Shown piece after piece: positions 1 to 59,885 of a stretch of 59,885 nucleotides of DNA. Origin of the DNA: Clostridia bacterium (GTDB lineage Bacteria > Bacillota > Clostridia > Christensenellales > RUG350); assembly GCA_017631635.1 (NCBI GenBank), contig JAGBSX010000028.1, positions 1 through 59,885 of the forward strand, given 5' to 3'. The notes below the pieces were generated by a model that saw only the letters and a program-made list of their open reading frames with translations, did not search any database and was not told where the DNA came from. Within the stretch, counting starts at the first letter, position 1. Every line of letters begins with the position of its first letter. The position numbers and the translations under genes were made by a program.

Positions 1-81
1 ACGTACTACGAGCAAGTTTAGATAATTTAAGCAATTCTTTAAGCGGATACTTATGCCTTAGTTCAGAGATTATCTTGGCTT
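1..81 (-). CDS. IS3-family transposase OrfB, 5' fragment
   Basis: After a -1 shift from orfA the minus strand reads KAKIISELRHKYPLKELL and then KLSKLARSTY. This matches the usual start of the IS3 OrfB (rve integrase) protein, whose DDE catalytic domain would lie outside the window. No independent start codon is seen, so expression is expected as an OrfAB fusion made by frameshifting. The fragment is cut by the window edge, so nothing can be said about whether the transposase is intact. Confidence 0.75.
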
Positions 82-462
82 TTTGCCGTTCTCTCGCTCT
101 TCCGCAAGTACTAAGGCACTCAGTTTTTTTAAGTATTCAATCTCCATCCTAAGTCTTTGGTTTTCCGCTATTAAATCTTCTTCCACCTTTTTTTCTAACT
201 TAGGTGGTCTTCCACGTTTCTTTCCTGTTAGACTAGGTCTACCACGATTATCTTTCATCAACCCTTCATATCCTTCTTCTAGATATTTGCGTTCCCACTC
301 TATTACCTGACGTAGATGATTGCTGGTTTCAGATTCATTTGTAGTGTTCCAATACTTTCTAACAGCCTCTCTATAGCCTAAGTGGTTTTCTCGCATATCT
401 AGTATAACTGATAATTTGAATTCTGGCGAGTATTTTTTAAACTTTTGTCCTTTTTTTGCCAC
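70..462 (-). CDS. IS3-family transposase OrfA (helix-turn-helix)
   Basis: This 130-residue protein has the layout of OrfA from the IS150 group. An N-terminal helix-turn-helix region is followed by a basic linker rich in GRP and KRGRPP, then a C-terminal leucine-zipper-like coiled coil (about residues 95-120, ENQRLRMEIEYLKKLSAL). OrfA binds the terminal repeats and is the N-terminal half of the OrfAB transposase. The start is GTG, placed 8 bases after a perfect AAGGAGG. The final codons overlap orfB in the -1 frame, the usual arrangement for programmed frameshifting. The reading frame is complete. Confidence 0.9.
   Translation of the reverse strand: MAKKGQKFKKYSPEFKLSVILDMRENHLGYREAVRKYWNTTNESETSNHLRQVIEWERKYLEEGYEGLMKDNRGRPSLTGKKRGRPPKLEKKVEEDLIAENQRLRMEIEYLKKLSALVLAEERENGKKPR
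79..85 (-). promoter_or_regulatory. Probable -1 ribosomal frameshift site of the IS
   Basis: The minus strand reads C AAA AAG just before the orfA stop. A one-base backward slip on this A run moves ribosomes into the orfB frame. A-rich slippery heptamers are the usual IS3 arrangement. No stimulatory hairpin was identified. Confidence 0.6.
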
Positions 463-479
463 AAAAAATGCACCTCCTT

Positions 480-503
480 AAAGTGTCTAACTTTTGGGGT
501 GCA
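480..503 (-). repeat. Terminal inverted repeat of the IS3-type element
   Basis: Read inward from 503, this 24-bp end begins TGCACCCCAAAAGTTAGACA and lies directly upstream of the orfA ribosome binding site. The TG...CCCC...AGTTAGACA pattern fits IS150-like ends. The partner repeat is outside the window. Confidence 0.75.
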
Positions 504-592
504 TTTCAGCTAGGTATGGTGTGTTTTTATTTTAATTATCCTAATGCTGTCGACTATGTGGCATAAGATATAGTTGTCCCAATGGCATAGGG

Positions 593-1573
593 TTAGGAGA
601 AGATTTGGGACTCTATGAGGTCTATTAGTTCTTTTGCCTCGTTGTCGTGTAGGGAGGTCTCTAGGGCTCGGCGTATGGCATTGAGGTCAAATGGCTGGAG
701 GGTGAGGGCGTCCTCGACGATTTGCGAAATGCTTGCGTCTAGTGCGTCGGTGTAGAACTGGACACTAGTCATCACTCTATCCACTACGTTGAGATGGCAC
801 GTCACGTTGCCAAAGGATAATAGCCCCTCAAAACTCACGTTAAATGGTATCTGGCTACCGTACACGAACTCGTGAGAGGAGTAATACTCGGCTAGTCTCG
901 TCACCTCGCCTTCATCAAATTCGCCTATGGCAGTAGGGGTGAGTGAGTACTCCTCTGCAAATGCCGATATGAGATAATCTCGCATATCCTCGATGGTCAA
1001 GTCTGGCGCGAACTCCGTGAGGTTGATGACTCTAGAGCGAACGGACTTGATGCCTTTGGTCTCTAGTTTTGCCTTGGGGGGAGTGAGGTATCTAGAGAGT
1101 TTATGAAGGTCTGCATTTATCAATATCGTGCCGTGGTGGTAGGAGCGTCCCTTGTGATTGTAAAAAGCATTGCCCGAAAACTTCCTGCCATCTAGTAGTA
1201 TATCGTTGCGACCAGATAGGGTGGTGGATAGTCCTGCCTTTTGGCAAGCAGATTGGATAATAGCCATATTTTTGCCAAGGTCGTAGTTTGGGGTAGTGGA
1301 GATAAAGGTGAAGTTGAGGTTGCCTACGTCGTGGTATACTGCTCCACCTCCACTTAGTCGTCTAGCCAACTTGCCACCCTCTTCGTCTAGTAGTTGGGTG
1401 CGACACTCTAGATAGGCGTTTTGGTTTTTGCCGATAACGACGGTATTTGCATTTTGCCACAGATACAATATCGCACTCTCGTCGTCTGCCATATCAAAAA
1501 GAACCTTCTCTTTGGCAAGGTTGACGTGGGGGTCAAGGGTATTCTCTACGTAAAACAAGATTTTGTTAACCAT
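593..1573 (-). CDS. lplA: Lipoate-protein ligase A
   Basis: This 326-residue protein activates lipoate with ATP and transfers it to the lipoyl lysine of 2-oxoacid dehydrogenase E2 or GcvH proteins in the cytoplasm. The family signature RRLSGGGAVYHDVGNLNF lies at about residues 92-109, followed by NDILLDGRKFSGNA and a lysine-rich active-site region. The length and a C-terminal accessory domain match full-length LplA. ATG follows AAGGTAATTT. The gene is divergent from the deoR-type regulator and the E2/E3/E1 operon, whose E2 (K43) is its obvious substrate. The two -35 boxes are directly adjacent, so shared control is likely. Confidence 0.93.
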   Translation of the reverse strand: MVNKILFYVENTLDPHVNLAKEKVLFDMADDESAILYLWQNANTVVIGKNQNAYLECRTQLLDEEGGKLARRLSGGGAVYHDVGNLNFTFISTTPNYDLGKNMAIIQSACQKAGLSTTLSGRNDILLDGRKFSGNAFYNHKGRSYHHGTILINADLHKLSRYLTPPKAKLETKGIKSVRSRVINLTEFAPDLTIEDMRDYLISAFAEEYSLTPTAIGEFDEGEVTRLAEYYSSHEFVYGSQIPFNVSFEGLLSFGNVTCHLNVVDRVMTSVQFYTDALDASISQIVEDALTLQPFDLNAIRRALETSLHDNEAKELIDLIESQIFS

Positions 1574-1613
1574 AAATTACCTTAAATTACCTTTTTTTTG
1601 ATATTATATCCTA

Positions 1614-1642
1614 ATTATATTAAAAAAAATGATAAAAGTCAA
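1614..1642 (-). promoter_or_regulatory. lplA promoter
   Basis: On the minus strand TTGACT (1637-1642) and TATAAT (1614-1619) are separated by 17 bp. The -35 box abuts the -35 box of the divergent regulator gene. Confidence 0.7.
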
Positions 1643-1671
1643 TAGACAAAGTGTTAAATATATGATATAAT
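1643..1671 (+). promoter_or_regulatory. Promoter of the DeoR-type regulator gene
   Basis: TAGACA (1643-1648) and TATAAT (1666-1671) have a 17-bp spacer, back to back with the lplA promoter. RNA polymerase could probably occupy only one of the two promoters at a time. Confidence 0.7.
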
Positions 1672-1688
1672 CGTGTTATAAAATGTTA
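1651..1688 (+). promoter_or_regulatory. Candidate DeoR operator at the regulator promoter
   Basis: GTGTTA occurs at 1651 and 1673 and ATGTTA at 1683; the last two are one 10-bp helical turn apart. The 15-mer TGTTATAAAATGTTA at 1674-1688 recurs exactly at 2517-2531 in the E2 promoter. Binding by the adjacent regulator is inferred. Confidence 0.6.
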
Positions 1689-1718
1689 AAAACTTAACCG
1701 TTTGAAACAGGAGGGATT

Positions 1719-2468
1719 ATGAACCGTATCAGACAAGAGCATATAAAAGATTATGTAGAGAGCAAAAATATAGCGACTATCAAGGAACTCCAAGAACTAT
1801 TTCCCGACGTGTCGCTGATGACTCTACATAGAGATCTAAACGTGCTCGAAGAAATGGGTGTCATCACCAAATATAGAGGTGGAGTGCGTTCGGTACGCCA
1901 ACCAAACGAGGCAGAATTTAACATACGTCTCAAAGAAAATAACGCAGGCAAAATATCTATGATGAAGAAGGCTATGCACCTACTACATCCACAGGCCTCG
2001 ATATTCTTGGATGCTAGTACGACCAATCTAATATTGGCTCGCAATTTGCCTGATATAGGGCTAAATATCACTACAAATAGCCCAAATATAGCGCTAGAAC
2101 TATGTCGTCTCAAGAATTCTACCGTCAATCTATGTGGTGGTACTATGAACCCTAGGACCTTGTCGGTATCTGGACCTCATACTCTATCAGTTTTGGAAAA
2201 TATCAATATAGACCTAGCCTTTATAGGAGTGTCTGGTTGCACAGCCTTGGCAGGATTTACCTGTGGTACTGAGGCTGATATGATGATCAAGGGACTAGTC
2301 ATCAAAAAGGCGCGTACTAGCGTAGTGCTATGTGCTGCAGACAAGTTTAGACGTCTCATGCCTTTCACTTTCGCAGGGCTATCAGACGTGGACTACGTGA
2401 TTAGCGACGGTACTCTGCCCAAAGATTTCGTAGATAAGTGCGTAGAGTCTGGTGTCAAAATACTGTAA
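1719..2468 (+). CDS. DeoR-family transcriptional regulator
   Basis: The 249-residue protein has a DeoR N-terminal helix-turn-helix (about residues 17-60; SLMTLHRDLNVLEEMGVI is the recognition region). It is followed by a DeoR C-terminal sensor domain of the sugar-phosphate isomerase fold (about 75-235; LDASTTNLILARNL, GVSGCT and the ADKFRR motif). DeoR regulators usually repress and respond to phosphorylated sugars. ATG follows CAGGAGGG. It lies between lplA and the dehydrogenase operon, and both promoter regions carry the same ATGTTA repeats. It therefore probably regulates itself, lplA and the operon. The effector cannot be told from sequence. Confidence 0.88.
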   Translation: MNRIRQEHIKDYVESKNIATIKELQELFPDVSLMTLHRDLNVLEEMGVITKYRGGVRSVRQPNEAEFNIRLKENNAGKISMMKKAMHLLHPQASIFLDASTTNLILARNLPDIGLNITTNSPNIALELCRLKNSTVNLCGGTMNPRTLSVSGPHTLSVLENINIDLAFIGVSGCTALAGFTCGTEADMMIKGLVIKKARTSVVLCAADKFRRLMPFTFAGLSDVDYVISDGTLPKDFVDKCVESGVKIL

Positions 2469-2506
2469 AATACAAAAAAATAAAGCATACTCATAACAAA
2501 ATTTGG

Positions 2507-2541
2507 TTGACAACAATGTTATAAAATGTTATGATATGTTA
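2507..2541 (+). promoter_or_regulatory. Promoter and operator of the 2-oxoacid dehydrogenase operon
   Basis: TTGACA (2507-2512) and TATGAT (2530-2535) are 17 bp apart. Three ATGTTA repeats start at 2516, 2526 and 2536, an exact 10-bp period, covering the spacer, the -10 box and the region just after it. A repressor on one face of the helix would block polymerase. The block 2517-2531 is identical to 1674-1688 upstream of the regulator. Confidence 0.75.
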
Positions 2542-2578
2542 AAAATAGCAAAAACACAATATAAAAGGAGGATTTGTT

Positions 2579-3811
2579 TTGGCAAATGCTGTAATTATGC
2601 CCAAAGCCGGTATCACCGTAGAGAGTTGCATTATCGGTACTTGGGAGAAGAAAGTTGGTGACGTGGTTAAAGTAGGAGACGTGTTGTTCTCATACGAGAC
2701 AGACAAGGCTAGTTTTGAATGTGAATCTACTGCAGAGGGTACTTTGCTCGAGGTTTTCTTCAACGAGGGAGACGAAGTCCCTTGCCTAGTCAACGTGTGC
2801 GCTATAGGTAATCCTGGTGAGGATTGCTCTGCGCTACGCCCAGATTCGGCTGCTCCTCAAGAGGATAAGCCTGCTGAGAAGGTAGAGAAGGTAGAGGTAG
2901 CGCCTATCGCTACTACTGCTGTCGCAGGAGACAAGACTGCAGTCTCTCCTAGAGCCAAGAAACTCGCTGAGCGCGCAGGCGTAGATGCATCACTCGCTAC
3001 ACCTACCGGTCCAAATGGTAGAGTAATCGAGCGTGACGTGAGAGCACTCATGGACAACCCTGTAGTGGCTAATGCACCAGTAGCACCAGTCGCTGCTCCT
3101 GCTCCAGTAGCAGAAGAAGAGTACAAGGACGTGAAGTTTAGCGGTATTCGTCGTGCTATCAGCAAGTCAATGCATACCTCTCTATCTACTATACCTCAAC
3201 TCACTCATACCATATCCTTTGACGCTAGCACTATACTAGCATATCGCAAGATGCTCAAGGGAGCAGAGGGAGAGTATGCAGGTATTACCCTAGGAGATAT
3301 GGTGCTATACGCAGTATCTAGAACCTTGCTAAATCACCCTGATCTCAATGCTACTATGCTAGACGACAACAATATCCGTCTATACAAGCACGTCAACCTA
3401 GGAGTGGCAGTAGATACCCCTAGAGGTCTAATGGTACCTACTATATTCCGTGCAGACGAGATGAGTCTACTAGAGATATCCAAGGCTGTCAAGAAACTCG
3501 CTGCCGAGTGTCGAGAGGGCAATATCAGTCCTGACAAACTATCTGGTGGTACTTTCACCGTATCCAACCTAGGTAGCATGGGAGTAGAGTCCTTCACCCC
3601 AGTCATCAATCCTCCTCAGACAGGTATACTAGGAGTATGCTGTACTACCGAGAGAGTCAAGAAGGGCGCTGATGGTTCTATATCTGTATATCCTGCTATG
3701 GCTCTAAGTTTGACTTATGACCACCGTGCAGTAGACGGTTCTCCTGCCGCTCGTTTCCAAAAGGAACTAGCGCAAAATCTAGAGAACTTCACAGCACTAC
3801 TTGCAAAATAA
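2579..3811 (+). CDS. pdhC: Dihydrolipoamide acyltransferase (E2) of a pyruvate/2-oxoacid dehydrogenase complex
   Basis: The 410-residue E2 core protein accepts the acyl group from E1 on its lipoyl arm and passes it to CoA. Domains in order: one lipoyl domain (residues 1-78, lipoylated K43 in ETDKA), a Pro/Ala-rich linker, a peripheral subunit-binding domain (about 122-158), a second linker, and the catalytic domain (about 185-410) ending with DHRAVDG (H382 and D386). The start is TTG seven bases after AGGAGG; it gives MANAVIMPKAG, the typical lipoyl-domain start. It is first in an operon with E3 and E1. Acetyl versus branched-chain specificity is not settled by sequence. Confidence 0.92.
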   Translation: MANAVIMPKAGITVESCIIGTWEKKVGDVVKVGDVLFSYETDKASFECESTAEGTLLEVFFNEGDEVPCLVNVCAIGNPGEDCSALRPDSAAPQEDKPAEKVEKVEVAPIATTAVAGDKTAVSPRAKKLAERAGVDASLATPTGPNGRVIERDVRALMDNPVVANAPVAPVAAPAPVAEEEYKDVKFSGIRRAISKSMHTSLSTIPQLTHTISFDASTILAYRKMLKGAEGEYAGITLGDMVLYAVSRTLLNHPDLNATMLDDNNIRLYKHVNLGVAVDTPRGLMVPTIFRADEMSLLEISKAVKKLAAECREGNISPDKLSGGTFTVSNLGSMGVESFTPVINPPQTGILGVCCTTERVKKGADGSISVYPAMALSLTYDHRAVDGSPAARFQKELAQNLENFTALLAK

Positions 3812-3821
3812 GAGGTAAACT

Positions 3822-5189
3822 ATGGAAATATTTGATTTGATAGTAATCGGCGGAGGTCCAGGTGGATATCTCTGCGCCGAGCGTGCCGCCCAAGGTGGTA
3901 TGAAAGTAGCCCTATTTGAGAAGAAATCTCTAGGTGGTACTTGCCTAAACGAAGGCTGTATCCCTACCAAGACTCTACTCAATTCTTCAAAGATGTATAG
4001 ACACGCCAAAGAGAGTGAGGCTTTTGGAGTCACCGTGACTGGCGTTAGTTATAATCACGAGAAGGTCGTAGAGAGAAAGAACGGAGTAGTCAAGACTCTA
4101 GTCGCAGGCGTAGGCGCTACTATGAAAGGTAATAAGGTCACCGTCATCAGCGCAAATGCAGTCATCAAAGGCAAGACGGACAATGGTTTTGCAGTAGAGG
4201 CTGACGGTGTAGTATACGAGGCCAAGAGACTCACTATCGCATCTGGCTCGGAGACCGTAGTCCCACCAGTACCTGGTCTCAAAGAGGGACTAGCATCTGG
4301 ATTCGTATTGACAAATAGAGAAGTACTAGACGAAAAGACTCTACCCAAGACCTTGGTCGTAATAGGTGGAGGAGTTATAGGTCTAGAGATGGCTTATTAC
4401 TTCGCTAGCGTAGGCGTCGAAGTGACAGTTATCGAGATGATGCCTAAGATAGCAGGTGCTACTGATCCTGATATCTGCAAGGTGCTCCAAGATGCATTTG
4501 TCAAGCGTGGTATGACCTTCAAACTCTCATGCAAAGTGCTAGAGGTCAAAGAGGGTAGCGTAGTATACGAAGAGAACGGCGAGAAGAAAGAGATAGCATG
4601 CGACAAGGTACTACTATCTGCAGGTCGTAAGCCTTCTACTGCTGGTATTGGCGTAGAAAATCTACAACTGAATATGGACAGGGCTGCTATCAAGACTGAT
4701 AGACATATGTGCACCAACGTATCTGGCGTATACGCAGTAGGCGATTGTAATGGCAAGTTGATGCTAGCACATACTGCATATAGAGAGGCAGAGGTAGCAG
4801 TTAATCATATGCTAGGCAAGGTGGACGAGATGCGTTATGACGTGATACCATCTGTCATCTACACCGACCCAGAGGTGGCTAGCGTAGGCTACAGCAAAGA
4901 AGGCGCAGAAAGTAAGGGTATGAAAGTCAAAGAAATCAAATTGCCTATGTCCTATGCAGGTCGCTACCTAGCAGAGAACGACGGTGGCAAAGGTTTCATC
5001 AAACTAGTAGTAGACACCGACAAAAATCGTCTAGTAGGATGCCATATGGTAGGCTCATACGCTTCTGAGATAATAATGACTGCTACTATGATGATAGACA
5101 CCGAACTCACACCTAATCGTCTAAAGAAACTCGTATTCCCACACCCTACTGTGGCAGAGATAATACGAGAGGCTATCTTTCATATTTAA
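3822..5189 (+). CDS. lpdA: Dihydrolipoyl dehydrogenase (E3)
   Basis: This 455-residue FAD flavoprotein reoxidises dihydrolipoamide on E2 with NAD+. It shows the FAD-binding GGGPGG (10-15), the redox-active disulfide C41/C46 in GGTCLNEGCIP, a central NAD-binding motif (VVIGGGVIGLEMAYY, about 180-194), the second FAD motif around AVGDCNG, and the C-terminal FPHPTVAEIIREA active-site segment, which supplies the His-Glu pair to the partner subunit. Length is normal. It starts 10 bp after the E2 stop and is followed 26 bp later by E1, so the complex is encoded as one transcript in the order E2-E3-E1. Confidence 0.95.
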   Translation: MEIFDLIVIGGGPGGYLCAERAAQGGMKVALFEKKSLGGTCLNEGCIPTKTLLNSSKMYRHAKESEAFGVTVTGVSYNHEKVVERKNGVVKTLVAGVGATMKGNKVTVISANAVIKGKTDNGFAVEADGVVYEAKRLTIASGSETVVPPVPGLKEGLASGFVLTNREVLDEKTLPKTLVVIGGGVIGLEMAYYFASVGVEVTVIEMMPKIAGATDPDICKVLQDAFVKRGMTFKLSCKVLEVKEGSVVYEENGEKKEIACDKVLLSAGRKPSTAGIGVENLQLNMDRAAIKTDRHMCTNVSGVYAVGDCNGKLMLAHTAYREAEVAVNHMLGKVDEMRYDVIPSVIYTDPEVASVGYSKEGAESKGMKVKEIKLPMSYAGRYLAENDGGKGFIKLVVDTDKNRLVGCHMVGSYASEIIMTATMMIDTELTPNRLKKLVFPHPTVAEIIREAIFHI

Positions 5190-5215
5190 TAAATTATATA
5201 AGGAGAATAAATAAA

Positions 5216-7681
5216 ATGCCAAAGAGTTTATTTGTAGACCCACAAGAGACTTTAGCTCCTGGTCAGATTACTTTTGACAGTATTCCAGTCAATCAATACA
5301 ACAAAACGATACAAGAAGAGAGAAGTCGTTATAGTGACGACGATCTAGTGCGTATCTATCGTGATATCGCTATACTCCGTGAGTTTGAGTCTATGCTCAA
5401 CCAAATCAAGACCCAAGGTGTATACAACGGTATAGAGACTACTTATCCTGGTCCTGCCCACCTATCCATAGGTCAAGAGGCAGCAGCAGTAGGTCAAGCA
5501 TACCTACTAGACCAAAATGACTTCTCATTTGGTTCTCACCGTAGCCACTCCGAGATACTAGCCAAGGCTCTATCTTGTATTCACAAACTTAGCGAACAAG
5601 AATTAATGACTATAATGGAGGGCTTCCTAGGTGGCTCGGCTCTACGTGCTACCGAGAAGATAGGACCTGTCAGCGACGTCAAAGAACTAGCCATTAGATT
5701 TATCCTATACGGTACGTTGTCCGAGATATTTGCTCGTGACACCGGATTCCACAAGGGTATGGGTGGCTCAATGCACGCATTCTTCCTACCATTTGGTATA
5801 TATCCAAACAACGCTATCGTTGGTGGCTCTGCTGCTATCGCTACCGGTGCTGCTCTATTTAAGAAAATCAACAATAAGCAAGGTATCGTAGTGTGCAACT
5901 CCGGTGACGGTTCTATGGCTCGTGGTCCTGTATGGGAGGCTATGAACTTCGCTGCTATGGATCAATTCAATACCCTATGGGAGTCTCATAAGGGTGGTAT
6001 GCCTATACTATACAACGTATTCAACAACTCATACGGTATGGGAGACCAGACTCGTGGTGAGACTATGGGATACGATATGCTAGCACGTATCGGCTCTGGT
6101 GTCAGCCCTACTCAATTCCACGCAGAACGTATCAACGGATTTAACCCTCTCGCAGTTATCGACGCTATGGAGAGAAAACTCAAGATACTTCGCAACGAGG
6201 GAGGCCCTGTACTTCTCGATACTCTTACTTATCGTTTCTCTGGTCACTCTACTTCGGACCAAAACGCATATCGTACCAAGGAAGAGATAGAGGCATGGCG
6301 TAATATAGACCCAATCATCACTTACCGTCAAGGTCTAGTTGATGCAGGTGTCGTAGCAGATAGCAAACTAGAGGAGATACTAGCAGATACTATCGAGCGT
6401 ATGACTACTATCTGCAAGGCTGCATCAAATCCAGAGATCAGTCCATACGTTGACTTCCGCAAAGATCCTCAAGTAGTAGAGCGTTTGATGTTCTCCAACC
6501 AAAAGGTTGACAAACTAGACGATCGTGAGCCAGAGGTAAATATGCCTCTAGCAGAAGTACCTGCTTACAAGAAACTCAAGGAGAAAGAGCGTAGCCCTAT
6601 CGTAAACGGCAAGCCTGTATCCAAGATGAAACTATTTAACCTACGTGACGCATTGTCAGAGGTTATCTACGACAGATTCTACGAAGATCCTACACTAGTA
6701 GCGTATGGTGAGGATTGTCGTGACTGGGGTGGCGCATTTGCAGTATACCGTGGTATGATGGATGCGTTCCCACACTCTAGACTATTTAACTCTCCTATCG
6801 CAGAGGCTGCTATCGTAGGTACTGCAGTAGGATACGCAGTATCTGGTGGCCGTGCTCTAGTCGAACTAATGTATGCTGACTTTATCGGTTGCGCAGGTGA
6901 CGAGATATTTAACCAAATGTCCAAGTGGCAAGCAATGAGCGCAGGTATACTCAAGATGCCTGTGGTACTACGTGTATCAGTAGGATCAAAGTACGGCGCT
7001 CAACATAGCCAAGACTGGACTGCTCTATGCGCTCATATCCCTGGACTCAAGGTATGTTTCCCTGCTACCCCTTGGGAGGCAAAAGGTCTAATGGAGTCTG
7101 CACTCAGAGGTACTGACCCAGTAGTATTCTTTGAGAGCCAGAGAATATACGACGTAGGTGAGCAATTCCACGAGGGTGGCGTACCTGCAGAGCGTTATGA
7201 GATAGAATTTGGCGATACCAACAAGGTAAGAGACGGTAAGGACGTCACCATACTCACTATCGGTGCTGCTCTATATCGTGCCGTTGACGCTGCTAAACAA
7301 CTATCCGAGAAGTACGGTGTAGAGGCTGATATCATCAACATACACTCTCTAGTACCATTGGATTACACCAAGATAATCGAATCCGTCAAGAAGACTGGCA
7401 GAGTAGTACTAGTATCTGATGCTTGCGCTAGAGGTTCATTTATGAGTGACGTAGCCAAGAATATCACCGAACTATGCTTTGATGATCTAGATGCACCTCC
7501 AGTAGTAGTAGGCGCTCGCAACTGGATAACTCCTCCATACGAGTTTGACGAGTTCTTCTTCCCACAAGCATCATGGATAATAGACGCTATCTCCGAGAAA
7601 CTCGTGCCACTACCAGGACACGTAGTAAAAGATGGTTGTACGGAGGCAGAGGCTATTCGCCGTGCTAAACAAGGCGTATAA
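5216..7681 (+). CDS. Fused E1 alpha-beta subunit of a thiamine-diphosphate 2-oxoacid dehydrogenase
   Basis: One 821-residue chain carries both halves of the alpha2beta2-type E1. The alpha half (about 1-440) has GSHRSHSE, GGSMHAF and the ThDP/Mg2+ motif GDGSMARGPVWEAMNFA with a downstream NNSYGMGD. The beta half (about 475-821) has VAYGEDC, the SPIAEAAIVGTAVGYAVSG segment and a C-terminal transketolase domain. It decarboxylates the 2-oxoacid and acylates the E2 lipoyl group. An extra stretch of about 40 residues lies between GSHRSHSE and GGSMH compared with ordinary E1 alpha, including an Ala/Gly-rich FLGGSAL. Codon choice is rich in CGT and ACC, which suggests high expression. Substrate (pyruvate or branched-chain) is undecided. 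Confidence 0.88.
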   Translation: MPKSLFVDPQETLAPGQITFDSIPVNQYNKTIQEERSRYSDDDLVRIYRDIAILREFESMLNQIKTQGVYNGIETTYPGPAHLSIGQEAAAVGQAYLLDQNDFSFGSHRSHSEILAKALSCIHKLSEQELMTIMEGFLGGSALRATEKIGPVSDVKELAIRFILYGTLSEIFARDTGFHKGMGGSMHAFFLPFGIYPNNAIVGGSAAIATGAALFKKINNKQGIVVCNSGDGSMARGPVWEAMNFAAMDQFNTLWESHKGGMPILYNVFNNSYGMGDQTRGETMGYDMLARIGSGVSPTQFHAERINGFNPLAVIDAMERKLKILRNEGGPVLLDTLTYRFSGHSTSDQNAYRTKEEIEAWRNIDPIITYRQGLVDAGVVADSKLEEILADTIERMTTICKAASNPEISPYVDFRKDPQVVERLMFSNQKVDKLDDREPEVNMPLAEVPAYKKLKEKERSPIVNGKPVSKMKLFNLRDALSEVIYDRFYEDPTLVAYGEDCRDWGGAFAVYRGMMDAFPHSRLFNSPIAEAAIVGTAVGYAVSGGRALVELMYADFIGCAGDEIFNQMSKWQAMSAGILKMPVVLRVSVGSKYGAQHSQDWTALCAHIPGLKVCFPATPWEAKGLMESALRGTDPVVFFESQRIYDVGEQFHEGGVPAERYEIEFGDTNKVRDGKDVTILTIGAALYRAVDAAKQLSEKYGVEADIINIHSLVPLDYTKIIESVKKTGRVVLVSDACARGSFMSDVAKNITELCFDDLDAPPVVVGARNWITPPYEFDEFFFPQASWIIDAISEKLVPLPGHVVKDGCTEAEAIRRAKQGV

Positions 7682-7682
7682 T

Positions 7683-8309
7683 ATGTCGCTCCTAAAACTC
7701 ACACGCACGGCAAATGCCGGCGTCTTGATGGAGATAGATGGCGTGAGTATACTCCTAGACGGAGTGTGCGAACAGTTGCCCCCTTATCTAGGGACTCCTG
7801 CACCTATTCGCGAGAAACTCCTAGAGAATATGCCCGACGTAGTGGCATTTACTCACAAGCATCCTGACCATTATGACGAAGACTATGCTAAATCATATGA
7901 GGATAAGACTCTCAGGTCCGTATACGGGCCTGAGAGCTTGCCTTTTTTGGAGGTAGGTGGAGTAGAGATATCTGCACATAAGACTCGTCATATCGGCAAG
8001 ACTGATATACCTCACGTGAGTTTCGTCATCAAGGGTAGTGCTACGGTATGGTTCGTAGGAGATGCCTCCCCCCTCTCGCTAAAGAGTATGGTAGGAGCAA
8101 GCAAGCCTGATTTGTTGATAGTGCCATTTGCCTATCTAATCACTCCTAGTGCTTGGCGTATGACCAAAGAGATAGGAGCGAAAAAGATATTGCTACTACA
8201 TATGCCACCTAGAGATAGAGATGTCGAGAGGTTATGGGATATGGTAGAGGCTACCGTAGAGAGTGATATACTCTATCACATAGATATAGGAGAAAGTATT
8301 GGTCTTTGA
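7683..8309 (+). CDS. Metallo-beta-lactamase-fold hydrolase (UlaG/YtkL-like)
   Basis: The 208-residue protein has the dinuclear metal site motif H58-x-H60-x-D62-H63 in FTHKHPDHYD, a second His-rich stretch (SAHKTRHIGKTD) and a distal FVGDAS aspartate. This is the MBL superfamily near the UlaG lactonase/YtkL group. The ATG at 7683 is two bases after the E1 stop; an upstream extension into E1 is possible but would be unusual. Tight spacing puts it in the dehydrogenase operon, so it may remove a thioester, lactone or by-product of that pathway. Its substrate is unknown. Confidence 0.8.
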   Translation: MSLLKLTRTANAGVLMEIDGVSILLDGVCEQLPPYLGTPAPIREKLLENMPDVVAFTHKHPDHYDEDYAKSYEDKTLRSVYGPESLPFLEVGGVEISAHKTRHIGKTDIPHVSFVIKGSATVWFVGDASPLSLKSMVGASKPDLLIVPFAYLITPSAWRMTKEIGAKKILLLHMPPRDRDVERLWDMVEATVESDILYHIDIGESIGL

Positions 8310-8336
8310 ATCAATAGTTTCGAAAGTAAAGTATAA

Positions 8337-8375
8337 AAAAAGCATTTCAACTTATTCGTTGAAATGCTTTTTGTT
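8337..8375. terminator. Bidirectional rho-independent terminator
   Basis: A perfect 15-bp stem (8337-8351 with 8358-8372) flanks a 6-base loop. It has A and T runs on both sides and serves the dehydrogenase operon on + and sorE on -. Confidence 0.9.
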
Positions 8376-8399
8376 TTGTAGATTATTGTTCTCTAGTGA

Positions 8400-9662
8400 T
8401 TAGATTTGCTTTGCATTGGCTAGTAGATATTTCTCAGCCTCTGCGCACCATAGTCCGTTGTTCTTCTCTACGATTAGAGCAAGTTCGCGATATAGTGGGT
8501 CGGTCTCGCCTAGTTTGGCTAGGTCTGCTAGAGCGACTAGTGGCATAGAGATGAAGTTGTAGATGAGTTTCTTGCCACCAGGTATCTTGTCTAGGTTGAT
8601 GACGGTATCTACTACTGCATCTAGTCCACCTACGTGGGTAATCATAGCAGTAGGATTGAGTCTGCCGTCGCTCATCATATCGATAGCCTCTATCATATCG
8701 TCGGTATTGCCACCAGAGTTGCCACATACGTGGGTGAAACTATAGTGAACGTTGTAGAAGTTGAACATAGCAGAGAAAGCAGGATTGGTAGGACCTGCGA
8801 AGAAGTTGAGACATCCGTCAAATCCTAGCACGCTATCAGCGAGTTCTACGACAGGCTTGACTGGTGCATATACGAATGCATCATCATAACCCTTGCCATC
8901 TGTGAGGCTCATTAGATACTCACGAGCATCTTCTACTGCGTTGGTGTTGACATATACTAGTTTGACACCGTTCTTGGCGGCCTCTTCGACTGTGATGATA
9001 GATGCTGCTCTATCTAGACGAGCATTGTCTATGTCGGTGACTACTAGCAATGCAGGCTTTCTATCACAATGGATAGCATAGTCGATAGCGCCTAGTCCCA
9101 TAGGACCAGCGGCTGCCATAAGTATAGCATTACCACCCTCTACTATACCCATAGTGTGTAGGTGAGTAGAGTTGTTGGTGTGGTAGTTGGTGTGGTATCC
9201 ACCTATGATGCAAGATACTGGCTCAGCCAAAGAACCGTAGAAATATGCGTCGTTGTGGTATGGTAGTAGGCAGTTGCACTCCATTACCTCGTTTGGTATA
9301 ACTACGTATTGAGAGTTGCCACCTATAAATCTATAGGAATATCCTGGAGCGTCAAGTTTGCCTTGATAGCCGATAGCAGGTTGGATAGCGAACTTGTCGC
9401 CAGCCTTAAATTTGCTCTGCCACTTCTCGCCGACTGCGATTATCTCGCCACAAAATTCGTGACCTATGATAGTAGGATTTTCGGCGATATCATTTGGGAC
9501 ACGAGCGTGAGCAGAACCTTGGAGTGCAGCCTTGTGAGAGGACATACATACGCTATCGGATATTACTTTGGCGAGTATCTCGTCTTCTCTCATCTCGGGC
9601 AATTCAAACTCTTCTAGACGTAGGTCGTTAGCACCGTATATGCGAACAGCTTTAGTTTTCAT
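8400..9662 (-). CDS. sorE: L-sorbose-1-phosphate reductase (zinc-dependent MDR dehydrogenase)
   Basis: This 420-residue medium-chain dehydrogenase matches SorE, which reduces L-sorbose 1-phosphate to glucitol 6-phosphate with NAD(P)H. N-terminal MKTKAVRIYGANDLRLEEFE, the zinc-proximal VCMSSHKA, GHEFCGEIIAVG and a central Rossmann segment (MAAAGPMGLGAIDYAI, about 183-198) are all present. ATG follows AAGGAGATAAAT. No sorbose PTS or SorD is adjacent; its neighbour is a divergent mannitol-1-phosphate dehydrogenase, which suggests hexitol/ketose-phosphate interconversion. Exact substrate rests on family resemblance, and related threonine/sorbitol dehydrogenases are the alternative. Confidence 0.8.
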   Translation of the reverse strand: MKTKAVRIYGANDLRLEEFELPEMREDEILAKVISDSVCMSSHKAALQGSAHARVPNDIAENPTIIGHEFCGEIIAVGEKWQSKFKAGDKFAIQPAIGYQGKLDAPGYSYRFIGGNSQYVVIPNEVMECNCLLPYHNDAYFYGSLAEPVSCIIGGYHTNYHTNNSTHLHTMGIVEGGNAILMAAAGPMGLGAIDYAIHCDRKPALLVVTDIDNARLDRAASIITVEEAAKNGVKLVYVNTNAVEDAREYLMSLTDGKGYDDAFVYAPVKPVVELADSVLGFDGCLNFFAGPTNPAFSAMFNFYNVHYSFTHVCGNSGGNTDDMIEAIDMMSDGRLNPTAMITHVGGLDAVVDTVINLDKIPGGKKLIYNFISMPLVALADLAKLGETDPLYRELALIVEKNNGLWCAEAEKYLLANAKQI

Positions 9663-9730
9663 ATTTATCTCCTTGTTAAAAAAATTCGTATTCTATACAA
9701 AATACCAATAGTATCTAGTAATCTAAAGAT

Positions 9731-9759
9731 ATTATATTATAAAATCTAGTGAAAGTCAA
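9731..9759 (-). promoter_or_regulatory. sorE promoter
   Basis: Minus-strand TTGACT (9754-9759) and TATAAT (9731-9736) are 17 bp apart. The untranslated leader is about 60 nt. Confidence 0.7.
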
Positions 9760-9832
9760 TATATAAATTTAATTTAATGCTGATAATTTAATCTTATATC
9801 CTAATCAAAGTGAATTTTGTTTGGGTAAAACA

Positions 9833-9861
9833 TTGATTTAGCCATATATTTGTGATATAAT
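9833..9861 (+). promoter_or_regulatory. Promoter of the mannitol-1-phosphate dehydrogenase gene
   Basis: TTGATT (9833-9838) and TATAAT (9856-9861) have a 17-bp spacer. The 70 bp separating it from the divergent sorE promoter are very AT-rich, with no clear operator. Confidence 0.7.
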
Positions 9862-9891
9862 ATCTTCGTAGTAGCAAAAGAAGGTGATTGT

Positions 9892-11082
9892 ATGAAAAAA
9901 GCGCTAATGTATGGAGCAGGTAATATAGGCCGTGGATTTATAGGTCAACTACTAGATATGTCTGATTATGCCATATCTTTTATCGACGTCAATATGGACG
10001 TGATAAATAGACTAAATGCCGACAAGCAATATCCTATATACATCACAGATGGAGACAGTTATCGTGAGTATATAGTGACTAACGTCAGCGGTGTCAATGG
10101 CAGAGACAACGAGGCTATAGCAGAGGCTATCAGCGAGGCAGACTTGATGGCTACGGCTGTGGGCGTGAATATACTCAAATTTATCGCAGAGCCATTTGCA
10201 GGGGGCGTACGCCGTAGGATGCAGAAGGGTATAGATGCTCCTCTCAACGTAATAATATGCGAAAATATGATAGAGGCAGACAAGTATTTCGCAGGATTAG
10301 TCAAGGGATATTTGACAGAGCAAGAGGCTGAGTACTTTGACTCTCATATAGGTCTAGTCGAGCCATCTATCGGTAGAATGGTCCCTGCTACCCCCAAGGA
10401 GATAGCAGACAAAAATCCTCTCGCAGTATGCGTAGAGCCATATTGCGAATTGCCTGTGGACAAAGATGCCTTCAAGGGAGAAATCCCTGCTATCAAGAAT
10501 ATGGTACCATTTGCTCCGTTTAGTTTTTATATCAGGCGCAAGTTGTTTATGCACAATATGAGCCACGCGCTCACGGCGTATTTTGGTGCGCTCCGAGGAT
10601 ATACCTATATTTGGGAGGCTATCCAAGATAGAGATATCAAGAAGTTGGCTAGAGAGGCTTTGAGAGAATCATCTCAGGCTCTCAAGGGGGAGTACGGAGT
10701 GTCTATGCAAGAACTAGAAGACTTCTCGACCAATTTGATAGAGAGATTTGAGAATAAACTGCTAGGAGATACTATCGAGAGAGTGGGCAAAGATACCAAG
10801 AGAAAACTATCTCTCAACGATAGATTTGTAGGAGTGGCGCTACTTTGCCAAAAGCAAGGCACTCTACCCAAGCATATACTCGCAGGACTAGCGGCAGGAC
10901 TCCACTTCGCCAAAGAGGGTGACGAGGCATCTGTCGAGGTGGCTACCTTCGCTCGTGAGTGTGGAGTGGGAGAGGCGCTTGAGAAGTATTGTGGTATATC
11001 CTCCACCTCCACCATAGCCCAAATAGTAGGCGAATATTATGACAAAATAAAGAATAACGTCGCCATATCTGATTTGATATAA
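9892..11082 (+). CDS. mtlD: Mannitol-1-phosphate 5-dehydrogenase
   Basis: The 396-residue polyol-specific long-chain dehydrogenase oxidises mannitol 1-phosphate to fructose 6-phosphate with NAD+. The N-terminal Rossmann motif is GAGNIGRGFIGQLL (8-21). The catalytic segment of the mannitol dehydrogenase family (a conserved Lys in FYIRRKLFMHNMSHA, about 213-227) is present, as are C-terminal helices. Length is about 15 residues above many MtlD proteins. AAGGTGATTGT precedes ATG. No mannitol PTS genes are in the window, so its substrate supply must come from elsewhere or it may act on a related hexitol phosphate. Confidence 0.85.
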   Translation: MKKALMYGAGNIGRGFIGQLLDMSDYAISFIDVNMDVINRLNADKQYPIYITDGDSYREYIVTNVSGVNGRDNEAIAEAISEADLMATAVGVNILKFIAEPFAGGVRRRMQKGIDAPLNVIICENMIEADKYFAGLVKGYLTEQEAEYFDSHIGLVEPSIGRMVPATPKEIADKNPLAVCVEPYCELPVDKDAFKGEIPAIKNMVPFAPFSFYIRRKLFMHNMSHALTAYFGALRGYTYIWEAIQDRDIKKLAREALRESSQALKGEYGVSMQELEDFSTNLIERFENKLLGDTIERVGKDTKRKLSLNDRFVGVALLCQKQGTLPKHILAGLAAGLHFAKEGDEASVEVATFARECGVGEALEKYCGISSTSTIAQIVGEYYDKIKNNVAISDLI

Positions 11083-11085
11083 AAT

Positions 11086-11117
11086 AAGCACGCTGCAAGT
11101 TATCAGCGTGCTTTTAT
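11086..11117 (+). terminator. Terminator after mtlD
   Basis: A 10-bp stem AAGCACGCTG/CAGCGTGCTT with an 8-base loop is followed by TTAT, four bases after the stop codon. Confidence 0.85.
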
Positions 11118-11162
11118 AATGTTAGGAAGTGATACGCATTAGATACGATATCTAATTGCATC

Positions 11163-11195
11163 AAAAAACCTGAAATGAGATTTTCAGGTTTTTAA
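11163..11195 (-). terminator. Terminator of the DMT permease gene
   Basis: The inverted repeat AAAACCTGAAA / TTTCAGGTTTT with flanking A and T runs lies just past the stop of the minus-strand permease. Confidence 0.8.
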
Positions 11196-11206
11196 TTTTC
11201 ATTTTA

Positions 11207-12176
11207 TTATGCTCCAAATAGGGTGGAGACGGTGTCGGGGGTGAGCATACCTATCACGATTATGGAGATGAGTTCTATAATCAAGCCGACGAAGTTGCGA
11301 AGAGTTAGTTTTTCCTTAAATACTATCCAACCTATCAGCGTGGTGATGAATATAGATATTGCGCTAGAGATAGGGAATAATAGTATAGAGTCTACGGATT
11401 TGCTCATCTCAGTCACTAGGAGATTGATGACAAATAGTGCAAACGCTAGCGCTAGTCCACAGATAAGTAGCACCTTGCTCAAGCCAAATGCGACAGGCTT
11501 GTAATCGTCGCTAGGGGCTATGGCAGGGGTTTTCTTTTTTGCGTAGGTATATAAATAGCAAGCAACCTAGCATAATCAAACAGTTGAATATGAAGGTGAG
11601 GAAAGAGTACATAGCAGAATTAGCACCTGCTCCCAGAGGAGAAAAGAGCGCGAAATATTTCTGCGCTACCATTATCAGACCTTCGCTAAGTAATTTGATA
11701 AATAGTAGTACGTAGGTGCGTAAGGATATGCGTTTGACGTCCGATTTTGTAGAAGGGGTGAGTAGGTATACTCCTAGCATAAAGAGGAATAGTCCTACTA
11801 TTTGAAATGCGCTGACGCCCTCTCCAAACCAAAAATAACTCACGCCACAAGATATCACTAGTCCACCTAGCCCAAACATAGTGGAGACTATGAGTGTGCA
11901 ACCCTTGATAGCCTCTATACCTGCATATAGACCGATACCAAATAGTACGGCGCTCACTAGTGAGGTGAGGATAGTATGCGCGTCTAGTCCGTGAAATCCT
12001 ACTACGGATAGGGTGACGAGTGAAAATAGTCCTGCTATTAGGTAATAGTAAGCGCTATATCTAAAGAAAGTGTCTCCACTCTTGATATCCATAGAGGAAG
12101 ACTTGCTACATACGTTTTGAATAACGCGCATGAGGGCTATAGCAAAAAAGCAAATCGCTATCACCAAAGGACTCAT
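11207..12176 (-). pseudogene. EamA/DMT-superfamily permease, split by a +1 frameshift
   Basis: Two consecutive minus-strand frames together make one drug/metabolite-transporter-like permease of about 320 residues and roughly 10 helices. The N-terminal part starts at 12176 after GGGAGATAAAATT (MSPLVIAICFFAIALM) and runs out of frame at 11511. The C-terminal part resumes in the other frame as KKKTPAIAPSDDYKPVAFGL and ends at 11207 with three or four hydrophobic helices. The break is in an A6 run (minus strand CGCAAAAAAG). One fewer A would restore a single frame. It may be a real mutation, transcriptional slippage, or a sequencing error. The substrate is unknown. Confidence 0.8.
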
Positions 12177-12256
12177 AATTTTATCTCCCAAACAGGCTAA
12201 TTTTATCGTGCCTCGTTGCGACAATATTAGCACCTTGTATCCATTATATCAAGTAT

Positions 12257-12276
12257 TAAAATAGAATTCTATTTTA
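12257..12276. promoter_or_regulatory. 20-bp perfect palindrome upstream of the gerA operon
   Basis: The palindrome TAAAATAGAATTCTATTTTA is centred on GAATTC, between the permease and gerAA. It could be an operator. A hairpin with a following T-rich stretch is a weaker reading. No convincing sigma-G or sigma-A promoter could be fixed nearby. Confidence 0.5.
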
Positions 12277-12382
12277 TTTTTTCAAGAGTGAAACTGAAGG
12301 AGGAGTTTTTAGGGGAGGTGGTTATTTATTTTTAGGTCTAAAAGGGTATTTTGTGGTAATAATCAGAAAAGTAGGAGAAATT

Positions 12383-13819
12383 ATGGATAGAAAAACTAGA
12401 GTAGAAATACTCTCTCAACTGCTAGGCAAATGCTTTGATATAGAGGTGAGAGATATAGAGGGAGAAAAAGGTACGATTACTCTCGTGTACGCAGACGTAA
12501 TAGTAGACAAAGATATACTCGCTAGAGACCTCGTCACACCTCTACAAGATATGTTGGACACTACCTCTCCTACCTTGGAGAAAGTAGTGGAGAGCATTCT
12601 CACGCCTGCGCGTATCACAGAGGCTCACGACCTCAAGGAGGCGTCTGTCAAGGTGGCAGACGGTAGTATCGCTATCATTACGGATAGTGGAGTATTGCTA
12701 ACAGTCCTCAAAAAAGTCGCTCATAGACCTGTGGGAGAGCCTCCTACTGGCACTTCGGTCAAAGGACCTAGAGAGGGATTTACCGAAGAATTAAGGGCAA
12801 ACGTGTCGTTACTGCGTAGAAAACTCAAGACCCCTATGCTCACACTAGAAAAACACGTGGTAGGCAAATATACTCGCACCGACGTAGTCATATGTTATCT
12901 ACGAGGTATAGCAGACGAAGAGATAATCGGCAAAGTCAGAGACAAGGTGGTAGGCATAGATATAGACGGGGTATTGGACGCATCTTATATATCGCATTAT
13001 CTAGAGGAAGAGCCAAATTCTATCTTTCGCCATACGGGTACTACCGAAAAGCCGGATATATTAGCAGGAAAATTGCTAGAAGGCAGAGTGGCTATACTAG
13101 TGGACGGCTCGCCTATAGCGCTCACGCTACCATTTTTGTTTATCGAAGATATGCAAGACGGCGACGACTATTACAAAAAGGATTATAGGATAACCTTTGA
13201 GAGAATAATTAGATTGATGGGAGCGACGATGGCTGTCATCATACCTGCTATATACGTAGCGTTGCAAGAATTTCAGTATCAATTCGTACCACTCAAATTT
13301 CTCATCACTCTGCTCAATGCCACTAGTGGTATACCTCTCACGCCAACTTTAGAAATGTTGACGGTACTGTTGCTATTTGAGGTGCTCAACGAGACTAGTG
13401 TGCGTATGCCCAAATACGTGGGTATGGCTATATCCGTAGTAGGTGCTATCGTGCTAGGAGATACAGCCGTCAATGCAGGACTACTGGGTAGTCCGGCAGT
13501 ACTAGTGACGGCGATATCTGGTATAGGATTGTATTGCGTGCCTGATGATGCAGGTACTTTTTCGCTATTGCGTCTAGTATACGTGTGCATAGCAGGTGTG
13601 ACGGGGATATTTGGACTGGTGCTAGGAGTGATGGTACTACTAGCGTATCTGGCTAAATCAAATTCGTATGGAGCACCGTATCTCGCGCCTTATGCTCCTA
13701 TAGTGAGAGAAGACCTCAAAGATGGAGTATTTTTCGCAGGACTAGACAAGATGAAATTTAGGCCCAAGTCCTTTCCTCATCACAATAGAGTGCGTATAGG
13801 TGAAGAAAATGATGAATAA
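12383..13819 (+). CDS. gerAA: GerA-type spore germination receptor, A subunit
   Basis: The 478-residue protein is a GerAA/SpoVAF family membrane subunit of a germinant receptor in the spore inner membrane. An N-terminal soluble domain (about 1-260) carries the family core near PPTGTSVKGPREGFTEELR, then DGSPIALTLPFLFIEDMQ. The C-terminal part has about five or six membrane helices, with the typical NATSGIPLTPTLEMLTV and FEVLNETSVRMPKYVG stretches. The ATG at 12383 follows GTAGGAG at good spacing, better than an upstream start at 12353. It overlaps gerAB and is followed by gerAC, the standard A-B-C order. Expression is expected in the forespore. Confidence 0.92.
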   Translation: MDRKTRVEILSQLLGKCFDIEVRDIEGEKGTITLVYADVIVDKDILARDLVTPLQDMLDTTSPTLEKVVESILTPARITEAHDLKEASVKVADGSIAIITDSGVLLTVLKKVAHRPVGEPPTGTSVKGPREGFTEELRANVSLLRRKLKTPMLTLEKHVVGKYTRTDVVICYLRGIADEEIIGKVRDKVVGIDIDGVLDASYISHYLEEEPNSIFRHTGTTEKPDILAGKLLEGRVAILVDGSPIALTLPFLFIEDMQDGDDYYKKDYRITFERIIRLMGATMAVIIPAIYVALQEFQYQFVPLKFLITLLNATSGIPLTPTLEMLTVLLLFEVLNETSVRMPKYVGMAISVVGAIVLGDTAVNAGLLGSPAVLVTAISGIGLYCVPDDAGTFSLLRLVYVCIAGVTGIFGLVLGVMVLLAYLAKSNSYGAPYLAPYAPIVREDLKDGVFFAGLDKMKFRPKSFPHHNRVRIGEENDE

Positions 13820-14864
13820 GCGTCAAATAGCATTACTATTACTCGTAATTATGCCTGTATACAAGGTGTCTACCTTGCCTAGTTATCTAGCGTCCGTAGC
13901 CGAAAACGATATGTGGTTGAGTATGCTCGTGGTACAGGGACTAGAGATATTCACCCTCATACCTATACTCCTAGTGGCTACGAGAGGTGGTCTCAAGAAT
14001 ATATTGCCCAAGTTTGTATACGTAGTGATAGCGTGTATCTGCGTGCTGTGGTGGACTCTACGCCTAGGTATGCTAAATACAGACGTGGTGCATTACGTAT
14101 CCAAGATACTATTTGAACACGACAAGAGACTACTCATCATATCTCTACTGATGCTAGGTAGTCTATACGTCGCGAGCCGTGGTGTGAGGAGTATAGGTCG
14201 TGTGGCTGAATTGACGATATATCCCTTTGCTTTGTTGGTGGTAGTATTCGTGATATTCAACAAAGGACAACCTGATTTTAGCGAGATATTGCCTATATGC
14301 GATAGAGGTGTGTCATCATTGACGGCAGGATTAAATCTAGGGGTGTGGTTTGGAGACTTTTTGCCACTTATGTTTTTGGACTTGAGAGGGGACGAATCAT
14401 CTTCGGCTAAGATATATATCTCTGTAATCGTGGCGACTGTACTAGAGGTGCTACTATGTATAGTATTCATAGCCACATACAAGTCGGTGGCATCTAGCAC
14501 GGATAGCGTATTGAGTAGGTTAATGAACCAAGTGATACTATCTAGCGAGGTAGGTAGGTTGGATTACGTAGGTATCATAGTGTGGATAATGGCTACTATA
14601 CTGTACGTATCGTATATATTGGCATTTGTCAAAAAGGCTGTTCAAGATTTCTCTAATTACAAGGTGGCTATGATAGTCATCTCTGCTATAAGCGTGGCTA
14701 TTGTCATCATCAACGAATACGTGTGGACTGCCGTGCACCAAGCATACGCTACTGCATTGTCTCTATGGTGGGTGGCTATAGTTATGCATTATATATTGCC
14801 TATATGTATGATGATAGTGGCATTGAGGAGGAAAAATGAATATACTCTCAAAACTCAAGTCTAA
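13809..14864 (+). CDS. gerAB: GerA-type spore germination receptor, B subunit (APC-type permease)
   Basis: This roughly 350-residue protein is almost wholly hydrophobic, with about ten predicted helices and the GerAB N-terminus (NKRQIALLLLVIMPVYK). GerAB proteins form the ligand-binding part of the receptor and resemble amino-acid permeases. It overlaps gerAA by 11 bp, so translation is probably coupled. The ATG at 13809 lies six bases after AGGTG; GTG at 13800 is an alternative start. The next gene, gerAC, begins inside its last codons. Confidence 0.88.
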   Translation: MMNKRQIALLLLVIMPVYKVSTLPSYLASVAENDMWLSMLVVQGLEIFTLIPILLVATRGGLKNILPKFVYVVIACICVLWWTLRLGMLNTDVVHYVSKILFEHDKRLLIISLLMLGSLYVASRGVRSIGRVAELTIYPFALLVVVFVIFNKGQPDFSEILPICDRGVSSLTAGLNLGVWFGDFLPLMFLDLRGDESSSAKIYISVIVATVLEVLLCIVFIATYKSVASSTDSVLSRLMNQVILSSEVGRLDYVGIIVWIMATILYVSYILAFVKKAVQDFSNYKVAMIVISAISVAIVIINEYVWTAVHQAYATALSLWWVAIVMHYILPICMMIVALRRKNEYTLKTQV

Positions 14865-15954
14865 CAAACCTCTGATTATATTTTTGATAATAATTATCCT
14901 CACGGCGATAGGTAGTGGCACTTCCAAATACCCTCTGCCATCTAGGGCTGTGGTGGTGGGTATGGCTATAGATTTCGAAGAGGGGCAAGTGGTGGCGTCT
15001 GCTCAAATAATAACATCTGTCTCCACAGGTGGAGACAACCCTACCAACGATTCGTTCGTCGTGATAGTAGGTAGAGGAGATAGCATGGGCAAGGCTCTAG
15101 CAGATATCAACAACAATACTGGCACGTATCTATCTATGGGACATCTCGTAGCAGTATTCGTAGGAGAAGAGATGATGCGAGACGTCAAACGCACCTACGA
15201 GAGTGTAGAACATCTAGTACGCAACTACAAAGTCCCCGAAAATGCACTAGTCGTAGTATCTCAGGGTAAAGCAGGGGATATGATACGCAAGCAAACGGTA
15301 TCTACTCAACTAGCAGCCTTCGCCGTCAAGCAAATGAGTAGTGAGGTAGAGAAGGTGGCTAGAGGAGTGACTACTACCGTGCTAAATTATCGTATCGCCA
15401 ACAACCTGCCTGTCAATACGTTGGCGCTACCATACGTGCAGATAGTAGGGAAGTTCGAAGACCCTGTAGACGGCAAGACAGGTGGAGTCATACTAGATAT
15501 GCAGAGTACCTATATGGTGGGGGATAGCCCACTCATCATAGACAAGCAAGATACGGAGGTGTACAATCTAGTAGTGAAGAATTTCTCCAGAGGACGTATG
15601 ACGCTAGGTGAGACGGAGTATGAGTACGAAGAGAAGAAGACGGATATAGAGGTGTCTATGGAGGAGGGGCTGTATGCCAAGATTACGGTGGATATAGAGG
15701 CTCTAGCAGATAGGTATTACGCAGGATACGACAAACCCGAGGAAGAGAGTTATCTAGAGGAGGCTACCACTATGGTAGAGCAGAAGATATACCAATTGTA
15801 CAAGAGAACGTCGGCAGTAGATATAGATGCGTATAGACTATACTCCAAATTTTTTCAAAAGTACGGTAGGAGTCGACTGGAGGAGTACTCTATAGACAAA
15901 ATCTTCGCCACCTGCACCGTAGAGGTTGAGGTTAAGATGAAAATAGTAGGATAG
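14836..15954 (+). CDS. gerAC: GerA-type germination receptor, C subunit, without a lipobox
   Basis: The 372-residue Ger(x)C family protein has an N-terminal membrane segment (about 12-27) and the family start PSRAVVVGMAIDFEEGQVV. The C-terminal domain is typical, from about residue 200 (Spore_GerAC) to EVEVKMKIV. GerAC subunits are normally lipoproteins with a conserved Cys just after the signal segment; here the spot reads LTAIGSGTSKYPL with no Cys in the first 50 residues. It may be anchored by the uncleaved helix instead. It overlaps the end of gerAB by 29 bp. No good intrinsic terminator follows directly; a GGTCGGC/GCCGACC stem lies at 15977-16000 but lacks a T run. Confidence 0.88.
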   Translation: MNILSKLKSNKPLIIFLIIIILTAIGSGTSKYPLPSRAVVVGMAIDFEEGQVVASAQIITSVSTGGDNPTNDSFVVIVGRGDSMGKALADINNNTGTYLSMGHLVAVFVGEEMMRDVKRTYESVEHLVRNYKVPENALVVVSQGKAGDMIRKQTVSTQLAAFAVKQMSSEVEKVARGVTTTVLNYRIANNLPVNTLALPYVQIVGKFEDPVDGKTGGVILDMQSTYMVGDSPLIIDKQDTEVYNLVVKNFSRGRMTLGETEYEYEEKKTDIEVSMEEGLYAKITVDIEALADRYYAGYDKPEEESYLEEATTMVEQKIYQLYKRTSAVDIDAYRLYSKFFQKYGRSRLEEYSIDKIFATCTVEVEVKMKIVG

Positions 15955-16357
15955 GGCGAACACTGCGCTATATAGAGGTCGGCTCGCTCACTTGCCGACC
16001 AAGTTTACGCTTGTTTTTCGCCCCCCCACTTCACACAAAAAGCCGTATTCACTTATTTTGTGTGAGGTTAAGGACTAGAGAGAAACGGTTTGTTCTAATC
16101 ATAATACGTCGTATCACGAGAAACACTCCTCATAATGACAGAGAAAAGGCGTTTTTTGTCAAATTAGTTGACTACTTTATTAAATTTGCATATAATATCA
16201 TTGTGAGCGTCGGGTACTTCCGACCTTGGATATCTATAACCAACTCACAAGAGAGAGCAATTTTTTGTTCTCTCTATTTTTTTGGGACACAGGAGTTTGG
16301 TGAAAAAACTTTTTTGATTAGCACGACTTTTGCGGGACAAAAATGGGATATAAAGAG
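15955..16357. other. Intergenic region after the gerA operon, no convincing gene
   Basis: This 400-bp stretch holds a GGTCGGC/GCCGACC stem at 15977-16000, an ACACAAAA/TTTTGTGT inverted repeat near 16033-16062 and a terminator at 16250-16287. An open frame from 16011 to 16361 spans these elements and has no protein-like features, so it was not called. Confidence 0.6.
16250..16287 (+). terminator. Rho-independent terminator
   Basis: GAGAGAGCAA pairs with TTGTTCTCTC (one G-U pair) and is followed by an AT7 tail. It may end the gerA transcript or a short unassigned RNA. Confidence 0.65.
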
Positions 16358-16387
16358 TTGATTTTCTTTCATTAACTATAGTATAAT
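16358..16387 (+). promoter_or_regulatory. Promoter of the small AT-rich gene cluster
   Basis: TTGATT (16358-16363) and TATAAT (16382-16387) have an 18-bp spacer and lie 35 bp before the first small frame. Confidence 0.6.
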
Positions 16388-16422
16388 TTGCAAAACGATG
16401 TATTTGAAACAAGGGATAAATT

Positions 16423-16524
16423 ATGGGAGTATTGGACCAAACTAAAATAGACGTGCAGAAGTTGGCTAGTGGAGTTAATCCTCTAACAGATGAGAGATTT
16501 TGCGATTCAATTATGAAAGGGGGG
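16423..16524 (+). CDS. 33-residue small protein, possibly a truncated N-terminal fragment
   Basis: ATG follows CAAGGGAT and the frame reads MGVLDQTKIDVQKLASGVNP and then LTDERFCDSIMKGGG before a stop. The beginning looks like a structured protein N-terminus, while the last residues come from a run of nine G bases, so it may be the remains of a longer gene. It is in the same frame as the next gene but separated by TAA. The poly-G run also serves as ribosome binding site for the gene at 16534. Function is unknown. Confidence 0.4.
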
Positions 16525-16533
16525 GGGTAAAAT

Positions 16534-16968
16534 ATGGAAGAAAAGATTTTAGAATTTGTAGAAGATTTACAAGCGGATAGTTATAAAGAAGGTATAAGTT
16601 GGAAAGGTTTTAAAGTATATATACCTGAATACAAAAACAATCCTGTAATAGGCTTACCATACGTTATATTAGTAAAAGGCGAAGAGGTAAGACTGTCTAC
16701 TACCGGGGAAAGCCTAGACTATTTAGATTATTGTTTAAGCCAAGATAAAAAAACAAAAATGAAAGAATTGGTCTTGTTGGCCAAAACAAAAGAAGGATAT
16801 ACTAAAGATACAGTAATGAATATTATATGTATATGTTGTTCAGAACAAATGTATAAAAGTGGTTATACATCTGTTCAAGCGTTAGAACAAGCCATAAATT
16901 TTATTAAAGAAGGGTATTCAACAAAGGAACTTTATTCAGAATTACTAAAAATGACAGGAGATAACTAA
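16534..16968 (+). CDS. Hypothetical protein, 144 residues, AT-rich codon use
   Basis: I do not recognise a family. The N-terminal half is mixed alpha/beta with GFKVYIPEYKNNPVIGLPYV. It is followed by GEEVRLSTTGESLDYLDYCL at about residues 49-68 and a helical C-terminal half with two Cys pairs (ICICC). Codons favour TTA, ATA and GAA, unlike the CTA/GAG-rich neighbours, which suggests recent acquisition. The ribosome binding site is an unbroken G9 run six bases before ATG. A piece of this gene (16678-16758) is copied with four changes into the gene at 17013. It ends at an attenuator-like terminator. Confidence 0.7.
   Translation: MEEKILEFVEDLQADSYKEGISWKGFKVYIPEYKNNPVIGLPYVILVKGEEVRLSTTGESLDYLDYCLSQDKKTKMKELVLLAKTKEGYTKDTVMNIICICCSEQMYKSGYTSVQALEQAINFIKEGYSTKELYSELLKMTGDN
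16678..16758 (+). repeat. 81-bp direct repeat, copy 1
   Basis: Starts GGCGAAGAGGTAAGACTGTC and matches 17169-17249 at 77 of 81 bases, in the same reading frame in both genes. Confidence 0.9.
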
Positions 16969-16999
16969 AACACTTACTTAAAAATGTAGGTGTTTTTTT
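16967..16999 (+). terminator. Terminator or attenuator between the two small genes
   Basis: AACACTTAC pairs with GTAGGTGTT (one G-U pair) and is followed by seven T bases, before the ribosome binding site of the gene at 17013. Confidence 0.7.
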
Positions 17000-17012
17000 A
17001 TTTGGAGAGATT

Positions 17013-17273
17013 ATGAAGATTACGGATAAAGATAGACAAAAAATAATAGCGCTTTTCGGTAGCCAAATGTCCGTATCTGACATTACTCGTGAGATAAACA
17101 AGGGCAGAGACAAAGAGTTGCAAGTAAGTAGGCAAGCAGTATCAAAGATACTGAACCAATTTATAAGTGGCGAAGAGGTAAGACTGTCTACTGCCGGCGA
17201 GAGCCTAGACTATTTAGATTATAGTTTAAGCCAAGATAAAAAAACAAAACAGAGACACGAAAATATAAAATAG
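17013..17273 (+). CDS. Helix-turn-helix protein with a duplicated tail (mosaic gene)
   Basis: The 86-residue product has an N-terminal DNA-binding-like region (1-50; MSVSDITREINKGRD and LQVSRQAVSKIL look like a helix-turn-helix). It is joined directly to a copy of residues 49-75 of the protein at 16534 (GEEVRLSTAGESLDYLDYSL). The junction is at 17169, where nucleotide similarity to 16678 begins abruptly. The gene therefore arose by duplication and fusion and may be a truncated regulator. ATG follows TTGGAGAG. A strong bidirectional terminator lies one base past the stop. Confidence 0.65.
   Translation: MKITDKDRQKIIALFGSQMSVSDITREINKGRDKELQVSRQAVSKILNQFISGEEVRLSTAGESLDYLDYSLSQDKKTKQRHENIK
17169..17249 (+). 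repeat. 81-bp direct repeat, copy 2
   Basis: Near-identical to 16678-16758 with four substitutions. It forms the C-terminal part of the helix-turn-helix gene. Confidence 0.9.
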
Positions 17274-17303
17274 AAAAGTCGAGACGGTGGTCTCGACTTT
17301 TTA
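17274..17303. terminator. Bidirectional terminator
   Basis: A 12-bp stem AAAAGTCGAGAC/GTCTCGACTTTT with a GGTG loop, shared by the small gene on + and dgt on -. Confidence 0.9.
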
Positions 17304-18500
17304 TTATTCAAAGTAGCCTACGTATTCTAGTTTGAGTGGGCTTAGGGGGAAGAGGTATCGGTGTAGGTCTATGAAATAATCGTCAGTCATAGATGCTATG
17401 TAGTCCACTACTATTTGATTTGGCTCTGTCTCCATATATGGCATAGCACGTCTATAATACGGCTTGTCGATATATGAGATATGATGAGTGTATATCTTGG
17501 ATGAAGTCCTGCTACACTTGAGGTCGGAGAGAAGCCTCTCGTATATATCTCTCATCATTTGTCTAATTATTTCGTTGGTACGTAGGTGAGCGTCGTTTTT
17601 GTAGATGATAGAGTAGTTGTCTCGTTTGGCTTTGTTGAGAGCGTCAAAACACTGCTTGTCCATCTTGATATACGGCTTGTCATAACTGTTTTGTATGATA
17701 TTCACCATTAGATTGTTGACCATCTCTGCGTTGATCACCCCTATACCCTCGTCTGCAAATGGCAAATCGGCGTATAGTTTGCTCTTTTCTGCGTCGTGCC
17801 TATCTTTGCCTAGATATGCGATTATATCCGATATACGCATCACGCACCCCTCTAGGGTGGAGGGGATTAGTTTGAGCACGTTTTGGCTATCTAGGTAGCA
17901 ATCCTCGATGCTAAGGTCAAATTCGTCAAATGAGGATAAAGGCTTGGGCTTGTACTCGTCTAGTTCGAGTTCGCCATTGTGAGAGGCGATACCGTCTAGA
18001 GTCTGCAGAGTGAGATTGAGTGGAAATATCTGGTCTAGTACCCTGACGGAGTGGATATTGTGATTGAATCTCCTGCCCGTATGCTCTCTATACAGTTCGT
18101 CTAGATAACTCTCTCCAGCGTGTCCAAATGGAGTGTGTCCTATATCGTGACCTAGCGAGATAGCCTCTATCAAGTCTAGATTTAGATTGAGCGCTTTGCC
18201 CAAGGTACGCGCTATTCGTGAGACCAACTGTACGTGCAAGGCGCGTCTAGTGATATCGTCGTTTTTGTATAGGGAGAAGACCTGTGTCTTGTCTGCGTAG
18301 CGATTGTAATATGGACAATGCAATATCTTGTCTATATCTCTGATATAGGAGGTACGCCAAATGCTCATATCGTCGTGAGGATTGTCTCTCCTCCTCACAG
18401 CCTCCTTGTCATCACAAAAGTATCTAGGCAAAGTCTGGTTGTCTAGATTTGAGCGCATCAAGTTCTCTAATTCTACAGAAAGTGTCTTGTAATTAGCCAT
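17304..18500 (-). CDS. dgt: Deoxyguanosinetriphosphate triphosphohydrolase-like HD protein
   Basis: The 398-residue HD-domain enzyme releases tripolyphosphate from dGTP or other dNTPs, tuning nucleotide pools. The metal ligands H89, H118-D119 (GHDIGHTPFGHAGE) and a downstream D in ISDIIAYLGKD fit the dGTPase family, and the N-terminal RRRDNPHDD...WRTSYIRDIDK region is typical. The ATG at 18500 is chosen because a consensus promoter ends six bases before it and the family-like sequence starts there; a GTG at 18539 would lie inside the promoter. The message would therefore be leaderless. Confidence 0.88.
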   Translation of the reverse strand: MANYKTLSVELENLMRSNLDNQTLPRYFCDDKEAVRRRDNPHDDMSIWRTSYIRDIDKILHCPYYNRYADKTQVFSLYKNDDITRRALHVQLVSRIARTLGKALNLNLDLIEAISLGHDIGHTPFGHAGESYLDELYREHTGRRFNHNIHSVRVLDQIFPLNLTLQTLDGIASHNGELELDEYKPKPLSSFDEFDLSIEDCYLDSQNVLKLIPSTLEGCVMRISDIIAYLGKDRHDAEKSKLYADLPFADEGIGVINAEMVNNLMVNIIQNSYDKPYIKMDKQCFDALNKAKRDNYSIIYKNDAHLRTNEIIRQMMRDIYERLLSDLKCSRTSSKIYTHHISYIDKPYYRRAMPYMETEPNQIVVDYIASMTDDYFIDLHRYLFPLSPLKLEYVGYFE

Positions 18501-18506
18501 ATCTAT

Positions 18507-18536
18507 ATTATACAATATCTCCCTACCAAAAATCAA
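18507..18536 (-). promoter_or_regulatory. dgt promoter placing transcription start at the ATG
   Basis: TTGATT (18531-18536) and TATAAT (18507-18512) are 18 bp apart. The ATG begins six bases after the -10 box, at the expected first transcribed base. Confidence 0.65.
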
Positions 18537-18552
18537 CACTTATAAATACTGT

Positions 18553-18583
18553 GATAAAAAAACGGACTGCAATAGCAGTCCGT
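18553..18583 (-). terminator. Terminator of the rpsF-ssb-rpsR operon
   Basis: Stem ACGGACTGC/GCAGTCCGT with an AATA/TATT loop, followed on the minus strand by a run of seven T bases. Confidence 0.88.
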
Positions 18584-18599
18584 AATTCGTGTCTTGTGA

Positions 18600-18848
18600 T
18601 TACTCACCCTTGTATGGGAGTAGAGCCATCTCTCTAGCACGCTTGATAGCGGTAGATAGAGCGCGTTGGTGCTTAGCACATACACCTGACATACGACGAG
18701 GGAGTATCTTACCCTTCTCGGTGGTGAAACGACGCAACTTGGTGGCATCTTTGTAATCTATACTGTCTACCTTGTCCACACAGAAGATACATACTTTCTT
18801 CTTGGGGATACGCTTGGCAGGAGCAAATTTTACATTCTTATCTTCCAT
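18600..18848 (-). CDS. rpsR: 30S ribosomal protein S18
   Basis: The 82-residue basic protein shows the S18 signature [21 protein letters not shown] and the C-terminal [21 protein letters not shown]18 binds S6 in the platform of the small subunit. The N-terminal KKKVCIFC retains two cysteines, as in zinc-type S18 copies. It is last in rpsF-ssb-rpsR, the conserved bacterial order, 17 bp after ssb. Confidence 0.97.
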
Positions 18849-18865
18849 TGTTAATTACCTCCTAA

Positions 18866-19261
18866 TTAGAATGGCAAATCCTCTTCGACAGGATCGAGTT
18901 CGGTGATAGGCTTCTTCGCTGGAGCGACAGGCTCACCGTCTTCGGTTGTACGAGGGGAGAGGATTTCCACTTCGTCAGCAATTATGTCGGTAGCGTATCT
19001 CTTGACACCGTCTTGCTCATAAGAACGAGTCTGGATATATCCTACGATAGCGACTTTCTTGCCTTTGGTCAAATTGTTGGCACAAAAATCTGCAGTATTT
19101 CTCCAAGCAGTCACGTTGAAGAAATCAGCCTCTCTAGTACCATCTGCGTTGGCAAATCTACGTTGAACAGCGATACCAAAGGTACACATGCTCACGCCAG
19201 ATGCAGTTTGTCTATGCTCTGGGTCTCTAGATAGATTGCCTGTCAAAAAAACTTTGTTCAT
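18866..19261 (-). CDS. ssb: Single-stranded DNA-binding protein
   Basis: The 131-residue protein has an N-terminal OB fold (1-105; MNKVFLTGNLSRDPEHRQTA, FFNVTAWRNTADFCANNLTKG), a short linker and the acidic tail ending DPVEEDLPF that recruits DNA-repair and replication partners. It is shorter than many SSBs because the Gly/Gln linker is reduced. It sits between rpsF and rpsR, as is normal in Bacillota. Confidence 0.97.
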   Translation of the reverse strand: MNKVFLTGNLSRDPEHRQTASGVSMCTFGIAVQRRFANADGTREADFFNVTAWRNTADFCANNLTKGKKVAIVGYIQTRSYEQDGVKRYATDIIADEVEILSPRTTEDGEPVAPAKKPITELDPVEEDLPF

Positions 19262-19273
19262 AACTTTACCTCA

Positions 19274-19555
19274 TTAGTCGCAAGTTATCATATTGCGAAT
19301 TATGTCATCAGATATGCGCATCTGACGCTCGATCTCTGCTGGGATAGAAGTGTCAGCAGTAAATGCCATAAGCACGTAATAACCTTCGGTGATGTAGTTG
19401 ATAGGGTAAGCGAACTTCTTAGTTCCCCACTTGTCTATCTTCTCTACAGTACCACCATTTGAGGTCACTAGAGCGCTGTACTTCTCAATGATAGCATCCT
19501 TTTGATCGTCAGCGATATCGTTCTTGATGATATACAATATCTCGTAGTTCTTCAT
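19274..19555 (-). CDS. rpsF: 30S ribosomal protein S6
   Basis: The 93-residue protein begins MKNYEILYIIKNDIADDQKD and contains KFAYPINYITEGYYVLMAFT, both typical of S6. It pairs with S18 on the 30S platform and is first in the operon. AAAGGAGGTGCTATT precedes ATG. The upstream leader contains hairpins that could carry S6:S18 autoregulation. Confidence 0.97.
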   Translation of the reverse strand: MKNYEILYIIKNDIADDQKDAIIEKYSALVTSNGGTVEKIDKWGTKKFAYPINYITEGYYVLMAFTADTSIPAEIERQMRISDDIIRNMITCD

Positions 19556-19657
19556 AATAGCACCTCCTTTTGGACTTTGCGGCTACACCGAGTAGTGTAG
19601 CAAGGGCATACGATAAGTATGCGTATAGAGTATATCAATTATTTTTATCTTTTGCAA
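19556..19657 (-). promoter_or_regulatory. rpsF promoter and leader (possible S6:S18 autoregulatory site)
   Basis: Minus-strand TTGCAA (19652-19657) and TATACT (19629-19634) are 17 bp apart, giving a leader of about 65 nt. The leader folds as GCATAC/GTATGC and then CTACAC-TACTCG-GTGTAG followed by CCGC, just before the ribosome binding site. rpsF leaders are known S6:S18 targets; assigning the motif here is inference. Confidence 0.6.
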
Positions 19658-19731
19658 CTAAATAGATAGGGTTTTGTACTAATTTTTCACAAAAAATCGT
19701 CATTTTCATCAAATTCGTGTAGAAAAAACAT

Positions 19732-19760
19732 TTGCCAAGATACAATATTTGTCGTATAAT
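19732..19760 (+). promoter_or_regulatory. SRP RNA promoter
   Basis: TTGCCA (19732-19737) and TATAAT (19755-19760) have a 17-bp spacer, with the RNA starting about six bases on. Confidence 0.85.
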
Positions 19761-19766
19761 AGTGCT

Positions 19767-20035
19767 ACTGTGCTAATCGGGGAGTTAGTGGTGCCCTGTC
19801 GCCTGCAATCCACTATAGCAGGGAGTATCAGTCCTAATAGGCGTAGTTTATGGCAAGCAGCCTGTAGCAAGTGATGATGATGTCGGGGTCTTATGCAACG
19901 AGACGTCGTGAACCATGTCAGGACCTGACGGTAGCAGCATTAAGCGAATAGTAGCGTGTGCCATAGGGTAGCTTCGGCGGAGTAGGCTACTACAGTAGCG
20001 TTGCGGTAGGTTGCGTCAACCTAGGACGGCACAGT
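19767..20035 (+). ncRNA. ffs: Signal recognition particle RNA, large bacterial (scRNA) type
   Basis: The transcript of about 269 nt closes with ACTGTGC at 19767-19773 pairing with GCACAGT at 20029-20035. The Alu-domain start (TGCTAATCGGGGAG, GGTGCCCTGTCGCCTGC) matches Bacillus-type scRNA. The conserved domain IV hairpin with CATGTCAGGACCTGACGG and AGCAGCATTAAG binds Ffh. A large SRP RNA with an Alu domain is typical of Bacillota and supports the taxonomic reading. A promoter and a terminator bracket the gene exactly. Confidence 0.95.
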
Positions 20036-20048
20036 CTTGGGATATAAT

Positions 20049-20080
20049 AGCACGGTGTATCTGCACCGTGCTTGTTTTTT
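20049..20080 (+). terminator. SRP RNA terminator
   Basis: Stem AGCACGGTG/CACCGTGCT, loop TATCTG, followed by TGTTTTTT. Confidence 0.92.
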
Positions 20081-20113
20081 GGGTAGGGTCACTATGATTT
20101 ATAGGTGAAAATG

Positions 20114-20145
20114 AAAAGCAAGCCGATAGTTGGCTTGCTTTTTGA
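20114..20145 (-). terminator. Terminator of the D-lyxose isomerase gene
   Basis: Stem AAAAGCAAGCC/GGCTTGCTTTT with a 7-base loop, symmetrical in A/T runs, directly beyond the minus-strand stop. Confidence 0.88.
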
Positions 20146-20832
20146 TTATTTTGCCTGTGGGTATTCGTTGCACAGTAGCCTATATGGTGGCTCGTCCTCT
20201 TCGATAGTGGGAAATCTGCCTACTGGGGGATTGAATCTATTGTCCGTGTTGTCGTCGTTGACTTGACTGACTTCGCCTAGTAGCACGTCGCCAGTACCCT
20301 CCTCCACCTCAAATTCGTGGTACATACCTCTATCGATATATATATTCTCGCCCGGGCATACCTTGACGTAAGAGCCTGCTGGGACTACACTCACTTTGCC
20401 GTCGGTGTGTACGGTGACAGGGGAGAGGTAATCTATCTCTTCGTCTGGTAGAGAATTGTACACTTTGACTAGTAGATTGCCACCACCACGGTTGATGATA
20501 TCCTCCGTCTTTGACCAATGAAAGTGATTGCAACAATGCTGACCACTCTTGAGATAGAGAAGTTTCTCAGCGTATTGCTTGGGGTATTTGTCTATCATGG
20601 AGACGTTGCCGTTGCGAATAGTGATGAGTGATAGACCGTATTTGTCAAAATCTCCTAGTCCAAAGTCCGTAATGTCCCAACCTAGCATACAATCTCGCAC
20701 TTCGTCGTATTCATGACCTACGCTAGCCCACTCATCTGGGGTGAAGTGGCAAAATGGTGGTAGATAACAAGTATATTTTTGACAAGCACTCTCTAGCATC
20801 TTGAGGGCTACGTTTATCTCACTTCTCTTCAT
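20146..20832 (-). CDS. D-lyxose ketol-isomerase (cupin)
   Basis: The 228-residue protein is a cupin of the D-lyxose isomerase (YdaE) family, which interconverts D-lyxose and D-xylulose and often D-mannose and D-fructose with Mn2+. The metal site is visible as QHCCNHFHWSKTEDIINRGG (His, His, Glu) and a later GMYHEFEVEEG His, and DYLSPVTVHTDG is typical. ATG follows GAGGTGTATT. It stands alone, without transporter or kinase. With sorE and mtlD it makes three sugar-isomer enzymes within 12 kb. Confidence 0.85.
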   Translation of the reverse strand: MKRSEINVALKMLESACQKYTCYLPPFCHFTPDEWASVGHEYDEVRDCMLGWDITDFGLGDFDKYGLSLITIRNGNVSMIDKYPKQYAEKLLYLKSGQHCCNHFHWSKTEDIINRGGGNLLVKVYNSLPDEEIDYLSPVTVHTDGKVSVVPAGSYVKVCPGENIYIDRGMYHEFEVEEGTGDVLLGEVSQVNDDNTDNRFNPPVGRFPTIEEDEPPYRLLCNEYPQAK

Positions 20833-20940
20833 AATACACCTCGATATGGTTGATAGATATATATACCAAAGTACACCTAGGATAGCAACTATTAAAACTA
20901 TTATTTACTCAAAAAATATGGTCTTGATTTTATCACATTG

Positions 20941-20970
20941 TTGACATAACTCTAGAGATTGGTGTATAAT
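20941..20970 (+). promoter_or_regulatory. Promoter of the PHP-permease genes
   Basis: TTGACA (20941-20946) and TATAAT (20965-20970) have an 18-bp spacer. A leader of about 26 nt ends in AGGAGGATATTT before the ATG. Confidence 0.75.
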
Positions 20971-21002
20971 CAAATATACTAGTATCGTATAGGAGGATAT
21001 TT

Positions 21003-21692
21003 ATGAAAAAGATTGAGACTCATTTGCATACTGCTCCCTTTAGCCCTTGCGCTATCGAATATCCTAGAGACATAGCACGCATTTTGAAAAAAGCGGGTTT
21101 TGATGCTGTGATTATCACCAATCACTATCGCAAGGATATATACGAATACTGGCAAGAGAGAGGATGCGACCCTGTGGACAAATACCTAGAGGCGTATCAC
21201 GAATTGGTCAAATATTGCAAAAAGGTAGATATAGACGCTTGGCTAGGTATAGAGGTGCACCTATGGAGATACAACGTAGGTGACGTGTATGGTCCTATGC
21301 ACGAGGTATTGCTATACGGTATAGACGAGCAGTTCTTGAGAGACAATCCTCATATATACGACCTCACGGTAGAAGAGCTCAAAGAGTTATGCGACAAGTC
21401 TGGCGTGCTAGCCATACAATCCCACCCTTATCGTGCCACCTCTAGACCTATAGATCCTGCCTACGTGCATGGATACGAGGTGTACAATGCAAATCCGGAG
21501 CAAAACCCTCCTCATATCAACGCGCTAGCGTACGAGGCTGCCGAACAACACGGCTTGATTATGACCTCTGGTAGTGATTTTCACAAGAGAGGAGACGAGG
21601 TGAGTGGTATGTATATACCGACTATCGTCAAGGATATAGCCGGATTTGTCGAGTGTCTCAAAGATGGTAGCGCTAGGCTAATACAGGAGTAA
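21003..21692 (+). CDS. PHP-domain phosphoesterase
   Basis: The 229-residue protein has the four PHP metal motifs: ETHLHTAPFSP near the start, VIITNHY (about 37-43), a central GIEVHLWR and IQSHPYRA, and SGSDFHKRG near the C terminus. PHP enzymes are metal-dependent phosphoesterases such as histidinol-phosphatase or trehalose-6-P-type hydrolases; the substrate here is not known. The length covers the catalytic barrel only. The next gene, an AEC permease, begins two bases after the stop, so export or uptake of a related small molecule may be linked. Confidence 0.82.
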   Translation: MKKIETHLHTAPFSPCAIEYPRDIARILKKAGFDAVIITNHYRKDIYEYWQERGCDPVDKYLEAYHELVKYCKKVDIDAWLGIEVHLWRYNVGDVYGPMHEVLLYGIDEQFLRDNPHIYDLTVEELKELCDKSGVLAIQSHPYRATSRPIDPAYVHGYEVYNANPEQNPPHINALAYEAAEQHGLIMTSGSDFHKRGDEVSGMYIPTIVKDIAGFVECLKDGSARLIQE

Positions 21693-21694
21693 AT

Positions 21695-22663
21695 ATGTTA
21701 GAGGTAGCATTGCAAGCACTAGCGTGTGTATTCGTGTTTTTGTTGATGGCGATACCTGGCTACGCGCTCAAAAAATTTAATAAATTGTCCGACGAAGGAG
21801 TGAATACTTTGTCTTTTGTGCTCAGTTGGATAGCGCAACCATTTTTGGTGCTCAACGTATTTGTCGGCAAGCAATTTAACTCTAGCGAAAGCGTAGATTT
21901 GCTAATATGTCTAGCCGTATCGTTTATGGCTGTGCTAGTGTCATTTGCGCTAGCGTACCTAGCCTTCAACGTTTTTTATAAAAATGACGACGCTAGGAGT
22001 AGGGGCTCGCATATATCCTCTGCCACATTTATGAACGCAGGATTTTTGGGAATACCTCTCATCAGCATGCTAATGGGCTCAAATAGTTCTGCTATGGTAT
22101 ATAGCGCGATATATTTGACTGCGTTTAATATATGTTTTTGGACGATAGGTATGTACGTGTCCTCTGGAGACAAGACGTACGTGTCATTGAAGAATTTGCT
22201 AAACCCTACCTTCATAGCGCTCGCTATAGGATTTGTGCTATTCTTCACCGGCGCTAGCATGGAGATACCTGCCTGGTTGGCGAACGGGATATCTCTCATG
22301 GGCAATATGGCTACCCCTCTATGCGTCATAGTATTTGGCGCAATACTCGCCGACAATAAGTGGTCGGAGATATTTAGAGGTGGTAGGTCGTGGTTGGCTA
22401 CACTACTCAAACTAATAGTATCTCCTCTAGTGGTACTAGCATTGCTGATACTACTAGGTATAGACGGTACTATCATCAAGGTAGTCATGCTACTGACTAT
22501 GATGCCTACAGCGTCACTTTGCCTAGCGATGGCAAAACTATACGGAGGAGACGTCAAAGGCTCTCTCAAAGTGCAACTCGCTACCACTCTACTATGTATG
22601 GCGACAGTACCTCTACTATGGGGATTGATAGAATTGCTAGCACAAGTAGGCTGGATAGTATAA
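21695..22663 (+). CDS. AEC (auxin efflux carrier) family permease
   Basis: This 322-residue protein has about ten membrane helices in two repeats of five with the AEC/BASS-like pattern (IPGYALKKFNKLSDEGVNTL at the start, FLGIPLISML, a central LMGNMATPLCVIVFGAIL). AEC permeases move organic acids or similar anions. ATG follows CAGGAG. The gene is cotranscribed with the PHP enzyme. Substrate is unknown. Confidence 0.85.
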   Translation: MLEVALQALACVFVFLLMAIPGYALKKFNKLSDEGVNTLSFVLSWIAQPFLVLNVFVGKQFNSSESVDLLICLAVSFMAVLVSFALAYLAFNVFYKNDDARSRGSHISSATFMNAGFLGIPLISMLMGSNSSAMVYSAIYLTAFNICFWTIGMYVSSGDKTYVSLKNLLNPTFIALAIGFVLFFTGASMEIPAWLANGISLMGNMATPLCVIVFGAILADNKWSEIFRGGRSWLATLLKLIVSPLVVLALLILLGIDGTIIKVVMLLTMMPTASLCLAMAKLYGGDVKGSLKVQLATTLLCMATVPLLWGLIELLAQVGWIV

Positions 22664-22682
22664 TATAAGGGAGGATATGATA

Positions 22683-23771
22683 ATGGGATTATTTGACAAG
22701 ATTTTTGGCAAACAATTGCTCAAAGTAATAGAGTGGACTGACGACAGTAGTGATATACTAGTGTACAAGTATCCTATGGATAGCAGATACGCTATAATGA
22801 AAGGGTCTCAACTAGTAGTACGTCCATCTCAGAGGGCTGTATTTGTCAACGAGGGCAAGATAGCAGATATATTTGAGGAAGGTCGCTACGTGCTAGACAC
22901 CTCCAACTTGCCTATATTGACTGCGCTATGCAACTGGAAATATGCCTTTGAAAATCCATTTCAAGGAGAGATATATTTCATCAATGCTAGACAATTCACC
23001 GACCTCAAGTGGGGTACTCAAAATCCTGTGATGATGAGAGACGCCGACTTCGGTATGATAAGGCTCAGAGGTTATGGTGCGTGGTCGTTTAGAGTAAATG
23101 ATGACGAGAAGGCTATATACGAACTATTTGGCACAAAGTCTATGACTAGAGTGTCCGACGTGGCTGATTATTTCAAGAGAGTAGTAGTCTCTGGACTCAG
23201 CGACGCCATAGCCGAGGCGAAGATACCTGCTCTAGATCTCGCATCGAGATACGTAGAACTAGGTGACGAGACTGCAGTAGTTCTCAACAAAAAATTTGAT
23301 GACTTTGGTCTTAAGATAACCTCTCTCGTAGTAGAAAATCTATCTCTACCAGAAGAGGTGGAGAAGGTGATGGACACTCGTACCTCTATGGGTGTGCTAG
23401 GCGACAGTATGACTACTTTTACTCAATATCAAGCCGCGCAAGCCTTGCGTGATGCTGCCCAAAATACTGGCTCTGGCACGGTAGGTGCAGGAGTAGGTAT
23501 GGGAGCAGGTCTAGGTATAGGCAATATGATGGCGCAGACCTTGGGCAACGTATCATCTCAACCTGCATCTCAACCTGCATCTCAACCAGTCGCTACTCCT
23601 ACTACCCCCAAGAAGATTTGTCCTAGTTGCAATCACGAGGTAGGGGCAAACGTCAAGTTTTGTCCAGAGTGCGGTGGCAAGATGCCTACTAGCAAGTTTT
23701 GTCCAGAGTGTGGCGCTAGCGTAGGTGCAAATGCGAAATTCTGTCCTGACTGTGGTACTAAGTTAAACTAA
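22683..23771 (+). CDS. SPFH/virion-core-like protein with C-terminal zinc ribbons (YdjI-like)
   Basis: The 362-residue protein starts MGLFDKIFGKQLLKVIEWTD and has an SPFH-type band-7 core (about 30-250). A Gly/Met-rich helix follows (about 255-290), then a Ser-Gln-Pro-Ala repeat, then two CxxC...CxxC zinc ribbons (ICPSCNHEVGANVKFCPECG and a near copy). It resembles B. subtilis YdjI, which works with YdjG/YdjH to recruit a PspA-like protein to stressed membrane. The second ATG at 22683 is chosen because GGGAGG at 22669 is too close to the first (22677). It is followed one base later by a zinc-ribbon membrane protein. Confidence 0.85.
   Translation: MGLFDKIFGKQLLKVIEWTDDSSDILVYKYPMDSRYAIMKGSQLVVRPSQRAVFVNEGKIADIFEEGRYVLDTSNLPILTALCNWKYAFENPFQGEIYFINARQFTDLKWGTQNPVMMRDADFGMIRLRGYGAWSFRVNDDEKAIYELFGTKSMTRVSDVADYFKRVVVSGLSDAIAEAKIPALDLASRYVELGDETAVVLNKKFDDFGLKITSLVVENLSLPEEVEKVMDTRTSMGVLGDSMTTFTQYQAAQALRDAAQNTGSGTVGAGVGMGAGLGIGNMMAQTLGNVSSQPASQPASQPVATPTTPKKICPSCNHEVGANVKFCPECGGKMPTSKFCPECGASVGANAKFCPDCGTKLN
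23554..23589 (+). repeat. Three tandem 12-bp repeats (CATCTCAACCTG)
   Basis: Encodes SQPASQPASQP linking the SPFH core to the zinc ribbons. Copy number could vary by slippage without breaking the frame. Confidence 0.85.
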
Positions 23772-23772
23772 T

Positions 23773-24906
23773 ATGCAAAGTGAACTTTTTGACAAAGAAG
23801 ATATGCTAGTGGTCCACGATAGCAAATGCCCTGCTTGTGGCGCAGACCTCGTGTTTAGCCCTGCGGACAATATGCTCAAATGCGAGCATTGTGGTACGCA
23901 AAAGCAAATACAAGTCTCTATGGCTAGAGAAAAGATATATGACGAAGCAGACTTTTTGGGAGTAGAGGATTGGGCAGAGAGCAAGGCGTACAAGTGTGTC
24001 AACTGTGGCGCTATCACCACTCTACTCAAAGGGCAGATAGCGACTCAATGTCCATTTTGCGGTGCTCCTAGGGTAATAGAAGATGAGGGGCACGTGGGTG
24101 TTAAGCCAAATGCAGTCGTACCATTTAGGATAGACAAGATAAGCGCCAAGGCTCACTACGACAAGTGGATAAAGTCTAGGCTATTCGCCCCCTCCAAACT
24201 CAAGAAAAACTTCAAAGTAGACACCATGAACGGTGTGTATATCCCCGTGTGGACCTTTGATGCAAATACCTTTTCTACATATTACGGCAGACTGGGCAAG
24301 AGGTATACTACTACCGTAGGTACTGGCAAAAATAGACGTACCGTCACCAAGATAAGATATTTTAGCGTGAGTGGCTCTCTGTCTCGTGAGTACGACGACG
24401 TGACGGTGGAGGCTGGAGATCGTATCAACCAAAAGATATACGACAAAATAGCCCCTTATGATACCAACAATTCGGTAGAATACGACGGCAAATATATGCT
24501 AGGATTTATGGCAGAGAAGTATACTCTAGACCTAAACGAAGGATACCATATTGCCCAAGAGATAATGTCTGACGATATACGTAGCGCTATCATATCTCAA
24601 TACGACGCCGACGTGGTGGACTATATAGACGTCAATACCGAATATAGCGCAGTCACCTACAAATACGTGCTATTGCCTATGTGGATATGTACTTATAAAT
24701 ATGGCAAAAAGGTATATACTTTTTATACCAACGGTGAGAGTGGCAAGTCGTATGGCAAGACTCCATTGAGCCCTTGGAGAGTGGGACTAGCGATATTGCT
24801 AGGATTGGCAGCGCTAGTCGGTATAGGATATCTAGTGTACAACAACTATATGCTAGATGAGAGCGCCGTGGGACTGCTAAATGATATGAAAAATATGTTA
24901 ATTTAA
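23773..24906 (+). CDS. TFIIB-type zinc-ribbon membrane protein (YdjG-like)
   Basis: The 377-residue protein has two N-terminal zinc ribbons (CPACGADLVFSPADNMLKCE about 19-38; CVNCGAITTLLKGQIATQCP about 74-93). A beta-rich middle domain follows (about 110-325), then one C-terminal membrane helix (about 338-360). This layout matches YdjG and the zinc-ribbon proteins found next to SPFH/YdjI genes. It starts one base after the YdjI-like stop, so the two probably form a membrane complex involved in envelope stress. No pspA or ydjH homologue is adjacent. Confidence 0.8.
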   Translation: MQSELFDKEDMLVVHDSKCPACGADLVFSPADNMLKCEHCGTQKQIQVSMAREKIYDEADFLGVEDWAESKAYKCVNCGAITTLLKGQIATQCPFCGAPRVIEDEGHVGVKPNAVVPFRIDKISAKAHYDKWIKSRLFAPSKLKKNFKVDTMNGVYIPVWTFDANTFSTYYGRLGKRYTTTVGTGKNRRTVTKIRYFSVSGSLSREYDDVTVEAGDRINQKIYDKIAPYDTNNSVEYDGKYMLGFMAEKYTLDLNEGYHIAQEIMSDDIRSAIISQYDADVVDYIDVNTEYSAVTYKYVLLPMWICTYKYGKKVYTFYTNGESGKSYGKTPLSPWRVGLAILLGLAALVGIGYLVYNNYMLDESAVGLLNDMKNMLI

Positions 24907-24922
24907 TAAAAGGAGAAATATT

Positions 24923-25123
24923 ATGCTAAACAAAGATACTGTGATTATCGACCTATTGCAAATGGGAGACGTAGACAAAATCGCCGACGTACTATATGGA
25001 TTTGGTATGCATTGTTTGGGCTGTGCTTTGAGCAGAGGTGAGACTATCGGTCAAGCCGCTCTCGCTCACGGTGTAGACGTGGACGAAATGATAGCCAAAC
25101 TAAACGAAGTTATCAACAAGTAA
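24923..25123 (+). CDS. DUF1858 small redox-type protein
   Basis: The 66-residue protein begins with a Val/Ile-rich helix and has YGFGMHCLGCALSRGETIGQ. The conserved Cys pair (CLGC) gives the DUF1858 family its hybrid-cluster-associated redox-disulfide annotation. It fits the family length exactly. AAGGAG is well placed before ATG. It is last in the SPFH/zinc-ribbon operon and ends at a strong terminator. A role in redox or metal sensing with its neighbours is inference only. Confidence 0.85.
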   Translation: MLNKDTVIIDLLQMGDVDKIADVLYGFGMHCLGCALSRGETIGQAALAHGVDVDEMIAKLNEVINK

Positions 25124-25163
25124 TCGTCCGAGCATAGGCGACAGCCTAGAGATTGAAAAAATC

Positions 25164-25205
25164 AGCACTCTATATTCACCGTAGGTGATATAGGGTGCTT
25201 TTTTT
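25164..25205 (+). terminator. Terminator before rho
   Basis: A long stem AGCACTCTATATTCACC/GGTGATATAGGGTGCT (with G-U pairs) is followed by seven T bases. Confidence 0.88.
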
Positions 25206-25226
25206 CGAGGTGGCAATATTGCAATT

Positions 25227-25290
25227 TTTTACAAAATTCGCTTGACAGCAATAAAAAGGTTGGTTATAATTTAACTAGAATTTTGTAAAA
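25227..25290 (+). promoter_or_regulatory. rho promoter flanked by a 13-bp inverted repeat
   Basis: A full-consensus promoter TTGACA (25242-25247)/TATAAT (25265-25270), spacer 17, lies between TTTTACAAAATTC (25227-25239) and its perfect reverse complement (25278-25290). The left arm is upstream of -35, so it is not in the RNA. This suggests a two-site protein operator. The leader to the start codon is about 113 nt, with a TACTTC/GAAGTA hairpin at about 25303-25319. Confidence 0.7.
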
Positions 25291-25389
25291 TATTAGTAGC
25301 GATACTTCTCAATGAAGTAGTGACTACGTTTATCTAGGCTAATCGGTTATAAATTTGCAAGTGTTGACAATTTAATGAGGAGGTAGCAT

Positions 25390-26835
25390 ATGTCTACTAA
25401 ATTTAGTGTGGAGCAACTAAAAAATCTAGGAGTATACAATCTTCGTGAACTTGCTAGAAATCTAGGAGTGAAGTCCCCTACTACCAAGAAAGTGGACGAA
25501 CTAATAGAGGCTATTATGAGTATAAATCCAGAGGATATCCAACCAGCCAAACGTGGCGCTGGTCGTCCTCCCAAGAGTAGTAAAACTACTGTGGCTAACG
25601 TAGACGTGGTAGATACTCAAGATATCCCTCCTAAAAAGCCAAAGACGGTGGATAAAGAGGACGGTCAAAAGAAACAAGATATATTAGAGGCTCTCAAAGA
25701 TGCCGAAGTCAGAGAGGGTGTATTTGAGCCACATCCAGATGGTGGATACGGCTTTTTGCGTACGGACAAGAGTGGCGTGCAAAATCAAGAGACTGACGCC
25801 TACGTATCGCAGAGTCAAATTAAGAAATTTAGCCTACGCTACGGTGACGTCATCAGGGCTAGAGTCAAGGTAGATAAGAATAATGGTGGCAAATCTGCTC
25901 CCGTCATATCTATAGATATGATAAATGGTGAGCCTGCCGAACAAATGGCAAATAGAGTGCATTTTGACGACTTGACACCTATATACCCAGACGAGAGATA
26001 TAGGCTAGAGATACCTGGTGTAGTCAACGACTTGGCTGTGAGATGTATAGACCTAGTCGCACCTATAGGCAAGGGACAGAGGGCTATGATAGTCTCTCCC
26101 CCCAAGGCTGGCAAGACTACTATCCTCAAACAAATAGCACATTCGCTATCAGTCAATTATCCAGAGGTTGAGTTGTACGTGCTACTCATAGACGAGAGAC
26201 CAGAAGAAGTGACTGATATGCAGAGATTTGTCACAGGTGAGGTGGTATACTCCACCTTTGACGAGACTGCAGAACATCATATAGAGTGCGCCGAGAGACT
26301 ACTAGAGAAGGCAAAACGCAGAGTAGAGATGGGCAAGGACGTAGTGATACTACTAGACAGTCTCACTAGACTCGCTCGTGCGTACAACGTAGAGGTAGCC
26401 TCCTCCGGCAAGATACTCTCTGGTGGAGTAGACCCTGTGGCTCTACATCACCCCAAGAGATTTTTTGGTGCTGCACGCAATACCGAAAATGGTGGCACTC
26501 TCACTATAATAGCCACGGCGCTAGTAGACACAGGTAGCCGTATGGACGAGGTGATATACGAGGAGTTTAAGGGTACTGGCAATATGGAGATACACCTAGA
26601 TAGGACGTTGAGCGAGAGGAGAATATATCCTGCTATATCCTTGCACCGCAGTAGCACCAGGAGAGAAGAGGCGCTACTAGATGCATTTGAGAGAGAGGGT
26701 ATGTGGGCTGTACGCCGTATGCTAGACAACGACACTATCGACAATACCGAGAGACTACTGTATATGATAGACAAAGCCCCTACCAACAAAGATTTTTTGA
26801 TAAATCTAAACAACCAGTTGAATAATAAGAGGTAG
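25390..26835 (+). CDS. rho: Transcription termination factor Rho
   Basis: The 481-residue ATP-driven RNA helicase shows the N-terminal Rho helix bundle ([18 protein letters not shown]), a charged Lys/Pro linker (about 55-95), the cold-shock RNA-binding domain ([16 protein letters not shown]), and the hexamer motor with Walker A PPKAGKTT (about 237-244) and [13 protein letters not shown]. The linker is longer than in E. coli Rho, as in several Clostridia. GAGGAGGTAG precedes ATG. Rho leaders are often autoregulated, and the long leader here would fit. Confidence 0.95.
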
Positions 26836-26843
26836 GTGAAATT

Positions 26844-28541
26844 ATGTACGCTAATCTCAAGACAAGGTATACCTACGAGGGTGTGCCTCACTCCGAGTAT
26901 CCTAGACCTACTATGCGTAGAGATAGTTATCTCACTCTCAACGGAGAGTGGGATTTCGCCATAGCCCTAGAGGGAGAAGAGCCTATCTACGACAAGCGTA
27001 TAGTAGTACCGTTCGCCCCAGAGAGTATGGCGTCTGGTATAGGAGAGGTATATGATGAAAAATACGTACGTTGGTATCGTAGAGAGGTGGTATTATCCCC
27101 TGATTTTGACAAGGGTAGAGTGATACTGCACCTAGGGAGTGTGGACCAGAGAGCCACTATATATCTCAATGGAGAAGTAGTCTGCGAGCACGTGGGTGGA
27201 TATATGCCATTTGAGGTGGATATCAGCGACTATCTTAGTGAGAAAAATATACTAGAAGTCAAAGCCGTAGATATACTATCCGACTATATAGAGCCTTATG
27301 GCAAGCAAAGGGTAGATAGAGGTGGTATGTGGTATACCCCTGTGTCAGGTATATGGGGTAGCGTATGGCTAGAGAGCGTACCTAGTAGATATATATCCTC
27401 ACTCAAGGTAAATATGCTAGAGGGAGGAGTGAGTATAGAGGTAGGTGGCGTAGAGAGTGGAGAGATACTACTCACTACTCCAGATGGAGTGGAGAAGTAC
27501 GAGGTAATAGGTGGCAAATGCGATATATCTATCCCCACCCCTAGACTATGGTCTCCATCTGATCCATATCTATATAGATATGAGGTGGTGAGTGATGAGG
27601 ATAGAGTGCAGTCTTATTTTGCCATTAGGCATATCGAGATAAAGGAGATAGGTGGAGTACCACGCATTACTCTCAATGGCGAGCCTATATTCTTCCACGC
27701 AGTACTAGACCAAGGATATTATAGCGACGGTATATATACTCCTGTCGATTTGCAAGCGTATACCGACGATATAGAGTATATCAAGTCATTAGGCTTCAAT
27801 ACCATACGCAAACATATCAAGGTAGAGCCAGAATACTTCTACTACGAGTGCGATAGGCTAGGTATGATAGTGTGGCAAGATATGGTGAATAATGGCAAAT
27901 ACTCTTTCTTCAAAGATACCGTATTGCCTACCATAGGATTTCTTGGCAAAAATGATAAAAATCTACACCCCGACAAAAAGTCGAGAGAGGCATTTGTGAG
28001 GACTATGCTAGAGACTATATCTCTACTAGACAAGCACCCTAGCGTGTGCTACTACACGATATTCAATGAGGGTTGGGGACAATTTGATAGTCAGAGTGCG
28101 TATACTCTAGTCAAGAGTATCGAAAAGACTAGGATAATAGACACCACTTCTGGTTGGTATAGGTGTGGCGATAGCGACGTAGACAGTAGGCATATATACT
28201 TTAGGAAACTCAAGATAAAGCCCTCTACCAAGCCTGTGGTGATATCCGAATTTGGAGGTATAGTGTATAGTGTCGAGGGACACGTGTACAACCTAGACAA
28301 ATCCTACGGATATGGCAAAGTCAAGAGTAGAGAAGAATTCGTGGAGAAATTGAGAGCGCTATATATAGACGAGGTACTACCACTCATCAAGAAGGGACTA
28401 TGTGCTACCGTGTATACCCAACTCAGCGATATAGAGGACGAAATCAATGGTCTCATCACATACGATAGAGAGGTCAAGAAGATATATCCTAAAGAATTTG
28501 AGGATATATCACGTATGCTATATCAGGAGATAAGAGGATGA
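26844..28541 (+). CDS. Glycoside hydrolase family 2 enzyme (beta-galactosidase/glucuronidase-like)
   Basis: The 565-residue protein has the GH2 order: sugar-binding jelly-roll (about 20-180; [16 protein letters not shown]), an Ig-like domain (180-270), and a TIM barrel with the acid/base E409 in FNEGWGQ and the nucleophile E469 in ISEFGG. It is much shorter than LacZ and lacks the C-terminal domains, similar to compact GH2 enzymes of gut Bacillota. No signal peptide is present, so it acts on sugars taken into the cell. It starts 8 bp after rho and shares an ATGA overlap with the next gene. The sugar specificity is unknown. Confidence 0.9.
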
Positions 28542-29329
28542 GTATGGATAGCGTAAACAAGACTATGTATATCCCCCTATACGCCAAAGCCTTCGTGAGC
28601 AAAAAGGGACTATTTTTGGAGGATAAGAAAGCCGAAGAGATATGGCAGAGAGAGGGATTTGACGTGGGGAGAAAATCTAGGTCAAAATGGCTAGCCTATT
28701 ATCTAGGGATGCGTAGTGCCGTATTTGACGAGTGGCTACGACTACAAATGAGGTCCTATCCTGATGCAGTAGTTATACACGTAGGCTGTGGACTAGATAG
28801 CCGTATATGCAGAGTGGGTGAGCAAGGACACCTGTGGTATGACGTGGATTTTGACGAGGTAATCAGCGAGAGAAAGAAATATTACTCAGAGACTGACCTC
28901 TACCATATGATAGTGGGAGATGCTAGAGATAGCATATGGCTAGAGACTATCCCCTCTAGTTCGCACGTTATAGTGGTGATGGAGGGTGTGAGTATGTACG
29001 TACCTACCCTAGATATGCGTGCATTGATAGAGCGTATATCTAAGAGATTTGATAGTATGTCTATGCTAGTAGACGTATACACTACGCTAGGGGCGAAAAT
29101 GTCCAAAATCAAAAACCCTATCAAAGAGGTAGGAGTGCAGACTGTATACGGCGTAGATAGTCCGTCGGAGTATATCACGGGGGAGGTGGAGTGCGTATGC
29201 GTACACTCGATAACTCCTACTAAATACGTGGATATGCTAAGGGGTATGGAGAAATTCGTATTCAAGACTCTATACGCAGGCAACCTATCCAAAAAACTCT
29301 ACCAACTCTACGAATACAAGAAAGTGTGA
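28538..29329 (+). CDS. Leucine carboxyl methyltransferase-like SAM-dependent methyltransferase
   Basis: The 263-residue protein resembles the LCM/PPM1/TcmP family: an N-terminal helical cap (IPLYAKAFVSKKGLF), then the SAM-binding motif VIHVGCGLDSRICR (about 78-91), DVDFDEVI and VVMEGVSMYVP. Such enzymes methylate carboxyl or hydroxyl groups on small molecules in bacteria. Translation is coupled to the GH2 enzyme by an ATGA overlap, and a glycoside-linked substrate is possible. Function cannot be pinned down further. Confidence 0.82.
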   Translation: MSMDSVNKTMYIPLYAKAFVSKKGLFLEDKKAEEIWQREGFDVGRKSRSKWLAYYLGMRSAVFDEWLRLQMRSYPDAVVIHVGCGLDSRICRVGEQGHLWYDVDFDEVISERKKYYSETDLYHMIVGDARDSIWLETIPSSSHVIVVMEGVSMYVPTLDMRALIERISKRFDSMSMLVDVYTTLGAKMSKIKNPIKEVGVQTVYGVDSPSEYITGEVECVCVHSITPTKYVDMLRGMEKFVFKTLYAGNLSKKLYQLYEYKKV

Positions 29330-29389
29330 AGTTCGCCACCTTGATAGTTAGATAAATTGAGCATATTTCGTTATCACGAAAAGCAACTA

Positions 29390-29417
29390 AAAAGCACCGT
29401 ATCTTCGGTGCTTTTTT
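29390..29417 (+). terminator. Terminator of the rho-GH2-methyltransferase operon
   Basis: Stem AAAGCACCG/CGGTGCTTT, loop TATCTT, and a T-rich tail. Confidence 0.88.
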
Positions 29418-29441
29418 GTGTGATTTTTGGAGATAAAATAA

Positions 29442-29469
29442 GCGTGCATTTTGTAGTGAAAATGCACGC
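29442..29469 (-). terminator. ychF terminator
   Basis: An 11-bp stem GCGTGCATTTT/AAAATGCACGC with a 6-base loop is followed on the minus strand by TTATTTTAT. Confidence 0.8.
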
Positions 29470-29506
29470 CGTATGTCTAAATAATATCGGGTTAATACCT
29501 ACGGTA

Positions 29507-30601
29507 TTAGACGTTAAATCTAAATAGTACTACGTCTCCGTCTTGGACTACGTAGTCCTTGCCCTCGGAGCGAACTTTGCCCTTTTCTTTGGCTATGGTG
29601 TATGAGCCCAACTCTAGCAAGGTCTCCCAGTCTACTATCTCTGCTCGGATAAAGCCTTTCTCAAAGTCGGTGTGTATCTTGCCTGCTGCTTGGGGGGCTT
29701 TTGTGCCACGTTTGATAGTCCAAGCGCGAGTCTCCTTCTCTCCAGCCGTGAGATAACTAATGAGACCTAGTAGGTCGTAGCACGCAGATACTAGTCTATC
29801 TAGACCTGATTCGGTGATGCCCAACTCCTCCAAAAACATTTGTTTCTCATCATCAGGTAGAGTGGACAAATCCTCCTCCGTCTTGGCTGCTATGACTATT
29901 ACACCACTATTCTCTGTCTTTGCTCTCTCCTTGACACTCTTGACGTAGTCGTTGTCAGGTGAGGAGATGGCGTCCTCGGAGATGTTGGCTGCGTATATCA
30001 CAGGCTTGGTGGTGAGCAAAAATAGTTGGTCTATATACTCTCTCTCACTCTCGTCTTGGGGGATATATGCTCTAGCAGGTAGTTCTTTGTCTAGCATAGA
30101 GAGGATGCTACTTAGTATCTCATACTCCTTGAGTAGTTTCTTGTCGCCACTCTTCATAGCAGTACGGGTACGGTCTATGCGCTTGGTGACACTCTCTATA
30201 TCTGCGAGTATCAGTTCGGTATTTATCTCCTCTATATCACGGATAGGGTCTACGCTACCTTCTACGTGTATGATATTGTCATCATCAAAGCATCTAACCA
30301 CATGCACTATGGCGTCTACCTCTCTGATATGAGAGAGAAATTTGTTGCCTAGTCCCTCACCTCTGGACGCACCTCTGACTAGTCCTGCTATATCCACGAA
30401 CTCTAGGGTGGTGTGAGTGATTTTTTGGCTATCGTACAACTTGGCTAATTTGTATAGTCTGTGGTCTGGCACGCCTACTACGCCTACGTTTGGCTCTATG
30501 GTGCAAAATGGATAATTGGCACTCTGCGCACCTGCTTGGGTAATGGCGTTGAATAACGTACTCTTGCCTACGTTGGGTAGACCTACTACTCCTAATTTCA
30601 T
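29507..30601 (-). CDS. ychF: Ribosome-binding ATPase YchF (Obg-like)
   Basis: The 364-residue protein has the YchF P-loop GVVGLPNVGKSTLFN, the switch region NYPFCTIEPNVG and a VDIAGLVRGASRG motif 3. A coiled-coil insertion (about 125-185) and a C-terminal TGS domain (DFEKGFIRAEIVDW) complete it. In YchF the usual NKxD is replaced, favouring ATP. The ATG at 30601 is chosen (AAGGTGATTAT in front); an upstream in-frame start at 30634 adds eleven non-conserved residues. It has its own promoter and terminator. Confidence 0.95.
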   Translation of the reverse strand: MKLGVVGLPNVGKSTLFNAITQAGAQSANYPFCTIEPNVGVVGVPDHRLYKLAKLYDSQKITHTTLEFVDIAGLVRGASRGEGLGNKFLSHIREVDAIVHVVRCFDDDNIIHVEGSVDPIRDIEEINTELILADIESVTKRIDRTRTAMKSGDKKLLKEYEILSSILSMLDKELPARAYIPQDESEREYIDQLFLLTTKPVIYAANISEDAISSPDNDYVKSVKERAKTENSGVIVIAAKTEEDLSTLPDDEKQMFLEELGITESGLDRLVSACYDLLGLISYLTAGEKETRAWTIKRGTKAPQAAGKIHTDFEKGFIRAEIVDWETLLELGSYTIAKEKGKVRSEGKDYVVQDGDVVLFRFNV

Positions 30602-30632
30602 ATAATCACCTTGAAAAATTTGTATTTCAATC

Positions 30633-30661
30633 ATTATAAGACATTATTTGAATTTAGGCAA
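30633..30661 (-). promoter_or_regulatory. ychF promoter
   Basis: Minus-strand TTGCCT (30656-30661) and TATAAT (30633-30638), spacer 17. Confidence 0.75.
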
Positions 30662-30696
30662 GGAAATTGATAGATATTGACGAATTTGATTTTGAA

Positions 30697-30722
30697 CACT
30701 CTCCTCTTTAGAGGAGATAGTG
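30697..30722. repeat. Inverted repeat upstream of argS
   Basis: TCTCCTC/GAGGAGA with a TTTA loop is extended imperfectly by CACT/AGTG. It lies between the divergent ychF and argS promoters and is not followed by a T run, so it is an operator candidate rather than a terminator. Confidence 0.4.
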
Positions 30723-30741
30723 AATATTTGGGTTAAAATAA

Positions 30742-30770
30742 TTGCAATTTAGAAGATTGTGTGTTAATAT
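30742..30770 (+). promoter_or_regulatory. argS promoter
   Basis: TTGCAA (30742-30747) and TAATAT (30765-30770), spacer 17. The leader is only about 26 nt, so there is no T-box. Confidence 0.6.
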
Positions 30771-30802
30771 AAGTTTACTAATATAGTAAAATGGGAGTTT
30801 TT

Positions 30803-32512
30803 ATGGACTACAAGAGTAATATTGCCAAGTTAATTAAGATAGACGGTTTGACCGAAAATGACGTAGCATCTATGATGATGAACGTCAAGGATATCACTAT
30901 GGGCGACTATTGTTTGCCTTGTTTTAGATTTGCCAAGACGTTGAGAAAAGCCCCTCAACTAATAGCCGAAGAGATAGCGTCTACTATCGACCTATCCGTA
31001 GCGCCCTATCTATCCAAGGTAGAGGCTGTGGCAGGATATCTCAACTTCACAGTCAACAAAGCCTTCTTTGCTCAAAATACCATAGACCGTATACTCAAAG
31101 AGGGAGAGGCTTATGGTGAGGACAAGGTAGGAGAGGGCAAGACGATATGTATAGACTATTCGTCTGTGAATATAGCCAAGCCTTTTCATATAGGACATTT
31201 GCTCACTACAGTCATAGGAGGAGCATTGTATCGCATATACAAAAAACTAGGATACAACGTAGTAGGTATCAATCACCTAGGAGATTGGGGTACGCAATTT
31301 GGCAAACTTATCTCTGCTTACAAGAGATGGGGAACTAGAGAACAAATCGAGCAAGGCAGTATCCGTGCGCTACTAGATCTATACGTGAAGTTTCACGACG
31401 AGGCAGAGAAAGACCCTGCTCTAGAGGAGGAGGGTAGATACTACTTCAAGAAGATAGAGGACGGGGACACGGAGGCTCTCGAACTATTTTCGTGGTTCAA
31501 GGAGGTGACCTTGAGAGAAGTCGGCAAGGTGTACGATAGACTAGGTATCAAATTTGATAGTTATGCAGGAGAGAGTTTTTATAACGACAAGATGGACGCT
31601 CCTCTACGCGCGCTCAAGGACAAAGGTTTGCTCGTAGAGAGTGACGGCGCAGAGGTGGTGCAACTAGACGACTACTCTATGCCTCCTTGTCTACTCCGTA
31701 AGGCTGACGGCGCTACACTATACGCTACTAGAGATATAGCGGCTGCGATATATCGTAAGGACACCTATGATTTTGACAAGTGTCTATACGTGGTAGCCTA
31801 CCAACAAAATCTACACTTCAAGCAATTTTTCAAGGTAATCGAACTCATGGGACACGAGTGGGCTAAAGATTTGGTACACGTAGCATTTGGTATGGTGTCT
31901 CTCTTAGACGACGATGGCAATCCTGTATCATTGTCTACTCGCCACGGCAGAGTAGTATTCCTCGAAGAGGTACTAGACAATACCGTACGCAAAGCGAGGT
32001 CTATCATAGAGCAAAAGAACCCTGACCTAGAGGGCAAAGATGAAATAGCCGAAAATATAGGTGTAGGAGCAGTCATATATAGCGCTTTGTACGCTAGCCG
32101 TATCAAGGATATGACATTTAGTTATGATAGGGTACTCAATTTTGACGGAGAGACAGGTCCATACGTGCAGTACACTTATGCTAGATGCAACGCCGTTTTG
32201 CAAAAAGCACCTCTCAACGATAGCCTACCAGACTATAGCGCATTGACTTCGATAGAGGCTGACGAATTGATAAGGCTACTAGAGAGATATCCTCAAGTCA
32301 TCAAAGAGGCAGGCGATAAGTATGAGCCTAGTATGGTGACGAGACTAGTCACGGATATAGCATCTCAATACAACAAATTTTATTATCAAGAACGTATCAT
32401 AGGTGGAGACAAAGGCGCAGAGAAGGCTAGGCTAAATCTCACCAAAGCCACTATGCAAGTGATATACAATGCTTTTGAACTACTAGGTATCAAGACAGTA
32501 GACCGTATGTAA
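30803..32512 (+). CDS. argS: Arginyl-tRNA synthetase
   Basis: The 569-residue class Ia synthetase carries the N-terminal tRNA D-loop binding domain, the HIGH-type motif in VNIAKPFHIGHLLTTVIGG, the FGMVSLLDDDG region (the KMSK site of ArgRS is often degenerate) and the DALR anticodon-binding domain near the C terminus (FDGETGPYVQYTYAR then LLGIKTVDRM). The second Met is used because GGGAG lies six bases before it. Length is usual. It is upstream of the giant repeat protein by 15 bp, likely in one transcript. Confidence 0.95.
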   Translation: MDYKSNIAKLIKIDGLTENDVASMMMNVKDITMGDYCLPCFRFAKTLRKAPQLIAEEIASTIDLSVAPYLSKVEAVAGYLNFTVNKAFFAQNTIDRILKEGEAYGEDKVGEGKTICIDYSSVNIAKPFHIGHLLTTVIGGALYRIYKKLGYNVVGINHLGDWGTQFGKLISAYKRWGTREQIEQGSIRALLDLYVKFHDEAEKDPALEEEGRYYFKKIEDGDTEALELFSWFKEVTLREVGKVYDRLGIKFDSYAGESFYNDKMDAPLRALKDKGLLVESDGAEVVQLDDYSMPPCLLRKADGATLYATRDIAAAIYRKDTYDFDKCLYVVAYQQNLHFKQFFKVIELMGHEWAKDLVHVAFGMVSLLDDDGNPVSLSTRHGRVVFLEEVLDNTVRKARSIIEQKNPDLEGKDEIAENIGVGAVIYSALYASRIKDMTFSYDRVLNFDGETGPYVQYTYARCNAVLQKAPLNDSLPDYSALTSIEADELIRLLERYPQVIKEAGDKYEPSMVTRLVTDIASQYNKFYYQERIIGGDKGAEKARLNLTKATMQVIYNAFELLGIKTVDRM

Positions 32513-32527
32513 TAAGGAGGACGCTTT

Positions 32528-35500
32528 ATGCGTAAAACAATTTCGTTTTTAGTAGGATTATTGATGGGTATCATACTCACGTTGGGTAGTATCATAGGGA
32601 TACCTCTATATCTACTCAATTCCAAGTCACTCAGCGACGTCGAAGATATGACGGGCGCTGATCTTGGTTTGTTTGAAGATCAAGAGGACGTGGACGGTGT
32701 GATGGATATGTCTATCCTCTCCTTGATAGGATATACTGCAGGACTACTAGAGGGAGACGAAAATGGCAAATTGACTCTAGAAGATTTGTCAACCAAGTTG
32801 GGATTTAGTTCGCAATTGCCTACCGAATTTCAACAACTGTACACTCTAGACCTCAAGTCTATGAGTGAAAATCCCGATCAAGTGAGCGAGATAATCATGG
32901 ACAGTATCACTGTCGATATGATAATGTCTATGTCAAAACTCGACGCCAACGACGGATCATTTGGTAGTATGCTAGCAGGTATCAGCGATATGTCTCTATC
33001 GAGTGTACTAGGAGGGGTGGACAATCTACCTATAGGTATCATAGCAGGTATCACTCCAAACGAGTACTATGCCGAAGATAGCGCGATAGTCACCTATTAC
33101 AAGAATCATATAGGCTACACTACCCCAGTAGTCAGCGAACAACCTGACGACCTAAACGATTTGTTGAGAAAATTGCTATTTAAGGCTGACGATAACGGCG
33201 AGTATATAGCATATATCCAACCTACAAGAGACGGCGCGTATGCGTATCTCAAGTACGAGATGCTACACGTGACTAACGATACTGCTAGATACGATTTGGT
33301 AGACGGAGAGTACAAGTTGCTCAAGAGTCCAGACCTTACCGACGCCAACCTCTACGTCAAAGTCAGAGGCAATTATCTATCGGTAGAAGATGCTACTGCG
33401 CTATACGTCCTATACGCTAGCGCGCCTAGATACAATGCCACCGACATAAGCGCTATGAGTGATATGCAGTCAGTAGTGGGAGATTTGACACTAGGAGACT
33501 TGGCTAGTCTAATGGGACTAGAACAGATGGCTCTACTAGAGAGTCTGATGGGATATACTATCGACGAACTAGGTTCAAGTCCAGACGTCTTTGAGGATAT
33601 AGAGATAGCCACACTGCTAGGAGATGAGATAGCAGATACTATGTTGTCAAATATATTGCTCAAGAAGATGACCACCATACCTAGCATAGGTGACAAGGTA
33701 TGGGTAGATATAGCAGGTGTCAAGACTTATATCCAACTAAATAGTGACAATATAGATGATTATAGCGAGTATTATCAGTCTATCACTCTAGGAGAACTCT
33801 CCGACGGTGGATTTAGCGATATGACTCTAGCGCAGTTGATGCCAGAGGTAGATGATGAGTTGCTACTCAAGGTGCTATACCGTGAACTAGATAGTGATTA
33901 TAAGTGTAGAGAGGGAGAGATTGTCTACTACCGTGATGATGATGGCAAGATGATAGAGATAGTCTGCCAAGATAGCGCCTCTATCCCAGATGGAGAGACT
34001 ATATACAAGGCTCTAACTATCAGCGAACTCACTAGTGGAGGTATTGACATCAATTCTATCGTCCAAGACCTAGAGGTAGCAGGATTTTTGGGAGAGGAGA
34101 TATCAGATACGGTGATGAAGAATATCCTCTTCACCAAGACCACTCCCCCTAACGTAGGAGATGAGATATGGGTAGATGTGGAAGGTGTGATGAAACTAGT
34201 CCCCGTAGACCAAGGTATCCTAGACACCTACTCCGTATTCTACAGGTCGTTGACTATAGGAGAACTAGCCGATTCTTCATTTGAGGATATCACTCTAGCG
34301 ACCTTTGTGCCAAACGTGGACAATGAGGTACTACTCAAGGTGCTATACCGTGAGAAAGAGAGTGGATACCAATTTGAAAAGGGAGAAGTATTCTACGTAA
34401 AGGATACTGACGGCAAGATGAAAGAGATTACCTACCAAGATAGCACCTCTATCCCAGATGGAGAGAAGTTGTATCTAGCAGTCACTCTAGGAGAGTTGAG
34501 CAATGGTATAGATATGGAGGCTATTCTCTCTGATATACAGATAGCCACACTGCTAGGAGATGAGATAGCAGATGAGATGCTATCCAAGATATTGTTCAAA
34601 AAGACCAGCACTCCACTCATAGGAGAGAAGACTTGGGTAGAGGTGGACGGTGTGATGACATTAGTCAAGGTAGACCAAGATATCCTATCTGCTTACACCA
34701 CCTACTACAGGGCTATCACCGTGAGCGAACTCACGGATGAAGATATGAGCAATATGACCTTGGCTACCTTTATGCCTGACGTCACGGATGATATACTCCT
34801 CAAGGTACTATACCGTGAGGTAGAGAGTGGCTACGTGTACAGCGAGGGAAAGACTATCTACTACCGTGGTGATGATGGCAAGATGGTAGAGGTAGTCTTC
34901 TGCCAAGATAGCGACTCTATCCCAGAGGGAGAGAAGGTATACAAGGCTCTCACTTTTAGCGAGTTTATAGATGAGGGTATAGACGTAGAGTCAATACTTC
35001 AAGAGATAGAATTAGCGCCATTGATGGGCGAGAGTGGAGTGAGCGATTCTCTATTTATCGAGATAATGTTTGACAGAGTAGACAATAACACTCTATCTGT
35101 GTGCGACGAGGTGTATAGACTAGAGAGTGGTGTGATGAAGCCTTATGTCATAAAAGATAATAGCGACCTAGCAGAGACTAACAAATACTTTAAGTCAAAG
35201 ACCGTGAGTCAACTAATGAATATGCAACTTGAAAATCTAGAGATAGTCAAGTTCGTGAGCAATAGCGCAGATGACTTGATAGTGGCTATACTATACGACA
35301 AGGTGGATACTAGCACTCTAACTAATGGAGACACGGTGTACTACAAGAGTGGCGGCGTGATGGTAGAGGCAGAGTATACCCACCCTATGAGAGATATGAG
35401 CCTATACAAGGGCGTCTCCATCAAAGATTTTGGTAGTGTGAATATCACCGAGAGAGTCAAGAATCTATCCGTAGTAGAGTTTTTGTCAAGTGACGGCAAG

Positions 35501-36964
35501 GTCACCGACGAGACTTTGATAGAATTGATATTCGAAGAGATACCTGCCATAGACCTAGAGGCTATGAATAGTGAAGACGTGGTGTACCATAAGGGCGAAG
35601 ACGGTATGCACGAGACTACCAAGGGCGAACTAGATGCTATCAACTCAACCGAGAGTGAAGATAGTAGATATACCGCATACAAATCAATGACTTTACTTGA
35701 CTTCGCATCATTAGATATGAGTGCCAAGGTCAAGGAGATAGAAATCGCTAGATATCTAGCCGACCCCGAGGGCAAAGTAAGTGGAGATTTGATAGTCAAG
35801 ATGCTATTTAGACAAGTAGATAGCGAATATCTATCCTCACTAGGCAAATACGATAAGGTATATATCAAGTCCGAAGGGGCTATGAAAAGAGTCTCCAAAG
35901 ATGAGGTAGATGGCCAGACTGTATATAGGTCTCTAACCATGTCCGAACTATCTAACATAGATATCAAGAGCATAGTAGACGATATGCAACTGGTAGACCT
36001 ACTAGATATCCAGCCAGACACTATGCTCGCCAAAATATTTATGGCAGAATATAGTGGCGAATTGGTAGCAGGAGATTATTATTACGTAGAAGACGGCAAG
36101 TACGTCAAGTATACTTATCCATCTGATCTCGAACCACAAGAGGGTACGGCGCTATACGTAGCCTTGAGTGTGAGCGATATGTCTAACAAGATGGAGAACT
36201 TGCTCATCATAGATATAGTGGACGTCGAGCCAAATACCCTGATGTCTGCGCTAGCATACGAAGAATTGGAGGAGGAGGATAAGGTAGAGGAGGGTACTAC
36301 CTACTACTATATACAAGGCAACGAGTATGTTCACTTCAAGTATACAGGTGATAGTAATACTTTGCCAGAATATCCACTATATAGACCTCGTGCAGTCAAT
36401 GAGTCTGCTGCCGCTAGTGAAAACTTGCTAGTCAGAGACGTCATCAACGTCAAGCCAGATTCGCTCATGTCAAACGTAGCGTATGCAGAGGTAGACGTAC
36501 TAGAGCCAGGTCATACCTACTACTATAGAAAAGGCGACGAGTATGTTCACTTCAAGTATACAGGTAAAGAAAACTACTCTCAGGTGTACAGGGCTGAGAA
36601 GATGAAAGATATGCCGGATCGTATGGCAAATCTCACCCTCACCGACGTACTAGGAGAGCCTAAGAGCAGGAACTTCTATGGAGATGGAAAGGAGCACTAT
36701 ACTAGCATATGGGCTATATTTGAGAAAGAAGAAGACGGCAAAACAACTATAGACGATATCAAACTAGCAGACCTAGAAGACCAGATATCTACTAGGATAA
36801 ATGTCGAAAAGATCACCCTAGGCACTCTAGAGAGATTGCAGGGAAAAGCGATAGAAGGTCTAGAAGACAGTAGAAACATTCCTGTCAAAGACCTCATAGA
36901 CTTCTACATTCAATACAAAAATATCTATACCCAAAACAAAGATACGATTAACAATTTGCCATAA
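32528..36964 (+). CDS. Giant membrane-anchored tandem-repeat protein, function unknown
   Basis: This 1478-residue protein has one N-terminal membrane helix (about 5-29, TISFLVGLLMGIILTLGSII) and then an acidic, Asp/Glu/Ser/Tyr-rich tract with no other hydrophobic segment, so most of it should be outside the membrane. About 14 beta-rich units of roughly 75-80 residues follow one another. Each has a leucine-rich start (TLATFMPDV), a middle LLKVLYRE, then YYRDDDGKM-like and YxALTxxEL patches. Pairs of units repeat at about residues 360, 517, 673 and 828, a 156-residue period, and some stretches are nearly identical in DNA. No catalytic motif, LPxTG signal or known domain is recognised. It follows argS by 15 bp and ends at a strong terminator. 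Confidence 0.8.
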   Translation: MRKTISFLVGLLMGIILTLGSIIGIPLYLLNSKSLSDVEDMTGADLGLFEDQEDVDGVMDMSILSLIGYTAGLLEGDENGKLTLEDLSTKLGFSSQLPTEFQQLYTLDLKSMSENPDQVSEIIMDSITVDMIMSMSKLDANDGSFGSMLAGISDMSLSSVLGGVDNLPIGIIAGITPNEYYAEDSAIVTYYKNHIGYTTPVVSEQPDDLNDLLRKLLFKADDNGEYIAYIQPTRDGAYAYLKYEMLHVTNDTARYDLVDGEYKLLKSPDLTDANLYVKVRGNYLSVEDATALYVLYASAPRYNATDISAMSDMQSVVGDLTLGDLASLMGLEQMALLESLMGYTIDELGSSPDVFEDIEIATLLGDEIADTMLSNILLKKMTTIPSIGDKVWVDIAGVKTYIQLNSDNIDDYSEYYQSITLGELSDGGFSDMTLAQLMPEVDDELLLKVLYRELDSDYKCREGEIVYYRDDDGKMIEIVCQDSASIPDGETIYKALTISELTSGGIDINSIVQDLEVAGFLGEEISDTVMKNILFTKTTPPNVGDEIWVDVEGVMKLVPVDQGILDTYSVFYRSLTIGELADSSFEDITLATFVPNVDNEVLLKVLYREKESGYQFEKGEVFYVKDTDGKMKEITYQDSTSIPDGEKLYLAVTLGELSNGIDMEAILSDIQIATLLGDEIADEMLSKILFKKTSTPLIGEKTWVEVDGVMTLVKVDQDILSAYTTYYRAITVSELTDEDMSNMTLATFMPDVTDDILLKVLYREVESGYVYSEGKTIYYRGDDGKMVEVVFCQDSDSIPEGEKVYKALTFSEFIDEGIDVESILQEIELAPLMGESGVSDSLFIEIMFDRVDNNTLSVCDEVYRLESGVMKPYVIKDNSDLAETNKYFKSKTVSQLMNMQLENLEIVKFVSNSADDLIVAILYDKVDTSTLTNGDTVYYKSGGVMVEAEYTHPMRDMSLYKGVSIKDFGSVNITERVKNLSVVEFLSSDGKVTDETLIELIFEEIPAIDLEAMNSEDVVYHKGEDGMHETTKGELDAINSTESEDSRYTAYKSMTLLDFASLDMSAKVKEIEIARYLADPEGKVSGDLIVKMLFRQVDSEYLSSLGKYDKVYIKSEGAMKRVSKDEVDGQTVYRSLTMSELSNIDIKSIVDDMQLVDLLDIQPDTMLAKIFMAEYSGELVAGDYYYVEDGKYVKYTYPSDLEPQEGTALYVALSVSDMSNKMENLLIIDIVDVEPNTLMSALAYEELEEEDKVEEGTTYYYIQGNEYVHFKYTGDSNTLPEYPLYRPRAVNESAAASENLLVRDVINVKPDSLMSNVAYAEVDVLEPGHTYYYRKGDEYVHFKYTGKENYSQVYRAEKMKDMPDRMANLTLTDVLGEPKSRNFYGDGKEHYTSIWAIFEKEEDGKTTIDDIKLADLEDQISTRINVEKITLGTLERLQGKAIEGLEDSRNIPVKDLIDFYIQYKNIYTQNKDTINNLP

Positions 36965-36984
36965 TATCCATCTGTAGGATAAAT

Positions 36985-37012
36985 AAGTAAGGCACGACTG
37001 TGCCTTACTTTT
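36985..37012 (+). terminator. Terminator after the repeat protein
   Basis: An 11-bp stem AAGTAAGGCAC/GTGCCTTACTT with a GACT loop and a TT tail. Confidence 0.85.
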
Positions 37013-37029
37013 GGCAATAGAGGAGAAGT

Positions 37030-37842
37030 ATGAAACTCAAAGTATACGCCAAAGTAAATCTAGCACTATACGTGACTGCCAAGGGAGTGATGCACTCTCT
37101 AGACGGTGTGATGGCTAGTGTGGGTATATACGACGAGATAGAGGTGGTAGAGAGTACTCATACCCAAGTGTATATGGACGGCGTGCAAGTAGACGAGACA
37201 AATAGCGCCTACAAAGCAATCCGAGCATTTGAGAGGAGATATCACCCTGTATCCGTGCGAGTAGATATATCAAAAGGTATACCTATGCAGGCTGGACTAG
37301 GAGGCTCGAGTGCCGATAGCGCAGGAGTATTGTATGCGCTAGGCAAGATATACGACAAGCCGGTAGACGTACTAGCCCTAGAGTGTGGTAGCGACGTACC
37401 ATTTATGCTAGTGGGAGGAGTGGCTAGAGTAGGAGGTATAGGAGAGAGTGTCTCTACTATCCCCTTGAGTGACTACCCTTCTATACTCATAGTCAAGGGG
37501 GAGGGTGGAGTGTCTACTCCACTAGCCTATGCTACCTACGACCAGATGAATATACCTATCTCAAATCATACCCTAGAGGCTATAGAGACTATTCGCCGTG
37601 GGGTGTATGATAGTGAGTATCTAGCCAACGATTTGCAAGCACCTGCTATCAGGTTAAACCCTGATATAGCACGCATACAATCTACTCTATCAGAGTGTGG
37701 GCTCAAAGCCGTGATGAGTGGTAGTGGTAGCGCCGTATGGGCTATAGGAGATAATTTGGTAGAGGTGTATAGAGCGCTAGAGGGTAGGTATCCGTACGTC
37801 AAGTTGACTAATATAGTACAAAGAGGAATAGTAGAGTTATGA
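37030..37842 (+). CDS. ispE: 4-diphosphocytidyl-2-C-methyl-D-erythritol kinase
   Basis: The 270-residue GHMP kinase of the MEP isoprenoid pathway phosphorylates CDP-ME. The glycine-rich ATP loop PMQAGLGGSSADSAG (about 88-102), the N-terminal YAKVNLALYV and the C-terminal MSGSGSAVWAI are clear. It is slightly shorter than typical IspE (about 285), mainly in the middle loops. AGAGGAGAAGT precedes ATG. The stop overlaps the next start by four bases. Confidence 0.92.
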   Translation: MKLKVYAKVNLALYVTAKGVMHSLDGVMASVGIYDEIEVVESTHTQVYMDGVQVDETNSAYKAIRAFERRYHPVSVRVDISKGIPMQAGLGGSSADSAGVLYALGKIYDKPVDVLALECGSDVPFMLVGGVARVGGIGESVSTIPLSDYPSILIVKGEGGVSTPLAYATYDQMNIPISNHTLEAIETIRRGVYDSEYLANDLQAPAIRLNPDIARIQSTLSECGLKAVMSGSGSAVWAIGDNLVEVYRALEGRYPYVKLTNIVQRGIVEL

Positions 37843-38921
37843 ATAAAAGACTAAATGCAAATCACGCAGGACTAGTATTGATATTTTCTATACTATTTAT
37901 GTACCTATTGCCTACCATAGTGGACGTCATATTGATACTATGTGGTGTGGATAGCGAAGGGGCAGTTTACGAGTGGATATCTTCAGCCACTTCGTCGATA
38001 GCCATACTACTAGCCGTCATTGTGATAGCCAAAGGAAAAGAAGACTTTGGACCAAGAGAGGTATTCAATCTAAAAAAAGTAACTACCCAACCTTCGCTGT
38101 TGTCTAGGATTGCGTACGTGATAGGCATATGTATTACTTTATTGATGTTCTCCTCTCCTATACTCTCATATTTGACGGCAGGACTAGTCGAACTAGGCTT
38201 TGATACAGGCATAGTGTCCTATCCAGACGTGAGGGGAGGATATTTTTTCGTAGGAGTATTGGTACTAGCGATACTGCCTGCGCTTAGCGAAGAGTTGCTC
38301 ACTAGAGGAGTATTGCTCACTTCTTTGAAGAAGGGTGGCTATATATACGGCATATTGATGAGTGGACTACTATTTGCGATAATGCACGGCAATCCTTTGC
38401 AACTCATACATCAATTTTTGCTAGGGGCTATATATGGATATATAGTGATAGTGTCAAATAGTATACTGCCTGCTATCTTGGGACATTTTTTCAATAATTT
38501 TATGTCAGTAGGCATAATGGCACTCTTGCCTAGCGAGGCGTTAAATCAACCGGACCCAACTCTCGCTCAGTTGTTAGAGCCTACTACTTTGATAGGCAAT
38601 ATATCTACCGTGTTGATATCTGGTATGATATTGGTTATGCTAATCATAGGATACACCAACCTGATGTTGTCTATCAAAAATGACGAAATCATCAAAGACA
38701 CTATATCTAGAGGTGGAGACGTCAAACAACTAAATCTAGTCAATAGTATCAAGGGTGTAGGTATAGCCAAAGTGTGCGAGTACCTAGACGAGTCTCCTGC
38801 GAAGGGGGAGGATAGTACTGCTAGTAGTCGTATGAGCAAATGGTTATTTGTCGCTATAGGTATGCTAGTAGCATTGTGGATAGTCAATACACTCGTAGGA
38901 TTTGGGGTAATAGTAATTTGA
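37839..38921 (+). CDS. CPBP-family intramembrane metalloprotease (first copy)
   Basis: The 360-residue polytopic protein (about 8 helices) has the CPBP/Abi motifs: EELLTRGVLL (Glu-Glu and Arg), FAIMHGNPLQLIHQFLLGAI (His), and a third GHFFNNFM (His and Asn). CPBP proteases cleave or process prenylated proteins or bacteriocin-related peptides and may give immunity. The substrate is unknown. It starts within the ispE stop codon and overlaps the second CPBP gene by four bases, so the three are translated together. Confidence 0.85.
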   Translation: MNKRLNANHAGLVLIFSILFMYLLPTIVDVILILCGVDSEGAVYEWISSATSSIAILLAVIVIAKGKEDFGPREVFNLKKVTTQPSLLSRIAYVIGICITLLMFSSPILSYLTAGLVELGFDTGIVSYPDVRGGYFFVGVLVLAILPALSEELLTRGVLLTSLKKGGYIYGILMSGLLFAIMHGNPLQLIHQFLLGAIYGYIVIVSNSILPAILGHFFNNFMSVGIMALLPSEALNQPDPTLAQLLEPTTLIGNISTVLISGMILVMLIIGYTNLMLSIKNDEIIKDTISRGGDVKQLNLVNSIKGVGIAKVCEYLDESPAKGEDSTASSRMSKWLFVAIGMLVALWIVNTLVGFGVIVI

Positions 38922-39850
38922 AGTTAACTGCTAAAAACTTATTGTTCGCAGGATATTTTGCGACTATGCTCACACTCACTCTAATCAGAGTGTTGTTTGC
39001 GCTAGATATATTTGAGGTGGAGACATCTTCGTTGTTTAGCGTGCTAGCGCAATTTGTCGCTATGGGCATAGTGCCTATTACTTTCACTATATTATCCTCT
39101 AGTAGGCAGAGAGACAGGGGATATTTTGCATCTACTATGCGTATAGGAGAGAGGACTCCTATCAAGATATGGATAGCAGTAGTCGTACTAGGCATAGCAC
39201 AACTAATGCTAAACGGTATATCCTCCAACGTGTGGCAAAGTATGCTAGACGTGATAGGATTCACAAAACCTCACTCAATCCCAAATACTTATTCGACCAC
39301 TAGCGCTCTCATAGTGGGCATACTGCTCACAGGCATATTGCCTGCAATATTTGAAGAAATCACGCATAGAGGTATGCTGATGAGTGCCGTAGGTAGAGAA
39401 AGTTCGCTATCAACTATACTCATATCAGCCCTAGCCTTTGCGCTAATGCACCAAAATATCGTGCAACAAGCACACACCTTCGTAGGTGGAGTGATATTTG
39501 GCATGGTGGCGCTATATACAGGCAATATACTATGCGCCATGCTACTGCACGCTATGAATAATATCTACGTGGTACTATCTACTCACGCTACCTACAATGG
39601 TGGCATAATGGCAGATATACAGAAGTTTTTCGTCGATTTGTATTTTGGAGGGGAGACGTGGGTGAGAGTACTATTGACGGCGCTAGTCGTATCGGCGACA
39701 GTCGTAGCAGGAGTATATATATACAAGCATAGAGTACCCACTACACCTAGTACCCCTATGAGTAGCGTGGACAAAGTGTTTTTTAGTTCAGCGCTTATAC
39801 TGGGACTAGGTGGAGTAGTGATGACTCTAGTGGCAGGTCTATTGAGATAG
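38918..39850 (+). CDS. CPBP-family intramembrane metalloprotease (second copy)
   Basis: A 310-residue paralogue of the preceding gene, with the same motifs: EEITHRGMLM, LMHQNIVQQAHTFVGGVIFG and HAMNN. A TTG start at 38918 (TTGA overlap with the previous stop) is preferred; extending further upstream would read through the previous gene in another frame. The two copies differ widely in sequence, so the duplication is old. Separate substrates or a heterodimer are possible. Confidence 0.82.
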   Translation: MKLTAKNLLFAGYFATMLTLTLIRVLFALDIFEVETSSLFSVLAQFVAMGIVPITFTILSSSRQRDRGYFASTMRIGERTPIKIWIAVVVLGIAQLMLNGISSNVWQSMLDVIGFTKPHSIPNTYSTTSALIVGILLTGILPAIFEEITHRGMLMSAVGRESSLSTILISALAFALMHQNIVQQAHTFVGGVIFGMVALYTGNILCAMLLHAMNNIYVVLSTHATYNGGIMADIQKFFVDLYFGGETWVRVLLTALVVSATVVAGVYIYKHRVPTTPSTPMSSVDKVFFSSALILGLGGVVMTLVAGLLR

Positions 39851-39864
39851 AGCATATAATAAGT

Positions 39865-40686
39865 ATGCTATATTATTCGTACCAAGATTACGTCGACAAT
39901 ATCAACCTTTGTATCAAGTTGGGATATACGGTAGAGAGGATAGGTATATCCCACGCAGGGTTGCCTATATACGCTATACACAGAGGGCGTTTTGACACTC
40001 CCCAAGTACTATTGCACGCATCTATACACGCTAGAGAGCATATCACCTCTCTGCTCCTAGAGGACCTAATGCACCACTCCACTCACGAAGTAGGAGTATG
40101 GTACGTGCCTATGCTCAACCCAGACGGTGTGAGGATAGCCACCGAGGGAGTAGGTTGGCTAGGAGAGGATAGGGCTAGATTTGTACAGAGTATATGCCCA
40201 GATACCTCTATATACAAGGCGAATATGAGAGGAGTAGATCTCAACGTCAATTTTGATGCAGGATGGTCGGAGGGAGTAGGAAACGTGAGTACACCTGCCT
40301 CCCAAGGCTACGTGGGAGTATCTCCTTTTAGCGAGAGAGAAAGTGTGGCTATCAGAGACTTTACCTACAGGGTGAGACCTAGATTGACTATATCGTACCA
40401 CTCCAAGGGAGAGGTGATATACTACACCTACCGTGGCGAAGGGGAGGAGTACGAGAGCGAGGCGCTAGAATTCGCAAGGCTATTGTCATATACGATAGCG
40501 TATTCGCCAAATAGTGCAGGTGGATACAAGGACTGGTATCTACTCAACAAGATGGGTATGGGATTGACTATAGAGATAGGTAGCGACGAGTACGAGCACC
40601 CTTATCCATATAGCGATTATCATAGGATATACAATGCGCATAGGGATATAATTAGCCTTTGCGCCAAGGTAGTGAGGAATATATGA
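39865..40686 (+). CDS. M14-family zinc carboxypeptidase
   Basis: The 273-residue protein has the M14 zinc motif (HAREH, about residues 55-59, HxxE) in HASIHAREHITSLL, a substrate-carboxylate Asn/Arg region (RGVDLNVNFDAGW), the third zinc ligand His in TISYHSKGE and the catalytic Glu in GLTIEIGSDE. This resembles the gamma-D-glutamyl-L-diamino acid endopeptidases of spore formers. No signal peptide is visible. It lies 14 bp after the CPBP gene and overlaps tadA by four bases. Confidence 0.88.
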   Translation: MLYYSYQDYVDNINLCIKLGYTVERIGISHAGLPIYAIHRGRFDTPQVLLHASIHAREHITSLLLEDLMHHSTHEVGVWYVPMLNPDGVRIATEGVGWLGEDRARFVQSICPDTSIYKANMRGVDLNVNFDAGWSEGVGNVSTPASQGYVGVSPFSERESVAIRDFTYRVRPRLTISYHSKGEVIYYTYRGEGEEYESEALEFARLLSYTIAYSPNSAGGYKDWYLLNKMGMGLTIEIGSDEYEHPYPYSDYHRIYNAHRDIISLCAKVVRNI

Positions 40687-41114
40687 ATTTTATGAAAATA
40701 GCCCTAGAGGAGGCTATGATAGCCAAGGGACTAGACGAAGTCCCCGTAGGCGCTGTCATAGTCAAGGACGGACAAGTCGTCGCTAGAGGGCATAATCTAC
40801 GAGAAAGTACCAAAGATGCTACTATGCACGCAGAGATAGTGGCTATTAGACAAGCCTGTGAGAAGATAGGTGACTGGAGACTAGAAGGTTGTGATATTTA
40901 CGTGACGCTAGAGCCTTGTCCTATGTGTATGGGGGCGATACTAAATAGCCGTGTGGCTAGAGTATATTATGGAGCGTACGATATCAAATCAGGTGCTTGT
41001 GGCTCTAGATACGATTTGAGAGAAGGGTGCTATCACAAGGCAGAGGTGACAGGTGGCGTGCTCAACGAACAATGCGCGCAGATGCTCGGTGATTATTTTA
41101 AGGAGAAGAGATAA
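40683..41114 (+). CDS. tadA: tRNA-specific adenosine deaminase TadA
   Basis: The 143-residue zinc deaminase has H49-A-E51 and P78-C79-P-M-C82, the cytidine/adenosine deaminase site, and DWRLEGCDIYVTLEP. TadA makes inosine at the wobble base of tRNA-Arg(ACG). The ATG at 40683 overlaps the upstream stop (ATGA) and is preferred over an in-frame start at 40659. It directly precedes pth. Confidence 0.93.
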   Translation: MNFMKIALEEAMIAKGLDEVPVGAVIVKDGQVVARGHNLRESTKDATMHAEIVAIRQACEKIGDWRLEGCDIYVTLEPCPMCMGAILNSRVARVYYGAYDIKSGACGSRYDLREGCYHKAEVTGGVLNEQCAQMLGDYFKEKR

Positions 41115-41678
41115 ATGTTGTTGATAATAGGACTAGGCAATCCAGGTAGTCAATATGATAAGACTTATCACAATATGGGATATATGACCTTAGACAAAGT
41201 GGCAGATGAGATGGGCGTGAAATTCAAAGATACCAAGTGCAAGGCGCTAGTGGCAGAGAAATTTGTCGCAGGTGAAAAGGTGGTGCTCGCCAAACCCCTC
41301 ACGTATATGAACCTATCTGGTGATAGCGTGAGAGAATTGATGGGGTATTATAAGGCTACTGCCAAGGATATCGTGGTGGTATACGACGATATTGATCTAG
41401 CGAGAGGTGGACTACGTATTCGCAAGGAGGGTAGCGCCGGCACTCACAATGGTATGAGAGATATAATAGCCAAGATAAATACCAAAGAGTTCGTGAGAGT
41501 GCGTGTGGGAGTAGGTAGACCACCAGAGTATATGGATCTCAAAGATTACGTACTGTCTAGACCTAGTGGAGAGAATTTGACGCTTATCGAGGGCGCTATA
41601 TCAAATGCTAGTCAAGCCGTAGTCAAGTATATAGATACTAGAGATATCGAAGCAGTCATGCGCACGTATCAAAAATAG
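41115..41678 (+). CDS. pth: Peptidyl-tRNA hydrolase
   Basis: The 187-residue protein begins with GLGNPGSQYDKTYHNMGY, which holds the catalytic His (H19), and contains YDDIDLARGGLRIRKEGSAG with the active-site Asp and GTHNGMRDI. It recycles peptidyl-tRNA. It abuts the tadA stop codon and is followed by mfd, a frequent pth-mfd order in Bacillota. Confidence 0.95.
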   Translation: MLLIIGLGNPGSQYDKTYHNMGYMTLDKVADEMGVKFKDTKCKALVAEKFVAGEKVVLAKPLTYMNLSGDSVRELMGYYKATAKDIVVVYDDIDLARGGLRIRKEGSAGTHNGMRDIIAKINTKEFVRVRVGVGRPPEYMDLKDYVLSRPSGENLTLIEGAISNASQAVVKYIDTRDIEAVMRTYQK

Positions 41679-41687
41679 GTGTATAAT

Positions 41688-44600
41688 ATGCAGTTGAGAG
41701 ATTTGTTGGCTAAACCTATATCAGTCGAATTTGGCAAAGTGATAGAGGTGCTAAATAGAGGTGGCAAGGTGTCTATATTTGGTATGGACGCCTCGCACAA
41801 GGCGCATTTGGCAGAGGAGTTGAATACCTCTGTCTTATTCGTGTGCGCTGATTTGGTCGAACAATCTCGAATATTTGAAAATATCCAAAATCTACTCAGG
41901 CTCAAGGGGGAGAGTGAAGATAGCGTACAGATATTGAGGGAGAGAGAGGACGTGTTGTCTAGACAAGCCACCCTCTCCAAAGAGCAGACTTATATGAGAC
42001 TAGAGACTCTGGACAAGTTGCTATTAGGCGAGGTGAAGTATCTCATAGCCACCCCTGAGTCTCTCATCAATTATCTACCCAACAAGGATAAATTTGTCTC
42101 AAATACCCTAGTACTACGCAAAGGCCATACTCTAGAGGATAGTCTAGCACGACAACTAGTCAATGCAGGATATCGCAGGACGGACGTGGTGGATAGCAAA
42201 GGTTGTTTTTTAAATAGAGGAGACGTGGTGGATATATATCCTATAGGCTCGCAAGCCCCCGTGAGGATAGAACTATGGGGAGATACGATAGAGACTATCA
42301 AATACTACGACCCTCTGAGTATGCAGATGCTCTCGTCAGTAGACGAGATACGTATATTGCCAGCAGTAGACGTGCTGTACGATATGCCAAACGAGGTAGT
42401 GGCAGACAAGATAAAGGGACTAGGGTACAAGTATCTGTGTCCAGATAGCGTCTCTAGGCGAAAAGTCATAGAGAGTGACGTACTACTAGATCTAGAGAGT
42501 GGAGTGTCTGCGTCAAAGTATTCGTGGATACTTCCATTTGTCAAAGAGGGTATGTCCACCATATACGATTATCTACCTAGTGATACCGTGGTAGTGTACG
42601 ACGAGTGCAAGGCGCTAGTAGACAAATTGACTACTTTGTATAGCGAGCACTCCAAGCGTGTATCCACTCTAGCAGAGAGTGGCGAATTGACTACCCAGCA
42701 TATATGCGCCATACTCCCTATGGAGCAGGTGTACAAGAGAGAGGGTAGTCTACTAGCGTATCAGCAAATCACTACTGCCAACAATATATTTAATCCAGAC
42801 TACGTAGAGAGTTTTAAGACGACTGCATTGTCTAGATATTTTAGCGATAGCCGTAGTCTCGTAGACGATTTGCTAAAATGGAGACAAAACGGCTACACGG
42901 TAGTGCTACTAGCCCCCACCCAAGATGATGCGCTATCGTTGAGCAAAGAGATAAACAAGGATATATTCGCACATTTATCCTCTATAGAGGATATACCACT
43001 AGACGCTATATCGGTGGTGGGCGCTAATATCAAGGATAGCCTAGTATTTCACAAGAGCAAGACTGTGCTTATCGGCAACTCGAGTCTTTCTCGCAAAAAG
43101 TCTAGGGCACACGCTAGGCGAAAGAGGGACAATTTCGTGATGCCCTCCTCTGGAGAATACGTAGTACACGACGTACACGGTATAGGATTGTTTAGAGGTG
43201 TCAAGCGTATACGCACGGACGTGGAGAAAGAGTATGCAGAGATAGAGTATAGAGACGGAGACCTACTATACGTGTCTGTGGAGCAAATGGACCTCGTGGA
43301 GAGGTATAGTGGCTCGGACAATCAACCTATTCTCTCCAAAATAGGTGGCAAAGAATTCTCCAAAATCAAAGAAAAAGTCAAAGCATCAGTCAAAGACCTC
43401 GCTATCAACCTAGTAGAATTGTACAAAGAAAGAGAAGAAAAGAGAGGGTTTAGGTATAGCGAAGATAGTCCTTATCAGATAGAGTTTGAAAATGCTTTTG
43501 AATACGAAGAAACCCAAGACCAACTAGTGGCAGTCGAAGAAATCAAGGCTGATATGCAGAGTGGTCGTATCATGGATAGACTACTATGTGGTGACGTAGG
43601 ATATGGCAAGACCGAGGTGGCTCTGAGGGCTATATTCAAGGCTATATTGGACGGTAAACAATGCGCTATCCTAGCCCCTACCACCATACTCTCTCAACAG
43701 CACTACAATACTGCCTTTGAGAGACTATCGCCCTATGGTATAGAGGTGGCTGTAGTCAATAGGTTCAAAAAGCCCAAAGAGATACAAAATACTCTAGTAG
43801 ACATAGCCACAGGCAAGGTAAATCTAGTGTGTGGTACGCATAGACTACTCAGCAAAGACGTGGTGTTTAGCGACCTAGGACTGCTAGTGCTAGATGAAGA
43901 ACAGAGATTTGGCGTGGAGGACAAGGAGAAGATAAAGGACCTCAAGAGAGACGTCAACGTCCTCACTCTGTCTGCTACTCCTATCCCACGTACATTGCAT
44001 ATGTCATTGTCAGGTATCAGAGATATTAGCGTGCTAGAGACTCCTCCCAAGGGTAGGCTAGCCGTAGAGACTCACGTGTGCGAACTTACCGATTCGCTCA
44101 TAGTAGACGCTGTGATGAGAGAGTACAATAGAGGTGGTCAATGTTTCGTACTATTCAACAAGGTGCAAGGTATCAATACATTTGCCGAAAAGTTGAGAAA
44201 TCTGATACCTGATATCAATATAGGTGTGGCGCACGGACAGATGTCCAACGAAGTGCTAGAGAAGAGAATAGCCGAATTTTACAATGGAGATAGTGACGTG
44301 CTACTGTCTACTACCATCATAGAAAACGGCATTGATTTGCCTAGAGCAAATACTATCATAGTCGCAAATGCCGACAAGTTGGGACTCTCCCAACTATACC
44401 AACTACGAGGTAGAGTGGGCCGTAGCGATAGACTAGCGCACGCGTACTTTACTTACGAAGAGGGCAAAGTGCTCACAGAGGACGCCTACAAGAGATTGAC
44501 GGCGCTGATGGAGTACACGGACCTAGGCTCTGGATTTAAGATAGCCATGAGAGACCTAGAGATAAGAGGTTCTGGCAATATACTAGGCAAAGAACAGTCT

Positions 44601-45137
44601 GGTCATATGGTCAAGGTAGGCTACGATATGTATCTCAAACTACTAGATGAGGCGATAGGCGAACTCAAGGGAGAGGACAAAAAACCTATACTACTCACCG
44701 ATACTCGCATAGACCTAGACGTGGGTATACCAGAGGATTACGTATTTAGCGAAAATGAGCGTATCAGGTACTACAAAGAAATCGCTAGAGTCTCTAGCGA
44801 GGACGAGGCAAATGATATAAGAGAGAGAATCAAGGCTCTACGAGGCACTATCCCCGATAGTCTAGAGAACTTGATAGTCATATCACTTATGAAGAATTTG
44901 GCAAGTAGGATAGGTGTCAAACAAATAGTATGCAATCGCACTATAGCAGGAGTGATATTTGATTCGCTAGATAGCCTCAAAAATCAAAACGTATTGTATG
45001 CTATCTCATCTATGGCAGGCAAATGTATCATACAAGCAGGTATGACTCCTATGGTTAGAGTAAATACAAATGGTAGTATCAAGGACAAAAGCCTAATAAT
45101 TTTGCAACTTTTGTTAAATGCAAACAGAGTTTTTTGA
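41688..45137 (+). CDS. mfd: Transcription-repair coupling factor Mfd
   Basis: The 1149-residue DNA translocase has the UvrB-homologous N-terminal region, a CarD-like RNA polymerase interaction domain (about 475-560; EYVVHDVHGIGLFRGVKRI), RecG-like motor domains with Walker A GDVGYGKT (635-642) and DEEQ (736-739), LSATPIPRTLHMSL and the C-terminal autoinhibitory domain. It removes stalled polymerase and recruits UvrA. The ATG at 41688 follows AGGTG; a GTG at 41679 is possible. Confidence 0.96.
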   Translation: MQLRDLLAKPISVEFGKVIEVLNRGGKVSIFGMDASHKAHLAEELNTSVLFVCADLVEQSRIFENIQNLLRLKGESEDSVQILREREDVLSRQATLSKEQTYMRLETLDKLLLGEVKYLIATPESLINYLPNKDKFVSNTLVLRKGHTLEDSLARQLVNAGYRRTDVVDSKGCFLNRGDVVDIYPIGSQAPVRIELWGDTIETIKYYDPLSMQMLSSVDEIRILPAVDVLYDMPNEVVADKIKGLGYKYLCPDSVSRRKVIESDVLLDLESGVSASKYSWILPFVKEGMSTIYDYLPSDTVVVYDECKALVDKLTTLYSEHSKRVSTLAESGELTTQHICAILPMEQVYKREGSLLAYQQITTANNIFNPDYVESFKTTALSRYFSDSRSLVDDLLKWRQNGYTVVLLAPTQDDALSLSKEINKDIFAHLSSIEDIPLDAISVVGANIKDSLVFHKSKTVLIGNSSLSRKKSRAHARRKRDNFVMPSSGEYVVHDVHGIGLFRGVKRIRTDVEKEYAEIEYRDGDLLYVSVEQMDLVERYSGSDNQPILSKIGGKEFSKIKEKVKASVKDLAINLVELYKEREEKRGFRYSEDSPYQIEFENAFEYEETQDQLVAVEEIKADMQSGRIMDRLLCGDVGYGKTEVALRAIFKAILDGKQCAILAPTTILSQQHYNTAFERLSPYGIEVAVVNRFKKPKEIQNTLVDIATGKVNLVCGTHRLLSKDVVFSDLGLLVLDEEQRFGVEDKEKIKDLKRDVNVLTLSATPIPRTLHMSLSGIRDISVLETPPKGRLAVETHVCELTDSLIVDAVMREYNRGGQCFVLFNKVQGINTFAEKLRNLIPDINIGVAHGQMSNEVLEKRIAEFYNGDSDVLLSTTIIENGIDLPRANTIIVANADKLGLSQLYQLRGRVGRSDRLAHAYFTYEEGKVLTEDAYKRLTALMEYTDLGSGFKIAMRDLEIRGSGNILGKEQSGHMVKVGYDMYLKLLDEAIGELKGEDKKPILLTDTRIDLDVGIPEDYVFSENERIRYYKEIARVSSEDEANDIRERIKALRGTIPDSLENLIVISLMKNLASRIGVKQIVCNRTIAGVIFDSLDSLKNQNVLYAISSMAGKCIIQAGMTPMVRVNTNGSIKDKSLIILQLLLNANRVF

Positions 45138-45146
45138 TAAAATCGT

Positions 45147-45181
45147 TTGCCATAAACCACTTAATATAGTATACTATATTA
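45147..45181 (+). promoter_or_regulatory. Promoter with a 20-bp palindrome over the -10 box
   Basis: TTGCCA (45147-45152) and TATACT (45170-45175) are 17 bp apart. A perfect 20-bp palindrome at 45162-45181, half site TAATATAGTA, covers the -10 box, a typical repressor position. The regulator is not identified. Confidence 0.7.
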
Positions 45182-45237
45182 TATTTGATATTATCGCACT
45201 TCCGTTTTTTTATGGATAGAGCGTCAAGGAGAATAAG

Positions 45238-47013
45238 ATGAAGAAGAGACTAATGTGTCTAATTATCGCTTTGGCGATGGCTATGTCTTGCCTAGGAGGA
45301 TGTACCTTCTTGTACGAGGCTGGCATCATCAGAGTAGACAATGAGAAGGCATACAACTTGTCGGTAGCGACGGTGACTTATATGGACAAGACCGTCGAGG
45401 TGACCAGAGGCGAATTGGTAGAAGTATACAATGCTCAGGGTTATCAATACGTAGAGAGTTATGGCTACACGGTCAAAGATGCTTGCGACTTGTTGATTAA
45501 CCAACTCGCCAACCAAAAGATAATCAGAATATGGGGCGAGAGTCAATCTGTAGCAGGTTCAAAAGATGGACTGACTATAGCCACGTTGCTCAACGCAGAG
45601 AAACAAGAGGCTGTCACTACTATCAATGAGACTCTAAGGACCTCCTATGACCAATACCTAGACGTAGTGCTCAAGGAGATGAATATCTCCAAGGTAGAGG
45701 GAGAGTCAAACGTAGATAAGGATAGGACTGCTAGAGCGTTGCCTACTATCGAAGAAGAAGAGTTTGATAGAGAAGAATACGTGAGCGCTGATATAGCCGA
45801 GACGGATATCGACAAGAGTTTCTTCGTCGCTATCCAAGAGGAGATAACCTCCGAGACTAATGCCAAGGTCCAAAAGGCTATGAAATTAGCATTGTCTAGA
45901 TTGACTGCAGTACTATGCGCCAACTATTATCTAGACACAGCCGAAGAGTGCTACGATTATCTACTAAACAAGCAACTAATCGGTATGGTAGACGCTAATA
46001 TCTCCGACCACATCAAGAGTTTGTCTCCAGATGAGGAGGCTACCATAGACTCCAAGGTGCTAGAGGCTTACGAACTCTACAAGGATACCCAGAAGCAAAA
46101 GTACGACGCAGACGAGACCAAACTAGGTGGTGACGTCGCTGCTTATCTAGAGACACTAGTGTACGTACCTACTAGCGGTTATGGTGAGGTCAAGAACGTA
46201 CTTATCCAATTTACCGACGAGCAAAATGCTAGATACAAGGCTTACAAGGCAAAGGGATATTCGGATGAGGACAACCTAGCATTTAGAGAAAATCTAGCCA
46301 AGGAGATTACCGTTAAATTTAGTAGTGTAGATTTCTACGACTGGTACGACAACTGCTATGATGAGGATGATTATGATGATACTCATATCCTATACGACTG
46401 GAGAGACGTCGTAGTAGAGCAGAGTGGCGCTACTATCACCGAAGATATGAGCATAGATGCATTTATGCTAGAGTTGAAGGCAGACCTAGAGAGCGCTAGC
46501 GACTACGCAGGCAAAATCAAGGTAGTAGACAACTATATCTACGGATATGGCGAAGATACAGGTATGTTCAATGCCAAGAACGATTACGTAATATCTCCTG
46601 TAGATAGTGAGAATAGTTGGGTAGAAGAATTTACCGAACTAGGTCAAGCACTATGCGGTGGATACGACGATAACGAGGAGTACAAGCATATATCAAAGGC
46701 AAATCTCATCACAGGCAACTGGGGAGAGGTAGGCGCTACTGGTTGGGTAGTCACCGACTATGGTGTACACATTATCTACGTGACCAAGATAATAGGAGCA
46801 GAGGTAGATGCAGACAACTACATCACTCTCGACACGGTCATCAACCTCAAGACTGGCAAGACTCTAAGAGAAGTCATCAAAGACGGCGTAGTGGGCACTA
46901 TGCAAAACCACAAGACGACTGCATTTGAGAACGACATCTTCGAGACCAACAAGGACGATTTCACTATCGTATATCATCCAGAGAACTGGGAAGATATAGC
47001 ATTGTCCAAATAA
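45238..47013 (+). CDS. PrsA/SurA-like lipoprotein, probable peptidyl-prolyl isomerase foldase
   Basis: The 591-residue exported protein has a lipoprotein signal (MKKRLMCLIIALAMAMSCLG then G-C) with the lipobox LGGC and Cys22. An N-terminal helical SurA-like region is followed by a large Glu/Lys-rich middle. The C-terminal GATGWVVTDYGVHIIYVTK resembles the last strands of a parvulin PpiC domain. Such PrsA-like lipoproteins help secreted proteins fold outside the membrane and are often found after mfd in Bacillota. The length is about twice PrsA and the parvulin match is only partial, so isomerase activity is uncertain. It has its own promoter and terminator. Confidence 0.75.
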   Translation: MKKRLMCLIIALAMAMSCLGGCTFLYEAGIIRVDNEKAYNLSVATVTYMDKTVEVTRGELVEVYNAQGYQYVESYGYTVKDACDLLINQLANQKIIRIWGESQSVAGSKDGLTIATLLNAEKQEAVTTINETLRTSYDQYLDVVLKEMNISKVEGESNVDKDRTARALPTIEEEEFDREEYVSADIAETDIDKSFFVAIQEEITSETNAKVQKAMKLALSRLTAVLCANYYLDTAEECYDYLLNKQLIGMVDANISDHIKSLSPDEEATIDSKVLEAYELYKDTQKQKYDADETKLGGDVAAYLETLVYVPTSGYGEVKNVLIQFTDEQNARYKAYKAKGYSDEDNLAFRENLAKEITVKFSSVDFYDWYDNCYDEDDYDDTHILYDWRDVVVEQSGATITEDMSIDAFMLELKADLESASDYAGKIKVVDNYIYGYGEDTGMFNAKNDYVISPVDSENSWVEEFTELGQALCGGYDDNEEYKHISKANLITGNWGEVGATGWVVTDYGVHIIYVTKIIGAEVDADNYITLDTVINLKTGKTLREVIKDGVVGTMQNHKTTAFENDIFETNKDDFTIVYHPENWEDIALSK

Positions 47014-47021
47014 TACGAGAT

Positions 47022-47054
47022 AGAGGGAAGACTGACGTTTTCCCTCTGTTTTTA
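47022..47054 (+). terminator. Terminator between the lipoprotein and alaS
   Basis: AGAGGGAA pairs with TTCCCTCT across a 10-base loop, followed by GTTTTT. Confidence 0.8.
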
Positions 47055-47071
47055 GAAAAACAGGTGATAAT

Positions 47072-48859
47072 ATGATACAAGCAAATGATTTGAGAAAGAA
47101 ATATCTAGACTTTTTTAAGGCAAAGGGACATACTGTAATACAGTCTGCATCTTTGATACCAGACAACGATCCTACCGTACTATTTACTACTGCCGGTATG
47201 CATCCACTAGTACCTTATCTACTAGGTGCTAAGCACCCTGCAGGTACTCGTCTAACCGACGTGCAGAAGTGCGTGCGTACAGGCGATATCGACGAGGTAG
47301 GAGATGCATCACACTTGACTTTCTTTGAGATGCTAGGCAACTGGTCGCTAGGAGATTATTTCAAGAGAGAGGCTATTAGTTGGAGTTGGGAGTTCTTGAC
47401 CAAAGAACTAGGTATCTCTCCAGATAGGCTAGCAGTATCAGTATTTGAGGGAGATGAGAATGCTCCAAAGGATACTGAGAGCGCAGATATATGGGCAGAG
47501 TGTGGCATGGACAGGAGTCGCATATTCTTCTTGCCTAAGAAACACAACTGGTGGGGACCTGCAGGTCTCACAGGCCCTTGTGGTCCTGATACCGAGATGT
47601 TTATCGACAACGGTAAGCCTGCTTGTAGTCCAGAGTGTAGCCCTGCTTGTAATTGTGGCAAGTATCTCGAGATATGGAACGACGTATTTATGCAATACAA
47701 CAAGACTGAGGCAGGCACGTTTGAGCCACTAAGTCAGAAGAACGTAGATACAGGTATGGGACTAGAGAGAACTATATGTATTCTCCAAGGTAAATCCTCT
47801 GTATACGACACAGACGTATTTGCTCCTGCTATATCATTGATAGAGACTCTGAGTGGCAAGAAGTACGGTGAGAGTGACGACGTGACTAGGGCTATGAGAG
47901 TGGTGGCTGACCACACTCGTACTGCTACCTTCATAATGGGCGACGACCTAGGAGTCACTCCTTCAAACGTAGACCAAGGCTACGTGCTACGTAGACTTAT
48001 TCGCCGTGCCGTGAGATTTTCTCGCACACTAGAACTACCAGAAGGTTCGCTAGAGAAGATAGCCAAGGTGTATATCGACCAATACAAAGACGTCTACAAA
48101 GAACTAGAGAGAAATGCCGACAAGATACTCAAAGAGTTTAATCTAGAGGTCACTAGATTTGAAAAAACTCTAGCGCAAGGTATCAAAGAGTTTGACAAAG
48201 TAGCATTTTATCTAGAGAAGTCAGGCAACACCTCCATAAGTGGAAAGTTGGCGTTTAAGTTGTACGACACCTTTGGATTCCCTATAGAGATGACTGTCGA
48301 ACTCGCTAGCGAGAAGGGTATGAGCGTAGATATCGAAGGCTTCAACAAAGCATTTGAGGAACACCAACTCAAGTCCCAAGCAGGCGCAGAGAAGAAGTTT
48401 AAGTGTGGACTAGCAGACGATAGCGAGGAGACTGTCAAATTGCATACTGCTACACACCTATTGCACGCAGCCCTACGCAAGGTACTAGGTACGGAAGTAG
48501 CCCAAAAGGGTAGTAATATCACTCCAGAGAGACTACGTTTTGACTTTAGTTTTGAGAGGGCTATGACTGCTGACGAGATCAAACAAGTAGAGGATCTAGT
48601 CAATGAGTACATCAAGGCAGGCGTAGAGATTACTTGCGAAGAGATGAGTGTAGAGGACGCCAAGAGTGCCGGTGCTATAGGTCTATTTATGGACAAGTAC
48701 GGCGAGGTAGTCAAAGTGTACACTATGGGTGAGTATAGCAAAGAAATATGCGGAGGACCTCACGCATCAAATACAGCCGACCTAGTATCATTTAAGATAC
48801 TCAAGGAGCAATCCTCATCTTCGGGTGTGAGACGTATCAAGGCTGTCATAGGTCAATAA
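47072..48859 (+). CDS. alaS: Alanyl-tRNA synthetase, short form without the C-terminal domain
   Basis: The 595-residue enzyme has the class II AlaRS aminoacylation core (FTTAGMHPLVPYLLG, FEMLGNWSLGDYF, GPCGPDTEMFIDNG, NVDTGMGLERT), the tRNA-recognition helices (about 250-400) and the editing domain with H-x3-H (HTATH) and C-x3-H (CGGPHA). It stops about 250-280 residues short of the usual length of about 875. The DHHA1 oligomerisation and C-Ala region is missing. The stop is clean and the next gene starts 20 bp later, so it looks like a natural short form rather than a frameshift. A second, longer AlaRS elsewhere cannot be excluded. Confidence 0.9.
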   Translation: MIQANDLRKKYLDFFKAKGHTVIQSASLIPDNDPTVLFTTAGMHPLVPYLLGAKHPAGTRLTDVQKCVRTGDIDEVGDASHLTFFEMLGNWSLGDYFKREAISWSWEFLTKELGISPDRLAVSVFEGDENAPKDTESADIWAECGMDRSRIFFLPKKHNWWGPAGLTGPCGPDTEMFIDNGKPACSPECSPACNCGKYLEIWNDVFMQYNKTEAGTFEPLSQKNVDTGMGLERTICILQGKSSVYDTDVFAPAISLIETLSGKKYGESDDVTRAMRVVADHTRTATFIMGDDLGVTPSNVDQGYVLRRLIRRAVRFSRTLELPEGSLEKIAKVYIDQYKDVYKELERNADKILKEFNLEVTRFEKTLAQGIKEFDKVAFYLEKSGNTSISGKLAFKLYDTFGFPIEMTVELASEKGMSVDIEGFNKAFEEHQLKSQAGAEKKFKCGLADDSEETVKLHTATHLLHAALRKVLGTEVAQKGSNITPERLRFDFSFERAMTADEIKQVEDLVNEYIKAGVEITCEEMSVEDAKSAGAIGLFMDKYGEVVKVYTMGEYSKEICGGPHASNTADLVSFKILKEQSSSSGVRRIKAVIGQ

Positions 48860-48879
48860 AGAAATAAGATAAAAACTGG

Positions 48880-49377
48880 ATGAAAGTTAGTATTGATAGC
48901 AATAAAAAATTAAATAGTAAAGTTCTTTGTGAAGAATATTTTTCATTACAAGTTGATTTTGGATATGAATTAAACAAAATAAATTCTTTTTTTCAAATAA
49001 ATAATGGGGATTCTCAATCTTTGGAGATTTCAGTAAACGAAAACAGCGAATTATCTAAAGTTATTCTTTTGTGTAGTGAAGATTTTACGATTATTGAAGA
49101 AAAGATTGATATAAATAATTGTATAGAGGGAGTGATTTCTTTTTCAGAGTTTTCAAATATTAATAGCGAAATGTTTAATATTGAGGTTTATAACAATGCT
49201 ATTAGATTACAATTAAGTTCAGCTTGTGAATATAAAAAATATCGCCAAGGTAATTTGATTTTGTCTTTAGATGAAGAAGGTAAAGTAGTATCAATTATGG
49301 TAATAAATCTTAAAGAAAAAGAACGACATCATATAATTGAAGAACTGCAATTTAGTAAAGAAGAAAGGTTAAGTTAA
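48880..49377 (+). CDS. AT-rich orphan protein, 165 residues
   Basis: I do not recognise a family. The protein is acidic, beta-rich and cytoplasmic, with no signal peptide. The C-terminal GNLILSLDEEGKVVSIMVIN vaguely recalls DUF2283-like or immunity-protein folds, which is weak evidence. Codons favour TTA, TTT, ATT and GAA, clearly different from alaS and mfd, so it was probably acquired by transfer. No strong ribosome binding site is visible before ATG. A near-perfect long-stem terminator follows. Confidence 0.65.
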   Translation: MKVSIDSNKKLNSKVLCEEYFSLQVDFGYELNKINSFFQINNGDSQSLEISVNENSELSKVILLCSEDFTIIEEKIDINNCIEGVISFSEFSNINSEMFNIEVYNNAIRLQLSSACEYKKYRQGNLILSLDEEGKVVSIMVINLKEKERHHIIEELQFSKEERLS

Positions 49378-49378
49378 T

Positions 49379-49419
49379 AAAAAGAGGTTTGTTAAAAAAT
49401 GTTTAACAAGCCTCTTTTT
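49379..49419 (+). terminator. Strong terminator after the orphan gene
   Basis: An 18-bp stem with one G-U pair (AAAAAGAGGTTTGTTAAA/TTTAACAAGCCTCTTTTT), ending in a T run. Confidence 0.92.
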
Positions 49420-49507
49420 GATATTCTGTTTTTAATCGCTATGACTATTACGGTAAATAGTGGATTTTTTGTCTCTACGCGCGTGCGTGCGTATTTATAT
49501 GGTATAG

Positions 49508-49981
49508 TTATTTGACACCATACTCCTTGGTGGCACGTTCTATGGCACGGCGTTGGTCCTTGAGTGCGATAGACTCCCTCTTGTCGTGCAGTTCTTTGCC
49601 CCTGCATAGCGCTATCTCTACCTTGACTAGCGCTTGTTTGAAATACACTCTCACGGGTACTAGGGTGTAGCCCTTTTGGGTGACTTTTTGGCGAAGTTTT
49701 CTAATCTCACTCTTGTTGAGTAGTAGTAGTCTGTCTCTCCTAGGGTCTCCGTTTGAAAAACTGCCCTTGTCGTAGGGAGATACGTGCATACCACACAAAA
49801 CGACCGTACCGTCTCTACGTATGAGTACGTACGAATCCTTGAGGTTGAGATTGCCTAATCGTATAGATTTGACCTCGCAACCTGTGAGTATGACACCTGC
49901 CTCGTAGGTATCTTCGACAAAATAGTCGTGATATGCCTTGCGATTGGTGGCTACTGTGTTGTTGGTGGTAGATAATTTCAT
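49508..49981 (-). CDS. smpB: SsrA-binding protein SmpB
   Basis: The 157-residue protein shows TNRKAYHDYFVEDTYEAGVI, LTGCEVKSIRLG and the basic C-terminal tail KDQRRAIERATKEYGVK. It loads tmRNA into stalled ribosomes; ssrA itself was not found in this window. The ATG is preceded by AT-rich TTTTTATTAAAAAAATT without an AGGAGG, and the terminator of secG lies right before it. Translation may thus be standby or leader-dependent. Confidence 0.94.
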   Translation of the reverse strand: MKLSTTNNTVATNRKAYHDYFVEDTYEAGVILTGCEVKSIRLGNLNLKDSYVLIRRDGTVVLCGMHVSPYDKGSFSNGDPRRDRLLLLNKSEIRKLRQKVTQKGYTLVPVRVYFKQALVKVEIALCRGKELHDKRESIALKDQRRAIERATKEYGVK

Positions 49982-49989
49982 AATTTTTT

Positions 49990-50019
49990 TAATAAAAAGG
50001 ACAGTCGGCAGACTGTCCT
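49990..50019 (-). terminator. secG terminator, just upstream of smpB
   Basis: A 9-bp stem AGGACAGTC/GACTGTCCT with loop GGCA/TGCC, followed on the minus strand by TTTTTATT. Confidence 0.85.
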
Positions 50020-50029
50020 CGGTTTCTCC

Positions 50030-50320
50030 TTATAGTACGTTGATAAGTGTGACGAATATAGATATAACCACGATAGATACGGCTATACCGACAGTCAAAC
50101 GTTTGAACATAGCTTGTTTGGTATGACCTTTGTTGCGACTGAAGTAGGTATCAGTAGCGCCTGTCATAAAACTCATCTTCTCTGCGTCGCTATCTTGTTG
50201 AAGGACTATGATTATCATAATGACAGATAGTATCAACAATATAATTGTGAGTACTGGCAACAACCACGCTAGGACGTTACCATCAAATATATATATCTTG
50301 GACATGAGATTGTTTAGCAT
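50030..50320 (-). CDS. secG: Preprotein translocase subunit SecG
   Basis: The 96-residue membrane protein has two helices (about 17-40 and 75-95) and the SecG loop between them (QQDSDAEKMSFMTGATDTYF). It assists SecYE protein export. The ATG at 50320 follows GGAGGAATTATT; a longer reading from 50356 lacks a site. The terminator and smpB follow on the same strand, the common secG-smpB neighbourhood. Confidence 0.9.
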   Translation of the reverse strand: MLNNLMSKIYIFDGNVLAWLLPVLTIILLILSVIMIIIVLQQDSDAEKMSFMTGATDTYFSRNKGHTKQAMFKRLTVGIAVSIVVISIFVTLINVL

Positions 50321-50359
50321 AATAATTCCTCCACAAAGGGTATGTTTGTTAGCCATACT

Positions 50360-50388
50360 ATAATAACATATACCACCCCAAAAGACAA
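50360..50388 (-). promoter_or_regulatory. secG promoter
   Basis: Minus-strand TTGTCT (50383-50388) and TATTAT (50360-50365), spacer 17. Confidence 0.65.
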
Positions 50389-50427
50389 GTGTTTTGTTAA
50401 AATTCGCCGATTATTTTGAAAAATACT

Positions 50428-50455
50428 TTGCAAATGCTGTATATAATGGTATAAT
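50428..50455 (+). promoter_or_regulatory. Promoter with transcription start near the ATG
   Basis: TTGCAA (50428-50433) and TATAAT (50450-50455), spacer 16, with a second TATAAT at 50442. The ATG at 50465 is only nine bases after the -10 box and no ribosome binding site is seen. Confidence 0.5.
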
Positions 50456-50464
50456 TATCATATT

Positions 50465-52111
50465 ATGATGGACAATATGGTATTCAACATTATATCACCT
50501 CTCAAGTTGTGGGAGGACTTCAATCCACTAGCCGAGCCACTAGAGGTCAATCTAGTCAAAGAGAGTGTGGATGAAGAAGTGGTGACCAAGACTATGTATT
50601 TCACCGCCGAACGCACCCCTGACGGAGTAGTGCGTGCTTTTGCCGAGGTGTATTATCCTGCGTCTGCTAGCGAGAGAAGTTTGCCTGTCATAGTGTATAT
50701 CCCACCCGTGAGAGAAGGAATAGATGATACTCTCATTAGGCGTACTTGCCTAGAGGGATACGTCGTGATTAGAGTGGATTATGCTGGCGAGTGCGAGGGC
50801 AAGGTGCACCATACTATGTATCCTACCTCGCTGAGATATTGCAATTACTCCTCGGCAGGGGAGCATATCAACAAGGTGCTAGGTACTGCTAGAAATACTA
50901 CTTGGTATCATTGGGCTATCGTCGTGCGTAGGGCTATCACTTTGGCTAGCACACTAGACGTGGTAGATATGTCTAGAGTGATGGTAATGGGTAGCGAAGA
51001 GGGATCGTATCTGATGTGGCAAGTGTCTGCTATGGACGGTAGAGTGTCTAGAGCAGTCAGCCTGATAGGGTATATTCCCAAGACTCCTGACGATATCGGC
51101 GAAGATGAGAGAGATGCTTGGCTATCCTGTATAGATCCTAGGTCTTATTCACAATATATATCTATCCCTATCCTATACGTGCAGGCTACTGACAATCCTC
51201 ACGCTAGCCCTGACGTCATGCAGGAGATAATAGCCAACCTCATAGACGGTACTTACGTGAGACATACTCATAGCGTAGGCTACGAGAATACTATCACGCT
51301 AGACGATTATGAGACGGTGCTATCCTTTGCTAGACAGATGAGAGAAGAGGTAGAACTCATAGAGCCTACTCTCACCATAGAGGTAGAGGGAAATAGCGTA
51401 GTGGCTAGACTAGACACCTGTGGCGCAGATGCCAACGTAGTGGAGATATGGCAATCACACAAGAGTGATAGTGGCTTTACCAAATGGAAATCTCTCAACC
51501 TAACGCAAGTAGAAGAGGGAGTATATACAGCCTCCGTGAGAGTGTACGAGGCAGAGCAAGAGGTATTTGTCGTAGGCAAGGTGTACTTGTCTACTGGTAC
51601 GTTGTCTACCGACCTAGAGAGCGTCATATTGCCTCCAGATAGCCCTGCTATCAAGCCTAGACTTCGCAACAAGGTCATATACAATACTGGTATGTCCTTG
51701 TCCGAATTGCACGTAGGAGCAAATACTACGGTGTTAGACAGAGATTATCTCTCTATCAAGAAAGGTGCGCTAGACCTACTGGGCGTAGCAGTCAAGGGTG
51801 GATGTCTAGTGCTCAAGAGAGATGAGGATAGACATATAGAGACGGATTCTCTCACTTGTATACAACTAGATGTCTATGCGACTGACGAAGAAGATATCTT
51901 CGTCAAAGTGTACGAGATAGACGAAGGGGAGTATAGAGAGTACAATGCTACCTACCACGTAGAGGGCGAGGACAACTGGCAGAGAATACGTATAGAACTA
52001 AATACTCTCAAAGACAAGAATAATCAAGTCATGCCTGACTGGGAGTTGTATCGAGAGGTGCAAATCAGCGGTATAGAGAGGGTGTTGGTCAACAATATCC
52101 AATGGCTATGA
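50465..52111 (+). CDS. Alpha/beta-hydrolase, X-Pro dipeptidase/acyl-esterase-like (CocE/AXE relative)
   Basis: The 548-residue protein has an alpha/beta-hydrolase core in residues about 40-290 (LPVIVYIPPVREG, GYVVIRVDYAGECEG, VMGSEEGSYLMWQ, YVQATDNPHA). A C-terminal beta-rich jelly-roll-like region follows, as in CocE/X-Pro enzymes. The nucleophile elbow reads MGSEEG rather than the usual GxSxG, and the Asp and His partners are the ATD and THS stretches. Activity should be considered uncertain. No signal peptide is seen. It starts a run with lepB and divIC, 8 bp ahead of lepB. Confidence 0.7.
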   Translation: MMDNMVFNIISPLKLWEDFNPLAEPLEVNLVKESVDEEVVTKTMYFTAERTPDGVVRAFAEVYYPASASERSLPVIVYIPPVREGIDDTLIRRTCLEGYVVIRVDYAGECEGKVHHTMYPTSLRYCNYSSAGEHINKVLGTARNTTWYHWAIVVRRAITLASTLDVVDMSRVMVMGSEEGSYLMWQVSAMDGRVSRAVSLIGYIPKTPDDIGEDERDAWLSCIDPRSYSQYISIPILYVQATDNPHASPDVMQEIIANLIDGTYVRHTHSVGYENTITLDDYETVLSFARQMREEVELIEPTLTIEVEGNSVVARLDTCGADANVVEIWQSHKSDSGFTKWKSLNLTQVEEGVYTASVRVYEAEQEVFVVGKVYLSTGTLSTDLESVILPPDSPAIKPRLRNKVIYNTGMSLSELHVGANTTVLDRDYLSIKKGALDLLGVAVKGGCLVLKRDEDRHIETDSLTCIQLDVYATDEEDIFVKVYEIDEGEYREYNATYHVEGEDNWQRIRIELNTLKDKNNQVMPDWELYREVQISGIERVLVNNIQWL

Positions 52112-52119
52112 GGTAACGT

Positions 52120-52704
52120 ATGATGCATAGTAGCGAAAACCAAAATCAAATGGTGTCGCCACCTGTACGCAGGGGGTTCTTTAGAGCATTTGTAGAGGAC
52201 TGGAGCGTTACTATTATCGTGATAGGATTGATGGCAATAGTGCTATTTTGGGTGATAGGAGTAGTACCTGTGAGTGGCAGGTCTATGCTACCCCTAGTGG
52301 AGAGTTATCAAGAACAAAACAATTACGTCATTACTTTGAGAAATGCCGAATATGATAGAGGAGACGTCATCATCATAGAGCACGCAGACAAACTGCTCAT
52401 CAAACGTGTCATAGCACTAGAGGGGGATACGGTATCCTTCGGCGCTAGGATGGAGGACGGTAGGATAGTGTACTACACTCTAGTCAATGGAGTGGCGATA
52501 GACGAAGATTATATCCTAGAGCCTATGGTAGTGTGGCACGATTCGTATCTCACACCTATAGTGCTAGGAGAGGGTGAAGTGTACGTAATGGGTGACAATC
52601 GCAATCAGAGTGGCGATAGCAGAGATTACGGAGTTATGAAGACAGAAGATTATCAAGGCAAAGTAGTGTTGGTACTCAACCGTAGTGGTTGGATATGGCT
52701 GTGA
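52120..52704 (+). CDS. lepB: Type I signal peptidase
   Basis: The 194-residue protein has one N-terminal membrane anchor (about 29-48) and the Sec signal-peptidase dyad S55 (PVSGRSML) and K95 (LLIKRVIALEGDTV), plus the GEVYVMGDNRNQSGDSRD box D. It removes signal peptides of secreted proteins outside the membrane. The N-terminal 25 residues are longer than in short LepB forms. It lies 8 bp after the esterase gene and 6 bp before divIC. Confidence 0.94.
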   Translation: MMHSSENQNQMVSPPVRRGFFRAFVEDWSVTIIVIGLMAIVLFWVIGVVPVSGRSMLPLVESYQEQNNYVITLRNAEYDRGDVIIIEHADKLLIKRVIALEGDTVSFGARMEDGRIVYYTLVNGVAIDEDYILEPMVVWHDSYLTPIVLGEGEVYVMGDNRNQSGDSRDYGVMKTEDYQGKVVLVLNRSGWIWL

Positions 52705-52710
52705 GGAAAT

Positions 52711-52995
52711 ATGGATACAGTAGATAAATTGAGAGCAAAGATACAAGTAGGTACGGTATTGGCAGTAGTGTTGCTCACCATAGCAGTAGGACTATTGGCT
52801 GTGACAGGCGTATATAGGGGAGTGCTAGAGGAGAAAAAGACTGCTTTGCAAAATGAAATAGAGAAAATTAGACAAGATAGACAAAGCATATTGGATGAGA
52901 TAGAATATCGCACCTCCGAGGCTTATATAGAGGAATTCGCTAGGCAATACGGTATGCTACTAGATGGAGAGAGCAAGTATGTGCCTGCCGAGTGA
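52711..52995 (+). CDS. divIC: DivIC/FtsL-type septum formation initiator
   Basis: The 94-residue protein has a short cytoplasmic start, one membrane helix (about 15-36), and a coiled coil (EEKKTALQNEIEKIRQDRQS). A short C-terminal domain (EFARQYGMLLDGES) is typical of septum-formation initiators. DivIC pairs with FtsL and DivIB at the division site. The end overlaps the following ppx gene by 17 bp. Confidence 0.8.
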   Translation: MDTVDKLRAKIQVGTVLAVVLLTIAVGLLAVTGVYRGVLEEKKTALQNEIEKIRQDRQSILDEIEYRTSEAYIEEFARQYGMLLDGESKYVPAE

Positions 52996-53851
52996 CGTCA
53001 CGATATTTAACATAGGGTCAAATAGCCTCAAGATACTCAAGGTGGTAGACGGCGTAGCCTCCAAGAGCGCCGTGGTCACTAGACTGGGAGAGGGAGACGG
53101 GCTCACTCTCACCGAGGGGGCTATCAAGAGAACTTTGGATGCTATATCTGCCAATCTAGCAGAGATAGTAGGCAAGGTATACGCATTTGCTACAGAGGCT
53201 GTGCGTAGCGCGTCAAATAGAGATGATTTGCTCATACCTATCAGCCAAATGCTAGGCGTAGACGTGGAGGTATTGAGTGGAGAAGATGAGGCTAGATACG
53301 GATACCTAGGAGCATCTATGGGCAGGTCTGTCGTAGTCATAGACGTAGGTGGTGCTAGCACGGAGATAAGCGAAAGAGCAGATGCAGGTGTAAGCGTGCC
53401 TTTGGGCGCTCAGAGACTAAGGTCAACATACGGAGAAGATAGTCTAGCACTAGAGAAGATAGGTAGGCAAACTGCAGAGAATATCAACCTGTCTAGTGCA
53501 GACGGAGTAGTGTGTATAGGTGGTACTATCACGACTCTCACCTCAGCAATATTGGGGCAGAAGATATATGACGCTAGCCAAGTGCACGGAGCGAGAGTGA
53601 CGACCTTGGGACTCAGGGTGATACTAGATGATTTGGCTAGAATGACCGATAGTCAGAGAGTGGAGAAATACCCCACAATGCTAGGTAGAGAGAGCGTAAT
53701 CGTGAGCGCAGGATATTACCTAGTAGGACTACTAGAGGGGATAGGCAAGAGCGAGATAGAGGTCTCTGTGCTAGACGTCACGGAAGGATATCTATTTGAC
53801 AAAAGTGAATATATCCAAAAAAACTTTGTATTTAGACAAAAAAATAGTTGA
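52979..53851 (+). CDS. Ppx/GppA-family exopolyphosphatase/pppGpp phosphatase
   Basis: The 290-residue actin-fold protein has the Ppx/GppA pattern: NIGSNSLKILKV at the start, ATEAVRSASN (conserved Glu), and DVGGASTEIS. The first conserved Asp (usually D-x-GSNS) is replaced by Asn in FNIGSNS, which may weaken hydrolysis. It lacks the C-terminal HD domain of the long forms. The ATG at 52979 overlaps divIC by 17 bp, so translation is linked to it. Ppx/GppA proteins act on polyphosphate or pppGpp; specificity is open. Confidence 0.85.
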   Translation: MCLPSDVTIFNIGSNSLKILKVVDGVASKSAVVTRLGEGDGLTLTEGAIKRTLDAISANLAEIVGKVYAFATEAVRSASNRDDLLIPISQMLGVDVEVLSGEDEARYGYLGASMGRSVVVIDVGGASTEISERADAGVSVPLGAQRLRSTYGEDSLALEKIGRQTAENINLSSADGVVCIGGTITTLTSAILGQKIYDASQVHGARVTTLGLRVILDDLARMTDSQRVEKYPTMLGRESVIVSAGYYLVGLLEGIGKSEIEVSVLDVTEGYLFDKSEYIQKNFVFRQKNS

Positions 53852-53903
53852 CAAAAGATAAGTTTTACTATATTATTATCTAGCATCTTATGGATGTAGA
53901 TAT

Positions 53904-53980
53904 CGCGGAGTAGAGCAGTTGGTAGCTTGCCGGGCTCATAACCCGGAGGTCGTGAGGTTCAAGTCCCACCTCCGCAACCA
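53904..53980 (+). tRNA. tRNA-fMet (CAT), initiator
   Basis: A 77-nt cloverleaf with anticodon CAT at 53937-53939. The C1-A72 mismatch (acceptor CGCGGAG/CTCCGCA) and three G-C pairs in the anticodon stem mark it as initiator. CCA is encoded. Confidence 0.95.
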
Positions 53981-53986
53981 ATAAAT

Positions 53987-54063
53987 GGCGGCGTAGCTTA
54001 GCTGGTTAGAGCGGCCGGTTCATACCCGGCAGGTCATAGATTCGAATTCTATCGCCGCCACCA
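53987..54063 (+). tRNA. tRNA-Met (CAT), elongator
   Basis: A 77-nt cloverleaf (GGCGGCGTAGCTTAGCTGGT) with anticodon CAT at 54021-54023. The GGTTCATACCCGG arm matches Bacillus-type elongator tRNA-Met rather than the lysidine-type tRNA-Ile(CAT). CCA is encoded. Confidence 0.9.
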
Positions 54064-54068
54064 GTTCC

Positions 54069-54100
54069 ATCAACAACGAGCCTCAGGGCTCGTTGTTGAT
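54069..54100. other. 14-bp perfect hairpin between tRNA genes
   Basis: ATCAACAACGAGCC/GGCTCGTTGTTGAT with a TCAG loop and no T run directly after. It may be a processing signal or transcription pause. Downstream CGGTCGA repeats at 54114 and 54124 are spaced 10 bp. Confidence 0.55.
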
Positions 54101-54138
54101 AAAAATTGACAGTCGGTCGAGAACGGTCGATTGTCCAC

Positions 54139-54213
54139 GGCCCCTTGGTCAAGCGGTCAAGACACCACCCTTTCACGGTAGTAACATGGGTTCGATTCCC
54201 GTAGGGGTCACCA
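54139..54213 (+). tRNA. tRNA-Glu (TTC)
   Basis: A 75-nt cloverleaf with anticodon TTC at 54172-54174 and CCA encoded. The anticodon stem has one C-A mismatch (54166 with 54180). Its last 14 bases are repeated at 54349-54362, the usual mark of an integration site. Confidence 0.9.
54200..54213 (+). repeat. Candidate attachment site: tRNA-Glu 3' end copy
   Basis: CGTAGGGGTCACCA at the tRNA end is repeated exactly at 54349-54362. Integrases often use the tRNA 3' end as attB. Confidence 0.55.
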
Positions 54214-54218
54214 AAAAG

Positions 54219-54249
54219 AAAAACACACCTGATTGGTGTGTTTTTGTTT
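54219..54249 (+). terminator. tRNA cluster terminator
   Basis: Stem AAAAACACACC/GGTGTGTTTTT with a 5-base loop and a T-rich end. Confidence 0.85.
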
Positions 54250-54348
54250 TAGTGAGAGTAGGGAATCGAACGGGTGGGGAGTCTTAAGACCTGAGTTGCC
54301 AGTGGCAAGTCAGCCACCCCGGCATGATAGCGAAGCGGAGTGATTCTA
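54250..54348. other. tRNA-like fragment between the two CGTAGGGGTCACCA copies
   Basis: On the minus strand, CCCGTTCGATTCCC looks like a T-arm and GGTCTTAAGAC like part of an anticodon arm. No full cloverleaf folds. It is read as decayed tRNA or integration debris. Confidence 0.4.
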
Positions 54349-54362
54349 CGTAGGGGTCACCA
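54349..54362 (+). repeat. Second copy of the tRNA-Glu 3' end (candidate att site)
   Basis: An exact copy of 54200-54213, preceded by TGATTCTA in place of CGATTCC and followed by a strong terminator. It marks the border to the codon-atypical island. Confidence 0.6.
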
Positions 54363-54365
54363 ATC

Positions 54366-54402
54366 AAAACCTAAAACGAATATATCGTTTTAGGTTTTTT
54401 TA
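54366..54402 (+). terminator. Strong terminator at the island border
   Basis: A 14-bp perfect stem AAAACCTAAAACGA/TCGTTTTAGGTTTT and a T run. Confidence 0.9.
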
Positions 54403-54538
54403 TTTGCAAAATTTGCGTTTTACCGATTAAAGCGAAAAGATACGGCCTTACTTTTCAGAAGGCAGACTATGCAGTTTAGCAAAACACGTTAAGAAATAAA
54501 AACAGTTTGCCGAAAGGTGAACTTTTTTTAAGATAGCC
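54403..54538. other. AT-rich gap before the restriction operon
   Basis: No gene or RNA structure was recognised. A poly-T stretch (near 54523) and short direct repeats only. Confidence 0.5.
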
Positions 54539-54592
54539 TTGACAAAAAGCAATGCAATATGATATCATTATATCTAGATATTTAGATATCAT
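54539..54592 (+). promoter_or_regulatory. Restriction-operon promoter with nested operator
   Basis: TTGACA (54539-54544) and TATCAT (54563-54568), spacer 18. The GATATCAT octamer occurs at 54561-54568 and 54585-54592, and the perfect palindrome ATATCTAGATAT at 54570-54581 lies between them. This arrangement fits repression by a dimeric regulator, most likely the RHH protein encoded next. Confidence 0.7.
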
Positions 54593-54607
54593 GAAAGGAG
54601 AATTATC

Positions 54608-54793
54608 TTGCGTAAAGCCTTAAAGAAAGAACGCACTAAACAAGTGCAGTTTCGTATGCCAGAAGAACTTCATCTTGAACTAAGAAAAGCCTTGCTTGAT
54701 AGTGGTATGAGTATGGCGGACTTGTTTAATGAAACGGCAAAGAATTACATTAAAAAGCAAATAGTTAAGAAAGGAGAAAAGGACAATGCCTAA
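54608..54793 (+). CDS. Ribbon-helix-helix (CopG/Arc-type) regulator
   Basis: The 61-residue basic protein has the RHH pattern: a short strand (KQVQFRMP, about 11-18), then two helices (ELHLELRKALLDSG and MADLFNETAKNYIKK). Arc/CopG dimers bind operators through the strand. It starts with TTG seven bases after AGGAG and ends eight bases into hsdM, so both are translated together. It is the obvious controller of the promoter just upstream. An antitoxin-type role is the alternative. Codon use matches the rest of the island. Confidence 0.75.
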   Translation: MRKALKKERTKQVQFRMPEELHLELRKALLDSGMSMADLFNETAKNYIKKQIVKKGEKDNA

Positions 54794-56390
54794 AAAAACG
54801 ACAGAAGAAAAAATCAACTTAGAATCTATACTGTTTAAGTGTCGTGATATCTTGCGTAAGGCAAGAAATTCGGGCTCGTTCTTTGAAAAGCGCGATATGA
54901 TGTTGACACTCGTATTTTTGCGTTTTATTGGCGAAAAATTCGAAGACGGCACAGTCAAACTCCGTCAAACCCTTATTGAACAAGGTCTTGACCCTGATGA
55001 TGAAGAAATATTTAAGGCATTCTTTGACGATGCCACCTTTACAGATGGCACGTATAATTTGCCCGTAGAAGCGCGTTGGTCTACCATTATCAATACACCT
55101 GCGCCCAAACTCAACGTCGCACTTGATACCGCACTTCATAGCATTGCCGCAAGCAGTACGCAACTTAAAGGCTGTTTCGTAGAAGGCACGTTCACTACGC
55201 GTAATCTGGCTCCCAACGACATCAAACAAGTCGTGGACGAAATAAATAAAATTAGCCATAAAGCCTTTGGCGAAGAAAAAGACTTAATCGGTCGTGTATA
55301 CGAATACTTCTTAAAAGAATTTGCTGTAAATGCTACCAAGGAAGAAGGCGAATTTTACACTCCCCACGACGCAGTTCAGCTTATCGCTACTATGATAGAG
55401 CCTTTTGACGGCACGTTATATGACCCCTGCTGTGGTTCAGGCGGTATGTTTGTTCAAAGCACCGACCTGGTTAGAGAAAAACACGGAGATATTAGCCGTA
55501 TCAACGTTTACGGCCAAGAAAAAGAAGCCGCTACCTATCGTTTGGCAAAAATGAACCTTGCTCTTCGCGGTATCAGCCATAACCTTGGCGAAGCCAGCGA
55601 TTCTTCTTTTACGCACGACTTGCATAAGGGTATTTACTTTGACTATATTATGGCGAATCCACCTTTCAACTTGAAGGGTTGGTACGACGATAACCTGAAA
55701 AACGATTCCCGTTGGGCGGATTATACCACGCCCCCCGATAGTAACGCTAACTATGCGTGGATTTTGCATATGCTCTCCCACTTAAAGCCCTTGAAAGGCG
55801 TAGCAGGTTTCTTGCTTGCAAACGGTGCTTTGGGTGATAGCGATACGCTTGCAATCCGTCAAAAACTCATTGAAAACGACAAGGTGGAAGCGATTATCAT
55901 TCTTCCCCGAGAACTGTTTATTACGACGGATATAAGCGTAACCCTTTGGATTTTGAACCAAAACAAGAAAGGCAGCGAATACCACGGCATAACCTTGCTC
56001 AACCGTGAACACGAAATCCTGTTTATGGACTTGCGTCAATGGACGGAAAACCACGTTTCGGGCGAACAAAAGAAAAAAGTACGCTTGGACGATACGCAGA
56101 TTGCACGCGCCGCAGAAATCTACCACACTTGGCAAAGCGAAGGCACGGACGGAACGAATTATGCCGTACCCGAACTCTATCGTAGCGTTGGGATAGCTGA
56201 AATCGAAAGAAACGGTTGGACGCTTGTACCCAGCAAGTATATCGAGTTTATCGACCACGATTTGGATATCAACTTCCCTGCGGAAATGGCGCGTATTCAA
56301 GGCGAAATGAAAGAAATTCTCGCGCAAGAAAAGGAATCGCAAAAGATGTTGGGAAATGCTTTCAAGGGGATTGGCTATGGCATTGACTAA
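54786..56390 (+). CDS. hsdM: Type I restriction-modification methyltransferase subunit HsdM
   Basis: The 534-residue protein has the N-terminal HsdM helical domain (LESILFKCRDILRKARNSG, FLRFIGEKFED) and the N6-adenine methylase core with SAM motif D213-PCCGSGG and the catalytic N291-P-P-F. The C-terminal end overlaps hsdS. It methylates adenines at the site chosen by HsdS. Codons such as CTT, GAA and CGT differ from the host's CTA/GAG/AGA usage, a sign of transfer. The start overlaps the RHH gene. Confidence 0.95.
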   Translation: MPKKTTEEKINLESILFKCRDILRKARNSGSFFEKRDMMLTLVFLRFIGEKFEDGTVKLRQTLIEQGLDPDDEEIFKAFFDDATFTDGTYNLPVEARWSTIINTPAPKLNVALDTALHSIAASSTQLKGCFVEGTFTTRNLAPNDIKQVVDEINKISHKAFGEEKDLIGRVYEYFLKEFAVNATKEEGEFYTPHDAVQLIATMIEPFDGTLYDPCCGSGGMFVQSTDLVREKHGDISRINVYGQEKEAATYRLAKMNLALRGISHNLGEASDSSFTHDLHKGIYFDYIMANPPFNLKGWYDDNLKNDSRWADYTTPPDSNANYAWILHMLSHLKPLKGVAGFLLANGALGDSDTLAIRQKLIENDKVEAIIILPRELFITTDISVTLWILNQNKKGSEYHGITLLNREHEILFMDLRQWTENHVSGEQKKKVRLDDTQIARAAEIYHTWQSEGTDGTNYAVPELYRSVGIAEIERNGWTLVPSKYIEFIDHDLDINFPAEMARIQGEMKEILAQEKESQKMLGNAFKGIGYGID

Positions 56391-57498
56391 ATATAAATTG
56401 GGCGATTTGATAGAGCCGCGCGATGTGAGAAACTTTGACAATTTACTCACACTTGACAACCTTAAAGGCATTTCAACAAACAAAGAATTTATAGAAACAA
56501 AAGCCGATATGGACGGGGTAAATCTATCGTCGTATAAGGTTGTGAATGAAGGTGAATTTGCTTATGTTGCCGATACTTCAAGGCGAGGTGAAAAAATAGC
56601 TCTTGCGTTCAATAAAAGCAGTCAGGCGTATTTGATATCATCTATTTATACGGTTTTTCGAGTATCAAGAAAAGAATTGATACTTCCCGATTACTTGTTT
56701 ATGTATTTTAACCGCCCGGAGTTTGACCGTTATGCGCGGTTCAACTCTTGGGGTTCGGCAAGAGAAACTTTTTCGTGGGAAGATATGTGCGATATTGATA
56801 TCGAACTTCCTGACTTACCTACGCAACAAAAATATGTTGATATATATAACGCAATGGTGACAAATCAACAAATTTATGAGCGTGGCTTGGAAGACTTAAA
56901 ACTTGTCTGCGACGGCTACATTGATAAAATTAAACATACTTCGCCATATAAGCCCATTCGCATGTTATTGAAAGAAGTAGATATTCGCAACACTAATGGA
57001 GAAATAACGTTTGTACACGGAATTAATATCACCAAACAATTTATGCCTTCTGTTGCTGATACAGATAATGTTGATTTAACAAAATATAAAAAAGTGAAGA
57101 AAAATCAGTTTGCATTCTCGGGAATGCAGACAGGAAGAGATGAATGTATTCGGATTGCGCTAAATAGAAGCAATGAAGATATTATAGTTTCTCCCGCATA
57201 TACAGTTTTTGAAGTTCTGGATACAACTATACTAGAAGAATACATCATGCTGTGGTTTTCACGAAAACAAAGCGATAGGCGTGGGTGGTTTATGAGCGAT
57301 TCAAGCATTCGTTCTAATCTTGACTTAGATAGACTTTATGAAACACAAATACCTATCCCTGCTCCCCAAATACAGCAGGCGATTGTTAATATTTACAAAG
57401 TATACATTGAGCGTAAAGAAATCAACGAAAAACTAAAAGCACAAATTAAAGACATTTGCCCTATACTCATCAAGGGTTCATTAGAAGAAGGAAAATAA
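56377..57498 (+). CDS. hsdS: Type I restriction specificity subunit HsdS
   Basis: The 373-residue protein has two target-recognition domains (about 1-160 and 195-345), each ending in a conserved coiled helix (DLPTQQKYVDIYNAMVTNQQ; APQIQQAIVNIYKVYIERKE). It determines the bipartite DNA sequence recognised by HsdMR. The ATG at 56377 lies inside hsdM, whose stop is 14 bases later; a longer start at 56356 adds seven residues. The target sequence is unknown, and recombination in these domains is common. Confidence 0.9.
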   Translation: MALTKYKLGDLIEPRDVRNFDNLLTLDNLKGISTNKEFIETKADMDGVNLSSYKVVNEGEFAYVADTSRRGEKIALAFNKSSQAYLISSIYTVFRVSRKELILPDYLFMYFNRPEFDRYARFNSWGSARETFSWEDMCDIDIELPDLPTQQKYVDIYNAMVTNQQIYERGLEDLKLVCDGYIDKIKHTSPYKPIRMLLKEVDIRNTNGEITFVHGINITKQFMPSVADTDNVDLTKYKKVKKNQFAFSGMQTGRDECIRIALNRSNEDIIVSPAYTVFEVLDTTILEEYIMLWFSRKQSDRRGWFMSDSSIRSNLDLDRLYETQIPIPAPQIQQAIVNIYKVYIERKEINEKLKAQIKDICPILIKGSLEEGK

Positions 57499-57501
57499 AA
57501 T

Positions 57502-58242
57502 ATGACAAACTTACTAAAGCGAATAGATGAAATAGTAAAAGCGCTTGAGAATAATTATTACCCCGAAATTACCTACAAGAAAAACTTGTTTGAGATAAGG
57601 CAAATTATTCTTTCTACGGTTGGACGGGTAAGCGATTCTTTCGCTGCATATGAGGAAATTGCGAAAGCAAAAATTGATTATTGTACAGCGAATGAATATT
57701 TAATAGGTGTTTTGAAGGGACTCAAAGCTCATTTACAATTACAAATGAATACAAATAAACGCTACCAAGTATTCATTAGTTCAACATATTTAGACTTAAT
57801 CGATTATCGAAAAGCGGTATCGGATGAAATTACCTTTCGAGGACATATTCCAGCTGGTATGGAAGACTTTACGGCGTGTGGTGAAGATTTAGAAACGTAT
57901 ATTAAACATGTAATAGACGAATCGGATTATTACGTACTTATTATTGGACAGCGTTTTGGTTCTTCTATCCCTACGGATGAAAATGTTAGCTATACCATGA
58001 TGGAATATGAATACGCAAAGTCGAAAGGAATGAGAATTATTCCGTTGATATATAGCGGAAAACAAGATTTAGAAGGAAACGACTTAGACGTCAATAAAGA
58101 TAAATTTGACAAATTTGTTTCAAAAATTAAGACAAAAACACCACAGTATTTCAAAGACGAAAACGAGTTGATTAGAAATCTAACCAAAGCACTCGAATTA
58201 GAAATTAAAAATCATCCCCAAAAAGGTTGGATAAGATTGTAA
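57502..58242 (+). CDS. DUF4062-domain protein embedded in the restriction operon
   Basis: The 246-residue protein has an N-terminal helical region (1-86) and a DUF4062 domain (about 87-184; YQVFISSTYLDLIDYRKAVS, SDYYVLIIGQRFGSS, SYTMMEYEYAKSKGMRIIPL). DUF4062 is a TIR-like fold found at the N terminus of STAND and other defence proteins. A charged C-terminal tail (about 200-246) follows, with no second domain. It starts 3 bp after hsdS and precedes hsdR, so it is translated with the system. A nucleotide-cleaving or sensor role is inference. Confidence 0.8.
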   Translation: MTNLLKRIDEIVKALENNYYPEITYKKNLFEIRQIILSTVGRVSDSFAAYEEIAKAKIDYCTANEYLIGVLKGLKAHLQLQMNTNKRYQVFISSTYLDLIDYRKAVSDEITFRGHIPAGMEDFTACGEDLETYIKHVIDESDYYVLIIGQRFGSSIPTDENVSYTMMEYEYAKSKGMRIIPLIYSGKQDLEGNDLDVNKDKFDKFVSKIKTKTPQYFKDENELIRNLTKALELEIKNHPQKGWIRL

Positions 58243-58263
58243 ATCCCACTACGGAGAAAGACT

Positions 58264-59885
58264 ATGGCAAAATTACAAAACTTCAACGGAAAATATTGCG
58301 AATCGGAATATGAAAGCGCTTTTCTTGCCTTTTTAGAGCAGGAAGGCTGGCATTACCTTGCAGGAAACAGTATTGCCCGCAAGTCAAAAAGAGACGTACT
58401 CTACACGGGGGATATGGAGCAGTTTTTAAGCAAAACCAACCCCGACTTGACGGCTGAAGAAATATCGCAAATCGTAGATACCGTACGTCTTGTTGGTGCG
58501 GAAAGTGAGTTCTCTACTCTGCATAAGGTTTACGGGTGGATGGTGAATGGTATTCAATTCACGCCACAATCGGGACTTCCAAAAATGGTTGCGTTAATTG
58601 ATTTTGAAAAGCCTGAAAATAATATTTTCCGTGCAGTCAATCAATTTGTTGTGGAATACACCAATAATGGACAAGTTGAAACACGCCGTCCTGACATACT
58701 TTTGTTTGTCAACGGTATGCCTTTATGTGTAATTGAACTTAAGAATCCTGCGGATGCACACGCAACCATTTATAATGCTTGGGAACAAATTTACAGTCGC
58801 TATTGGCGTGATATCCCTCACTTGATTCACTTCTGTCCATTAGCCTGCATTTCCGACGGCGTAAAAACACGCCTTGGCACGGTTCGCACGCCTTATGAGC
58901 ATTTCTATGCTTGGCGTCGTGTTAATGACGGCGATAAGGTTTCTACGCTTCCTTTCGAAGAAACACAAGCTATGATTCAGGGTGTATATAGCCCTGCAAG
59001 ATTCCTTGAAATCTTCCGTGATTATATATATTTTCAAGACAGCGAATATGACAGCGCCGAACGTGAAATTGTTTGCCGTTATCCGCAGTTTTTTGCTGCA
59101 CGGTTACTGAAAAGTAGTATTGTAAAATCCGTTGTAGAAAAGAGCGGTAAGGGCGGTACGTATTTTGGTGCAACTGGTTGTGGAAAAACATACACGATGG
59201 CGTTCCTTGCTCGTCAACTTGCACTTCGTTGCACGGACGTGCCTGAAATAGGTTCTCCCACCATCGTTTTAATCGTTGACCGTGACGACTTGCAAAAACA
59301 AGGCGCAAAACTATTCACCAAGAGTAAAGAATTCTTAAACCTTGGCGAAGTTAAGGTTGTACAAACCCGTAAGGAGTTGCGTGAAGAACTCGGCGCGCGT
59401 GAAAGCGGCGGTTTCTATATCTGCACCATTCAAAAGTTCTGCGACCGTGAAGACGACAAAATTGGACTTATAAACGACCGCGCAAACATAATTTGTTTCT
59501 CGGATGAAGCACATAGAACACAGCTTGAACACGCAAAGAAAATTAAGTTTAGCAAAGATACTGATGAAAATATGAGAGCTATGGTTTCAAAGCCTTACGC
59601 AAAGGTTTTGAAAGAGGCGCTCCCCAACGCTACGTTCGTTGGATTTACTGGTACGCCTATTTCTGAAACGTATCAAACCTTTGGTGACGAAATTGACCGT
59701 TATACGATGGACCAAGCAGTTGCCGACGGACTTACTGTTTCCATTAAATATCACCCTCGTATTGCAAAAGTATTACTTGACCAAGAAAAGGTTAAACAAA
59801 TTGAAGCATATTACAAGAGATGTGCTGATGACGGAGCAACTGAAGAAGATATAGAAGCAAGCAAAAAGGCTATGAGTTCTATGGA
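58264..59885 (+). CDS. hsdR: Type I restriction endonuclease HsdR, 5' part
   Basis: The first 540 residues lie in the window and the gene continues past the end. The N-terminal nuclease motif is PD144...E158-L-K160 in RRPDILLFVNGMPLCVIELK, followed by the helicase with Walker A GATGCGKT (302-309), DEAH (414-417) and GFTGTP. HsdR cuts unmodified DNA after ATP-driven translocation. ATG follows GGAGAAAGACT. The operon order is RHH, M, S, DUF4062, R. No frame break is seen within the window. Confidence 0.93.
   Translation, partial: MAKLQNFNGKYCESEYESAFLAFLEQEGWHYLAGNSIARKSKRDVLYTGDMEQFLSKTNPDLTAEEISQIVDTVRLVGAESEFSTLHKVYGWMVNGIQFTPQSGLPKMVALIDFEKPENNIFRAVNQFVVEYTNNGQVETRRPDILLFVNGMPLCVIELKNPADAHATIYNAWEQIYSRYWRDIPHLIHFCPLACISDGVKTRLGTVRTPYEHFYAWRRVNDGDKVSTLPFEETQAMIQGVYSPARFLEIFRDYIYFQDSEYDSAEREIVCRYPQFFAARLLKSSIVKSVVEKSGKGGTYFGATGCGKTYTMAFLARQLALRCTDVPEIGSPTIVLIVDRDDLQKQGAKLFTKSKEFLNLGEVKVVQTRKELREELGARESGGFYICTIQKFCDREDDKIGLINDRANIICFSDEAHRTQLEHAKKIKFSKDTDENMRAMVSKPYAKVLKEALPNATFVGFTGTPISETYQTFGDEIDRYTMDQAVADGLTVSIKYHPRIAKVLLDQEKVKQIEAYYKRCADDGATEEDIEASKKAMSSM

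Follow-up and report, generated by a model that had tools for sequence, protein, structure and literature searches.

DUF4062 proteins are a family of TIR-like NADases that function in phage defense (May 2026 preprint, PMC13174449). The Klebsiella member KpSwz (Swarozyc) is autoinhibited and possesses a C-terminal auxiliary domain that binds the phage portal; the enzyme hydrolyzes NAD+ and aborts infection, and E97 is essential (PMC13174449). From NAD(P)+, the DUF4062 proteins tested so far produce nicotinamide and ADP-ribose (phosphate) and no derivatives beyond these, and the same preprint raises the possibility of DUF4062 activities more complex than NAD+ hydrolysis (PMC13174449).

Defense genes embedded in type I restriction operons are already known. 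DarTG2, a two-gene toxin-antitoxin system, lies between hsdS and hsdR at a site described as a potential recombination hotspot for defense systems (PMC12255303). TgvAB, a type IV restriction enzyme pair, is embedded in the type I operon of V. cholerae VPI-2 and works without HsdR (PMC11411939). A type IC locus contains the gene for PrrC, an ABC-ATPase/anticodon nuclease that the Hsd complex holds silent and that becomes active upon inhibition of EcoprrI (PMC12707154, PMC3506569). In general terms, repeated toxin displacement in restriction-modification (R-M) loci has also been proposed (PMC3506569).

The DUF4062 gene described here shares features with each of these systems. Similar to DarTG2, it lies between hsdS and hsdR (PMC12255303); similar to TgvAB, it places a second defense system inside a type I operon; and similar to PrrC, it is a single suicide-type gene in such an operon. 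In contrast to DarTG2 it consists of one TIR-like gene, in contrast to TgvAB it encodes a predicted NADase, and in contrast to PrrC its product is a TIR-like protein, in which ABC-ATPase and anticodon-nuclease domains of the PrrC type were not found (only DUF4062/TIR-type Pfam matches rise above noise). The literature searched contained no description of a TIR gene, DUF4062 or otherwise, within an hsdS-hsdR gap; as coverage was incomplete, this is weak evidence of absence. On the best reading, what is new is a predicted TIR-like NADase with a new N-terminal domain that is swappable cargo in the hsdS-hsdR slot.

The hsd operon and the TIR-like domain

The window (the whole stretch of DNA analyzed, 59,885 nucleotides) constitutes the entire contig G000:C28, the end of which truncates hsdR. 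The rest of hsdR is found at the end of contig G000:C54, in the same reading frame and with a near-identical near-overlap of ~60 bp, and consequently the type I operon is complete. HsdM, HsdS, and HsdR are ordinary type I subunits based on their domains (N6_Mtase and HsdM_N; Methylase_S; HSDR_N and SWI2/SNF2) and are encoded together in one operon. The most likely start of hsdS is that given in Table 1, which is preferred over the longest-ORF start at 56356. The source genome contains one DUF4062 gene and one HSDR_N gene. As a separate observation on the window, the alanyl-tRNA synthetase-like ORF at 47072-48859 has only 595 aa, and from the sequence alone its usual C-terminal region seems to be missing.

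Table 1. Positions of the features discussed, in window coordinates unless a locus is named
Feature	Position	Strand	Basis or remark
tRNA-Met, tRNA-Met, tRNA-Glu cluster just upstream of the hsd operon	53904..54213	+	ARAGORN
hsdM, type I methyltransferase subunit, 534 aa	54786..56390	+	Pfam N6_Mtase E=4.5e-85, HsdM_N E=2.7e-11
hsdS, specificity subunit, two target-recognition halves	56377..57498	+	Methylase_S E=6.7e-14, PADLOC Specificity_I E=1.9e-114
hsdS-hsdR cargo slot	57499..58263	.	blastn of window vs L178, end alignments
DUF4062 gene	57502..58242	+	246 aa, helical N-terminal domain + TIR-like domain
N-terminal four-helix domain, aa 1-85, putative sensor or adaptor	57502..57756	+	AF2 models
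TIR-like (DUF4062) domain, aa 86-246, ends at GWIRL	57757..58239	+	KpSwz 10wc_A alignment, Foldseek
E168 codon, predicted catalytic glutamate	58003..58005	+	invariant in aligned DUF4062 domains; KpSwz alignment
hsdR 5' part, 540 aa	58264..59883	+	HSDR_N E=5.6e-33, SWI2_SNF2 E=2.7e-49
CAP12-type TIR + AbiJ_NTD3-kinase pair	L178 (G084:C61), reverse complement, 3883-5982		between hsdS and hsdR

The DUF4062 ORF is exact, with an ATG start, and lies on the same strand as hsdS and hsdR with operon spacing on both sides. The TAA of hsdS ends 3 bp before it, and 21 bp separate it from the ATG of hsdR; this placement, proposed in the initial annotation, is confirmed by the ORF coordinates and Pfam. Shine-Dalgarno-like GAAGAAGGA and GGAG lie upstream of the DUF4062 gene and hsdR starts, and the DUF4062 gene is probably co-transcribed with the restriction enzyme genes.

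The Pfam DUF4062 model (PF13271) matches aa 89-172 of the protein (E=3.6e-23, 82 bits vs a cut-off of 24.7), and a weak TIR_2 match is also present, whereas the CAP12/Pycsar TIR family PF10137 has no Pfam match in either the protein or the source genome. A chance match to the DUF4062 profile is ruled out by the E-value and by the fold. The Pfam model spans only part of that fold, and aa 173-246, initially described as a short tail, complete it: KpSwz (PDB 10wc_A) aligns end to end with the TIR-like domain over aa 84-245 of the protein (E=4.8e-25), covering the whole TIR part with the catalytic Glu kept. The AlphaFold2 (AF2) model (mean pLDDT 87.9) retrieves the TIR domains of RPS4, SARM1, PdTIR, AbTir, and SPARTA in Foldseek (best E=9.3e-05, probability 1.00).

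The active-site positions of TIR-like enzymes, the absence of which would, according to the initial annotation, have made the linkage accidental, are all retained. Glu occupies the E168 position in 76/76 aligned DUF4062 domains, the conserved core includes R103 (76/76) and R151 (71/76), and S93/S94, P117, M120/E121, D142, and G153 are further core positions kept in the protein. The residue opposite E168 in the solved KpSwz chain is Ala, as expected for an E97A construct, the numbering match being taken from the chain label '15-C, E97A' (PMC13174449). The sequence and the modeled fold thus support the initial proposal of a TIR-like effector of the defense type with an intact active site, and by analogy with the characterized DUF4062 proteins the protein would be expected to have NADase activity.

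The N-terminal domain and relatives of the protein

The helical N-terminus noted initially is borne out by the AF2 model, in which four helices (residues 2-16, 22-40, 45-55, and 60-84) are predicted with a pLDDT of about 87. This domain has no convincing family in Pfam, plasmids, viral contigs, or the PDB and BFVD folds. The architecture of the protein departs from that of other DUF4062 proteins. DUF4062 had been described as usually forming the N-terminus of large STAND proteins, but in the sampled loci it mostly makes up the N-terminal half of proteins of 270-475 aa with a C-terminal auxiliary domain, and Pfam finds no NTPase domain in the 246 aa of the window protein. In a set of ~80 DUF4062 loci taken from genomes and viral contigs, DUF4062 occupies the N-terminal end of the protein or a position close to it, and the other intact loci encode 101-417 more residues after it, compared with 0 aa in the window protein, which ends at GWIRL. 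The KpSwz chain goes on from this point into a C-terminal helical stalk and the auxiliary portal-binding domain, which Swarozyc needs for defense, while the window protein instead has the N-terminal four-helix domain and an hsd-operon location. Only the window protein and one relative, L011, combine an 85-aa N-terminal domain with nothing past the TIR fold. Two further DUF4062 genes, one in G1171 and one in G1265, have short C-tails. In L026, L084, and L085, what looked like frameshifts or upstream extensions proved to be ordinary DUF4062 ORFs with C-terminal domains, the upstream match being due to chance.

L011, from the sheep colon Clostridia MAG RGIG5464, is the single full-length relative among 84,980 species genomes scanned, and no further full-length member was found in ~1,200 genomes drawn from the order, class, and phylum and from the relatives of L011. 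The two proteins have the same length and architecture and are 64% identical over their full length (36% in the N-terminal domain), with the active-site positions all kept in both. Unlike the window gene, L011 is a gene of its own next to lysS, which it follows, and it adjoins, beyond a divergent HTH gene, a BcgI-like RM/S pair instead of HsdMSR. No match to HSDR_N was found in the L011 genome. Most contig neighborhoods were annotated by tblastn with the Hsd proteins of the window and the L011 R-M pair, an approach that may miss distant R-M genes.

The initial annotation regarded the gene as fixed inside the type I operon, a view contradicted both by L011 and by the sister operon described below, in which a different gene fills the slot; an hsdS-DUF4062-hsdR order conserved with the window subfamily is rejected on the same grounds. 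What does recur is the presence of other DUF4062 genes in the slot (L189) or before hsdR (G1171), so this part of the expected linkage stands.

A domain observed elsewhere deserves mention. L135 (Shewanella plasmid CP078039.1, 790-1554) and L120 (Moraxella plasmid, 489-1256) possess a similar N-terminal domain (42% identity), which is found on a DpnII-MboI nuclease in one and on a CAP12-TIR domain in the other. This domain is a module common to different effectors; it was not found in viral contigs and phages.

Contents of the hsdS-hsdR slot

A search with HsdR identified a sister operon in G084, a genome of another family in the same order. HsdR is 96% identical between the two operons, HsdM 91%, and HsdS 72%, with the C-terminal half of hsdS 92.6% identical in DNA. 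In a blastn comparison of the window with this locus (L178), the matching DNA ends at 57489, nine bases short of the hsdS end, and the match picks up again at 58251, where the ribosome-binding site of hsdR lies. The DUF4062 gene is absent from the G084 slot and has no match elsewhere in that genome. Its place is occupied by a gene for a 263-aa CAP12/Pycsar-type TIR protein (PF10137 E=2.4e-36) with an N-terminal extension of ~120 aa, followed by an AbiJ_NTD3-protein kinase gene. The two TIR proteins share their slot, their size class, and the combination of an N-terminal extension with a TIR-superfamily domain, but they belong to different TIR families, and the kinase gene is found only next to the CAP12-type protein. 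One TIR-superfamily effector has been exchanged for another at exactly the same site and, because a near-identical operon carries a different suicide-type gene in the same spot, this spot behaves as a swappable slot for back-up defenses.

Other type I operons hold a range of contents at this position. The G551 slot encodes a membrane protein and a 254-aa protein whose TIR_2 domain is canonical (E=4.4e-22), and thus three TIR classes occur in the slot: DUF4062 (window), CAP12-type (G084), and TIR_2 (G551). AbiJ_NTD4/Abi_C occupies the slot in G561, AIPR in G527 and a Fic/HTH protein in G014 are encoded directly before hsdR, and the slot is empty in G500, G508, G063, and G074. In the Clostridia genome G1171 (locus L146), hsdR comes right after a gene for a membrane-like protein and a short DUF4062 gene, and the contig ends before the genes farther upstream. 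On the Bacteroidota plasmid L189 (Chryseobacterium), the order is hsdS, DUF4062/STAND-like (874 aa), a small ORF, a nucleotidyltransferase, an S-4TM effector, DUF4145, and hsdR. In five other plasmids the hsdS-hsdR gap is empty or contains one unrelated gene, and in Acidovorax it encodes an ATP-binding protein. Among six plasmid genes picked from the results of the DUF4062 search, none directly adjoins an hsd gene. In G010, G186, and G295, type I operons have DUF4062 genes with the ordinary architecture a few kb away.

Several side observations concern the same region. The gap contents of L189 (NZ_CP041688.1, 546-6001) possibly form a nested second defense system. In L098 (G010:C9, 9177-19863), TIR-superfamily genes of three kinds (CAP12-TIR, DUF4062, and SEFIR) stand side by side immediately upstream of a type I operon with the order hsdM-hsdS-354 aa-hsdR. 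In several type I operons (L181, L184, L187, L146), small proteins that look membrane-anchored and belong to no known family are encoded immediately before hsdR or before the gene preceding it.

Function of the embedded gene

The reading we consider most probable, with modest confidence, is that the protein is an autonomous TIR-like NADase effector of abortive infection carried as swappable cargo between hsdS and hsdR. It brings together the operon position, the intact residues, the unusual architecture, and the exact swap in the sister operon with the predicted TIR fold. The N-terminal four-helix domain would replace the C-terminal stalk and auxiliary sensor of the Swarozyc-type DUF4062 proteins and probably keeps the TIR-like enzyme silent until a phage-borne trigger is sensed. 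Upon triggering, this domain would assemble the TIR domains, leading to NAD+ hydrolysis and arrest of the infected cell. The effector would back up restriction as a second line of defense, most likely responding to a trigger of its own and not monitoring the Hsd complex. Autonomy is favored because KpSwz senses phage directly, because L011 resides in a genome without HSDR_N, and because nearly the same HsdR tolerates different cargo.

A possible, though on balance unlikely, alternative, which corresponds to the idea raised in the initial annotation, is that the protein guards the restriction enzyme in a PrrC-like manner. The helical N-terminus would dock on HsdMS(R) and so silence the NADase; its release, by anti-restriction proteins or when restriction stalls, would kill the cell. 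Activation of PrrC when EcoprrI is inhibited provides the precedent (PMC12707154, PMC3506569), the DUF4062 gene has no partner gene beside it except hsdM/S/R, and the presence of three TIR classes in the same slot looks as if the slot selects such effectors. An R-M-linked role would likewise be compatible with the two known full-length members, as both adjoin an R-M system that has an S subunit. On the other hand, the nearest homologue belongs to a genome that lacks an HSDR_N match, the KpSwz trigger is a phage portal and not an R-M system, the embedded TgvAB is independent of HsdR, and in many operons the slot is empty or filled with unrelated cargo.

Comparison of the N-termini bears on both sides of this question. 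Compared alone, the N-termini of the window and L178 proteins are not significantly similar (6/100 shuffles), whereas inclusion of homologues yields a weak profile similarity (0/100 shuffles) that could mean that the two interchanged proteins dock on one and the same Hsd component. Comparisons of the window N-terminus with those of L178, L120, and L135 give hhalign P values of 2.7e-4 to 6e-3 (0 of 80-150 shuffles), a likeness that is suggestive only, as the reference sequences were partly chosen by eye and the similarity is partly post hoc. There is no direct similarity to the N-terminus of the L098 CAP12-TIR protein, and the similarity to that of the L184 TIR protein is not significant.

A broader proposal, which we regard as clearly unlikely, treats the gap between hsdS and hsdR as a docking site dedicated to TIR-superfamily NADases. 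Unrelated families (DUF4062, CAP12-type, canonical TIR) would be recruited there, each joined to a shared small helical adaptor through which it binds the Hsd enzyme, and type I restriction enzymes would then act as trigger or lock for a suicide switch that depletes NAD+. It is more doubtful still that the gene is an inert or merely structural passenger that arrived by recombination with an AT-rich hsdS segment. The DUF4062 gene (GC 0.33) and hsdS (0.36) are indeed both AT-rich relative to hsdM (0.445) and the window part of hsdR (0.425), and hsdS genes often recombine, but the retention of every active-site position by two proteins that are 64% identical, the close spacing with ribosome-binding sites, and the repeated recruitment of TIR-type genes to the slot all argue against a passenger. 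Least probable, and by our estimate very improbable, is that the TIR-like domain works as in Thoeris and makes a messenger of the ADP-ribose type, with the responding effector encoded elsewhere; some TIR domains do so and the Swarozyc preprint leaves room for further DUF4062 activities, but the operon has no second effector gene besides hsdMSR and the tested DUF4062 proteins gave no products other than nicotinamide and ADP-ribose (phosphate) (PMC13174449).

The autonomous, swappable effector remains our preferred reading. While the characterized bacterial members of the family carry a C-terminal phage sensor, this protein represents a second DUF4062 layout, in which a helical domain is placed at the N-terminus, the C-terminal sensor is missing, and the gene belongs to a restriction operon. 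The sister operons amount to a natural experiment, wherein HsdR proteins that are 96% identical are paired with two different TIR-type genes in the same gap. A gut bacterium thus carries a gene for a predicted NAD+-destroying suicide enzyme inside a classical restriction operon, and the two operons make an old question testable, namely whether the suicide genes found in restriction operons are hitch-hikers or are wired to the restriction enzyme.
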